NCBI GenBank assembly: GCA_037833965.1
Contig: AP031353.1
Location: 23,066,501-23,130,500, forward strand
Reading direction: 5' to 3'
From: Marchantia polymorpha subsp. ruderalis
Lineage: Eukaryota > Streptophyta > Marchantiopsida > Marchantiales > Marchantiaceae
Length of the DNA stretch: 64,000 bases
The position numbers and the translations under genes are program-made. Of the stretch, positions 1 to 64,000 are shown piece after piece. Every line of letters begins with the position of its first letter. The stretch's first letter is position 1. The notes below the pieces were generated by a model. That model saw only the letters and a list, made by a program, of their open reading frames with translations. It made no database searches and had not been told where the DNA came from.

Positions 1-44
1 TATGGTTTTTGAGGTTCATGCTGTTTGTATTGGTTCTTTTGCAG

Positions 45-211
45 ATATGTTCGAACAAATAGCAAAGCAGTACGCAGGACAAAATGTTGGAGTTCTGGTT
101 TCCGGTGGTTCCAAGATGGCCGCAGATGTTGCCCGCGAGTGCAAGCAGCACAGCCTCTCGAGAAATTCGAACGTAGTGCTCCACTATCATTCCGTGAGCT
201 TCGAGCTGTAA
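45..211 (+). CDS. Ferric-chelate reductase (FRO-like), C-terminal last exon, partial
   Basis: Last 54 residues of a membrane NADPH-dependent ferric/cupric reductase; the rest of the gene lies left of the window. The reading frame is entered through a splice acceptor (pyrimidine-rich stretch ending TTTTGCAG at 44), which leaves two bases of a split codon, and ends in TAA at 209-211. The segment shows VGVLVSGG, then a DVAREC block, then LHYHSVSFEL at the very C-terminus. This is the layout of the FRO/FRE NADPH-binding tail, in which a VGVLV-C/S-G strand is followed by a cysteine and an FxSxSF-like end. Known role of the family: electrons pass from NADPH through FAD and haems to reduce metal chelates outside the plasma membrane or organelles. 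RBOH NADPH oxidases have a related tail but usually read GVFYCG there and end differently, so FRO is preferred. Confidence 0.6.
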
Positions 212-2400
212 CTGCTCCACGCTGCGTTCAATGTAAGCATATCCAATGGTTTATAAAATCTCTCTATAAAATCGAGAATTTATTAGTCCACCTTTCAGCT
301 CCACGCGCACCGCTCACATGTAACAGCTGCTTTCAACTGTTCATGAGGCAGCGTGAGACCGGCCTGTGGTCATTGTTAGCCGCCTTGTACACAAGATCCT
401 AGAAGAGAAAGGTCTGACTTGGAAGGACAGTAGGGAAGATAGTTCCAGTCTGCCAATACAGAGGATGAAAGGCCCCAATCGATTAAACATATTAGGCTTG
501 ATTACTTGCTATATCAGGCACTTCCAGTGCAGTGATTACTTTGGAGAAGCTGCCGGATAAGACGCCTGGCTCAAAGAGGAGTCACACCGAACGAAGAGCT
601 TCCAGTGTGATAACCTGAACAGGACCTATATTATCTAGATCTTTGTTCTTCAGGCCAGAATACCTGAAGGTCAGAATCAGCAAAATGTTCGTAGATACGT
701 GATTTGTAAGGTTGCAAGGTTGAGCTAGCACATTTGTTGGAAAGCACTTCCAGCGCAAGCAACCTCAAGAATTAAAAAAGCTAGAAATTTATGCCAGTCA
801 TTGTATCGAGAAGCTCTGACGATCAGCCGATCCAAATCCAAACGATGATTCCCGTTCTCCAACTGTGGCATTAATTTTTGGTTGTGGGATAAATGAAACA
901 AATGCCTCGTGAACCCTGAAATTTGAAGTTGTGGCAGTTCAAATTTTTGTAAAGCACAGAACTTTGCTCGTCTTCTGAAAGAAGAGAAGAAACAGCACTG
1001 CACGTAGACAATGATGCACAACCGCAGCTGATAATTCTGAAATGAGTTATGAGGAAGATCACATGACACCTGTACATGTATGCAAATAAAAGAGGAATCC
1101 ATATTCGTTCGATCAGGCTACCATGGAAGGTTTGTAGGTCGAAGAATCTCCGTTTGTGAACATCCGAGCAGGGAAAAGATTTAAATTGTCCTGGCGGCAA
1201 AGGAATATGAGATCAAATTTAAAGACTACCAGGGTTTTCATAATCTTCAGACGAGCGATCGATCTATGTATGGAATTCATGCAAAGAGAATACTAAAGCT
1301 CTGAAATGTTCTTCTTTTGTCTGACACCGAAGAGAACTCGGAGCATATTTTAGGAACAGAAACTTGGAAATAACGAGGATCTCACCAAATCCGGGTCAAC
1401 AGGTCAAACCGTTGACAGGACACCGTGTAGAATGAAAACAGTGGGGTGCAGGCCGGGGTATAGGCCAGCAAGGATGGTTGGTATCAACACACTACTTATT
1501 AATGTGCTGCGAGTAATCCATCCATGAGCTTCTTCAACCAGTCTTTATGGTCCGATTGACACACCACTACTGTAACATGAATTGTTGATCATCGAGTGAT
1601 GTTACGCGGCCAATTTACTGCAGACTTTTCATTCATAGCTCATAGATCGCATATCATTCCATGCCCTGTAGAGCCTTAAATTCGATGCCTCATGATCCAG
1701 TTCTTGCTGCTGCCCTACCTAGGAGCCGAAAGTGACTTCAGCTATCTTAAAGTCCAAAATCAAGTGTCTGCTTGGTGATCACTTGTTCCTGGAAGCACCT
1801 CACTGAAGTAGATCCATTGCCGGAAACTCACGACATTTTAGAAGCAGATTAACGGGCAAAAAGCTTAGTTTTTTTTGTCGTTTATCTTGATCAAAATCTG
1901 CAATCAATGTTTCAGTTTAGAGCTCGAGACCTTCCAACTGCCACATGTAAAAAGTAGACCCCACCTCGCTAGCTAATGCCATTAAATCGAAGAATATGTC
2001 ACACATTGATTCTTTAGATAGATGCGTGTGAACAAAGTCGACTCATATACGCATCGACGTATCACTTTCGATGGTAGGCGAGAAACGCCTCCACTGCCTC
2101 CAAGACTCGTATGAAACCATGGCCTATGTGAAACCCAAGACTTTGTTGCACGACGACCATGCTCACTCCCGGGTCCATTGGAAACAGAGTAACCAGTGGC
2201 GGAATTCTGTATAGCGAACTGGTAGTGCACCAAACCCTGAGGAACTAAGAATTGGTCCCCTGACGTGAAGTTGGCTTTATACAGGACCCCTGATGTCCAT
2301 GATGTCGATGACTCCTACGGACCTTGTTCCTATAATCACGAAGAAAACTTGTGCTCAAAGTGGGTGCAGATGTGGATGCACCAATTCCCCCCGTCGAGCT
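212..2400. other. Intergenic stretch, no supported gene
   Basis: Probable 3' UTR of the reductase gene followed by non-coding DNA. Only short open frames without splice support or family motifs are seen. Confidence 0.5.
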
Positions 2401-2401
2401 T

Positions 2402-2818
2402 CTAGAAGACAGAGGAAACGCCAAGACCAGTAACACCAAGAAATTGCTTGACACAGTTATCAGGGAGATTCGCAGGCTCGAAGTCTCTGAAGGTGAAATC
2501 TGTTGTAAGACTGGGATCATGCGCAGAGGCTTGTCTCTGCCCCGAAAGGAACAGGCCCACAAATAAGAATGAGCCGACCAAGATGTACCTTTTTATTTGC
2601 TCAACATCTATCTGTCTCCTTTCAACATAAGCAAGCCGCAAGGCGAGAAGTTCGATGCGTCCATAACCACGCACAACAAAACCTTGAGACCTTAAATTGA
2701 AACTCCCGGCCGGACGGATGATTCTTACGCTGACTTCGCTCACCAAACAGAAAAGTCTTGTTGCGAGGACTTTCACCACGTTGATTGTGTACGGTTTAGT
2801 ATAGAGGAACGAGATCAT
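2402..2818 (-). CDS. Unassigned ORF with a signal-peptide-like segment
   Basis: An open frame of about 138 codons from an ATG at 2818. Near its middle is a hydrophobic run (YILVGSFLFVGLFLS) followed by QRQASA and a polar tail. This resembles a signal peptide with an A-x-A cleavage site, but it lies far from the N-terminus, so an internal exon start would be needed. I recognise no family. The opposite strand also has an open frame of about 71 codons over part of this stretch, so chance is a serious alternative. Confidence 0.13.
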   Translation of the reverse strand: MISFLYTKPYTINVVKVLATRLFCLVSEVSVRIIRPAGSFNLRSQGFVVRGYGRIELLALRLAYVERRQIDVEQIKRYILVGSFLFVGLFLSGQRQASAHDPSLTTDFTFRDFEPANLPDNCVKQFLGVTGLGVSSVF

Positions 2819-3256
2819 CAAAAGCTGTTGAAGGTTTCAACCTCATTCTGTTGTGAGCGCCTAGGAAGACTGGATCCTAGCGATTTTCAGTCAAGCCAGT
2901 GGACTCAAAGAGTGTACTGTATCTATTGAGTATGAGGTATGCTGACCGCCGAGAGTAGGAACATTCAACCATTGTGGGCATTGTCTCATGTAATGATGTA
3001 GACCTGAATTGGAAGGGGATCGACATTACCTTTTATTTGACAGTAGGACGCTTGCTTTCTAGAGTCGTCTCACGTCGATCGGATCAAAACTGAGACCGTT
3101 ATTCAGGTACTTCCTTGATTCTGGCCGTTCCCATCTCTTGCAGCAGGACATCGGCACGACGTCAGACAGATGTGCCTGCTGTGCTGAAGTCGCCCGCAAG
3201 AACATAATCATTAAAATTGACTCAAGCTTTCAGGTATTCATACGAAACGCCAGGTC

Positions 3257-3283
3257 GTGTCGTCATCGTTATCGTCATCGTCG
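3257..3283. repeat. Short (GTCATC)n-like microsatellite
   Basis: Imperfect tandem run of GTC/ATC triplets. No coding context. Confidence 0.5.
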
Positions 3284-4599
3284 TTGAAGGGCTACGTGTA
3301 CCTTATTTGTGTGCTGCGCCTGCCATGTTTCACTAACCCTGACAACTATTGAGTAAATAAATTTCATTGTGGTAGATTACGAGCGTCAAGTACTCACCAA
3401 CCTCCATACAATCATTCCTCTGTATAGCAGCAGTCGATTGCTTCTAATTATTACTGGCATTGGATGTCGTCCAAACCGGCACACAAAGAGAACTGCACAA
3501 TAATAGATGGACTCCCAATAAAGAAGCTTGGTCAAAGTTCCGATGCATTCAGTCATGCTTTCAGTTCAGATGTATAGAGATGGCGCAAAGGTGCCCACTA
3601 CATCCGATCGTTTCATGCTCTGCCGAATGTCCGTAGACGGGATCTTGGTTGATGTAAACTGACCAGAATCTAAAGGCTGCTGCGTATAGCACTTTCGAAG
3701 ACTAAGGGTACTGCGGACATTGAGTGCCTTTGTCAACCATATGGACCAGTTGTTACAGCGAGGCTCAACATGTAGCAGCGTTGCCACTGAACCATGTGCT
3801 TGACTCATCATTTCATTTGGGTCTGCAGTTTTTTTGGTGTCATTGACATGGAAACTGTGCTCAAGTTATTCCATCTATTTTTATCTGGTTGCTGCACTGT
3901 TCTGATGAATCTAGACCCAATGTTAATATCACTCCAACCCAAGGTATGGCATGTGCATGAGTGGTCAACTCTTTTACGTCTGCAGTTTTTGTATCATTGA
4001 AATGACATCTGTATTTTAGCCATTCCAGTTCATGTCAACTAATTTCTGTATGTGAAAGTCGGACTGCACTATTGCATATAATCTAGACAGAATTGAAAAT
4101 AATGAATCTCATTGCAGAAAGCCCCATTCGACCATGACATGACACTGACTATCCGAAGTCGAATCCATGAATCGACAGATAATAGTTTAAATGGTGTAGA
4201 TTATTTGCTGAGTGAAGCCTGTGAGAAGGTCTTCAATATGAAAACTCTTACGAAGAGATCTGTTAAAACGTACCCGTTGAAAGCTTTGTTGTAAATCTCC
4301 ACGAAGTCGTTCTTCAATGGTTAGCTCCACGGCCGTTTGATTCGTGCACACAACACTTATTTTCCTCCAGTACAGGAAACTTTGATATTTCTGCCGCAGC
4401 TTTACTCGCCGATCGCTGAGGAGTTTTGTAAACCCATTATCCAACTCTGTCATGTGACTACAGGCAAACTTCAACGGATGATGTAACTGTACGATTGATA
4501 ATTCATCGACAAGATCTGGTGTGGTCAATGTCAAAACCTCATCCCAACACCTATCTAAGGACAACTAATTACAAAATCATTTAGCTGGACTGCACAATT

Positions 4600-6900
4600 T
4601 TAGGTCTCTCGTTGAACAAAGAATATCAGAATGTTTCATCATTATCAGAAAAGTGTATGAATATTTATTTTCCTTGAAATGCTCTATTAATCTTCTTGAC
4701 TTTACGCATATTTCTAGTATATCACAACATACATTACAACAAGCATATCACATTCATGTACTCTAATCTCCAAACGTCAACACGTACACTCCAATCAAGT
4801 CCATAGCATAAAGCAACGATCCTAATCTAGCCAAAATTTCTTTCAACTTAAAAGTTCTATGTTCTTGTATCAGCTAAAGATGTACTAGCTCTCTCAAGGA
4901 TTCAACTTATAAAACTTCACTTCGAAAGTCCCCCCTTATCTCTTGGATACGCTATGGGGATTAAATACCCTACTTGGACCATATGGTTGTGGGTTTAGCT
5001 GCATTTTTGTTACTGTTTACGTGTTCTATCTTTTCCTTTAAGTGTAGATTTATCTAACACAAGCAAATCCTAGTGACAAATGTCATGCACATACATATCT
5101 CATCACAATATATATCATTTTGACATCAAATATCACAACAAATGAATGAACATTTGCGTGTATTATTGTTAAATATGTAACCGATGATTGCAATTATTTA
5201 TTTACATATAGCCGGGTTGGCTATATGTAAATAAGATGATGATAATAATTTTTAAAATTTGAAAACTTAATTTATATTTATGCTTCATATTTATTTCATT
5301 TCATTTCATTTGAAAATTAAAATAAAACAAAATAATAGTTATTGGTATTCTAGTCTTATATATTTATTTAAATCATCAAAATATGAAAAGAAAATTATAA
5401 ATGAAACTCAGATATTTAATTTAATTTATTCCTCACCTTTCCACAAGAGTGCACATAGTGAGATGTGCGATCTAAAAAAAATTGCACATTTAAATTCAAA
5501 AGAAGTACATATGCATAGTTTCTTTCTGGACTAATTTTTTCAAACTTTGCAAATTTTCTGTTTATGTGTTAGATTCATATTACCCAGTTCATCGTCATTT
5601 CGACTTAAATAAGTTACCAATAGTTGCCACTGTCCATTCATCAAGCTAAAATATCTATACTGTTTAAAATTATAAAATTCAATAATATATTTGAAATCTA
5701 TATCATATAAAAATTTAATACAAATGATCCAAAGGAAAATTTATCGTAACGACGGTCTAGGCTAATCAACGCTTATTCTATGTGACTAATCATTACTCTC
5801 ATATTATGAAAGTACCACATAATTGATAAATTTCATCTTATTGAGGAATGTACAAAAGTCATACGACTATCACTTATCCAAACATTAAAGGAAGAAACAA
5901 AGATATACATCGTGTAGTAAGACCCTACTTACTACAATTGCTCATTAATTTGAATAAAAACTTAAAACATGATAAAATCATCAATCCATTAGATTATTCT
6001 ATATTTTAAGTCAATCAATGACCACGAAAGAGATTGAAAATAACTCTTGTCTTACTATATATATAAAAAAAACCTTGCACGACTATATTTGTTTAATCTC
6101 CATTAATTTCAACTATATATTCGAGATGTTTGAAAATAGGTTATTTTGTAAGGAAAAAAAATAGCAGAAGAATGCATAACAAGACGATACTTGTAATATT
6201 CAATTAAAAAAATATCATATCTACATATGCAATGATTACCTCACAAGTAAGTAAAGTGAAACAAGTTTCTTTGAGTTAGAAAAAATGAAGAGTTGTGTGC
6301 AAATTGTAAAGATTTATCCTTTACATTTGTCACTTTAATTCCGAAATCCTACGAGATGAAGCTTACTATTCATGAAGTAAAGTAACCTCTGATTGTAGTA
6401 TACATAACCGGCATATACTGTGATATTATATACTACAATACTTCAGATGACATGATCGAAGCAATATAATGAACAAAATAAACTCGACATATTAGATGTT
6501 CATCTATAATATAATCATAAACTGTTAGACTAATTGATCTAGATAATTAAGATACTATAGGTGCAATATTACAAATTTTCCTTTGTCTTGCGATTGGGGC
6601 TAGCCTTGATCTCATCCCTGTATGCGGGCATCTCATTTTTCTATTTCTGATTGATTGGAATACATTTATTAATGGTTGATACCTTTAAATTTGTAATAAT
6701 TCATAATAGAATGGTGAAAATTGCATTCTTGTAACAATTCCTCAATGAATACCTCAAAATGCAATCTTAAATTTCTAGAATTATGACCACTGTGTAATTG
6801 GGAATCCTCTTTTGCTATTTGTCAATTTTTGTTTAAAAATTTACTAAGAAGTTTTGCAACGAGAAAAGTAACACCGGTAATGGACGTGAAGTTATTGTTC
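4600..6900. other. AT-rich intergenic island
   Basis: Long stretch dominated by A/T runs with short direct and inverted oligonucleotide repeats and no credible open frame. It looks like old transposon-derived or matrix-type intergenic DNA. A perfect 16-bp hairpin sits inside it at 5198-5234. No termini of a named element were found. Confidence 0.5.
5198..5234. repeat. Perfect hairpin, 16-bp arms, 5-nt loop
   Basis: Left arm TTATTTACATATAGCC (5198-5213), loop GGGTT, right arm its exact reverse complement (5219-5234). The arms are too short for a typical plant microRNA precursor. A fold-back element remnant is possible. Confidence 0.85.
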
Positions 6901-7787
6901 GTGATGGAACAATAACTTCCTCTGCTCCGGATGGGTAACTGTGATACTGTTTTTACAAACGGGGATCACGAGAAAACGTGCAGGCCAGAAAAATAGCCCA
7001 GCCATGTCAATAATGTACCTGGTAGCCGCAACAGGGTTGGTGCAACGTCATCGTATGGTGACGGATGGGGGAACTGCGTAGCCCAATAGAGGCCATGGTC
7101 TCTCGGCTGAAACCCTAAAATATTTCTCGCAGCTCTGTGCGGCTCCTACGAAGCAGCGCACCAGCACTTCAAATCGTGTCTCACCCTCCACTCCTCGGCA
7201 ATGGCTTCTCCTCGGTTTCTGAGTATAAGTTCATCGATGATGAATTGGTAGAAGAATGTTGTAGTGGTTACTTGCTTCTCCCCGTGGTGGAGACATAGGT
7301 ATTGTTGATTTTTATACATCGAGATGTTACGTGAGCTTAAGGATTCCACACGCGGTGACCAGAAACGAAGGGCCCTGTTGTGCATGTGAAACTGCAAAGT
7401 GGTGCCCCCCGCCTCTGGTCACTGCGACATCTCCAAGATCGAGTTTCAATCCTTCGGTGATTACTCATGCTATCCTTTCATCACCGACTTCAGTTGTTCA
7501 TTTGCGAGGGTTGTAGTATTGACTTCTTCTATCGATCGCAGCAGCTTGTGGATAGATTACAGATGCAGATCCACATTTGATTCTTTCAAACCTCCTTTTC
7601 TCCTGATAATTGTTCCCGTATCCCTAACAGTGGATGTGATGAGTTTGAATTGTCGCCCCAGTCCTATGTAAGTGCTTAGGCGCTTCATGAGGATTGACTT
7701 GTTATCAATTCTGATCCACTTTACTCTGCCGGTCCATGTTATTCGTATGTTCGGATGATTTGTGATCGACTGACGAAAAACCACGGA

Positions 7788-7872
7788 AGGAGCCAGTGAT
7801 TAAAACTTTCAGAACGGCCATCATAGCATGTCAGTGATGATTCTGAATATCACCATCTTTCGGCTGAGGCTC
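7788..7872 (+). repeat. Diverged direct repeat, copy 1
   Basis: Shares AGCCAGTGATTAAAA at its start and a CACCATCTTTCG-CTGAGGCT block at its end with the copy at 8271-8353. The middle has diverged and has indels. Spacing is about 480 bp. In this copy the frame is broken by several stops. Confidence 0.6.
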
Positions 7873-8262
7873 CTTTACCTCTCATTTCGTCCATCCTCGA
7901 CGCTATCCCTGTTGTCGTCGAAGTAACCCTATAACCACGTGAGATTCAGGGTCTAAGTGAAGCGAGACACACGGATGGGGTTTTCGAGATTAGGTTTCGA
8001 AGGAGAAGGTACGCGAAGAGCATCCCCACTGCCACCGTTACCCCGCGAAACCGGGATTTTGTTAGGATTAACGACGAAGTGCATCCGTCGTGAACAAATA
8101 TCATTCTCCCCGAGACGAGGTCCTCCGGGATGATGAGGTTGGATCACTTCAGGGAAGTGGTTCTAGACTGTCTTGTAAAATCAATTCGCTTAACCACGTT
8201 CGAACATTGCATATGTTGCACGTCCACCGAAACCTGCAATCTCCTAACAGCCACGACCTAAG

Positions 8263-8400
8263 ATGTTGCCGAAGCCAGTGATTAAAAAACACCAGAAAAT
8301 TTCAGAGCTCGTCGATGAAGATTCTGTTATTCACCATCTTTCGACTGAGGCTTCGGTACAAAATCCACTGGTGACAGACTTTCTCAAATTAGTGGTTTGA
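8263..8400 (+). CDS. Unassigned 45-codon ORF over direct repeat copy 2
   Basis: ATG at 8263 to TGA at 8398-8400. The predicted peptide has a soluble, charged composition (begins MLPKPVIKKHQK, contains SELVDEDSVIHHL). No family recognised. It could equally be an exon or a fragment of a decayed gene; the second repeat copy nearby has lost the frame. It is reported because its composition is more protein-like than its surroundings. Confidence 0.15.
   Translation: MLPKPVIKKHQKISELVDEDSVIHHLSTEASVQNPLVTDFLKLVV
8271..8353 (+). repeat. Diverged direct repeat, copy 2
   Basis: Partner of 7788-7872. This copy lies inside a short open frame (8263-8400), whereas copy 1 does not keep it open. Confidence 0.6.
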
Positions 8401-8699
8401 TTCCAATGAGGAAGAAACAGAGTAATGTTCTGCAAAACTTGTAGTACAATGTCTAAATATCTTATCAGAGATTGTAAAACCCTGCATTACCAATTTACCA
8501 TGATTTGTTGTGTCAACGAACGAATATATGTATTGATCCTTCATTATCAAATAACTTACACTCACCCAGTGCAAGATGGATGTATGAGTCCCCTGCCATT
8601 CACACGAAGATAGTTTCTGTTGCCACCGCCCTAAGAACAGACGGGCACTGCCGCTGAAACTGCCGTTGCTGTGATGCCGCAGTTGGAAAACCACCAGAC

Positions 8700-11600
8700 C
8701 TCAACACCACAAAAACTATTCCGACCAAAGAAGGTGAGATAGTTTACGCTCGTTCGCTCAGCGGGACTGCCTGGCTGATCACTAATCGGTGAGGCAAGCA
8801 ATCAGTGACCACATATTCCAAAGTCTTCTACCAAGCCGTGAATCGGTGGACTCTCGAAATGAGCTGACCACAACGCAAAGTACACAGAAATTCAAGAGTC
8901 TCCAACTTACACACTGCTTCAACTACTGAGTAGCTCGGGGAGAAAACAATTGTAGGAAAACATGAGATGCAAGTAACACTACAGTGTTACCCGTAGTAAC
9001 AAGAAGTAGGGGAGACACAGCTGCTGCAAGCTTCAACAATCAGTTCATATCCAAACCGTCGAGTTGGTAACTGCAGATGACGCACGAGTTCAAAAGTCGA
9101 CAGCCTTACACATGCCCGAACCTGGAGAACATCGTTTGAGAAGACGACAACAGTGATCTCGATTTGCAGATTGTTTGACTTGCCAGTTTACCGAGAACTC
9201 AGTTCGCTGGAGATTCTCCAAGTGCAAGCCTTTAGTACCACATTCTAAGTTACTAGCAATGCATCCAGTAAACATCTAAGTAACTTTTTCCAACGTCGTT
9301 TAGTGCCAAGGAGCCTCGTAGACGAACAGTGCCACGAAACAATTTTCTCAATACACTCAGCAGATTTTTATATGCCCACTGTCACTCAAAGAAAGCAAGT
9401 AACGTAACATGATCTAATCACAAGCAAAGTATCCAAGATGTATATAGATTCAAAACAAAGATCTTGAGACAAAATTCAAAATAACTATACCACAAACTGA
9501 ACAGCTGTTTAGGTGTTCAGATCATGTGACAGTTTCAAGTGCTCATCACGTTCAAGTGTAAATGTAACTCCACCATTCAATACTGAAGATATCGCAGGCG
9601 TACGAACATTCTTATAGACCTTTAAAAGTTGATAACGTCTTCTAAGTTATAATTAAAGCTGGAAAAGGAGTTGGGTCCTAAACTTGGTGCCTGTTCGAAT
9701 TTATTTACAGCGAGATACATTTGCTTCACAATAGCCTTCACTTCTGAACATCTAAGAGCGAGCTCCCTCGTACCGAAAGAAACAGAGATTCTGCAATCAT
9801 GAAAGCTTTGCTTTCTTCTAGCAGCAGGCTTGCACTGACCTAATTATTGTTCTGATTCGTGGCCGTCTTCAACGGTTTACGAACTGATCGTTATTTATGT
9901 AATATTTACCAGGTCTGGACAGAAAACCATCGATTCTTCAGATTGTGAAAGCTCTTGCTTCCACCATTTCTGAATTTCTTTGCACCTGCGCCAGAAAACT
10001 TGGCGCTAAAGGTGCATCTTTATATTTCTGGGAACTTCTTTCGACGAGGAACTTGTCCGGGTCTAGTGCTAGCCTTCAATGGTCTATGAGTCTGTCTTCA
10101 CGAGTCCATTGAAGAAGTGTCCAAATGACTCTTGCATGCAAACGTTCACTTGGAATAGTCCACCCAAGACGAAGTCCCCGGTCCATAGTGTTAACAAATT
10201 CAACCATTCGAATATAATTGATTTCCAGGATTTTGAGTAGAAGTTGGCCTCGTGATAATACTATGATACAAAATATTTTTCCCTTTTTTTGCTCTAATTT
10301 TTGCCACTAAACAAAGAGAAGAACTGCTAATAAATTTATCTAGCACCAAAGCGGAATGTTTGATTTTTTCCTAAATTTCAAAAGACGAATCTGTTAAGGA
10401 AGAATTTTGAGAACCCTTGGTACTTGAAGTTAATCAGAACGAGTTTTAATCTGATTATTAAATCTGATTACGCTATCCAGTGAAAATATTAAATAACATT
10501 CACGTTCAAAAGCATTATTATAATATATCATTCTTGTTTCAAAATAAACAGGAAGAACATAGAGTAAAACTAGAATATTCTCAAAGAACAAATCTTTTTA
10601 AAGTCGAGATAATAAATGGCTTAATAAATCATTACAATTATACAGTATAGCAAATAATAAGTTTTGACGTTTGGAATAATCCCCAATAGGTCGTTCCATT
10701 GGTGGTTTGATGGATGCTGGTTCTTCGTCGCGTTCATCTCCAGAGGACAAATGCATTCATCACTTGGGTCGGGGATACAAACGTGGTGAAAAGATGACGG
10801 ATAACGCAATTCTGACTTTGACGAGGACAGGATTCGCATACCTTATCTGACCAAATCGGACCCAACCTCGAAAAATGCGAAACGTTAGTTGCGTCTAAAT
10901 AATTGGAGATTCAGTGGATTACAGATTAGTTGCGGTCACCAAGTCCGCTGGAGTATCACATTCCAAATTTGTGGGGTATAAAACTGCATGCTACGACGAG
11001 CGATCGACTTAATATGAAGCATAACTGATTTTAATCTGAGTATAATTTAAGTCAAGGTAGTCCCTAACCACTGCCCGTACTGGATTTATGTTCAATTTAT
11101 TACCTCTAACTGCTACTGTGAGAGGAAAGTTAGGGGATTTACCAGTTTAATCAGAGCATATGTTGTTCCATAACAAGCTTGGAAGGGAAAATGTTACAAT
11201 CTGCTGTTATATATGGTGTGATGCTTCGGTATTCAACGATCACAAATGTCTTTTTTTCATTTTAAGGCTTCCCAAGGGCATCAATCTTGGGCAGAAAGTG
11301 CCAAATATACAACGTATCGCAGCTTTCTATGAGTATGAAGTGCATCGAAGGGCTGAGTTGTTCTTGGACGTGACACGAGTACACTGCAGTATTGGACTAC
11401 ATTTCGTTATTATTCATAGAAGCCTAACTGAAGACTTGTGACATCTGAACAACTTACAGCAGTGACATGAGTTGTTCATGTATCTCCAGTTTCAAAATTT
11501 TGAGATTGCATCGCTTTTGTGAGTTCAACAAGTCTTTGCTTCTTAGTAGTCTTAGTAGTCCAGTGCATCGGATTTGACGCTCAGAGTGTCAGTTTCTCAA

Positions 11601-14600
11601 AGTAGGGGTGCTTAATTGCTGGAGAGGACTGAAATTTTCCAATACTGCCATTTAAAAGTGAAGCATAATATCATTCTTCTGCTTGAATTTGTCAATGTGG
11701 TGTTTTAAAAAATTCTCTTCTTTGTTGTCAACGTCTAAGATAACATTTCGAAGTTATGAATAGAGAATACAAAACAGCTAGAAAAGAAAAAGAAATATCC
11801 AGCTTGGCTGTAGAGTTAGGAGTATTCCCCACAATATTGGCAACTTGCTAACATCCAGTTTCTCTTGTCATGCGTCTTGAAAATAATCCAGGACGAATGA
11901 AACGAGTATTGAACTGCAACTTTATGTTTTTCAAGGCTACTGAAAGATTGTAGGTATGTGCTTACTTTAAGTTCAAGTTCTATGTATGAGCATTATTACT
12001 ACATCCGAGTATGTTCTAATTAATTTTAGTGTCATGATATTGTAAATCATGACATTTTTTGTTTCAATAGTTTCTCAAGGTCCTTTCTATGCCGAAAGTG
12101 TGATGGATTGCATGAAGTAATCTACCATTCATACCAAAAGTCAAAAATAAAATTGTCTTCTTAAAATATTCTGCCCGAGTATTACCCCCGTTACTGGATG
12201 GGCAATATAATGGACCGCGACATTCGAGGTTCCAAAATATGGAAGATAGATCTTTGTTAGATTAATATTACAGACATAATGAAGTCCAGTTTTTAAATTT
12301 TTTTTTATAGGACTTATATATATATATATATATATATATAAATCAATAGCTTCTTGTAAATATAAAAAATTCGCTAGCGAGTATTGTTTGCATCAACGAT
12401 AATCGCTCGTATTGTTCGGAATTATTTTTAGTTGGTTCATACCATATATTTTTGAATATCGTAAGACTAGATGTGGGCTGGATTAAAACCATAGGATAAC
12501 CATGGGATGTGGTTCTCACATAAGAATTTTAAACCACTTGGCTTTGTCTCATGATATCCAAGTTGCAGAAGATGTTGAAAGCGTTTATTGAAATTCACAG
12601 GTGGCCTCCAAGACAGAAAAAATGAATAGGTCCATAGCCTTTAGATTCTTGCTCACAGCCTTTCCTACCGAGCTCCTGTTGCTGCATTTAATTTCGCCAT
12701 TCCCCTTTTGTGGAAGAGATGGGCTCTCACCGGAAAATACGTGTGACTTGTGTCGTCTTGAAAGCTGTTGCCAGCTTCAAAGCAAGCAGGTTCTGCATGA
12801 CACGAACGTTATCCACGAATATGAATCGAACGCATCATAATAAAAGTTCTTCAGACTCAGATCTCTAGCATTGGCATCTAGACTTGTCTTACTCGATCAG
12901 TCTTTGGAATCTGTCATTCATTGGTTCATGAATCATCAGTTCTCTTCTGAGCGAACTGAACCTACAGCATTGAACCCGTTTCAGTCTTCTTGGAACAGCT
13001 TAACTCCCTGCGAAGTCTTGAGGATATAGAACGAACAATGCTATGAATGAACGACAACTACCTATGGTCAAGAAACTTGCCGACCGGCCTCCCAACATCG
13101 AATCCCTCTGCTGTCATTATTGCTGATCCGTTGAAGCAGATTTCAGATGGTAGAGTAATGAGAGAAATAAAGAGTGAAGTGAAGTCGCCACTTGCCTTCA
13201 CCATTTGCACGGTCTGAAGGAGCTGTCTTGCGCTTTGCTTTGAACTGTGGATCGAAATCGGTGCTGCTCCTGAGGAGCTTCTCGATTGACTCCAAGCTGG
13301 CCAATGTCTAATTTACCTGGACATGCTTAGAATTCTTCCTTGCCTTGGTGACTGGAAACTAATAGTTTTGTCTCAAACTATATTTTGAGCTTATCCAACT
13401 ACATACACGACGACCGTATGAGACCTGAGTCTAGATTGAGATGCAAGAGCTTCCTCCTTTCGGAATTCTGCTTTCAGCAGCCCGTGGCCTTCTAACTGAA
13501 GTTCCCGTCGGACATGTATTGGACAAAGAGTATGATCATTGTGAAGTCAGCTGACATGCGTTTAGAGCTAAGGGATGCGAATGGAGCAATATCGCAATGA
13601 CGCGGTTACTCCTGGATGGTAACACTACAGTACGTGGCTCTTGGGTACAAGGTTCAAATCTAGTAGCAGTTGAGTTTGTACTTTCGACACAGACGATACC
13701 ATGCACATCCTGACCTCAGAGGCTCCATGTATCGACGAGCTTTCCGTCAACAATAGGACGCGACAGGAAATTTTTGAAGAAAATTAGAGATCTATCCAAG
13801 CAGCAAATTGTGGTCGAAGAAATTGAGGTGTTCGAGTTTAGTCCAATGATGAATAACAGCTATATGAGCAAACATCATTTGTGTAGCAGACCCTGTAAGT
13901 TACTGCATGAAACTGTGCTTCCACACCGTCATGGAAACTGACGGTCACTCACTAATCCACAATACGACGAACTGCCTACGCATTGCCAGGTACACAGAAG
14001 TACATAATGGAGGTCTGGAAGACAGGTTATAATCAAAACGTCGGTTTATTGAGTTCGATGACATACTATGCCTTATTGTACAAGTCACCCGATTAATCAG
14101 GTGAATATAAACATAATCCTAGTAGTGGTATTTGACCACATTGGTATAAGCTTGTTCCCAATTTACTTCTAAGATCTCATCTGATGGACTGAATGCCTAT
14201 AAAGCGGCCAACAATTCCTTCGGAATATTTGGCCACCCGGCTCTCGATGGGCGGCTGAGCACGGTGTCGTTTGATAGTGAATAAAGCGGCATAGCTAGAA
14301 GGTACCACTAAGGCTTCCAGAACTAGCTAGATTAAGAAGCGCTGTCTATACATATGTATATACTTGATTCAGTGTCGGTTGGTTCTAGCGAGAAAATCTG
14401 AGCGCTTCTGTCCGTCGTATGAATCGGGAAAGACTTCTGATCTTGCTAGCCAATCGCATGGATGCAATCGGCTCATGATTAGCTCCATGGAGGAAGCGTA
14501 AGTCTCGACTATCTCCTGAAATTTCTGCCTTCCTCCTGAAATTCCTCGAAGGAGACTTGGGGCGGTGGAAGAAGGTTGGAGACGCGACGGTTACCCCGAT

Positions 14601-14700
14601 CTGCACTGCCTTGTGTGCATGTATAACTGAAGAGGGGTCGAGAATAAAGTATAACTTAAATCACAGAATGCTCGACTCGATCATCTTCGCCTTGTATCAA
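8700..14700. other. Intergenic stretch, no supported gene
   Basis: Mixed-composition DNA with scattered short open frames on both strands (for example 11160-11441 and 12601-12840, + strand). None begins with a convincing ATG, none shows family motifs, and none could be extended by splicing. Small inverted repeats occur, such as TGTCATGAT at 12030-12038 with its complement at 12046-12054. Confidence 0.45.
12315..12341. repeat. (TA)n dinucleotide microsatellite
   Basis: Uninterrupted TA run of about 27 bases next to a T tract. Likely length-variable. Confidence 0.9.
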
Positions 14701-14804
14701 CTCGCATGAGCTTCTATGAGAACCTTCTCTTTCCACGGAACGATGAGCCTGAATCAGGAGGTCTTCCATTTTTAACAAATATGAAGCCAGGCCACCGTCG
14801 GAAA

Positions 14805-16362
14805 CTAGTGTCTGATCCTTCGTGATCTCTCACGAGAATCGCGGTCGCTTCTCTCCGAGATTTTCACCTTACCCATCTTCTGCTCCAACTGAATGCTTTT
14901 CAATTTCTCATTGACCTCATTGATGTTGGGTCGTTTGGTAGGTTCCTTGCCGCAGCATTTCAGTGCAAGTTCCACAACCTCCTCGACGAAAGCCCTCAAG
15001 CAATCCTTGCACTGGTTCCTCGGATCTTCGCTGCATGGACACCAGATGGCCTGATCCACGATCTCTTCCAAGAGTCCCAGGCATGACATTTCGTTCACGA
15101 GGTCTGGGAGGAAGGTTTTCGATCGACTGGGCTCGCCGGCTCTGAGCCCTGTCACGAGTTCCATGAGAACAACTCCAAAGCTATACACATCGGTGGTGTC
15201 AGTAAGCTTCCCAGAGCTCTCATAAGCGGGATCTGTGTATCCACGAGAGCCTTTGACTTTGGTGTGGCAGTGAGTTCGCTGCTTCTCGTGTGAAACAGCG
15301 GCGGCGATGCCGAAATCTGCCAACTTGGCACGCTTGTGGTTGTCGAGAAGAATGTTGGAAGATTTCACGTCTCTGTGGTAGATGGGGAACTTGCTATTGT
15401 AGTGAAGCTGAGTAACGGCGCTGGCTACGTCGATGGCGATGGTGAGTCGCTGGTCCCAGGTGAGCTTCTCTCCTCCGACTTTTCCCTGCAGATGCTGCTC
15501 CAAGTTGCCCCCTGGAACGTACTCGTACACTAAAAGGGGGTCTTGTTCGTAGGAAGAGAAGCCGATGAGTCGGACAAGGTTTTGCGACTTCGGCAGGCTG
15601 CGGTGAAGAAACACTTCGTACAGAACCTCTCCTAAAGAATGTCCTTTCACGTCCTTGTACTTCTTCACAGCCACCTTTTGGTCATCGAACATGAAGCCTT
15701 GGTACACTCGGCCTACCTTCCCACTGCTGACGAGCTTCAGCTCCGAGAAGTTGTTCGTGCAAGCTCTCAGCTCCCTGTAAGAGAACCAGATGACTTGTAC
15801 ATTGGCTGCCCTTCTCCAATACCATTGTGCGAAGCGAACATCTGCAACATTACCAGAAATACTTTCATCAGATTAAACGCAATACTAGGGTGAAAAACCT
15901 CTAGAACACCACTTTGTCAGTCAGGTGCTCGTAGTAGTCTCTACGAGGGTTGACTCTAGTTGATCACTAGGTTTGACATGAAAACCGTCAACAGCATGCT
16001 TTCGAGGAAAACTTGCAAGCGACGTGCAGAGAGTTATACAAAAGTGAAACTGACTGACCTCCTTCAAGATGGTAGTAATTGAAGAAATCGTGGATGAAGT
16101 CACTCCATGTGGAGACCTGGTAGCTGGTGAGCACATATTTGACGTGGGTCGAGGCCATGAGAACGGTGTGGTCTGCAGACAAACCCTGTTGGACAGCCCA
16201 ATGGGTGAACATGCTGAGCCAGTGCAAGGCTTCAGCTTGGAGCTCTTCGCCTGTGAATGGAGGGACGACGACATCACCCGGCTTGGCATGTGGAATCAAA
16301 GTGTCCAGGCACATAAAGTTGAACTCGCTGCGGAACTCCTCGCTTAAGGCGTAGTGCACCAT
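14805..16362 (-). CDS. WAK-like (RLK/Pelle) protein kinase, two exons, with unrecognised N-terminal domain
   Basis: Serine/threonine kinase. Exons 16362-16059 and 15841-14805 are joined by a 217-bp GT-AG intron that falls after codon position 1 and restores frame exactly, giving 446 residues. Kinase landmarks: FSYREL about 30 residues before the glycine loop, GKVGRVYQG near 142-150, VAVKK lysine near 161, PLLVYEYVPGGNL, YHRDVKSSNILLD (HRD near 257), DFG near 277, GYTDPAYE near 302, DVYSFGVVLMELVTG, and KRP near the end. HRD and DFG are intact, so it should be active. The YHRDVKSSNILLD wording is typical of WAK-like kinases. Exon 1 (about 101 residues, with QGLSADHTVLM and WSDFIHDFFNYYHLEG) matches no domain I know. 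I see no signal peptide or membrane span, so a receptor-like cytoplasmic kinase is likely unless more exons lie upstream. The frame stays open to about 16500, so the true start is uncertain. Confidence 0.8.
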
Positions 16363-16500
16363 CTTCGAATTCTTGTTTGGTATTGTCGTGAGTCGAATTG
16401 ACTTCGAGAGTGAATCTGGAAGGCGCAGCAGGTCCAGATATACTGTCGAATCCTGAGGAAGATCTGCAATTTGTAGCTGGCTTTCTAGACACCAATGTAC
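16363..16500 (-). CDS. Possible N-terminal extension of the kinase exon
   Basis: The kinase exon-1 frame stays open for 46 more codons up to an in-frame TGA at 16501-16503 and contains no ATG. It reads STVYLDLLRLPDSLSKSIRL-like sequence, which looks protein-like. AG dinucleotides that could serve as acceptors (for example after ACAAATTGCAG) occur here. If real, an upstream exon with the start codon must lie beyond 16.5 kb; I could not identify it. Confidence 0.3.
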
Positions 16501-16503
16501 TCA

Positions 16504-19450
16504 GACTGTCAGACTAGACAACGACGTTGTCGGGCGTTTTGAGAAGAGAGTCTGTACGGCAGCGGCTGTATGACAAAAATCTAGAGTCTCAGGAATAAGA
16601 AGTGAACGAGGAGAGATCAAAATTGGCGGAGGGTGTCTGATCGGTTGTCTTATCCTGATTTTTCTTCCCAATCGGCCTTGCCAGCATGTGGCTGTAGCCA
16701 AACCTCCAAAAAAGAAGAAATCTAAACGAATAAGGCCTAGGACTAGAACTAGAACTAGAACTCGGTATTCAAAATCTCGTCTCCTCCTCGGAAAGTATGG
16801 AGGTAGAAACTACAGCTGCAGTCGAGTATGTAGATAAGATACTTGCTGCGAGGGCCAGGATCCAACGTCAACTGCACGCTGAGGAGCTATGATCGAATGA
16901 CGACCAGAGAGCGTCTTTAGATCACAATAAACACTGCTATTGATCGTAGGGGCGAAGTGAGTGCATGCAGAGATCGAGAGTAGATTGCTCTCTAGTGTAG
17001 GAAGGAAGCCTAAAGCTCTAACCTGTAAACTCCTAACACTCGAACTTAGGGACTGGATTGCTCGACTCTCTGCACGCTCGGCTTCTAAACCCGCAGCCCC
17101 AGAGGCGTTGACAGGGAGCGAGTGAGTTGCAAGACTGATATCATGGTAAGCTTCAGCTGGTTTTGATGTGCTCTCGGAGCGAGGGCGGAGGTTTTACCGG
17201 AAGCAGATGAGGTTCACCAGAACCGACGGATTTAGTTGTGGATAAAAAAGTTCACCATTCTATTCTCGCACGAGACAATAAAATCTGTTCGAGGAGTGAG
17301 CTCACTATCACGGGCATGCATGAACTAGCCAGCTCCCAACATCTTCCAAATAGACCTGGGCGAGGAGTATTAGACATGAGTTCACAAGCTCAGAATCCAA
17401 TTTTCTCCAGTCCAGAATGTACTCGTGCTATTTTACAGCAGCACTAGTGGACAGGGCAGCCTGGAAGTGGAAACCCCCAATAACGACTTGACATTTGATT
17501 CGGGAAGCGCCTCCTTTCTTCCGTGAGCCCTCCCGCTCTTGTAATAGAAATAGTTGTCGCTTTGCCATCCACAGAATCCACTCCTCCAGGTTTGACATTG
17601 GCACCCCAGAATCTCAGGATGCATGACCCCACGCAAGAGGGTTGAAAACTCGCTGTCAGTCCGAAAGATTGGAATGTCGAGGTCCATGGTCAGCCATTGC
17701 GGATGAAAGCCGGGGACGACTGCAGACGTCGGATTTAGCGACGACCCTCGGAATCGGCAATTTGGGCAAGGCGGGCTCTACAACTGAGACACTTGCCATC
17801 GGGTGAGCGGGAGAACCCACAATGAAAAGGAACTTCGTCACGTGAAGGACTCGTGAACTCGTCCCGTTGACAAATGCTCTGTAATTAATGGAGGCTAACT
17901 ACGGCTCCTGGGTAGATGAGCAGCATTAAGAGCAGCTATGAAAAGAGGCTGCAACATGAGAGCTCGCGGGTTTTCTGGCGGCCATAGCTGCCGGTATCCA
18001 AGGCGAGTAAGTCGGGCATGGATCCCTTTTCTCCCATTTATTGGCCGATCGAGAGCTCTCGTTTGTAGTCGAGATTCGGATTCCTTCGCTCTAGCTCGAG
18101 CCACTGACTGGAGCAATGTACGCGCGAAACGGAATCCCATGCCCACCTGGACGAGTCCACGTGTCCTCGCTGGACTCTGAGCCTCAGGCAAGCAAATGGC
18201 CGCCACCGCCCTCTGGGGAGTCATGTGGCAAGGCTTCACCTCGATCCCGATTCGACCTCTCGTGCGTCAGTCGCTCCTCCGATAGAAGCTCGTTGACTAC
18301 GAGATCCTGATGCGTACGCTTGCCCTGCCCGCGCCGCTCGGCAGCGGCGATCGTCGGATGCGGCTGGAAGGGTGACAACCTCCTGACCATCGTCGATTGC
18401 TCTCGTTCCTGTCAGAACTCATGGCTGCGGGTTTGCGAGAATAAGCCGAGGTCTACCTGTAGATGGTCAGTCACGTTTCTGATTGTCTTCCCGGCCACTT
18501 TTAGACCCGGGTAAAATTGTGCTGCCTGCCTTGCTCCCGGGCTCAGCATTTGATCCAGATCCAATGTTGTACGAGGCCACTCTCGGGATAGATTGAACGG
18601 GAGTGGAATGGATAGATGTGTGAAGTCCGTTGCACCTATTCTTCTCGGCAACTTCGCTTGCGTTGCTATTCTGAGATCGCTCTCGTTGACTTGACGCTAC
18701 GCAGAGAACTGGATAGAGTTCTTTTGCATTACCTGCAATAGATTTGACTGCGGGTGACTGCAGTTGACATTTTTGTTGGCATGTAGCTCTCCGGATTTGA
18801 CTCTCGATCTTGGCCTTCTTTCCGCGCACCCTGAGCAGTATTTGTGATCCACCTCGTGAGATGAACATTCAGCATCGAAGGAGTGATGAACTTTGCTCTT
18901 CATCAGGCTCATAGGCGCCAGCGATGTCTAGGAGACTGGCATCTTCTCGTCCGATGTGGGACTCGGATCCGATTCATTCGTAATCATGTTTGATGGTGAG
19001 TATCAAATCTGAATGACTCTTGATCATGATCAAGACGGGCCGTCTTGATCATGATCACGGCTCTGCCTCCTATCGAGATATTTCTGAGTCGCCGTCAGTC
19101 GACTTCTCAGTACCAATGACACTTTTCAGCTCCACATTGTATCAACGAGAGCCTGATGAACTCAGTCTGCTTTGACAGTAGTTCTAGCTTAAGGAAGTAT
19201 CAATTGCATTTCTCATCTTCACAAGGCAATCGTAACCAGATGCGATCATGCAACATCAGAGACGAGGCATTGATTGTACAGACCATGCAACACTACCAGG
19301 TCATACTCCAGCCCCACTGTGGGAGGTTTTCGCCTCTCAGCATTCAATGTGCGAAGTCAAGCGCCATGACAGGTTTTACAGAAGCTGTTGTGAGTTCGGA
19401 TACAGAGCGAAATTCATTGTGGTCGGCATGCTCCCGTTCTAAAACCTACG
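16504..19450. other. Intergenic, moderately GC-rich; may hold 5' parts of the kinase gene
   Basis: Many overlapping open frames on both strands reflect base composition. None has recognisable motifs or joins convincingly to the kinase. An (AGAACT)n-like run occurs near 16740-16761. Confidence 0.4.
19021..19057. repeat. 37-nt perfect palindrome
   Basis: Left arm TGATCATGATCAAGACGG (19021-19038), a single G, then its exact reverse complement (19040-19057). Each arm contains a smaller self-palindrome, TGATCATGATCA. No gene or element terminus is adjacent. Confidence 0.95.
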
Positions 19451-19749
19451 GCTGAGACAGACGAGCTTGCACGGGTTTCAAATACACGCATGCTGTGCGA
19501 AGAATTGGGGTTCTCCATTCTTCAGAACGGCGGTCATCAATGTTCAGCTTCTGAGCCTTTTTATTGCGATTGTACGTAAGGGCGCGAGTACGAGCAGAAG
19601 CTGACTCCGATGCGATTCGTAGGTGATAGATGTGGCAAACTTTAAAGAGGTCTAGAGGCCCACGATGATTCTACATACGATTTTCGTGGTATCATGACTC
19701 CGAACTTTTAAGTAAGTTATTGCTCCGATCAGACTCTAGAGGGTTGCAA

Positions 19750-22700
19750 TTTGAATGAATTTGAAACCAGTTTTGATCGAATATAAAAAATTGTCACCAT
19801 ATTAGCTTCATTAATGATATCTTAAGAAGATGAAGATTGTTTGAATCATTAAATAAGTACTCATCCTCATCAGCAATACTAAATTCGTAGGATGCTTTGA
19901 CTAATCGCGAGTTTACATCTTGCAGGAGAGAATTCAATATCATCTCTGTAAAGTATGTGCCCAAGCAAGAATCAGTTGAGAGCATAAACGGACTTTTGAA
20001 TGGTGAAACAACGAGAGTGAATGCAATGTTACTACACACTCTCCTTGCTAGAGGCGAGTAGAGACTTTTGTTTGGTAGATGGATTCAAGACAATTAGATA
20101 ATTGATAGAAGCTATGTTAAATTTGAGAGAATTTTAAATTTATTTTTTATAAAGCAACTTAATTTATATTTTTGATTGATCTTTTTTCATATCATATTAT
20201 GTAAAAAGTAATATGAATCTATAATATTCATATAATAATAAAATTTAATTTTTTATTTGGAATCAAACAAATTTGTTTGAAATTGATCAATATTTTAACA
20301 ATTATTACATAAATTGGATAAAAATTCTGTGTCATTAATTTTTATATCTAGACTTATTTATATGTATAATTAAAATTGTCTCACTATATTTCTTAAAAAA
20401 AATTTACATTTTTAAGAATCAAATAGTAATAATTTTTTATCACATGATAATTTATTTATTTTAAGTAGAAAATTTTTATTAAAATAAATTTTATTGAATT
20501 TGATTTAATTAATGAAATTTTTTCATAATTATAATTAAAGAATATTTACATATTAGTACATTGATATACATATATCTATTCATTTTACTGCAAAAAATTA
20601 ATTGAAATAATTTACATATATTCAAGATTATTTACATGCATGCAAATTTGTGTTACATAATAACTTCTATCATTTTTTTTATTTAACTGTTTGAATATGC
20701 ACAAGTGTAAATACACATTTTTTTTCATAAAAACAGTGATCAGATTTATTTAGTTCAACATCTCATGAATTGTAAGTCAGTAGAAGTTTTGATTATTATT
20801 ACTTTTGGCTTTCAAAATCCCAATGTATTTCACTCTCAAGAACAAGTCATTGAGTCAGTTGCAGTTTATTCACATCTAAGCAAGAATTAGCATGACTAAA
20901 ATATGCGATAATCCATTTATAGTTTTTTCAAGGAATTTTGCAAGGTTCTTCCAACCTTGGTGCACACGATAAAAAAATATTCTCTCGTTTTATTAATTTT
21001 TTCTCTAGTACTTGTTGATATATTTTTATATGGCAAAAAGAGCTATATTTTTATAATAGATCATAAGCATGCCTATCTTGTAAACATTTTCAATTCATAT
21101 TGGACAATAATTGTGTAAAAATCATCTTAAGGTGTTGGCAATCCAAAATCAAATTTATTGATTTCGACTTCTTCATGTAAAAATACCTGATTCATACCCA
21201 TTCTTAATAGACTCAGTCATTGTGAGTATGCCTTGAATTTTATTTTTGTAATCTATAAATTTGATGCAATTTTTTTTATTTGACGATGACCAAACATAAA
21301 GATTGGCACAATGCATGTTTTCTTGGAAAAACGATCAATGAAGGATTAAAAAGTCTTGTTTTTAGCTTCTACATACTTAGAGGCAAATTGCTCTAGGATA
21401 AATTACTTCCTAAGCTTCAAACTCACAAACACATAGTCACAGAAATTGCTCTATGATTTATAAAACCCTAAAAGTGGAATTCACAAACACACATCACATC
21501 GTCTAAAACATGAATATGCACAATTAAGATACATAGGCAAAACGGACTTACATGGTTGATTGTTGAGGAGTGTATCCAAGGAAACCCAAAAGATTTATTG
21601 AAAATATCTTAAATCAAATCACTCGTAACTTTTGCAAGCTTTCTTGAATATTGATATTCAACTAGCTACATAAACTGAGATTAAAGTAACCATGGGATCT
21701 GAGTTAAATCTTAATAGTAGTAATCTTAATCTTGCTCCCGTTCGTCTGATATATTGCAATAGAATAATAATTTTAGTGACATTTTTTTTAATTAGATAAA
21801 AATAAAATAAAATATCCGTTGAATTTGTCTTAAATTATGAAATTAATTATTTGATAATAAAATCATATTTTTTAAATAGATAATTAATTAATTAAATAAT
21901 TTCTTCTTATAGCCTCGCATGAAATTTCTATACATTTTTCTGAAAAAGTTCAAAATTGAATATTCAAATATTTGAAAATTGTATCATAAAGCATGCTGGA
22001 AAAAAATTATTTTCCTTGAAAACTCTAATGAGTCTCTCAATGGAGTATGTTTTCTTATGAAAAGATGTACATTCTTTGAATTTATATATAGTTCAGTTTT
22101 CCGGGGTAACTAAAATCGCGAAAACGGCTTGAAAAACTTACAAGAGTAGTATTTTCCGCCAATTTCATCGTCACACAAACATATGGACTTCCATAAACCA
22201 AAAGGTTGTAGAGTAAACGATCATGAGTGTTGTAACTATACCCTAAAATTTGTACAAAAAACTAGTGTACAAATTTTAACTTTGTTTTTATACCATATAA
22301 TGCTTTGCTGAAACTGCAATATGTTGCAAACATGAATTACTTTAAATGAGGACAAAGGACTGGGTGTTCTGGATCAGGGAGAAATTCAAGTTGAAAAATG
22401 TCGTGGACTGTTACTGAACTTATTATTGTAGAAAACCTATTATGGGAAGACAGTATTTTTACAGTTACTTCACAAAAAAGTTAAAAAATGAAAATTTCAT
22501 TCGAACATTCAGTATAAAATAGTTGCTTTAAAGAATCACCTTCATAGGCTTCGAACCTATAATCTTGTATCTAATGTAAAACTGCTTTAAAGTTTGAGTT
22601 ATCATATTTCAAGGTTTAGATGTTACAAGTGCAAGTCTAGCAATTTTTACTTATTTTTTACAAAGACGTTTAGAAAAATTTACGACATGTGTATCTTTCA

Positions 22701-23000
22701 ATTTTTGTTAATACACTACAAATGCTTTCTAATACTGAAACTGAACTATTTCACTAAATCGACGGAAAGTCGAGAGCAACGTACCTTTTAGTGAAACTAA
22801 AGAACCCAAGTTATTTTCAGCTTTCTAAAACATTCCAGAATTCCTGCCGCTTGGATATCTTTGCTTATCAGTGCTGACTTCACTGCTGACTAGTCTTTAT
22901 GCCAGAACCGTTTTGCCACCTGTTATTTTGCAACGTGGCATATCCGATGATTTGGCATGTCACTTGGCTCGGTGTCGATGACTCATTCTCCGGGTGCCTG
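19750..23000. other. AT-rich intergenic island
   Basis: Dominated by A/T runs with no credible coding frame. It contains an inverted repeat at 22245-22255 and 22267-22277 (AAAATTTGTAC and its complement) and a tRNA-like relic near 22.55 kb. Confidence 0.5.
22537..22606 (-). other. tRNA-like relic (intact T-arm, degenerate remainder)
   Basis: On the - strand a perfect T-arm is present: 5-bp stem ATAGG/CCTAT with the 7-nt loop TTCGAAG, giving a good pol III B-box (GGTTCGAAGCC). About 35-45 nt upstream, ATAACTCAAACTTTAAAGCAG loosely resembles an A-box/D-arm, but its stem does not pair and the acceptor stem does not form. It is probably a tRNA pseudogene or the head of a tRNA-derived SINE, not a functional tRNA. 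Confidence 0.3.
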
Positions 23001-23232
23001 GTGTTGGGCTTTGTGAGCTCGCAAGGTCCATGATCGTCTGTCAATTTCTCTTCGTTTCGAAAGCACAAATTCGCTGAAATTCATGCTTACAGCAGCTGCT
23101 AACCAGATCTCGATCGAGTAAGGCTCAATCGCTTGTTGCTGCAATTGAGAGAAGTGCATCACCTTCGGGCGCGGTGACATAAAGTTGCACACCCTGCAGC
23201 ACATGCCAAGTGCTGTAGGGTTCACCTGATGA

Positions 23233-23262
23233 CCTTCACCTGTTCGCTTGAGCAGGTGAAGG
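23233..23262. repeat. Hairpin with 10-bp arms containing CACCTG boxes
   Basis: CCTTCACCTG (23233-23242) and its exact complement (23253-23262) around a 10-nt loop. The arms contain E-box-like CACCTG. Confidence 0.75.
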
Positions 23263-23394
23263 TTTGCGTTTCAGACAGTTGATGCCTTTTCAGACAGATT
23301 TTGCAGCAGCTTTCCTTAATTTTCCTCTTTCATCTTTTCCGATGATCGTTATTGCTCGAGTTCCACGTCGTATACAACCCCACCTGCATTGGTC

Positions 23395-23408
23395 TTATAA
23401 TTTATAAG
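23395..23408 (+). promoter_or_regulatory. Candidate TATA box before a cluster of short ORFs
   Basis: TTATAATTTATAAG is followed within about 100 bp by ATGs at 23470 and 23493, which open overlapping frames of 81 and 67 codons; a third frame (from 23513) is also open. A GGAG|GTATTT donor-like site lies near 23690. I cannot say which frame, if any, is translated. Confidence 0.25.
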
Positions 23409-25549
23409 TCGATTCTAGCCAATCATCTGTGAAACTCTCTTTCTGAAGCCAAAGATCAGGATAGTCTGGATGAAGGTACAGATTCGACTATCATGGGAAA
23501 GTCGAGAAACGGATGCCATTGCACGGCCACATGGCACAGGAAGATCTCAAGAATGTATACGAGTCCTGCAGGAAGGAACGGCGTCGATCTTCTTTGGAAG
23601 AAGCCGGACAAGGGCTCATCACACACGAAGGGCGAACAGAAGCAGTTCCAAGGAGACATTCAAACTCGTTCTCATTCATTCATTGGAGGTATTTGATTCT
23701 AGCTCCTGTATTTAGGAAATCTAGAGACTGAGCAAGAAACTTAAGACTGCCGTATTATGATAGAAGCTTATCCTGGAAAATGTAAACTCCTTACAACGTG
23801 GCTGCTCCTATCCAGCAGATCTATCTAGGAGAACTGCATGAGTCAGATGACTAATTTCCATGACATGATGAAACAAAATTGATCGATAGAAACTGGTATG
23901 ACAGTCAAGATAGAATTGGGGATAGTCCATCTTCTTTCAACTCTTATGTTTGCTCCAACAAATTTTCGTGGAGGCACTTCGTTGGAACCAAGGTTAGAGT
24001 CCTACCTACTCCACAGTACGAGCAGTACTAGCAGGTTTGTTGAGCGCGATACTCGATTTACGTTTTAATCAGTGGGTGATAATTTAGAATAACACAGTTT
24101 CATCAATACTTCTATTTCGAGGTTGCTCCGAGTCTGTCCAAATTTGAAATCAGTCATCTCAAAATAATGGGTCCTAAACCCACCTGCATGAATGCTCTTT
24201 GTAATTCAGGCGCTTCATGAACAATCTGAAAAGCTTAATGTACACCAAACAAATATGGCAAATCGGGCACGTTGAGATGGACAGAACTTGGGCTTGAATA
24301 CTCCAATAGATTCTTTGTGCAAAGACTATAACTGCACATTTCACCTCCCTGACCCGGACAGTCTGTACATAAAATATGGGTTGGCTGTAAACTGACAGGA
24401 TTTCACATAGATGGAACTGAACCAACAGCTTTACTCTGACTGGGAGACTGTATACTATACACATTTAAGTACCCTAAAACGGAGCTCAAGATGTAGCCAT
24501 TTGGGAATTGAATGTATATAGAATCCACATGAGGTTCCAAAAATATTTAAATTCCAATACAGCCCTAATTGTATTACTTAAAGAACTTCCTTCTCCTTCG
24601 AAAACTCATCCTTTATATGAGTTTCCGAGAGTATGTCTATTGAAAAAACCATTCAGGATATTTTGCAATTCAGATCGGTACAAGTATATCGACATAGAGC
24701 ATCAGTTTTGTCGGATGAAATTATGAAAGGAAGCATGACAATTCGATAAGTTCGTCATGGATTTTCATCATTGTCGACGTTTGCAAACATCAGAGATGAA
24801 ATGGTGAAGATAATCGCACTTATATATGAATAATGTCACGATTTGCTAAAAAATTCCACTTTCATTACTAAACTTAGAATGTTCAATTCAATTCACGTTA
24901 CTCGAATTATCAATGTGTATCAACTTCTATGCATCTACTTTCCCATACCAAAAAATATTGTATACACATTACCTATGCCCTAGAAGTCCATTTCAAGCAC
25001 AAAACAACAATATTTTTGCACAATATTTATTAATCATCTCATAACATGAAGAATATAATCTAAACATGTGCTGAAGCAGTGAAAGTCCATTAAAATCACT
25101 AAGGATCACTACTCTCGTACAAAATGCTATAGAATGTGGAAAAAAAAACATCAACAGAAAGCTCTGAACTTAAACTATCAAATTTTGATCTAATTAAACT
25201 TATTAAACTTGTATAGAGATGAATTTCTCGTCTAGATGCTTTCAGCAGTTCTTCCATACCAACTTAGCTACCCGGTGCTGTTATAGGAATAACAAGCGGT
25301 CCACCATATCAAGCAGTAGATTGGTTCATCACATGGGAATCTTAGCATTATGAATGATATCAACTGCTAAACAGGACGAGGAGAAATAGTGAATGAGGAT
25401 TACAATACTTGTTGACAACGTAGACGTTCGACGTCTTTTGTGAATGTCCAGAATAAAATTTAAGTCAAACGAACAAGACGCTTCTAAGAATGTATTTGAC
25501 TGAATTTGCATGAAATCCGTGAGCAGCAGAAGCGTGTTGTGAGCTAACA

Positions 25550-26160
25550 GGAGTCAATGCCCGGCCCACTTTCAGGTCCTCGTATCAGTTCCGTGGAACG
25601 CACAATGTCGTTAGCATACGTCCGTTTGCAGCTTAGTCATCTTCGGACAAGAACCGGCAACTATCGACTGTCGATTGACATTTGTCGAATGTCTAATCCC
25701 CTGTCCGCCATTCGAGAGACGAGATTTTCCGCATCTCTGATAAACTTTCACATGGAAAGGTCGTGCAGGCCACTCCTCGAGATTCCACCCGCGGGACACG
25801 TCAATGGAGTTTTGAAGGGAGAGCGGGGTGGTGGGACAAGTCTTCTAACGCGGCCATATGGAGCTGGATGCTCCGATATCCTCGTCCATGCTCCATACCA
25901 GAAGTTGGGATATCTTCTATCGTAGGGGCGGTTGCTGTAGTCGTTCGACTAAAGAGAAAATGTACGGCCCGACAAATTTGTTCATTGAATTCGTAGATCT
26001 TTCGTTTTGTTTTTGACGTTGTATCTCGATCACAGTCACTAGCCTTGGCTCCAGCTATCCAGTGGTCGTCTAGTGTGATATTCAGTTTTCTCGACTCCAC
26101 TTCCGGTCAGCTGATGTAACAAATATTTCCTTTCCAAGCCAATGTTTCTTCTACTTTCTG
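25550..26160. other. GC-richer intergenic block, no supported gene
   Basis: Overlapping open frames on both strands (longest about 122 codons, + strand from 25557) without recognisable motifs. It lies upstream of the small basic gene at 26.69 kb. Confidence 0.35.
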
Positions 26161-26378
26161 ACAGGTATTTTGGAATCATTGTAAATATGTTCCTCGCACT
26201 TGAACATCGTGCAGTCACGAACGACACAGACTACAGTATTCCATGACAAACTCACTCGACTAGTTGCTAAAGTACGGCGCCTCAAGACTCGTGTCAGGTG
26301 GATATGAACTTCGGCAATGGTGGAGTTGAAGACACCTGTTACGAGTGCGGTGCGCTGTTACGTGAGCCCACAGAGCCC

Positions 26379-26386
26379 CACGTGGC
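26379..26386 (+). promoter_or_regulatory. G-box / ABRE core upstream of small basic gene A
   Basis: CACGTGGC, the G-box with ABRE core, about 140 bp upstream of the candidate TATA box. In plants such elements bind bZIP factors and often give abscisic-acid or light response. A role here is inference. Confidence 0.4.
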
Positions 26387-26516
26387 AAAATTCTTCCTGT
26401 GAGTTACACGCGTCGATCAGCCGCTAGCATTCTGCGCTGTCTCCTACAAACAATCCTACCATGCGTGTCGATCACAGGCAACTAAGTTTAGTTTCGCGAG
26501 TATGATTTCCTCGAAC

Positions 26517-26525
26517 AGGATATAA
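26517..26525 (+). promoter_or_regulatory. Candidate TATA box of small basic gene A
   Basis: GGATATAAGG sits about 170 bp before the ATG at 26690. No ATG occurs between this site and 26690, so the predicted start would be the first AUG of a transcript initiating near 26550. Confidence 0.45.
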
Positions 26526-26689
26526 GGTCTTCGATCCTTTGTAGTTTCAGAAATCAGCAGATTTGTCGATCTTTGCGAGAAGCTTTGGTAGCGTATCTTC
26601 AGCCCGAGTCCGCGTCATTGTAGCTACGGAAACTGTTGCTTAACGAGGTGTTTCTGATTGTCTTCCTGTGAGTTCTTCCGAGTTTGAAG

Positions 26690-27180
26690 ATGGACGCTCT
26701 GAGACGCGCTGATGCGAAAGTAGCTCAAGCTACTCATCCCAGGAGGAACACCAAGTGGAGGATGCAGAGGTAACAATCCCTCTATGGACTGCAGGAAGTT
26801 TGCTGAGACATCTGTTCTAAGGCAGAGCATATGAAATGGAGGTAGTTAAAGTACAGAGTGTTGCTATGCGCCTGATGTGTGCATGTGCTGCAGAGCTGTA
26901 GGATTTCCCAGCTTGATGTAAACAGTCAGATTTGCGTTGTTGACAGGCACATCCGGTGAACTTTTGCAAACTTAAATCCATCGTATGGATGCATTGGCAT
27001 TGGTGTTGAGGATATTTGTGCATAAGAAGATTTTGGGGACACTGTTGTTGGGTATACTGTATGCAGATTGTGAATCTGACTGATGTATCATATTATATTT
27101 TCTATTGTAGGTATAATCCTCTGTTCTACATTAAGCGCATCATCAACAACTTGAAGAGTGTAGGCCGCAGAAGACACTGA
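26690..27180 (+). CDS. Small basic two-exon gene A (49 residues), unrecognised family
   Basis: Exons 26690-26769 and 27111-27180 are joined by a 341-bp intron (GTAACA...TTGTAG) that splits an arginine codon after its second base. The product is 49 residues, very rich in Arg and Lys, starting MDALRRADAKVAQATHP and ending NPLFYIKRIINN...RRRH before TGA. The start has a strong context (AAG before ATG, G after) and is the first AUG downstream of the TATA box. The gene at 32.5 kb shares the N-terminal block, the exact intron position and phase, and the C-terminal NPxFYxKRIxNNxKS motif, which argues strongly for a real gene despite its size. I know no family with these motifs. There is no signal peptide or membrane segment. 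A nucleic-acid- or membrane-binding basic peptide is conceivable but unsupported. Confidence 0.6.
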
Positions 27181-27189
27181 GCGGAGCAC

Positions 27190-30100
27190 ATCTCGACACA
27201 GTGTAAACAGTTGTCCATTTATGGCTGAGCACAAAGAAGCTATCTTTGATACACCATGTGATCATCATAATGATTCTGCACAGAGATCGGAACGTAATCA
27301 TCTTCTAGCCAGAGGCTGCAGATCATGTACGAAACAGCAGAGGAGATTTTATTTTGTGAACAGCGGTGACTGAGTGCAATCATCTTGTAAATACCAACAG
27401 ATTTCAATAATGACCAACTTCGGATGTTGATAGTTTTGCTTCGGTCTACATCTGAGGCCATTCTTTCCTCGCAATCCTGGCATCAGTAGGGTTAATCAGT
27501 CTGCGTAGTTTGGAGTGTATGGACGTTGTACAACAACGTCCATGGTTTACTTCAGTATATTGATCATTGTAAACTTTGAATGAAATTCGATCCTTTTCAT
27601 ACATGAGAATACTACTCTATTATTTACTATTGTTTACTGAGATCTTTTTGTGTAAGCTAGCAGCTCGCATTGTCGAACAGTGAAGATCTTACTGAGAGTT
27701 ACTGAGAATGTAACATAGACGAAGTAATCAAAAATTGTAGAGTCATTTCAAACATTATGATAATAAAATATGAAATGAAGTTCCTAAATCGTCAAACCGT
27801 AGCATGTAAATTGTTTAGTACCCGCCACTTCGTAGTGATATCTCATCTTGTAGATAACATGTCAATTTAACCAATTGCATTATGTACCCAAGCGTCGGAG
27901 TAGTCTCATAATCCGACGATTATGATATGGAATTGATAATTCTAGAAAGAAAGTGTATAATGCTTAGCACCTGTTAACAAGAAAGTTTGTTTACCCAAAT
28001 GCTATGCTACCTGATGCCTGCAGTACACTCGTCTCTCAGAATTTAGTCAGACCGATCTGTGTTCCAGCCCAAAAAGCAGGTTGGGCCAACATGAGATTAT
28101 CCTTAGCATCCTCCTCTTCCTTCTTCTTGCTGAAATCTCTCTCTAGGCAAGCGATCATACTTGATCTTCGTTTGTATCCTCATAACTACGCCCCCGCCAA
28201 AGGCAAAGTTGCTTTTTCACCGAAGAAAAATAAAAATGTTATAAAGAAATTAACTGTCTCGCCCTGATTCACACATTCTATTCTCTCTCTGCTAAGTTTT
28301 TCGAAAAGATTTCGACAGTTCATATGTTAGCTCACAAACTCGCTCACATTGTCTCTCGGCCAAAATATTCGCTCAAAGGTCTCGACAGATGTACGCTCCA
28401 TTGCAATTTTGACTCCTAACTCCGCTCATTGCCCCAAAAGCATACATGTTACGACAAGTATGAATCCAAGACCTCGGGCGTTATTGTGCACATGGATGAA
28501 AATGTGCTGTAGGTAGAATCCCACGTTTTGTGTTACGCAAGTTCCCATCAAGTAATTTTTTCTCTGGCTTATGATAAGCACGATTTGAGTTTAATTAAAC
28601 TTAGTAACATATCTGCAATGATTTAATTTAAAAAATAATATTTATGTATGAGCTAAAATGTAAAGCGATATATGACTGAGAAACAATATGTTTGACATAG
28701 TCATATATGGGGGTTTGTTTCGGTTCATGCCATGTAATTGAAGAAGACAATTTATAAACTTAATTTGGGGAAAAATATTTCTTGAATGTTTAAAAAAATC
28801 TGATATAATACGTAAGAAAATATTTTAACAATAAAATTCTTGGTTTTTTTTGTCTGCTATCCTTTTTTAATGCAAACAGAATGTGATAGACTATATTTTT
28901 TACGAAGTTGTAACTGTCACTAAATTATATCTTGCATCGATCAGGATTTCTTGCTACTTTTGCATAAGAAAACGAATTCAGAGTTAAGTAAAAGGAAGGC
29001 ATATCGTAAATTCTACAAACAGACTTATATGTGTCACTCACTTACTTTTTATTCGTGCAATTGTATCCCCATTCTTTTGAGACTTCTGAAAAAGAGTATC
29101 TTGAGGATAAAAAATACATAAGAACAAATATCTCTTGTTCTTGTTTTTTAATAAATATCACCCAAACTTTCTGAGACATCCACTCTCCTGGAGTCATGTC
29201 TTGTTTTTTAAAATTCCAACAAAAGTCCTGAACCTTGATTTATCAAAAAGCATGCAATAAAGTCCACTTCCTTGTCCAAATTCAGCAACACTATTTAAAT
29301 ATTTTCATGAAATTATGAAACTTTATGAATCTATCAAAATTATTGCGGGCTTTTCTGATGCTACCGCGTTGCCAATTTCGTCCCATCAGAAGATTGTGCG
29401 GAAGTACAAAATGGTTGGCACTCACAAAGTTGAGTGTAACTCACAACTACACCACACCACGACAAGATCTAGTCCTGTAGTAAACGAACGTGGAAACCCG
29501 CTGGAATTACAGGAAATTTTGAGAACATTGGTGGAAGCAGATACTCGAAGTATACTTCACTCCAAGTATTCTTGCCGATGTAGGCACACGGAAAGGAGAG
29601 TGACCCTTCAGTCTGAAGTAAATAGCTCGGCTGCTTCTCAGGAAGTTCACAAGCAAGAATGTGCACGCGTTTAAGAAATCAAAGCTAACGACCTTGGTGA
29701 ACATATCTTCCGCTCCAATTCCTTCTATTTTAGTCCGTTATCTCGGAACTCTGCAGGCTCAAGCTTTCTTCAAAGTACGCTCGTGATACCACAGCTGCCA
29801 GTTGTGAAACAGCCCCTTGCGTGGTTTCAATTCAAAATCTGCTGGACTTCAACTAAACGTGACATAGGTGACTTATTCCTTCTTTCTACATCTATTACCA
29901 GTTTCTGTACATTTCTCATTTTACATGCGAGACAAGAATGTGAGTTCGTAAAATTTTTTATGAATAGCGTTCATGACTCTATGTGAAAGGAGAATGTGTG
30001 AAGATGATGAACACCACTTGATACTCGTTTGACTTCGACCAAACAAACCAGGAGGAACCAGGTCATATTATAAGCCTTTTACTTGTTACCAAATTTACAC

Positions 30101-31140
30101 GAACATGAACGTACACCTGCCTGAATATTTGAGTTCTATATTTGAGGTAGTGTACGGTCATATTTTGGACCGTACAATCTCATAATTCACCGTACATACC
30201 AAAAATATGAAAAAAATCTTCCCTAAGTTGAAACGGATTGTGTCCTTTAGTAACCATGACCACCCATTCTCTCGATTAAACCTACACACATGTGGAAACA
30301 CTTTGGTCTCAAAAAACTGCTCATGCGTCACTGTGAATGGAGAATCATGTAGATCGCGTTGACAATCAGTAAATGTTGCGATATTTTACGCTTGGAATTG
30401 CAACACGATTTTCTGCATAGGAGGAGAAACTTTACTCGAGAAGTGGTGAACCTCCTAGCTTAGATTAAAGTACCGATGGATTTTACACCCATCGGTGGTT
30501 TAAAACGGGGTACACAATATCACTCAACACAATGAGGACGGGTGAACCGAATGATTTTGATTTAAGTTAACTATGTTATCAAAGTGAGTAAAGGTATTAA
30601 TATCTTTAGGCAAGCAATCCACATTTAACTTGCGAGTTGAATATATTCAAACTCCACACTTAACACTTTGTTCAATAATCGAGTCAAAGTATGTACAACG
30701 CACAACTACACAATGTGGAAATACCATCACTCCACTTTCAAATCCATTGACACGTAAAAACGATGTTATTCACTTCGTGTAATGTGGAGTTCAGAGTTCA
30801 ACCTGGGGCTCTGCTCGTTGTTTGGTTGAGGGAGACTCCGCGGATGCTCCCACGCGCGATTCTTAGTTCAAAGTTAATCTGTATGATAAGGTTTACAGAA
30901 ACAAGACTTAGGTTATTGGAAATGCCTAGCGAATATTATTATTTTAAGTACTTCGTAACATTTTAATATGAGATTTTTAGGCCAAACGAATTCATTTTTG
31001 GGTCGTGCTTGGTGGTGTATCGGGACAAGATTCATGAACAACCTCAGTGGTGGAAAATGTGTCAGGTTGACATTCGTGTGATAGGAGTGATTAATAATGT
31101 ATTGCGTTGACACTTGTGTGTGATTTTGCGTATAGACATG
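27190..31140. other. Intergenic stretch, no supported gene
   Basis: Begins with the likely 3' UTR of gene A. It contains a 9-bp inverted repeat (TGGACGTTG at 27520 and its complement at 27534) and an AT-rich section at 28.5-29.3 kb. Short open frames are unconvincing. Confidence 0.45.
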
Positions 31141-31178
31141 TTGTCTTGTTGCGAGTATACGGAGTTAAAAGCCCGAAA

Positions 31179-31179
<1 letters not shown>

Positions 31180-31212
<33 letters not shown>
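31180..31212. repeat. Homopolymer tract of 33 C
   Basis: Uninterrupted run of C on the + strand. The complementary G tract could form a quadruplex. It may also mark an assembly or sequencing-length error. Confidence 0.95.
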
Positions 31213-31215
<3 letters not shown>

Positions 31216-31944
31216 TAAATCGTTTGGGTTAAAGATCTCATATTAAAATGTTATGAAGTATGCTCTCACTAGGCATTTACAATAACCTAAATCTTTGATG
31301 ATTCCAATAAATCTTTATACTTCCAAACGTAAATTTTGACTGTGAAACCTTATGGGCACGCATATTTTATGCATGGGGAATTCGAGGGATAGATAGTGAA
31401 TAATGAGGTACTTGTCACAAGAGCACAGTTAAGCAATACCTAAAGGTAGAAATGGCTTAGGAGAAGGTAGAGCAGGTACATGTACGGTCTCTATTATTGA
31501 AAGACCCAACGGTCAGGTCAATCAATCAGCATCCGCGAAGAAAAGGGGTATTCGATAAAATCCAATGCGATCCAGCTGGAAAAGCCGAGATTGAAAAGTT
31601 CCAGCGTTCGTGCTCAAAATCGGGCCTATTTCCATCGACCAATCGTCGCACTCTTCTCGTCTTGTCTGCTATATTCCACTGTAACGCGTACCTGCAGCTC
31701 CTCCTGCTCTGGCTTCGCGCCCCTCCCACCGCGAAAATGTGCGCTTTCCCCGCAATCAAAGAAGCCGCTTTCCATCGACCAGCTCAGGCGCTTGTCTTCT
31801 GCGGCCTCCGTTCGATGAAGATGTGATTCAATCATGAGCCTCTATTTACATCATTCTCCGATGCTCGGGCCCTGGAATCCTCGAGAGGACAGGCAAGGCA
31901 ACGCCAGGCAAGGGGACAGGCTTTAGGGGGCCGTCGGTCGCGAA

Positions 31945-32497
31945 ATGGACAGTGGATATACGTGATACCCTGTGGTCCGCAGCAACTTCCCTCCGCCTTT
32001 CCCTTCGTTCTCAGCGGACCGCGCCAGGGCCTCCGCTCTCTTCGGGCGGAAGAAAACACGTCCCGTCGTCATCGTTCCTCGCATATCCACGTCAACTGAG
32101 CATTGTCCGCGTCGGATTGCTGTTTACTCCACGGGGCAGCTTTCCATCGCAAAAGACTCCCTGGACGACGTGTAATCTTGAAGCGTTGACGCGCTTTTGG
32201 CGCTGGGGCTCCTCTTCTTAACCCGCTCTTCTGAGCTCGTTGGTCAACCATATCGAAGCTCGTCGAAATCAATCTGTCAGAAAGCGGATTTGGTTCCATA
32301 GATCGGTGATTTGGTCGTGCGGGGAGTTGTTTCTACGGGATTCAGGAGTCGGAGTAGTATCGTACGGGGCTGTTTGTGGGCTGATTGGAAAGGTGGCACT
32401 CTGTGCATTGGTCGGCTCTGCGGAGGAGGTGGTGAAGGAAGCATCAGGGAAGGAAGGATCCGAAGCAGAATTCTAATCAGAGCGGGTCTGAGAGGCC
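31945..32497 (+). promoter_or_regulatory. GC-rich, AUG-free leader/promoter region of small basic gene B
   Basis: From just after an ATG at about 31944 to the start of gene B there is no ATG on the + strand. The sequence is visibly richer in G+C than its flanks. This suits a long 5' leader or promoter. No clear TATA box was found; GATATACG near 31955 is the nearest candidate. Confidence 0.35.
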
Positions 32498-33074
32498 ATG
32501 GATCATCTTAGAAGAGCTGATGCGAAAGTTTCTCAAGCTACTCATCCCGTCAGACATGCGAAATGGCGCCTGAACAGGTACATCTTAGACACTGACACAA
32601 GGACTTGTTTTGGAGTTTCTCGGGGTGTGGCTGCAACCCGGCCGAGGTCGCACCGATTTGCTTTCAATCTTTTCAGCGTACAGTGACAGTTCGCACGCCG
32701 TGATTTACTTGAAATTTCTCAGATTGTGAGGACATTGTAGTCTGCTGAGCGAAAGATTCTCGACTGACAGGTCTTCTGGCCGAAGCTCTTAGAGCCGGCT
32801 GACCATCGCTCAATAAACAGAGTAGATGGCGTTGTGCTTGAATGTTTAAGATGTGGTTAATTTAGGGTGTGATGTGAGCTAAATGTTGGTGTGCCGTCAA
32901 TGTGTTTCTTGCAGATGGAATCCCAGGGTCAGGTGGAACATTAAGAAGCATAAAATGACCCACCCGATCGACCATCAAAAAGCCAAAGTGAAGAGAAAGT
33001 TCAATCACATGAATCCATTTTTCTACCTCAAGCGCATCAAGAACAATATCAAGAGCATTTTCAGAAGAAAGTAG
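32498..33074 (+). CDS. Small basic two-exon gene B (79 residues), paralogue of gene A
   Basis: Exons 32498-32577 and 32915-33074 are joined by a 337-bp GT-AG intron (GTACAT...TTGCAG) splitting an arginine codon after base two, exactly as in gene A. The product is 79 residues. It starts MDHLRRADAKVSQATHP and ends NPFFYLKRIKNN...FRRK before TAG. Exon 2 carries about 30 extra codons compared with gene A. Within them a second T-H-P motif (MTHPIDHQ) is again followed by basic residues and an N-P motif, so the protein appears to contain two tandem copies of a THP...NP module where gene A has one. It lies 5.3 kb downstream of gene A on the same strand, consistent with local duplication. ATG context is strong (G at -3 and +4). 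Function unknown; very basic, without signal peptide or membrane span. Confidence 0.6.
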
Positions 33075-33079
33075 ATCTG

Positions 33080-34690
33080 ACTTTCAGAGGTGTATTCCTT
33101 GCAGTTTATGTTCTTGATACAGTAGATCACAACTTCTCTCGACTCTTTGTATATGAGTCTACAGTTGAGAGATTTTGCAGACATTTGATGCTCGTGACGT
33201 AGGAATTAGCAGTGAAACAAAACTCCCATTGGAGTTTGTACAGATATCATTCATTCTTTCTTTCTTCAAGTAAAAGATCCAAAATAATTTACCCCTTTCT
33301 AATCAGCAGCATTAGGTACTACTCGTATGACAATTCTGCATAGCTTCTAGTGGAATTTTATTAGGTTCCCAGTTTTCTGGTAGATATACGCAGGACCCGA
33401 CTGGTCTTAGATAGCCACAGAATGTCGAGAGAATCATATTCAGAAGGCAAGCACAGGATGATGATTGAGGACAGACGACAGTTGTGTCTGCGGAAACTGA
33501 TTCTCTCCACATATCTACAGTGAGAGGGCCGTGCCAGTTTCCCAGAAACGGTCAGGCATTTTGAGGTGATGTACAGGTGGAACTCTGATTTTATGGAACT
33601 TTGAGCTGGCGCCTGGAATATGCCTCATGCCTGATGCAGTCTATATCGATGTATTATGCAGTCTGTCTGGAAGATTTTGTCAACTGTTGGGAGACTGCAG
33701 TTCACACATGTAGTTGTTTCCTACCTATTATGTGACTTGGATCTTTTGACTGGATGAACGAAGCAGGCTACATCGATTGCAAGAAGCATATTTGTAGGAT
33801 GTTCTCCTGATGCTATATAAGGACGATTTTGTTGTTTTCACTCCCTTGTCTTCGAGATGCTTGTGTATTGTCAGTGTTGACTAGTTAAATGGGTCGGAAC
33901 CTTTTCTCGTCTGCAGAAACTTCCAGTTTTTATCTCTATCATCTGCTAGAATCGAATGAAAATGAAGCAATTTGGAATATGGAGTGAGGCAAGCACGATA
34001 TTCGAATATTAACACAACACTGAATTTGTGGCAACACTGAACCTACATCTGCAATACAAGTTGCGTAACCTTTCGAATTTATTATAGAATCATCCCGGTC
34101 TCTCAAAGGGAAAGAATGTGCCTTAGCAATGTAAATCATTGATAAGGGAATTAACCCCAATCATTACTGGCCATGTCTGATAAATATGAAGGTTGTTTGG
34201 AATTGCCTACAATCATTATGATTGAATTAATCGCGGTGTTTTAATTTAATTCTGAAGTGACCACGGAATTGAGTAAACCGTTTATTTCGAAGTCTTCTTA
34301 CTCGACAGGAAGTCAGCAGCTTCTCTTTGTTTAGAGGTGAAGCGTTTCGATGACAGCGATCCTTTATAGTAGCCAGCTGCAACGCTTGTGAATGTACTCC
34401 CGTTGGGTGCTCAGTTGATCTGTACTGCCCTTCCTGCCATTTACTCTGTCTGTCCTCTCGTACCTTCGAAGGACCTGATAATTCGAAATGTCGGCGAAGG
34501 ACTCTTTGACAGAGACCTGTGGGAATCACTGACATGAATAAGGGGCTAAAACGCCTACACAGCGCATTATACTTCCGGAGTTACATTACCTCCACTCGGG
34601 TATTTCCTCCATGGCGAATTTACCACATAAAATCAAATGATATTTCATATAAGTTCAGCCCCAGAATTCTGTTCGCTTAAGATCGGTTTG
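33080..34690. other. Intergenic between gene B and the laccase gene (convergent 3' ends)
   Basis: Contains the 3' UTRs of two convergent genes. No additional gene seen. Confidence 0.5.
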
Positions 34691-34695
34691 AAAGT

Positions 34696-37600
34696 CTACG
34701 CTGCGCAAGCCGTTAGTCTTGGGGGAGGTGGCGGGAGGGTCTGATCAGGCCCAACTCCATTTTTCACAATGAACGCCATCTGCATACCCCACGAGGTGTG
34801 TTTCTCCAGGTGACAATGCAGGAACCAAACTCCTGTGGAAACAAAGAACGCAATTTCAGATTCTTGTAAATCCTCTTGCACAAGTCAATTGCTTGGGCAG
34901 GCAGAGCGAAGCAATCGGGAATGCTGAAAGATTTCTCACGTTGCAACATGTCTTACCTGGGTTAGTTGCTGCGAATCTGATGGCGACCCATCCTCTGGAA
35001 GGAACGTCAACTGTGAATCGGTGGGGAGGGTTGTAGTAGTTGAGAGTGGAAGGACTGTTAATGGGATCCCAATCGCCCTGTCCACGGCCCAGCACGTAGA
35101 AGTGGTACCCATGCAGGTGGAAAGGGTGGCTCTCGAAAGCAAACACCATGGTCCCTTGTAGCACCAGGTCCAGCACCGTCCCGTACTCGAGCACGCTAAC
35201 CCTCGTTCCCAGCTTCGAAATCTGTTGAGCCGTAGGCGGACTATCGGGACTCGTGTAGAAAAACGGGCTCTCGGGAAAATCAGGGAAATCCGTCGTGTAA
35301 ACTCCCTCGATGCCGAAGTAGTATGCCTGCAGTAGATCGATTTTGGGCAGGACGAAGGTGATATTGTTCACCTCCCCAGCTGCTCTAAAAGTGCAGTTCT
35401 GTGAGGGTTCGCAGAATTGGCTGGCCGTGCCGACGGTGAACAACATATTTCGGGTTGCGTTAAGAGGCACATCCTGGGGCCGTAAGGTGAACAGGCTGTT
35501 CTCAAACTGCATCGCAAAACTGGAGTCATTCTCCGCAGGAAGGCCTGGATAGAATGTCGTACTCGGGTCCAGAACCGGGGCACTGTCATACTGAAACAAA
35601 GCAGAGGCCGGAATCTTGGGGACGTCGTTCAGAATGACTTGTACTGCTGCTGCTGGTAGTTCTGCTGGGTCCGTGAGTATGACAGACGAGTAGCCTTTGG
35701 CTTCCATGTAGTAGCTGCCGGGGGCCTGATCCGCGGTGATCAGCACGTTCATCGTCTGGCCGGGGCCAATGTACGTGGTGTCGAAATCCGTCGGCGTCAC
35801 GTACTCACCGTCCACCTCCACCACCGTCTGCTTGTGGTTCGCGATCCCCAGAAACTCTTCCGTGTTCAGTCCAGCGTTGATCACCCGCAGCAGATACGTC
35901 TTGCCCGCTGAAATCGTGAACCTGGTGATTCCTGTGCGCACATACACACGTCCATACCTGGTCATCCTGTTTCAGAGCCACTGTACTGTACTCACATGCA
36001 AGCGTTTCACAATCTCGACGAGAGAAATCTAATCTTCACGTGCTTCAGAAAATGTCAGAGTCCTTCATCATATCGTGCAGCCATGAGGAACCAGGCCTCG
36101 GCATTCGTGCCGAAGATGGCGTTTCTGTCGCTTGGAAGCTAATGCAGCCATTTCTGCATTTACAGACATTTGGACTTGCCCTCAGACTCGAGATTATCAT
36201 TCAGATTATCAGAGCGCCCATCGGTGAGTATGCATTGGTCCTCGTAGGCCAGGGACCACGGCTGTCCGGAAAGTACCGGGAGATTTCAATCGTAGATGGT
36301 GGACTCGGCACCAGGTCAATGAAGCACCGAAGCTCCAGTCGGAAGAAATTTGTGAATCTGACAATCTGAGAGCACGACGAGATTGGACCGGTGTCACATA
36401 CCTTCGACATCAGTGCAATTGTAGCGGTAGCCTGGTTTGCCGTTGACGAGGAGAGCATCTGCAAGCTGGAAAGGACCTCCGCCTTCGAGTCCGGCGATTT
36501 CAATAGCTTCAGGATCTCCATTCCACCATTCACCTGTAACACGACGTTCGAAGGCAGGCTTGAGTCAACCATGATCGAGCTGACATTGCAATTGTGAAGC
36601 CGGGCAACCTCATCTACTCCACAGACATCGAAGGGTGTCGAGCGGCACGGCACAGTCAGAGCCGGTCCGAAGACAACAGTTGCGAATTGGTGCTCACGTT
36701 CTGATTTCGACCATCGAGCTGTAAAAAGCAGATTCTACTGCGGTAGTGTAAGGCGTTCTTCCGTAAAGATTTAATATTGGACAGGATACGAACGCAGAGA
36801 TGTCACTTGTCCTCGTGGAAAATAGTAAAGTACAGAAGGGCATGAGTAGCAGAAATTAGGTGAGAGATTCGTTGGCTCGAGTCTGACGATGCTTTACAAG
36901 GTCTGACGCTGCAGAGATGCGGAGAATCTTCTCTCGATGGCAAGTGCTCGGCGGGATAGATTCTCTTGACGAAGCGTCGCAATTTGCCGTATCTGGAACC
37001 GAATGAAGACATGCACCAGAATTCCTACGGTACAGGAAAGCTCAGACTTGCGGTCCACGATCTACGACAAACTAGACATCTTCAGTGGGGCCTCAAACAA
37101 GTATGAAGTCCGTGCTTGCACGGACGCTGAGAAGCATGAAAGCCCAGCATGACGCAGTGACCGAAATCAGTCTTGCTCCTTGACTGAAGAGCCCACTCGG
37201 GCGTCAGCCATGATGACGAACAATAATCCATGGCAATCGATTGCTGAGCACTCTGCATGAGTACGAAGGCTTCCAACAGACATGTTTCAGACATTGTGCC
37301 CAGAGGAGTCTGTGGAAGAAGTTACCAATGAATGAAGCGACTACTGAGAGACTGAGTGGGAGACACTGTGGCTCCTTCCACTTGTGTCAGTCCCAACCGA
37401 GCCTTAGAAAGCATCCACTTTTAACGACGATTGTGGGGCTCCATGATTCAGGTCCCCCAGAATCTCGTACGAGAATTCGCCCAATTATCCTCTAGCTCGG
37501 CATATCGATATGCATTAAGAGAAGATGGAATGAAACATGACCAAAAGTTGGCTAGAATAATCTGACATTTTAGGAAGAAACAGAGAAATCTGCAAAGTGG

Positions 37601-38981
37601 ATGACAGATGTGAAGCAATTGAAGAAGGATTCGTACCTAGTGTCACAATAAACTGATCATCTGGTTTGGTATGAGGGTATGTGAAGTCTCTTGGAAAGAC
37701 CACAATGGCTCCGTGCACGGTCGCTCGAAGCCAGGTCGTGTGGGCATGCCAGAACACAGTTCCAGTTTGGCCTTGGAGAGTGAAGTTGTAGACAAAGGAG
37801 TCGCCCTGTTTCAGCGGACATTGTGTGATGTATCCTACTCCATCCTGCCAGCAAGATAAAACCTGCCGAACACCATGCCTACAAGACAGTAAGACAGCCA
37901 GTTTAAGCAAATTATACAACTCAGAATGACAATGAAGATTTGACGACATTGAACAGCTTCAGTTTCCGCTGCTCGCTGGCAAATCTAGAGAGCACTTTCA
38001 GCTTTGCACAAATCACTCCGATGAGAATATGTATTTGACTGTTGGCTACACGCAAACATATATGCAATGAAGTCATATGGGATCCTACCAATGAATGGTA
38101 ACACCCGAGCCGGCGTTGTTTGTGACATTGACGATGATGGTATCCCCTTCGACGGCATAAATGGTTGGTCCTGGAAACTGCCCATTCACCACTATCATAT
38201 CCTTGGTGACACAGTTCGCTGTGACGGAAGATACTCCAATCTGTCCAGGGTCCCACGAAAATGCATGAGCTGAAGTCTCACCATATAATGTGCAGGGGAG
38301 TATCGACAATGAATAAAAATAATGCCCCAGCAAATCTATCGTTAAAATAACACGTTCAGCTTATTCGTGAATCTCTGGGATTCGTGCGTCCAGACTGGTC
38401 GCAGCTTCGAATCAGAGGAAGCTCAAGGGCCAAAGGTGGAACGGAGATCATAGTAAAAGCTCAATCTACAGGCGGGATGCTGCATAGATTGCGCGACATC
38501 GTCTTCGCGGTTCGTGTATTTAACACATGCCAGAATTTTCAAATAAACTGGTATTGGGCATCAGGGATGAACACAAATTCTGACGCGTAAATAGTCTCTC
38601 CAGTAGTTGCCATTACTCTGCAGGACAAAACGTGGCTGCTGTGCATGGTTATTTCAGCTGGGACGACTACCTTGCTCTGAAGCTCATTGTCCACTGAGAA
38701 TTGAGCTCGTCTTCGTAAATGCAGATCTTTGTGACTTTCACTGAAATATGAGCAATGTCAAGGGGATTCAGATGCACAAGTAGCTGCTGAAATTGGTTTG
38801 AAGCTTAGAAACTTACACTCCATCCGTAATATCTTGTCGTTGGCCCACTATAGGTACTCTCCGTATCATGAGGCCCGTTGTTTGTTGCGTTACAAATAAC
38901 AAAACAGTATCCGAGTAAAATCCACAATCGTCGCACTGGCCCTTTCCTGGCTGCCATATTCTTCAAGCTGCTCCCACTCAT
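34696..38981 (-). CDS. Laccase (multicopper oxidase), complete, six exons
   Basis: Secreted blue copper oxidase that oxidises phenolics and reduces O2 to water. Exons: 38981-38817, 38240-38089, 37878-37637, 36533-36402, 35931-34957, 34832-34696. All introns are GT-AG with matching phases, total 1803 nt, 600 residues (family usually 550-600). The N-terminus has a basic segment and a hydrophobic run ([12 protein letters not shown]), a likely secretion signal. Copper motifs: HWHG (105-108), WHAH (149-152), HPFHLHG (499-505) and [12 protein letters not shown] (561-572), which holds the type-1 Cys and an axial Met; all ligand histidines are present. Laccase hallmarks [19 protein letters not shown] and GEWWNGDPE are also seen. 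Start chosen at 38981 (AAC before ATG); an internal ATG at 38957 would also keep the signal. A frame from 38333 also enters exon 2, but it lacks the TRYYGWS block that the GTAAGT donor of exon 1 supplies. Likely role: phenolic polymerisation or defence in the cell wall. Confidence 0.92.
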
Positions 38982-39148
38982 GTTGATGTGTAGATCCAGT
39001 TGGTTCCAACCGAAGGGAGGCAATTGCAGGAGGACCGGAGCTTAAGGATATCAAAACATTACACCAGAAACTCTTCTCGAAGGGACATTCAGGACTAAGG
39101 ATCTCAGACTGTAGAAATGGAGATTCTGATCATATTCTGGCTTTCCAC

Positions 39149-39158
39149 GCTTATAAAG
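39149..39158 (-). promoter_or_regulatory. Candidate TATA box of the laccase gene
   Basis: Reads CTTTATAAGC on the - strand, about 170 bp upstream of the chosen start codon. Between them lies a 9-codon upstream ORF starting near 39085, which could dampen translation if transcribed. Confidence 0.35.
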
Positions 39159-39508
39159 GATCAGATCAGCTCCGGTCGTAGCAAGTCGGGTGCTTGCACC
39201 TATAACAGTGACTGTACATGGAGCACCTTTGCCTTCCCACGTCCCATAGCTGATAAGACCGAAATATCGCAGTTCTGTGTCCGAGGTAGGGCCCTGAGCA
39301 AAGCTTATAACTGCGATGAGATGCAGGGAGACGAGCGAAAGTTGACTCAGACGGCAGCAGAGGCCGTCACTCGAGGATTTAAAGTCAATAAGAACACATG
39401 TCGAGTGCTTGCATCACTAGTGTGAGATACTGGATGGAATCACCACAGGATGAAATAAATGCACAACGACCTATGATATGCAGAAACAGAGAAGAGCTAA
39501 CTCTCACA

Positions 39509-39540
39509 CTAGATCCGACTTCTTGGAAAGTCGGATCTAG
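39509..39540. repeat. Perfect hairpin, 13-bp arms, upstream of laccase
   Basis: CTAGATCCGACTT (39509-39521), 6-nt loop, exact reverse complement (39528-39540). Located about 360 bp upstream of the laccase TATA candidate. Confidence 0.9.
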
Positions 39541-39559
39541 TTCGCCATCTAGTGAGGTC

Positions 39560-42500
39560 AGATGGAGGTCTGATCAAAAGAGGAAATCTGTAGATGAGAA
39601 AATCTTACGCAAACTCTTCTCATGGAAGGAGCTGAAGCAAACATGAGGCTGAGGAGATGTCTGAGGCCTTTGCGTTCAATCAATGCTGATAAAGTAAGTA
39701 GGTATTGTTGGGAGATTATTCTTCTAATCAGCACGTCAGTTCAACGAAACATATCTGACAGCAGACAGTCGTCTTTTCAAAACTTTTCTCAATATCAATG
39801 ACATCACATTTTACCGTTTGCTTTACAAGGTTCCCATCTGGTCCAGCTTCTCTCAGAGGACATGCTAATGTCTTCATCTTCTATCGAGCGATTCAAAGCC
39901 ACTCACTTTGGTGAGGATACTAGGATCAATACCACTATACTAACATGCCAACTGACTGACTCACGTTCTCATATACTTTCGTATCTAGCAGTTACTATCA
40001 CACACTGAATCTAGTTGAGACTTATAGCTCTAAAATACTACTTCACAGGACGTCAGGAGGTAGAAACTTATGCTACCTTGAAGATTGTAATCTGGCCAAA
40101 TCTGTCGGAATAAACCTCCCTTGCTACAACAGTAGTACCTAATCTTGAACTATCTGGATTTCATATTGTAGGTACTTTCCCGAGAACTAGAGAGAGTTCA
40201 ACTAGTAGAGAAAATTGTGACGTATATATGGTTGTTAACAAAAGTGGCTCATTCCGGAAGCTATTATCGCCAGGCATCTCCGGGAAGAAAGCCTCTTAAA
40301 GTTGGGGATATGCTTTACACCCTGTTTCCGTTGAATGATATTCGTGAAGCAATGTACTAATAAGACGTTGTTCCTTTCTACCTAAGCTAGAAAAAGAGAA
40401 ATCACACAAGATTCTCTTTAGTTCTTATTCTTAGCTCCTTGGTCTGGTGTGGAGTCTAGCACTTAAGCATAATCCATGCATCCATCCATCCATACGTCCC
40501 TCCCTCCTAATTCCACCTTCACTCAATCATTCAAAGGTCCCAGCTTATTCCATCTGCTGTAGACCCTTCTGGCTCTTGTGGGCCCCATCTTCTAAAGGAT
40601 CCAGACTCAGTCAGTTGTTCGTCTCCTCACTGCAAACCCCACCAAACTCAGATTCATATGTTCTGCGCAGTCCTTGTGCATCGAGGACTAGGATGCCTTC
40701 CACTGTAGACCTCACCCAAGTGAGAGAAAGAGAGGGGTTTAGATCACACTTACTGAGTGTTCTAATCTCATGTTTGTGATCTACGTACATATTAATTTGC
40801 AACAGGGTGATCTGTGGAATTTCGTCACTAGACTGGCTGAAAAGGTACAAGTCCACGTGAGTTCCCATTTCTTGTGGATTTTAAAAGTGTCATGTAGCTG
40901 TTGCAGACTCAATGAAAGACCCGACCTCGCTAGACGGCACGACTCCAGATACTCCGTAGTTGTCAACATGACTACAATCATTCATTAAGTATATCTATGT
41001 ATATATAAAGCGAATTTAATTGCAGCTAGTCATACAAACTGCATGGAGCCCAAGCGGTATTACTCTAAACTATTTGTAGATACTGATACTATTGACTGTC
41101 CTAAGGCTTCATAAGTCCACTCCTGGATAGGAAGCATGTGTAGTATTGCGAGTGGAAATGCGCCAAAACATTTCTCAAGGCAAATCTGACCTAGGACTAT
41201 TTCCTACCTACAAGAATGGCTTTATCTCCACGGTCAGCAGATGCTTCTTAAGGGAGAGACACGAAAACCTCAGGAGGAATAAACATTTGAAATTTGATCA
41301 TGCTCCAAGAAGCACATACGCTGTTGTGTTCCTTGTAAGTCCGTTACCACCTGCCTTAATAGAATGGCTTTATCTCCACGGTCAGCAGATGCCTCTTAAG
41401 GGACAGACACGAAAACCTCAGGAGGAAGAAACATCTGAAATTTGATCATGCTCCAAGAAGCACATACGCTATTGTGTTCCTTGTAAGTCTCCGTTACCAC
41501 CTGCCTTAATGCGCGTGGATTAGCGTTTGCACCTGTAGAATCTTCTTACCCAGGGAAGACTCTTCTCTATGCCACAGTCGTCAAGCCAAAAGCAAGACAC
41601 AAACGACCACCAACTTTTAGGGAGAATCAAATGAGGAACAGTGTCCTACAACGGAAACTGAATGGTATGCAGTGGTAAGAACTAGGTCTACTTTCAGATG
41701 TTATGACACATGCAGACTTAGAAGAAAGATGATGTTCGTGTGGTGGTTTTACCACGACTACGATTTCAGATGTTAACGACAAACTGGCATCTTGTGCTGA
41801 ATTACCCTAGGCAAGCAAATATGGACAAATAATTTCTGTTTCAAACGATTGATGTGGGATGAGGGAAGTGTCGCAATGGCCGCTGTTCAGTCGTTGATTC
41901 ACCGTCAATCGATAGAAAAAAGGTCCTGGAGGAGGCATGAGAAGCCTGCGATATGTTTCAAGCCAGTCAATTCAAAACATGACAGGATGTTGTTGGAAAT
42001 TCCGGGACTATTCATTTGGGGAAGCTAGTGATGCACTAAGTCCAAAATTGGCTCAGGCAGTCTCCACTCAGAACATTCAGTGCTGAGTCGATTATCCAGT
42101 CCATCTGAGCCCTAGTTACCAATCTTTGAGCTTTATGATTCTCCTCGCTTGCACCCTGAGACAAAAAATGCTTATCTAGTAGTTGGGCGAAGCAGGTGAA
42201 GACGACCCCATGCCCTTCAATTTATCTATACAAGCCTTCGGGTAGTGGACTTGACAGCTTGGAATCATGGAATCTTGCAATTCACTTTTGTTTCAGGTTT
42301 GAGACATCGGACCAGAAGTTCTACAATAAGATAGATCAAAGTCACGGACAACTCAATGACAGCAAAAGCTCGGTTGAAGAAGACTATAATATGTCTATCG
42401 TGGTGACTGTAGATCTCTACTTGGAGCTAAAATAATGAGTCCCCTCTGCCTTAGATCCAAAGAGATTGCGATACAACTCAACAAGTCAGTGCAACATCAG

Positions 42501-45500
42501 TACCTTCGCCCCGGGCAGGAACTTGTGCGAGGAGTATTGCAGCCCAGAGAGTGAAGGATTATTGGACTCTGACAACTTTAGGCCATCTCTGACCCGGATT
42601 GGTTCATTGATTTCATTCTTCACCTTATTTACTCTAGCTCTTCTAGCTCTTGCCTCAAGAAGAGTCAGACTTCCTGCCAAAAGAGCCCCAGCTCTAGCAG
42701 TTCATTTGAGGACGCTAATATTGTTTGCTCCAAATAGAGTCCACGTGCCCTCCTAATTCTTAAGAGGTAGCAAATTGTTGGGGCTCATAATCATTTATAC
42801 CAGGATCTCTGCCGCAAAGTCTCAGGATCTAGACATATACAAAGAACAATGAACGGTTGATGTATTGCGCAGAAAGCAGATACTTATTCATCACATCAGA
42901 TAGCTGATAACTGGTCGTACTTTTGTTCTGAAGATCTGAAGTGAAAATTAGACACAAGCTTCATTGCCTTCTAGCAAAAGGGTTCAAAGCTGTGCATACC
43001 ATGGTCCTAAAAACGAACCCATATGAATTCATCTGTAGATGTGTTCACCATATGCGACCCATGACTTCGACGTCGTTTCATGCTGGTTGTCAGGACGATA
43101 TGGGGCAAGCCATGGGGCCAAGAGTGCCGCCCAACAAACCAAACATCCCTTAAGCTTAAGGTGAAATCGGCTCTAAGATCAGTGCAGGAGGGAGGCTTGC
43201 CCTTAGTGGTGTCTTATCTCTATATTTACCGTTGTCACCTCACTGCAAGGCATGAGGAGGTAGAATCTAACTTTCAATCTATGAGCTGGAGAGAGGCGTT
43301 CTGGAACAAATTTCGAAAGCATTGCCTGTAGATACATAAATTGTCTTCTTCACGCACTTTTTTGGATTCCTCACTTTATCCACATTACGAGACAGGGACT
43401 CTTCGGTCCTCGACCGTAAGTTTAGGCACATCTTCGATCGATACAATGCGGACGCTGTTGTTGAAGAATCTCGAACTTTAGTGTTGTCGGTCCATGGGCA
43501 CATATCAGCGAGGTTGGCTCGGCCCTCGAGACTCCCCCCATTGTGCTGAAGCACTGCTGCAATCAACTTCACAACGTTGGTTCGTGTGTACCGTGGACAA
43601 AGTTTGTACCCAATGTCATGGGGTACAAACTCCTTTTGTTTGTCAATACCAGACCTCCTCCCAACTTTCATCGATCAGCTGCTACTCTTTCTGACCTGTT
43701 GTGTACGCAGGCCGTATGATACTTATCATTCGTGCAGGCATGACCCTACGCAGATTCGCAACAAGTACAATTCAGTCTATTTTCAAAGCAGACCCATGCT
43801 GTAGATGGATATGTGACAAGTCGGTTGGGTGTACATATACACCGTATAAATATACTCGGAGGTGGGTTGGCACGTATCCGCACTTGCGTTCATGGATCTT
43901 CAGGACCCAGTAAGTGTGACCTTCAAAGCGTTCCTCCTCGTAGTATCGTGTTGTACGTACTCTTCTTCGTTCGCAGATTCTTTGTTTCGGTCTAGGGGTT
44001 AACTGAGACCGAAAACTAATTTCACCACACACTTTCACTGCATTGATGTGTGAATCTTTGAGAGAAGCTGCAAATCATGCACCGATGATTGACAACAATC
44101 TAGAATATCCAGAATTTGACCAGTTAATGCATCTTACATGAGATCTTCAATAGTCTGGTCAAAACTTCTTACTCTACCGTTTTCCACCAGGCAAAGTCCT
44201 CTTGTGACGTGATAACATGATTCTTGTAGTCAAAATCTTGTATTTGAGTGCTTGTGTAACTTGACATCAACTTGGCACATGAACCTTGTAATCTGTTCTT
44301 GTTGCCATCAGATCGACGGAGTCCTGAAGACTTTTCGGACATGCTGGACCAAGCGTTGACCAAAACATTGGTTGATTCCTCGTCGTGAACTTAATGATGA
44401 CTTTCTATCATCAACATTCTTCTGTTGATGACTGGTGTTGGAATGACCATGAAACACTTTCTCTCATTAAACCTACAACAACAAGGGTTAAGTAAAACAT
44501 ATAGTTTTATTTTAATGGTTACCAAAATTCTAGGATTTAAGGACTGTGCTAGGTTAATTGCTGCTAACTACGTGCTGTTGCATTGATGACTGGTTCCTTC
44601 TGTAAGACACCGATTGCTGAACTCTTCAATCACTTGTGATCACATCGCTGACTCTCAGGTCATCTTATGAGGGAGAGATCGGTGCAGAGTTTTCATTTTG
44701 CATTCTTTTGATTAAATTTGTGAGTCCTCGGTCTGGCCTTCGGCAAAGAGAAGAGGGTTTAACTTGGGGTAACGCAAGTTGATCTCACCTCCTAGGGATA
44801 TAAGCAAGGAATCTGAATCAAAATGTGGATGCCCGCAAGCAGTGTGAGACAACTTATCACGAAGAGAACTTTAAGATGAGATCTCTGAACAAATATTTAG
44901 TATAGAGTTGTTAGAATGCGCATATGGAACTTACTACTTGAAAGAAGCACCACATCTAGGTTGTGTAAATATTCCTTCACCTGAAGTCAGAAAGGGACGA
45001 TGTGGTCCCTAGCATGTGCTCCACTATTTGACTTCACATCCACAAACCTGTGTGTTTCGTTCCATGTAAGTAACAGGTCAGTAATGGAAGACCGTCAATG
45101 AAACACAACAGCTTTCAAAGATGGAAGACTTCAATCGGATAACGACTTTAAAAATATCTCCAAATATTCCACGATCAGAAGCCTCTTAAATGAAGTTTTT
45201 TTTAAAAAATAATCTAAAGAGCTGCGAAGGTTATTCGAAAGATGTCATTACGCGGCCACTTGCGAAAACTCTTACACGAGCTTTACAGCTTTAAAAGTAT
45301 CAAAAGCTCCCAAAAAACTTCGTACATGACCAAAAGGTTAAAGTTCGTTCAGTTGACTCCATGAACGTAAGAGATGACTATTGTACGCACATACTAGTTT
45401 GAATCCTAGTTCGAGGAGACATAGTAGAGGTATTTCAGTCCTCATACCCTCACGCAAAGAAGACATTTCCAGGTTCCATTGTCATTCTGTTAGGAAGAAT

Positions 45501-46500
45501 GATCAACTTTTGGATGTTGACTACGTCAAAGCTGCGATATATTTAAAATAAAAGTTCCGGTCCAGTACTATCTATGAAATAAGGATGGTGTCTACCTGTC
45601 GACGCTTCTTATCGAATTAATACTGTACTGTATTTTCAAAGTCTACAGTCTGTTGTACCGTGTGGTACTGAAAGTAGTTAGTTATATAATCATCCATGCA
45701 TAAGTCCCAGAACTGCAAACAGATTTTGATGAATTTGAGAAAGTGAATGATGTCCAAATGTGATAGATGTCATCCTGCGTGTCCAAAGTTGCTGTAGCAA
45801 TGCCAACTAGAGCATTTTTTGTCATACCACATGATGAACATCGACATCACTTTGTATTGATGATCATGATGGAACAGGATTTTTGAAAGAGCAAAGCCAC
45901 GGGGAATGTTTGCAAACTGTATTCAACGTACCTTATGATCTTCTCGTCAGGCATTTTGACCTCTAAGATGTCAGCGTATATGTCGTGTTCCGACAACAAA
46001 TCTTGCATTTGATTACCTTCATGGTGAGTATGTTCGATACATTCAAAAAGATGTAATGGCCAGCCCGTTTTCTTACTCTCGATGCAACACCTTGTCTCAA
46101 GGAGTGCAACACTCAATATTGTATTAAACCTCTTCAAACATGTTTTAAATTTCGTGATTCTGTACTATTTTGGGACAATACAAAATGGTATCGAATCTAC
46201 CTGCTATTTTAATCAGCCACAGTATTGTTCGCCACTCACATGCCTTGTCTTCTTATTTACTAGAAAAATACTTTTAGACCCAAGCTGGAATAATTAACTT
46301 ACACTTTACCTTCATATTCGAGACCCTCCTATCCTTGCTAAGGATGAATTAAGAGATCAAGGCTGTATGGTGTTATTGATACTAAATTCGTACGTACACA
46401 TAGAAAGTGTGCTATGAGAATTAAAAGTTTTAGGTTGTAGCTTCTTGCGCTGTTTTTTTTTCTTCATGAAAATATATACATGGTAGAAGGGAAGAAAAGA
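39560..46500. other. Intergenic stretch, no supported gene
   Basis: Unremarkable mixed DNA apart from the tandem duplication at 41.2-41.5 kb and an 11-bp inverted repeat at 43601-43611/43621-43631 (AGTTTGTACCC and its complement). Open frames such as 42466-42756 (+) and 43279-43671 (-) show no family motif and no paired splice sites. Confidence 0.4.
41213..41510 (+). repeat. Tandem duplication, two copies of a 148-150-bp unit
   Basis: Copy 1 is 41213-41360 and copy 2 is 41361-41510, directly adjacent. Both start AGAATGGCTTTATCTCC and end CCACCTGCCTTAAT, with only a few substitutions and a 2-bp indel by eye, so the duplication is fairly recent. Each carries a short open frame of less than 25 codons that is probably not coding. 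Confidence 0.9.
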
Positions 46501-48721
46501 AGAATGATGTTTTACCATTTGTCAAGCCTAAGTTTATAGACGACAGAACTTTATTGACACATGAACTATGATGCAGCTCACGGCTTCAAGCACTCCAACC
46601 CAAACTTATTTTCTACTCATACTCAAAAGGAATCTGAAAATTCTCTGGATTCCCGATACATATCAAATCCTCGCCACTCTGTGAAGGAGTGGCAATGCGG
46701 CATCCCGACAGCTTCTCACGACAAGAGCCTTGTATTCCGGTGAGTTGTAGAGCCACTGACAAACCGCCACTGAGGTCACTGGACCTCACCCACTCCAGAT
46801 GGTCTGGATCCTTCTCAGCCCGACACAGTCTTTTAAAAAGTACTTTTTGCAGTGAAATACGGTGCGTACTCAGCGCCATATACATGTGTGGTGAGTGTGT
46901 GGCGTCAGCAGAATCGACTAATTGTTAGGAAAGGCATACGCTGCCAGAGTTCTGGCAAATGTGAGCTATCGTCGGCAGAACTTGGGCGACCTGGAGATTG
47001 GCTCGATTGCTCTCTTCAGACCTGATGAAACGGTCTGTGCCATCGAGCCTCATGCTAGCTTCTGCCCATTAGATGATCTTTTGCAGCTGTTAAGCTTTTA
47101 CAATAATCTAATTTATCAGCCAAAATATGAATATTTTAGTTTCTTCCCTCTGGCAGATTTGTTCCTTTCTCATGAGAGCAGTTTTTCTGTTTCTCAGCCA
47201 GAGTACCTTTTGATTCATAATGGTCTTTGGAGTCCCGTACGATACCTTGTCGAAATACCTCATTAGAATCTGCACCCGAGCAACGTGATAGGAAGACAGG
47301 ATCTTCACATTTGTCCTCGAGCATTCACAGATTGTACAAAGCTTGCCTTAGGTCAGGAATGACATTGGCCTAGGAGGAATGCACATTGCATTTTGTCGAA
47401 CATACACGAGAGTCCTAGGTATAAAAGTAGTGCTAGTAGGACGAACTAACCGATCTACACTGCAGACAAGAAACCATCGACAGATCTCTAGGTTTGAACC
47501 TCTTGCTCTATGTCAGAACATTGCTGAGTGCTACACACTAGTCTGCACCGAACTTTCCACTTTCTTCCAGAAGATTGCGTCATTTGGTAAGTGTTTAGTA
47601 TGTTTTATGCAGGAGGTGCTTTAAACCTCCATACCACCCGCTTTATCGATCACGACTTACATGTTGAAAAACTGGAAATTTGCTCTGCTACATATGTCTT
47701 GTTTAGTGTGCAAGACGATGCAATTATATTCAAAGCTGCAAGAATCAGATCTGTTATTTTCTTTAACAATGGACTTTAACATGAAGCTGGCAAATGCTTG
47801 ATTAGCCACAATAAAAACCACGTTGGACTCTGATCGATTTACGTCATTGTGTCATCGATTGTTCCGAACCCATGCATGCAGTCACTGGAGTTAATGCACA
47901 AGGGCAGGAACTGCCTTCAAGGCGTGGATCTGGAGAGGCAGAACGGACAACAAGACCACATGCCATTTATTAGCATCATGAACTGTCTTCATATTAACTT
48001 TTGGCCAGAATATTCTCTGTTCAGTAAACTACATAAAATATGACCTAGAGAAGAAGATTAACAGTTTCCATTCACCCGAAAATCGAATCATTCATTATCA
48101 AGTGATAATTGGGGTTAGTCCCACGTTAATCATTCGGTTTCCATTGGGTCTTGCATCTTTTTGCTATACCACTCGGTGCCCCTTTTCTGTTAACAACTGT
48201 TATTAGAAAGGGGGTCCATATTCTCGATGTTGTTGTAGATATGAATGAGCGGAAGTCATTGAACTTCGTACTGTATAGTTCCAATCACTATTATGAGCCC
48301 AAGCGCTAGAATCCTTTCATCAACTTCAGAAAGACTCTCATAAATACTGATAAAAATCTCACATGGTTAAAGCTAGTGTCCACCTACATGGTTTTAGATA
48401 TTTTTTCTCTTCTACAGTGGATAAATTGTGTTCCAGCCAAATATCCAAGCTAAATTTTTATATTTTTTAACGGAATACCTATCCAACTTTCACATGTAAA
48501 ACAAGTTTTAAGAAAACGCCCAATGAGCCGTTACTATCCATCTTTTCAAAGATTGAGAAGAACTTTGTGAACCTAGAATTGCGCAAGGTTGTACTGTATC
48601 TAGAGCTCTAAAGACTTACTGGTAGTGGTGTGTGTGGATGGAGCAGTCATGAACCAACACAGCAGGAGAAAGATGACGAGAAAGTTGTCATGCAAAGACA
48701 AAGTGCTTGTGGTTCGAGACC

Positions 48722-48740
48722 TCAATCAATCAATCAATCA
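48722..48740. repeat. (TCAA)n microsatellite
   Basis: Short tandem run of TCAA. Confidence 0.8.
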
Positions 48741-51331
48741 TGCTGTATTCAATGGAAACTTGAATAGGTCAGTTGAGAAGACCTGTCTTCACGTTCTCTT
48801 CTTTTTCCATATGTCATCGACATTCGCGTACTTTGGCCTTGTTATATCTTGTAAGGTGATAATTCCAACTCATGAGAACTGGAAATTGACATATTTTCAC
48901 ATGACTCTGACTTCCTGGCTTCTTTATTGTGGGCAAGAGGTGCGAAAAGATGTAATATAGTCAAAAGAATCTGTATCTGTTTTCTGAGATTCAAGTCATA
49001 CTTTATGGAAGCACCCGAACTCATTGTAACACGTCCCAGTTGCCTGTGACAATGATTAGCCTTGACTGAAGTCGTTGTAGCTTTACCAACTATTTTTTCT
49101 TTCCTCAGAACTACTCTTACACTAGTAGTTTTAGATTTTAGTTCAGCAGGTTAGTTCTTGTTTGTCATGGTTTCAAAATTTTGCGTGTGAAAGATAATGA
49201 GATGTCAGTATTGACTTCAAATTTAAGACTAAATATTCAAAGGTTATTAAACAAGTTTATAGAGATTTGATCGTTCGTTAGCATCTTTCTTCTAGTTGAA
49301 AAAACCCAATCATGGTTGAAGCCTTTCACTGAGCGATATGTATTTGAGTGAGTGCAGGAATCCGTAGTCTACGAATGATGTACTTGGTGAACAACCTGAA
49401 AATATTACAACCTCGGTACTTGCGTTTATGCTAAAAAAATATTGTATGCCGTTCTTGAGAATGAAGTGATCTTTGAACTAAAAGAAAAAATTTAACAGGT
49501 TAATCTTTCACTCCAAAATAAGTGCAAATGCAGTTGTCTTCTCTTCTGCATGGTTCCTCAGCTTTGACCGACAAAATCCACTAAGGAAAATGAATGAAGG
49601 AAAGGATTAATAAGAAGGAAAATGCACGTAGAGAAGAGATGTAAAGCGATGAAATCTATGCACGTTATGCATATCAAGAGGTGCGTCCACATACTTGTTG
49701 TTTCCGATTTTTTCTTGCTTTGTCCTAGACCTACAAGCATCTTTTAATCGTCTATATGAGATGATAGTGCAAAATCTGATGATGATTATACATTGTAAAA
49801 TTACCGCTAATTCTTTGTCTCTTCTCTTCACCTATGTTCTCAATCAATTCTAACAATGTTCATAGAGATTTGGTTGATATGTAACAGTATTCTGAACTCA
49901 AAAAATCTAATTCCATAGTATTTGCATGTGTGTTACCAATCCATATAGTCCGATAGAAAGGTAATAGCAAACTGCCTTTTGGAGCTCGTCTCCAAAAAGT
50001 ACTAAGTGCAACAATGACAACTTGAAGTTTGGCTTTGATCCTAGAAAATAAAATTTTGTTTAGAACCCTTCTTAATCGTTTTACATCGCATATTATCACT
50101 CACCGGCTCTTATGATGTTGCTTCTGTGAAAGTTGTGGCTTGAAAATTTTGACATCTTTTGATCCCGAGATGATTATCAAACAAACTTTTGAAGACAATA
50201 GAGGAATAACCTCAGCCATGATGATGTTGAATAACCAGTAGTCTTTCAACAGTTGGGTAGTTTTCACGAATTTAATTTATTCCATAGTGCGGAGTTTATA
50301 ACGTCATATATGCTCATAAAGCCGAAAGTTTTTTATGGGTTCTAGATGGGGTTATAACCAAGAAGTACAGAAAATAAGACGAAGACCTCATCGACGATGA
50401 CCAAATAAATGGGTGGAATGGTGCCCAGCACAAGTGTTTTAGAAGGTTTGTGGCTTTAGAAGGTTTATCCCTTCTTTCCATCTTACTTTTCTGAGAGTTG
50501 TACATAATTTGCCATATTCTTTTAATGGAAGGGTTGGAGGAGGGGATATCTCCAGGAAGACCCGATCCAGTTTGCATTTTACAATATACATGTTAACCAA
50601 GCATGTGGAGTGTTGAATAATGAAACAGAAACAAAGGTTTACGAGCAGTCAACACAAACACCTTAAGAACAGGTGGAATGATGATGGGTTGGGGTAGTGA
50701 GTCTATCTAGGCAACTACACAGTTCCTAATGCTTATAACATGTACATGAAAAAACATGCATAAAACATGTACATCTCAAGGCATTAACTCCATTTAACAA
50801 GTGTCTCACGAGTTGGCTCTGGTTTGCTCTTTGCTCACACTGATGTCAATTTGAAGAACATAAGTCCATGGCTCCATGTGACTGCCCTTTTCCGATACGT
50901 TTCATGTGTTTCAATGCGTACAAGAATGCTTTTTACCAAACATTCTTTGTACTAAATATTCTGACGCTTGTACTTATATTAGACATCTTCATAATTTTTA
51001 TTCTGATTCCTGAAAGGTAACCATTAATTACAGAATGTTGCTCCTTTCAAGTCTGCAAGCACGTCCAGGTCAATTCTATCTTGAAGAACGTAATTGTATT
51101 GCATTCTCGCCTCTGGTCACTATCCGGCTCATGATTCATGCGAGCGAATACTTTTCGTCCCGAGCTGCAGCCTTGAACATTTCAATCCATTATTTTCCTC
51201 CTTTACCAATTTTCTTCGTGGTTTACTTCATGTGTGGATTTTCTCTCCTTTCCGGTGGCTGCAACCTGTTGTTATTATTGGTCAACCCATCAATTCATCT
51301 TCACGTGTAAGTATTTATCTACGGATCTTAT

Positions 51332-51511
51332 ATGCAAGCATGGAATCTGAAGTCTAGATATGATTTGTGGAAGTTCCACGGAGTGTGTTCACCCATCCCA
51401 GACCTATTCCGTGCCAAGGGCGTTCAACCGCGTGGTTCTGATGGGATCTGGCATACCAGCCGTGATATGATCGGAATCACACTGCGTCCTTACAAAAAGA
51501 CCATCATCTAG
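51332..51511 (+). CDS. Unassigned 59-codon ORF with protein-like composition
   Basis: ATG at 51332 to TAG at 51509-51511. The frame reads open upstream of the ATG for a few codons as well. It contains YDLWKFHGVCSPIPDLFRAK and later WHTSRDMIGITLRPYKK, a well-mixed composition unlike the flanking low-complexity frames. No family recognised. A CACGT|GTAAGT donor-like site sits just upstream near 51308, so this could be part of a spliced gene or a decayed exon. Confidence 0.2.
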   Translation: MQAWNLKSRYDLWKFHGVCSPIPDLFRAKGVQPRGSDGIWHTSRDMIGITLRPYKKTII

Positions 51512-54302
51512 CGTAATGTGGGTATCACAGTAGGTTACAAAGCATCCATATGTGCGCATTCAGCTCCACTAGATCCTTAACCCATAATGCAAACAAGACT
51601 TTCAAGCTGGCCGTTTCCTTGTCCTTACTGGACTCAATTTTGTTCGGTTCTTTTCGATTGAACAATGACAGTGACTTTTTTAGTCAATCGTGACAAATAG
51701 CTCTTCTTTAAGTCCTCAAGGGAAGATGGTTGGATGGAATGTGGTCTTTATCACTCATACTCCAAATGTGTTTCTTTGTCATTTCTGATGTTGGTCAGTG
51801 GACGCTCATCAGGGTCAACATGATCAATTGTATGTGAACTGAGTTATGTGAACGTTTTTCACAACATGTGCATGTCTCGTTCTAAACAAGCATAACGAAA
51901 GTAAATATTCTTCTCCCTTAATTGCAAAGTTGCCATAGAAAGCTAAGTAGTTTTTATATTAAAAGTCATGCTAAATTCTCTTAATCATAAGGTGCTGTTG
52001 CGTTCTTCTCACGGTACTGCTATATTAATCTTTTGCTGATCTCATTTTGCAAACAAAAAAAAAGTCGAAGGAGACGGCTAAGAGACTGCTATTTCACGGC
52101 TGTGAGATGCTTTGAGATAGGCTTTGAGATGACAATCTACTAGGTGTGAGAAAGTTGTCAAGCTCATGGGAAGGAGATAAGGAATGTAGGCTGGCATTGT
52201 AATGGCGCATGCATTTATATAAAATAAAGCAGAAGCTTGTTCTCTTAGACTGTTAGCTATGACCTTGTATCTTGTCTCTTTCCATAGCATGCTTTTTCAC
52301 ACACTTTTGCACTACATGACCACCAGTTGTTGACTGGTGTGGTGTTCAAGTGTTATCACTATAAGTTTCTCCAATAATTATGGCTGTAGCTTTGCTGGCA
52401 AGATTCTTCTGGTGCGAGAAATTGAGATCTGAAACGTTGTAGGGTCATTGCATGAATTTTCTCTGCTTCTTTCTTCTACTTTGAGCTCCTGTCACAAGCA
52501 CAATCTATCAACCAACGCGTGATTACAAGTTTGGTGAAACAAACTTTTGGTAGGGACCTGGTATCACAAGTTGCTAAGTCCTTGTGGAAGGTCTGTGTAC
52601 GAGCCGTTGTCCCTGTTCCTGAGGTGCAGGTGTTTATGAGGTATTTTGGAACGCGGTGCATCAATTATCCCCTCATGCGATATGCATACACATGCAACTT
52701 CATTGTGAAGATTGATGACCAATAGCAACACAAAACTTTATCAGTCAATCCACTCACGTTCCTGCCACTTGGACACCTGGAATCTGAGAAGCTAGATCAA
52801 TTAAAGCACCTCGACATCTTCTTACATGTATAAACAAAGACCGTGAGCTTCCACATCGATGACTGCCATAAACTGTGGGTCCGTTGTCAACATCATCGAT
52901 TGACCTTATTAATTCTAAAAGGTCGACAGTTTTGACTTCAGATTGGGCAATGGATTTATTTGTGACAGTCAACTACAAAAGAAGCTTATAGAGCACAGTC
53001 TCCACTAGATTGGGCTAAAACTGTACAACATAAAACTTGAACTTCGCAAAGATCTTTGGGCCTGGAGGTCTCATGCAAGACTTGAACAAAACTTTCACGA
53101 GATATAAGATGAGCTTTGAAAGTCCTCTAATTTTCACGTATTGGCAGGTTCACCGAGGGCCAGTAGACACGGAATTGCGCCGACGTGCATATTGAGCAAA
53201 CAGTATTCATATTTCTAATACATTTTGTATACGCCATTGCTAAACATAAATTCTTTTTTCGACATTGCCGCCGAAAAGGTTTACATTCGGTGAGATATTT
53301 TGGCAGTACATTAAAGCAACAGTATCCAAATTAGACTTAACACCTTGTTGCAAACTTTGGAACATGGTCTATATACTACTATATAAATTAAAAAGCGGTC
53401 ATACGAAAATTGTATATCGTTTGGTAGACCAGAGCAATTAAATATGCCCTAAAGTACATAGCATACTCTTGTCACGTTTGTGACATATCTACTACGTTGT
53501 GCAGTGTGTGAGAATGATGAGTTCCACAATTCTGTGTTAAATTCTATACAGCTGTTGGCTCAAAGGCAATAAATGTCGAAAATTATAATCTGCTTGTACA
53601 GAAGCAAAATAAATTCTGTCGCCTTGAAGAACAAAATTGCATGAGCACAACCTTGGTAAGATGCACATTGAAAAATTAGCCTCGGTAACATTGGAGAAAA
53701 TTATATTGTAGTAAAATGACCTTGAATGAATTAATGAACTCTCCTTAAAAAATGAGTGATTTCAATTCCAACAAAAAATTAAACATATGCTTGGAAAGAA
53801 GAACGTGTACAAAAACAAAGGCTACATGTGTCATCTTTGGATCATTTTGATCATCATGATGTTGCCAACTGTAGGATGTCTCCGATCAGTATTTTACAGC
53901 AGCATTGATTGGTACCGTCGTTTTCTTCGTTTATAGTACTGTACAGTATACATACTGGATCTCACTCGTCCGCATTTTGGCATTTGGGTGTAGGGCTCTG
54001 TAGAAACTTCGTTCATTCATCAAGTTGCTTGGTCGCTCATATCGCTATGAAATATGAACATTGGACTTGGAGTCAAAGTTTAGTATATAAAAGATTATAA
54101 AAGTAAAGATTGAGCTCGGTATGCTCTAGTACATGTTCAGGGCTATCAGATTGTGTAAGAGCAGGAGTAGTGTTTCCTAACAATGATTGATGACGTCAAA
54201 CCTCATGGCTACAGTTTTAAGCAATATAAATTACATGCAGCAAAATTTTGTTGCGCTAAGAAAGTTGTCATATATTGTTCTACGTGATCACATGTAAACA
54301 TG

Positions 54303-54718
54303 CATGGTTATAATAGTCACTCGCCTAAATAAGGTTAATTTAATATATTTAAAAAAATTAATTCAGGTTCCTCAAAACATTTATTTAGACTAATTTAGTC
54401 TCTTTAAAAAATAAATTTAGGTTACTTTAGTCTACTAAAGATTTAATTTAGGCCAATTTTAACTCTAAAAATTTTAATTTAGGTTGCTTTGGTCTACTAA
54501 AAGTTTATTATGTTAAAAAAAATTTAAAAAATTTCCATTTTAAAAGAAAATTTAAGGAAATTAAATAAGAAAAATCCATCTATTTTGCATACGTGTCTCC
54601 TCACCATTGGTTGAAACATGGAACTGCCAAATCGCATCCACCTTAATTTAGTTGCCTACTCACTAGATAGTTTAGGTAATTTAGGCAACCGTATATAAGG
54701 TCGCCTAATACAACCATG
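54303..54718. mobile_element. MITE-like element with imperfect terminal inverted repeats
   Basis: The left end reads CATGGTTATAATAGTC; the right end, reverse-complemented, reads CATGGTTGTATTAGGC. The interior is AT-rich and has repeated GCCTA and TTTAGGTT(A/G)CTTT(A/G)GTCTACTAAA phrases. No coding capacity. The size and structure suggest a non-autonomous DNA transposon, but I could not find a clean target-site duplication, so the ends are approximate. Confidence 0.4.
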
Positions 54719-55912
54719 CCTGCATATAAAGCATGTACAAAAAAAAATAACAAAATAATAGGAAGATCCCATCAAGTCTTACATGAATCAAATTAAACAT
54801 ATAGTAGTGTAACATCACAATGATAATGTTGTCTTGTTCCAACTAAACATAAGTTCTCATGCAACATAGTTTATCACAGAACCATAGCCTAAATTGATTG
54901 CTGTTGAATTAGAGATTAGCATTTATTTATTTATTATTTTTATGTCTGCCTAACTGATAAGATGGCTTCAATATGAAATTTTTGATCATACATGCAATCT
55001 TAAAAATCTTATCCATATTATAAATCAAGATTAATTATTTTATATTTTTATAATTTCTCCAAAAAGATGCAATTTTTGGTTTTAGACCTCACTAATGTCA
55101 TTCATCTCTTCATCACATCCATTTTTTGTTGCGTTTAACTTCTTCATTTAGGGTGATACTCTATATTAAGTCGTCTTATGTCAGTTTGGAGAGGAGTATA
55201 TATAGCTCTCGTCAGGAGTCTGTAGATACCCCTTGCATTTTTAACAGAGTGATTTTCTTTTGCCCGTGGACGTAGTCCTGAAGAACGGTGAAACATCTAT
55301 CTGAGTGTTTTGTGTACTTGTGTGCATTCTTGTGTGTGAACATTCATTTTTCCTCGTATGCTTTATACTGTCACTACCTCCAGGATTCTCATCAGAAAGT
55401 TATATTAGAGCTTGAGAGTTGACAAAGGTGCGAGCATGGATTCGGGCCATCAGGGAGCAGACTCGTGGAGGTGAAGGAAAAAAGGGCCGGAAACATAGAC
55501 GCTGGCAACAATGTTGTTGTATTTGGAGAAGCAAATTCGTGTCGATGGTTCATGTAAACTATTATTTTGTCTGCGAATAGCAACTGGAAAATGTGTAGAG
55601 GTCGTACGCGGATTTGAAATTTTCACATTTTACGCTGTATTGTATTATGCGCCGTTTGCTTTGCTTTTGACCTGCTTCGGTCTCGCCATCAAGTCCATGA
55701 CACTAGATGTCGACTCCAGCCTTACTTATTCCATCACATACATTTCAAATATTCGCCCGCAAGTGAACTTTTTAAATCAAATCTGTTATGCGGTTATACT
55801 TCGTCTTCGACGTCCTCGACATCTACAAGTTCTACGGCCTCACAGGGACAACTTGAACGTTCTTGAAGTGTCGTGCATCAAATTCATACGAGAAAGTCAT
55901 GATATTCCCAGT

Positions 55913-56302
55913 TGTTATATGTGTGAAATACAACTAGAAGTAGCCAAGGAGTTAATCATGATTAGCTTAGTTGTGACTAAGTCTAGCTAATTATAACTAA
56001 GTTTATCAAGTTATAACTATGTTTAACTATAATGTTTATACTTGGCAAAATAACTAGGGAATTTTGTAGAAGATTTGAGTGAGCACTTCTATTTTGTCTT
56101 GTACAAAAAGTCTAGATTGCAAGAGAAAAGAGTTTTGACTTAAGGCTGTTGACATGTTTAATTTTGATTGGTTTGATTAAGTAAGTAGAACTTCATTGGC
56201 TAAACTAAGTTTAATATTGACTTAGTAACAAGTGAAGGTTCTAGAAGTTGAAAAGTCACAAATGACATGTCGTCACCTCAATCTAGGGATTAGGAAACAT
56301 TA
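55913..56302 (+). repeat. 5' LTR (minimum extent matched to the 3' copy)
   Basis: Starts TGTTATATGTGTGAAATA and aligns throughout with 63623-64000. The LTR continues beyond 56302, because a TATA box lies at about 56440, but its 3' end cannot be placed since the partner copy is cut by the window. Confidence 0.9.
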
Positions 56303-56438
56303 AGGAACATCCTAGAAAATTAAGGAGGCCAATGGCATATTGCCACGTAGTGATAACTAGTCAAATTTACTATGGTTTATCTTTGTAAAAGTAAATTAGA
56401 TAAAAATTATCAATTTTTACTATGATAAACTCTCTAGT

Positions 56439-56449
56439 AGTATATATAG
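56439..56449 (+). promoter_or_regulatory. TATA box in the 5' LTR
   Basis: AGTATATATAG about 530 bp inside the LTR. This fits the U3 promoter of a plant LTR element, with transcription starting near 56475. Confidence 0.5.
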
Positions 56450-56779
56450 AGAGGTATGGAAGAGACTGTTAAGCAAGTTTTGAAGAGTTCATATGTAGAG
56501 ACTTGTTTCATATATGAAAGAGTGACGATTTTCGGTATCTTGGAGTGTCCATGTGTGTGTGAATTGGAGTGATACATTAAGGGGTTGTGTGAGAGGGTGT
56601 TTGAGCTATGAGTATGAAGATGAATCATAGTCTTCTAGAACCAGGATGAGCTACCGCAAAGCCATATGAGGTAAACTTGAGTGTGATCTAACCCGGAGGT
56701 TGTAGTACAACGTTAATTAGGTTAGCGAGCAAGCGGTGATGACGAGAAAACCTAAAACTTTAGTACTTTTCCTTCGACG

Positions 56780-57060
56780 AGCGTGCAGTGCGGCGAGATT
56801 AGGCACATCGGGTTGCAAGAGTGTAGCCTCTGGCAGGTGGGGGCAGCGATTGGTGAGCTTTGGGCACATCAAGTAGCAAGTAGACAGCCTCATGCAGGTA
56901 GGGGCAGCAAGCGGTGAGTTTCGGGCGTTCCAAGCAACGATTGGTTAGCTTCGAGCATCTCGGCAGATGTGTGAGTCAGCTTCGGGCAATGAGCGGTCAA
57001 GTTCAAACACCTTGAGCATGTGCAAGCAGCGATCGATCAACTTTGGGCAACTCTAGGTAT
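56780..57060 (+). repeat. Degenerate tandem repeats in the Copia leader
   Basis: About five imperfect units built around GCAGCGATTGGTGAGCTTTG-like phrases (gcagc-ay-ggt-agctt-gggc), between the LTR and gag. No open frame. Confidence 0.55.
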
Positions 57061-57291
57061 ATCAATAATATTCCGTTGGAATATTTCATTTGCAAGAAAA
57101 TTTTGCTTTATAGAAACTTTCTTTGAATCTAGACAAATTGGATATCGTTGGAAAGCTCTCGACATGACTAAGGCACTAGTGTACATCGGAGAAGATGACG
57201 GATGAGCGGAAAGAAAGAAATTGCCACAACTTCTAGTTTTTGTCGTACATAGATCGCAGTAAGACAAGCTAGAGTATGTGGTTATGACATT

Positions 57292-57745
57292 AATAGGTTT
57301 GATGGATGCAAAGACTACCTGCTTTGGGAAGTCCATGGGCCTTGGCATGCTGTTGTGGGAAAAATCCGACACCCGTAGTGATATTGAGTGCAAGAATCTG
57401 AAACAGGCAGTGTACATCGTTATGGGATATTTTCAACCTGTGGTTTTGAAGCAGATGGAGGAGTACGACAAGGTATCTGTACTATTTGATGCTCAAAAAC
57501 GACAATTTCATCACACGCAATTGTCTAACAGATTGTACACTCACTTGAAAATGACTTTCAAGATGAAAGATTCTGGGACAAAAATCCAAGATCACATCGA
57601 CGTTTTTTATGATCTTGTGATAGATCTTCAAAATCTTGGAAAAGAGATTTCAGATCCGATCAAGGCTCTTCATCTCCTTAGCTCGCTTTTGACATGATAT
57701 CAAATGGTATCATGTATACTTCTTCATTGTGATAGAAATACCATC
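57292..57745 (+). pseudogene. Copia gag, 5' part (UBN2-type region)
   Basis: Begins with an NRFDGxxDYLLWE signature in one frame (57292 on), then shifts to the frame of 57278. There it reads LKQAVYIVMGYFQPVV, AQKRQFHHTQLSNRLYTHL, LKMTFKMKDSGTKIQDHI and KALHLLSSLL, the order of the plant Copia gag. A TGA follows at 57695-57697. The frame then resumes and is cut on a codon boundary at 57745 by the nested insertion. The protein normally forms the virus-like particle. Confidence 0.85.
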
Positions 57746-57949
57746 TGTGGTAACCCACTTTTTGTTTTTGTGCGAAATTTAAACATTTTTGGATAACAGT
57801 ACCGCATCAGCAACTGTAAATAGTAATCAGTACACTAAAATAGAGTAAAAATGGATGATCGCGGGTCCAGGATAATCCTGGAGAATCATCGAGTTGGGCG
57901 CAATGTCAGGCACAGGCGCCATGGCCCAAACGGACGGTTCCTACTGAGG

Positions 57950-58680
57950 AAGAGCGCCTCAGGCGCCTTCCGCAAAAGCTTTCTTGTTAAGGGGTCTTCG
58001 GCGAAGCACCTTCGGCGCAAGCAGGAGCAAGCGCCTTCAGCTCAAGCCCCTGCAGAAGAGCTTTCACTGAGGACGTACAAGGCCTGGGACATTTGCGCCT
58101 TCATTAAGGGAAAGCGAAGTCGTCGCCAGTCACTCGCCTTCGGCGATGCGACTTCGGGTGTAGACGTATTAGGCGGTAGACGCCTTCGGCGACAGAGTGA
58201 ATCCCTCATAACTTTCTCAATTCGTAACGCCTTGACTTGATTAGGGTCTTGTTGGAAAGAGCTCAACATGCTCGTCTTAAAGAGCCCAAGAATTCTTAGA
58301 ACGAATATGAAATCATTGAGTTATGAGTGTCGGAAGTTACTGATATGGGGCTCCTTCGGCGGAATATAAGCCTTCGGGGCAGCCCCTTCGGCGATACGCC
58401 TTTGGCGGTGTACTCCTTCGCCAGAACGCCTTTGGCGCCAGCGCATTGATATTAGGTCAACGCCTTCGGCCGTACGCCTTCGGCAGACACGTGCGCCTTC
58501 AACGGAATGGAGCACCTGCGGCAAGAGCGCCTTCGGTAGGACAAGAAAGAACATCGGAAACGACAAGACGCATTGACTTCGGTCAACGTCTTTGGCGGAA
58601 GACAGACGCCTTCGGCGATACGGAGAAAGTAAGTTGGAAACCGGCCAGGGACGAAGTCCTTCGGCGATGCGCGAGCAAGG
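57950..58680 (+). repeat. Interspersed GCCTTCGGCG-type motif cluster
   Basis: More than 15 copies or near copies of (G)CCTTCGGCG (variants CCTTTGGCG, ACTTCGG, CCTTCGGGG) occur at irregular spacing, with a few more at 59295 and 59985-60020. CGCCTTCGGCG can fold on itself (4-bp stem, 3-nt loop). They are confined to the nested element. The irregular spacing and several frames argue against a protein repeat. Confidence 0.8.
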
Positions 58681-59029
58681 CTAAGTCGACGGACAATGGC
58701 AGAATTCAATTTTCAGGCGTGAGAGTTCGCACAACGGCGGAGCGTGAAGCCGAGCGTGCGAAGAAGGCCGTTACGCCTCCAAGCCGACTCTGCATTCAAG
58801 TGGATCGATCCCACTCCCAAGTGTCGAACGGTGAAATCTTGATCGCCGAAGATAGCCGTATCATTCTTGCAATTTTGATTTTGATTTCGCTCGAGCGTCT
58901 ACCGCGCAGCAGACAATTGGCGGAGAGAAATTAGAGAGAGTTGCGACGAGCGAGCGTGCAGCAGCTGAGTGCGCAGCCAGGGGGTTCTCACTAGAAAGTG
59001 CGGGGAATTCGCAGAGTGATTGAGTCCGC

Positions 59030-60854
59030 GTGCAAGAAGCTTGGGAACAGAGAGCGGAGAGTTCGCGGACTTCTGACGTGCGCGGCAGAGTTCAAAAACG
59101 CGATGTTGAAGGCTACGCAGCTACGGATGATTCTGCTGAAGCTACCGCAGATCGCACCGCTAGAGCAGACCTCACCCGGAGCGGTGGGAAGTCCGGAAGT
59201 GACCGGAAGCAGGTGTTAGGAAGATGTGCGAGAAAAGAAGGCCATCTTCTTTTCGAGTGCGAGAGTGTCAATGTCTTGAAGGAGGAAGAAGCTTCCTTCG
59301 GGGCGCTATTCAAGCATAGCAAATCGAGCAAGAACGGGTACAAGACTCGTGACTACAAGGATCGCTTGCGGATGAATGTCGCGGTAGCACTCATTCAACT
59401 GTTGCAGCCGCACTGGACCACTTACATAACTTCTTGGCAGGTGGGGTTCATGGAGCTGGCGTTGTCCGGAGTTCCGATTCATTGGGCTCGCATTCTGTGG
59501 AAGGCGACGAGACAACACGCATTCGAGGAGAAGGGAAGATCGATCAATCACCTCTTCCCCTTCTTGATCAATTTCTATCGGTCGATGGGATGTTTGACCG
59601 CGTCGGAGCGGATACAATTTCCATTGCTGTCACGCAGCAATCCGGGCCGATATGTGATGGTCGTCGAAGTTGATACTGACGAAGACGAGACGCCTGCCTG
59701 CACGCCACCAGCTCAACCGAGGGCGGAGGAAGAACCGCTCGCAGCACGAGTGCCGCGAAAGCGGAAGTGGGAAGGAGGGGCGGAGTAGAGCCAGCAACGC
59801 GATGCTGCTGCTTCCAATCGAAAGCGGCCGATGCAGGATCTCTACAGTCGTCCCAAGCAGAAGACTCGCAGGCTCGTCCTGCCGGCAAGAAGCTGCAGAG
59901 AGGAGAAACTCGCCATCCTCGGGGGAGGATGCAAGTGCACAAACTTCGGAGAGCTCAACGGATCTCCCTGCACCGAAGGCACGGACGCCTTCGGCGGAAG
60001 CAAGAAGGCCTTCGGGGCAAGGAAGACAACATGCGGCACCGACCGAACGGTACCTTGATCGCAAGGTGACGAAGTATGGTGATCCCCGCCATTGGGGGTC
60101 CTACGTCGAATTGGTGCGCAATCGGACGCGGACCAAGGTCAGAACAAGTCGTTTGTTGGCCTCCTTGGACGAGACAATCAAGGATTTGAAGTTGAAGAAC
60201 GAGGCCCTCCGTGGACACCTCGCCATTTCGCGGAAGTTGCAGAAGGCGGTCAACAAGGCGCGTGATGAGAAGTTGGATGAAGCGGAGAAGGAATTTGCGA
60301 AGAAGCGGAAGAAGTTCGCGGAGGAGCTCGATTCTGAGCAAGCTCAGAATCACATCTCGTTAGAGGAGCTCGTGCGACAGACACGGTTACTAGAGCAGTG
60401 TTAGAGCGCACGTCAAGCCGATGAGGAGTTAATTCGTCACCTGCAATCGCAGTGCGGCGAATTGAGGGCGCAGCGTGCGGAGACAGAGTTGCAGCTGGTA
60501 GAGGTTGAAGGCGATCACCGGCGCGCGACAGATCGCACGCGAGAGGAGTTGGTAGAGCGAGTGAACCGCTGTCTCAGAGGTTACACTCACTAGGAAGAGG
60601 CTGCACAAGAGAGAATCACATTGCGCGGGTTAGAGATTCGTGCGGCGGAATTTATGTCGGGTGACAGTCGGAGCCGGCGGAGGGTCGCGAAGAGGTTAGA
60701 AGCTTTTCTGTCAAGGTCGCGAGACGCCATTGCGACCCTTGAGGCAGAGGTGACCGAGGTACTTCGGCGGCTGGGGTTGCGCAGCAAAGCCGACGACTGG
60801 TCGGGTAGGGAGTTATTGCGCGGAGTTGGAGAACACTACCTGCAGATCCTCTGA
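59030..60854 (+). pseudogene. Broken plant-transposon protein with coiled-coil C-terminal part (nested element)
   Basis: First frame (59030-59788) contains HWTTYITSWQVGFMELALSG, VPIHWARILWKATRQHAF and LFPFLINFYRSMGCLT. This recalls the 'putative plant transposon protein' domain, but only from memory. A basic KRKW segment and a TAG stop (59786) follow, and the same frame then continues (SNRKRPMQDLYSRPKQ...RRLVLPA). After a frameshift near 59.96 kb, the second frame runs to TGA near 60854. It reads YGDPRHWGSYVELV and then long Glu/Lys/Arg/Leu heptad-like sequence (coiled coil), broken by TAG at 60402 and 60591. Undamaged it would exceed 550 residues. The precise function is unknown; no DDE triad could be assigned. 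Confidence 0.5.
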
Positions 60855-61156
60855 ATGTACTCTTGAGAAACTTTCCCCCTAAATCTTAAGTAGAGGTCCT
60901 AACCGACCTCTGATTGTGCTTTTCCAGTTTCAGGTGTGTGTTGGGGTGAACTACGCTGCATTGTGCGTACTCGAAGTGACCTCCGAGTTGTGCACTTGCA
61001 GTATTTCTGGGAGTGACAATCGCCTAAGAATTCAAACTCTTCAATAGTCTGTTAAAATGTGACATTTGGTACTCTTTGTGTTGCCTCTGTCCCTGTGGAT
61101 TTGACCTTTTTGCTGCTATACTGCAGTTTTAGCCTTTGGTGGGTTATTACACCATC

Positions 61157-61504
61157 ACTTACAACGAGGTTGTAAGTGCTCTTTTGACAGATGACATTCA
61201 GCAAAATATGATGTTATCATTTCATTCATCCAATCTTTTTGGGACGGCACTGAATGTGATTCGAGGTCGATCACATTCGAGTAACAACAAAGATGGGAAA
61301 CATGTTGGATCCAAAGTAAGATCTAAGTCAAAGAGTAAAATCCCTGAAAGGAAGACACTAGTTTGTTGGCGATGTGGCAAGAGTGATCATATCAAAAAGG
61401 ACTGCCATGTGAATAAGGTCAAAGGCGCGAGTACTCCTTTGTCGGCGAATGTGACAAAACACTTTGAAGTTGAGGAGTATGACTTGCTAGAGAATGGTCT
61501 ATGA
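61157..61504 (+). pseudogene. Copia gag, 3' part with CCHC zinc knuckle
   Basis: Continues the gag frame interrupted at 57745 and opens with TYNEVVSALLTDD, the usual Copia wording. A basic stretch (KSKSKIPERK) precedes the zinc knuckle CWRCGKSDHIKKDC at 61364-61405, which has the correct C-x2-C-x4-H-x4-C spacing and binds RNA. The frame ends in TGA at 61502-61504, before the protease; in Copia elements gag and pol normally form one frame, so this stop is probably a mutation. Confidence 0.88.
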
Positions 61505-61549
61505 TGTCAGAGCTATACCCTATGCAATTCATCAAATGTTGTTTGTGAC

Positions 61550-62800
61550 GTATATATTTTTGATAGTGTTTGTTTTTATTAAATATATTACATTCAAGAA
61601 TTTTTCTTTAACTTCTCAGGATCAGACAAATCATTTTTTTTAGGAAATGATCAACCCTATAGGATTGAAGATGTTGGATATATGAAGATCCGCATATTTC
61701 ATGAGGTCAAACATACAATAACCCAAGTTAGGTTTATTCTTGACAAGAAGAGTAATTTAATCTCTCTTGGTATGCTTAACTTACACGACCTAGAGTGGAG
61801 CTCTAAGATAGGCGTGTTAGACATTAGATCACATGATAAGATAATACTTCAAGGACACAAGCATAATAATCTGTACATGCTTAAGGGGCAAATTCATATG
61901 AGGAAAAATTCACTTTACTAGATCTTGACTTGAAATGTCTCATGTATGGTATTCTAGGCTAGTATACATGAGTGACATGTACATGTCTCTCCTTGACGAG
62001 AGAAAGATGCTACGTGGTTTGGCTAAAGTTGACTTGACATTTTGCAAACATTGTATCATGGATAAGCAACACATGCGAGCTTTTGGTGTTGGATTTCTTA
62101 GTTCCAAGGAGTTACTTGAGTTCATACATAGTGACGTGTGAGAACACGCTCCTATTAACTTTCTCTGGAAAGTTGTATTATGTATCATTTACAGATGATT
62201 ACTCAAGGTATGTGTGAGTTTATTTCCTCACACACAAGTCTGATATGTTTCCAACTTTCAAAAGTTGGGGGGTCCAAGTTGAGACTCAAATTAAACACAG
62301 GATGAGATATTTGCGTACGGATAATGGCGGAGAGTATACTTCTGAGAATTTTCAGAGCTACTGCAAAGAGAAGAAGAATACTTGCCATCTCATCACGGTT
62401 TATACTCTGCAACAAAATGCCGTTTCTAAGAATCTCAATCAAACAGTGTTGGAGAAAGTACGGAGTATGTTGTGCCAATTAGGTTTATCATGTGAATTTT
62501 AGGCTGAAGCTGTCAACAACACAGTTTATTTGGTAAACCTTTCTCTATCTAGTGCGATCAATTTCTTGACACCGTTTGAATTGAGTCACAAACATATGGT
62601 TGATTATAATTGTTTGAGAATTTTTGGCTGCACTACTTGTACTCTCCTAGCTAAGCAGAATATGACTAACCTAGATCCTACATCCAAAAATTATAGTTTT
62701 CCTGAATATGCTAGTGGTGTGAAAGGTTACAAGGTTATGAGATCCTGTAGCCTAAAAGGTTATCGTTAATAGAGATGTTACTTTTGATGAGCCCATATCA
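61550..62800 (+). pseudogene. Copia protease, gag-pre-integrase and integrase, decayed
   Basis: Protease: a degraded active-site motif reads F-D-S-V-C (Asp codon at 61562) where D-S-A/G-x is expected, followed closely by a TAA; the flap region SNLISLGMLN is at about 61750-61785. Gag-pre-integrase: WYSRL...VYMS keeps the spacing of WHxRLGH, but both zinc histidines are Tyr, while CKHC is retained. Integrase core: YLRTDNGGEYTSENF, with Asp at 62320. Later blocks LRIFGC and a YASGVKGYKV motif are present. Stops include TGA after HSDV near 62140, TAG in the EF-AEAV block near 62500, and frame changes throughout. No active enzyme is expected. Confidence 0.88.
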
Positions 62801-63141
62801 TTGAGAGAGGGTGAGAGTTTTCAGACTTCCTATACTAACAACGGAAAATTACCTCTCACGGATGTTGTTGATGGGGAGGCTTCACTCACGGATATTGTTG
62901 AAGTAGAGTTTGATCGTTATGGAATTAATGATCTGACACAAAGAAGAGCACCAGATGTGGTGGAACAAGTTTTTGAGCATCAAGAAGTAAAGCAGCAGAT
63001 TATCGTAGATGAGCCTCATATATTTACATCAGATGATAGAGATCGACTAGAATCTTCTACTAGGAGATCATCGAATCGGGCTAGTAGAGCTACTGTTATG
63101 TATGATGAATGGACTGATTCATCCATCATGTAATTCTTGAC

Positions 63142-63617
63142 ATTGATATAGAGTATGGTGATGACATTGCATTGATCTTGGAAGAAGTAAAACCTTCTTC
63201 GTATAGGGAAGCTCAAGCTTCAGTCAATAAGCTTGAGTGAAATGCTGCTATGAATCGTGAAATGCAGTCGTTGATTGATAGTAAGATTTGGAAGTCAGTT
63301 GAACTTCCTACGGATAAGCCGTTGATTGATTGCAATTGGATGTACAAGTTGAAAGATAGTATAGCAGGTGACGAGACGAGGATCTTCAAAGACAAGTTGA
63401 TGGCTAGAGGTTTCACACAGGAGAAAGGTATGGACTAGAATAAAGTTTTCTCACCAGTAGTCAAGTATGCTACAATTTTTCTAGTATGTGCACTAGCTGC
63501 GATATTTAGTCTTATTATGGTTCAGATGAACGTGGTTACAATTAATCTCTATGGGCATTTAGAGAAAGAATTCTACATGAAACAACTAGTTGGCTTTGAG
63601 GTGAAAGATTTGTAAGA
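63142..63617 (+). pseudogene. Copia reverse transcriptase, N-terminal fragment
   Basis: Contains SYREAQAS, MNREMQSLIDSKIWKSVELP, CNWMYKLKD and MARGFTQEKGMD, then a TAG, then the block that normally holds the first catalytic Asp. There QMNVVTINLYGHLEKEFYM has Asn (63529-63531) in place of Asp. The frame stops (TAA near 63615) and the 3' LTR begins a few bases later. The YVDD box and the RNase H domain are absent, so an internal deletion joined mid-RT to the LTR and probably removed the polypurine tract as well. Confidence 0.88.
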
Positions 63618-63622
63618 TCAGA

Positions 63623-64000
63623 TGTTGTATGTGTGAAATAGAACTAGAAATAACCAAGGAGTTAATCATGGTTAGGATAGTTATGACTAAGTCTAGTTAG
63701 TTATAACTAAGTTTATCAAGTTATTATTATGTTTAGCTATAATGTCTATACTAAGCGGAATAACTAGAGAAAATCTAAAACATTTGAGTGATCACTTCTA
63801 TTTTGTCTTGTACAAAAGTCTAGATTTCAAGAGAAAAGACTTTTGACTTCATGTTTAGTTTTGATTTGTTTGACTAAGTAAGGAATATTCTATTGATTAG
63901 ACTAAGTTTAATGTTGATTAAGTGGCAAGTGGAGGTTCTAGAAGTTGGAATGTCACAAATAGCATGTCGTCATCTCAATCTAGAAATTAGTAAATATCTA
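63623..64000 (+). repeat. 3' LTR, truncated by the window end
   Basis: Starts TGTTGTATGTGTGAAATA and matches 55913-56302 with substitutions and small indels. Confidence 0.92.

Follow-up and report, generated by a model that had tools for sequence, protein, structure and literature searches.

The 64,000-nt stretch of Marchantia polymorpha subsp. ruderalis DNA analysed here (the window) contains two very short, two-exon reading frames on the same strand, and this locus raises the question of whether they are genes and, if they are, what kind of protein they encode. The initial annotation had described them, as genes A and B, as an undescribed family of tiny, highly basic two-exon genes in tandem. 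Their features are as follows (positions are those of the window).

26521..26530, plus strand: TATA-like sequence about 170 bp 5′ of the gene A ATG, a pattern match only
26690..26769, plus strand: gene A exon 1, codons 1-27, the last split after base two; MDALRRADAKVAQATHPRRNTKWRMQ-R
26770..27110, plus strand: gene A intron, GT-AG, 341 bp
27111..27180, plus strand: gene A exon 2, TGA stop included; YNPLFYIKRIINNLKSVGRRRH
32498..32577, plus strand: gene B exon 1; MDHLRRADAKVSQATHPVRHAKWRLN-R
32578..32914, plus strand: gene B intron, GT-AG, 337 bp
32915..33074, plus strand: gene B exon 2, TAG stop included, holding about 31 residues missing in gene A

Gene A opens with an ATG at 26690 and its spliced frame stays open for 49 aa up to the end at 27180, and gene B, with its ATG at 32498, gives an open spliced frame of 79 aa ending at 33074. 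At the junctions 26769/27111 and 32577/32915 an Arg codon is divided after base two, as AG/G in gene A and AG/A in gene B. An in-frame TGA lies upstream of each ATG (at 26669 and 32489, respectively), and neither intervening stretch contains an in-frame ATG. The matching anatomy claimed by the initial annotation, namely introns of about 340 bp in the same phase of an Arg codon and frames of 49 and 79 aa, was recovered with exact junctions. This intron phase and exon-intron structure, read from the sequence and not from transcripts, are common to both genes. No TATA[AT] pattern was found in the 398 bp 5′ of the gene B ATG.

Alignment of the two products gave a local protein score of 142, and the maximum reached in 2000 shuffles was 55; the match is not due to chance. 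The shared N- and C-terminal motifs pointed out earlier are present in both proteins, with 33 identical residues over 48 aligned columns. When the A protein was searched against the whole 241-Mb genome, all four rows up to E 10 were A or B themselves, B exon 1 being found at E 9.1e-7 and B exon 2 at E 0.0037. The same search with the B protein returned A exon 1 at 3.7e-5 and A exon 2 only at E 0.878; taken alone in this search, A exon 2 is no better than chance. The B-protein search also listed three unrelated rows, on C4 (E 1.27), C7 (E 1.43), and C3 (E 8.78), which we attribute to chance, although A exon 2 scored little better. No further convincing copy was seen in the 241-Mb genome among the best candidates, which were the ones scored. 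Chance similarity of A and B is ruled out by the shuffles together with the genome-wide E-values. At the DNA level, comparison of 26000-28000 with 31500-34000 placed the two coding blocks on top (84% over 51 bp, E 3e-11, for the first and 77% over 44 bp, E 1e-4, for the second). Convincing similarity is restricted to these two blocks, and between intron A and intron B no convincing match was obtained in these regions.

The substitutions that separate the two genes bear the mark of protein-level selection. The pN/pS ratio was 0.33 (bootstrap 0.18-0.58; two sequences, 47 aligned codons), in line with the bias to synonymous sites that the initial annotation had proposed to look for by dN/dS between the copies; for the 33 codons of the two best-conserved blocks alone, the upper end of the bootstrap is 0.67. 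The 47 aligned pairs exclude the extra residues of B as well as A codons 28 (Tyr) and 49 (His), which were left out because their partner is not sure. Differences by codon position are distributed as 15/5/22 (chi-square p 0.005 against equal shares). In the other five frames of the alignment, stops occur in four; the fifth, a reverse-strand frame, is open and has a ratio of 1.06. Over the 47 codons, dS between A and B is roughly estimated at about 1.4. On this basis A and B look like homologous protein-coding genes that were kept similar by selection.

A non-coding explanation, either an RNA element under conservation or a fortuitous resemblance, would fit with the short length, with there being two copies only and with A exon 2, whose genome matches lack significance when it is taken by itself (E 0.878 in one search, 0.097 in another). 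Against this stand the codon-position pattern and the pN/pS in the spliced frame, as well as an A/B protein score far above that of the shuffles, and the Rfam search at gathering score found no family at either locus. Because of the codon-position bias and the lack of Rfam matches at the loci, an RNA element was already disfavoured, and we regard the non-coding explanation as extremely improbable. We also judge it very unlikely that the frames belong to a longer gene as short exons, or that they are conserved uORFs of an unrecognised main gene. Conserved-peptide uORFs typically encode short peptides conserved between copies, as are those of A and B, and six ORFs of at least 75 aa are found between the two genes:

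28004-28267, plus strand: intervening ORF
29315-29674, plus strand: intervening ORF
31497-31826, plus strand: intervening ORF
31591-31818, plus strand: intervening ORF
31952-32221, plus strand: intervening ORF
32240-32476, plus strand: intervening ORF

However, the frames of A and B are closed by upstream in-frame stops and by their own stops. Four of the six intervening ORFs are over 4 kb downstream of A, and the one of the six that was scanned (29315-29674) has no Pfam match. Behind B, no plus-strand ORF of at least 75 aa occurs before 35736, and the next recognised gene, on the opposite strand, encodes a laccase.

Searches for known families gave no Pfam family for either protein; in NCBIfam none was returned for B, and for A two families scored 12.5 and 12.3 bits, with cut-offs of 371 and 625. 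Among PDB sequences the best E-value for A and B was 0.84 (Cas5), which is at chance level. The matches at E 0.84 to 1.3 (Cas5, a DUF2280 protein, and TcdA1) were taken as chance; the DUF2280 protein is chain 8hku_L45A (E 1), with a chain label that suggests a ribosome entry. Pattern searches of viral and prokaryote contigs gave 19, 158, and 10 stretches, none of which tblastn confirmed; these collections are not expected to contain plant genes, so this search is uninformative about plants. Six peptide strings of A and B had no match in the open-access literature, and the pair is unnamed in its titles and abstract openings among the matches listed. Judged against Pfam, NCBIfam, and PDB sequences, the pair looks to be without a named family. 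The initial annotation stands as regards a tandem pair of paralogous, two-exon coding genes for tiny, highly basic proteins, and its 'undescribed family' is a candidate reading: no convincing match to a known family was found in these three collections or in the peptide-string literature search. Short genes have been catalogued in this species before, a point to set beside the initial annotation's suggestion that exons of this length may be missed by routine gene finders. A published M. polymorpha protein set comprises 24,751 proteins, 6,815 of them under 200 aa, so that the annotation records many short genes, and of the 28 MpSGF small gene families, picked by similarity to Arabidopsis sORFs, seven are taken as without presumed function (PMC9901580). 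By their description, the MpSGF genes resemble A and B in being short plant genes found by sequence.

Both proteins have a pI of 12.0 and contain no Glu and no Cys; their charges are +11.7 for A and +21.1 for B. The highest 15-residue mean hydropathy is 0.42 in A (from residue 31) and 0.03 in B (from residue 62), and with such values A and B have no membrane or signal-peptide core; both maxima lie away from the N-terminus, where hydropathy revealed no hydrophobic signal core. Single-sequence models, which are weak (mean pLDDT 64.4 and pTM 0.32 for A, 69.4 and 0.23 for B), predict a C-terminal helix (residues 30-47 of A, 61-78 of B) that in both cases begins with the Pro of the NP common to the two proteins, and an N-terminal helix covering residues 3-13 of A and 3-28 of B. 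The models disagree in that the first helix of B passes unbroken through THP, whereas that of A stops before it. At five positions of our choosing the predicted C-terminal helix stays hydrophobic (L/F, I/L, I/I, L/I, V/I), and two positions lose their character (I/K and G/F). For A and for B alike, the top five hydrophobic moments over 11 residues fall in this same C-terminal stretch. The amphipathicity of the segment is modest: of 5000 segment shuffles, 120 for A and 234 for B reach it, as do 147 and 244 of 1000 whole-protein shuffles.

We propose, tentatively, that A and B are putative intracellular nucleic-acid- or ribosome-associated microproteins, a reading that we hold to be possible but short of probable. 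In this reading the two genes are real, old tandem duplicates, protein-coding and under purifying selection, each giving a tiny basic protein that is probably intracellular. The N-terminal segment MDxLRRADAKVxQA, helical in both weak models and with both acidic residues kept (two aspartates within the first eight residues, common to A and B), is followed by THP, then by a basic middle in which a single Trp is conserved, and by a predicted basic C-terminal helix that opens at the Pro of NPxFYxKRIxNNxKS. The likeliest action would be RNA or DNA binding, for example by a small protein attached to the ribosome, the nucleolus or chromatin, in which the basic stretches may contact the phosphate backbone and the hydrophobic residues of the C-terminal helix may pack against a partner. 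With its longer basic middle, B could be a two-site version of A. Several observations run against this reading: the models are weak and differ between the copies, two positions of the predicted C-terminal helix lose their character, the amphipathicity is modest, no PDB chain of a ribosomal or nucleic-acid-binding protein matched better than E 0.84, and the basic composition also fits membrane or calmodulin binding.

It is a doubtful alternative that the product acts on membranes or calmodulin-like partners, and not on nucleic acid, through a basic amphipathic helix. It draws on the top five 11-residue hydrophobic moments and the five conservative hydrophobic positions in the C-terminal stretch, and also on hydrophobic residues seen by eye 13 positions apart (L31/V44 in A, F62/I75 in B), a spacing found in some calmodulin-binding helices. 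Yet the amphipathicity is not unusual for the compositions of A and B, I38 of A, at or close to the hydrophobic face, is replaced by K69 in B, and the densely basic middle without Glu exceeds the needs of such a helix. Import into mitochondria or plastids, as a small subunit or assembly protein, appears unlikely; the N-terminus is Arg-rich (LRRADAK) and several small organelle complex subunits are likewise tiny and basic, but both proteins keep their early aspartates, which are unusual in presequences, and chains of solved complexes (PDB sequences) gave no convincing match. Somewhat less likely still would be a secreted or cell-penetrating peptide with a signalling or antimicrobial role. Tandem duplicates are common among peptide-hormone and defence genes, and A and B are small, cationic and tandem-duplicated; however, they lack both Cys and a hydrophobic signal core, and their slow protein change (pN/pS 0.33) is unlike a defence arms race.

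Among the closest known proteins, the ribosomal proteins eL39 and eL41 (about 25-51 residues, Arg/Lys-rich, with nearly no acidic residues and no signal peptide) resemble A and B in small size, basic composition, scarcity of acidic residues and absence of a signal peptide. The Pfam and PDB searches with A and B gave no convincing match to them, and, unlike eL39 and eL41, A and B carry the NPxFY motif and, in their N-terminal block, two aspartates that both copies keep. The protamine-like proteins of plant sperm are also small and basic but have Arg runs, whereas in A and B Lys and Arg are mixed with Trp, Tyr, Asn and His, the motifs are fixed and protein change is slow. DVL/ROTUNDIFOLIA peptides are tiny, basic and act inside the plant cell; A and B differ from them in lacking the RTF motif, and they match no Pfam model.

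In plant genomes it is the small two-exon genes that most readily go unnoticed or stay without a name. A pair such as this one, conserved and with a clear signal of selection, is well suited to functional study, for which a single knockout generation suffices in a haploid-dominant liverwort. If ribosome or chromatin binding is true, A and B would be a plant-specific part added to a well-studied machine. It is an improbable extension of this idea that they represent an unnamed land-plant microprotein family, a plant-specific accessory to a ribosome- or chromatin-like machine, with A as the one-unit form and B as the two-unit form by internal duplication, kept side by side very long through selection (dS about 1.4). 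The extra residues (about 31) in exon 2 of gene B resemble a weak second THP...NP unit; the internal repeat score was reached by 2 of 5000 shuffles, with the split point picked after viewing the sequence, and this repeat is only suggestive.

The genes A and B, which the initial annotation had described as two tandem loci with introns of matching phase, both lie where it placed them, at the following positions:

26690-26769 and 27111-27180, plus strand: exons of gene A, with a spliced frame of 49 residues
32498-32577 and 32915-33074, plus strand: exons of gene B, with a spliced frame of 79 residues

The introns (341 bp in A, 337 bp in B) have GT-AG boundaries, and each falls between the second and third bases of an Arg codon. 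Without splicing, the A frame meets a stop immediately past exon 1, at 27 residues, and the B frame stays open to 62 residues, so that the splice is required to link the N- and C-terminal blocks that the proteins share. An in-frame TGA lies 7 codons (A) or 3 codons (B) upstream of the ATG with no in-frame ATG between them; thus both starts are well defined, barring an upstream intron. Genes A and B are a tandem pair of paralogues coding for tiny basic proteins.

The similarity of the two proteins, which are identical in 33 of 48 aligned columns, exceeds chance: their local score is 142, and 2000 shuffles reached no more than 55. Over 47 aligned codons pN/pS was 0.33 (pS 0.63, pN 0.21; bootstrap 0.18-0.58); limited to the 33 codons of the two best-conserved blocks, the bootstrap gave 0.11-0.67. 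The bias to synonymous sites, chosen by the initial annotation beforehand as a refutation test, is therefore present. JC correction gives a dN of 0.25 and a dS of about 1.4, the latter rough because there are just 29 synonymous sites and dS is uneven along the gene (0.44 in the first 17 codons, 1.84 in the C-terminal 20). Differences at codon positions 1, 2 and 3 numbered 15, 5 and 22 (p 0.005 vs. equal shares). Stops interrupt four of the other frames of the alignment (5 and 3 stops in the forward frames, 4 and 8 in the reverse ones), two of which gave a ratio of 0.8; the single other open frame gave 1.06.

Further copies were sought in the whole assembly (241,466,482 bases, 9 contigs), where only the best candidates were scored. 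At E <= 10 the A peptide returned four matches, its own two exons and those of B (E 9.1e-7 and 0.0037). The B peptide returned seven, including its own exons, A exon 1 (E 3.7e-5) and A exon 2 (E 0.878); seen from B, what ties the C-terminal blocks together is thus their position, order and frame rather than this E-value. Three further matches of B (E 1.27, 1.43 and 8.78) were judged to be chance. The C-terminal piece of B alone matched itself and A exon 2 (E 0.097), and A DNA matched itself and B exon 1, with nothing else in either search. When 26000-28000 was compared with 31500-34000 at the DNA level, two matches led, one of 84% over 51 bp in exon 1 and one of 77% over 44 bp in the C-terminal block. 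A 15-bp opposite-strand match (E 0.015) and those at E >= 0.62 resemble background, which leaves no convincing alignment of introns or flanks between these intervals. With scarcely anything beyond the coding blocks still alignable, the duplication is probably old.

Both proteins have a computed pI of 12.0, carry charges of +11.7 (A) and +21.1 (B) at pH 7 and lack Glu and Cys. The approximately 31 additional residues of B lie ahead of the C-terminal block and weakly repeat the THP...NP pattern, in which a basic middle separates the two motifs (score 43, reached in 2 of 5000 shuffles, with the split picked post hoc). AlphaFold2 models from single sequences were helical and of low confidence (A, pLDDT 64.4, pTM 0.32; B, pLDDT 69.4, pTM 0.23). 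The N-terminal helix spans residues 3-13 in A and 3-28 in B, where it continues through THP. In both models the C-terminal helix starts with the Pro of the NP that A and B have in common and has the highest ten-residue block means of its model, 80 followed by 65 in A and 74 followed by 82 in B. Five of its hydrophobic positions show conservative changes only; two others are non-conserved, with K in place of I and F in place of G.

Composition and anatomy lead us to favour, tentatively, a putative intracellular role in association with nucleic acids or ribosomes. As alternatives, the products might be secreted peptides or membrane or calmodulin binders; a hydropathy scan of both proteins revealed no segment resembling a signal peptide or membrane helix, and their amphipathicity was unremarkable vs. 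shuffles. Import into an organelle is a further putative alternative to the favoured intracellular association with nucleic acids or ribosomes.

Pfam returned no match for either protein, no named NCBIfam family and no PDB sequence matched convincingly, and six of their peptide strings had no match in open-access papers; 'undescribed', as the initial annotation called the family, can only mean this and nothing wider. Its observation was confirmed and its interpretation proved mostly right where testable, and A and B are soundly regarded as a candidate gene family without assigned function. Families of unknown function are common in plant genomes, which makes this one of moderate to low interest. 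That such genes evade routine gene finders is doubtful, since 6,815 of 24,751 proteins in a Marchantia polymorpha set are shorter than 200 aa (PMC9901580).

Ten ORFs were scanned against Pfam, six of them without a match. The recognised neighbours, which say nothing about the function of A and B, are:

14805-15707, minus strand: kinase-domain ORF of 300 residues (PK_Tyr_Ser-Thr, E 8.6e-35)
34856-38333, minus strand: exons of a laccase-like multicopper oxidase, convergent with gene B (Cu-oxidase, Cu-oxidase_2, Cu-oxidase_3)

A GC-rich stretch at 58446-60404 (GC 0.55 in 58001-60000) holds plus-strand ORFs of 162, 252 and 244 aa with no Pfam match at E 0.01. In the A-B interval, 33 consecutive C occupy 31180-31212 of the plus strand. 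Across the window a single Rfam match reached gathering score: the C/D-box snoRNA snoU31b (7632-7717, plus strand), with 54 bits vs. a cut-off of 37.
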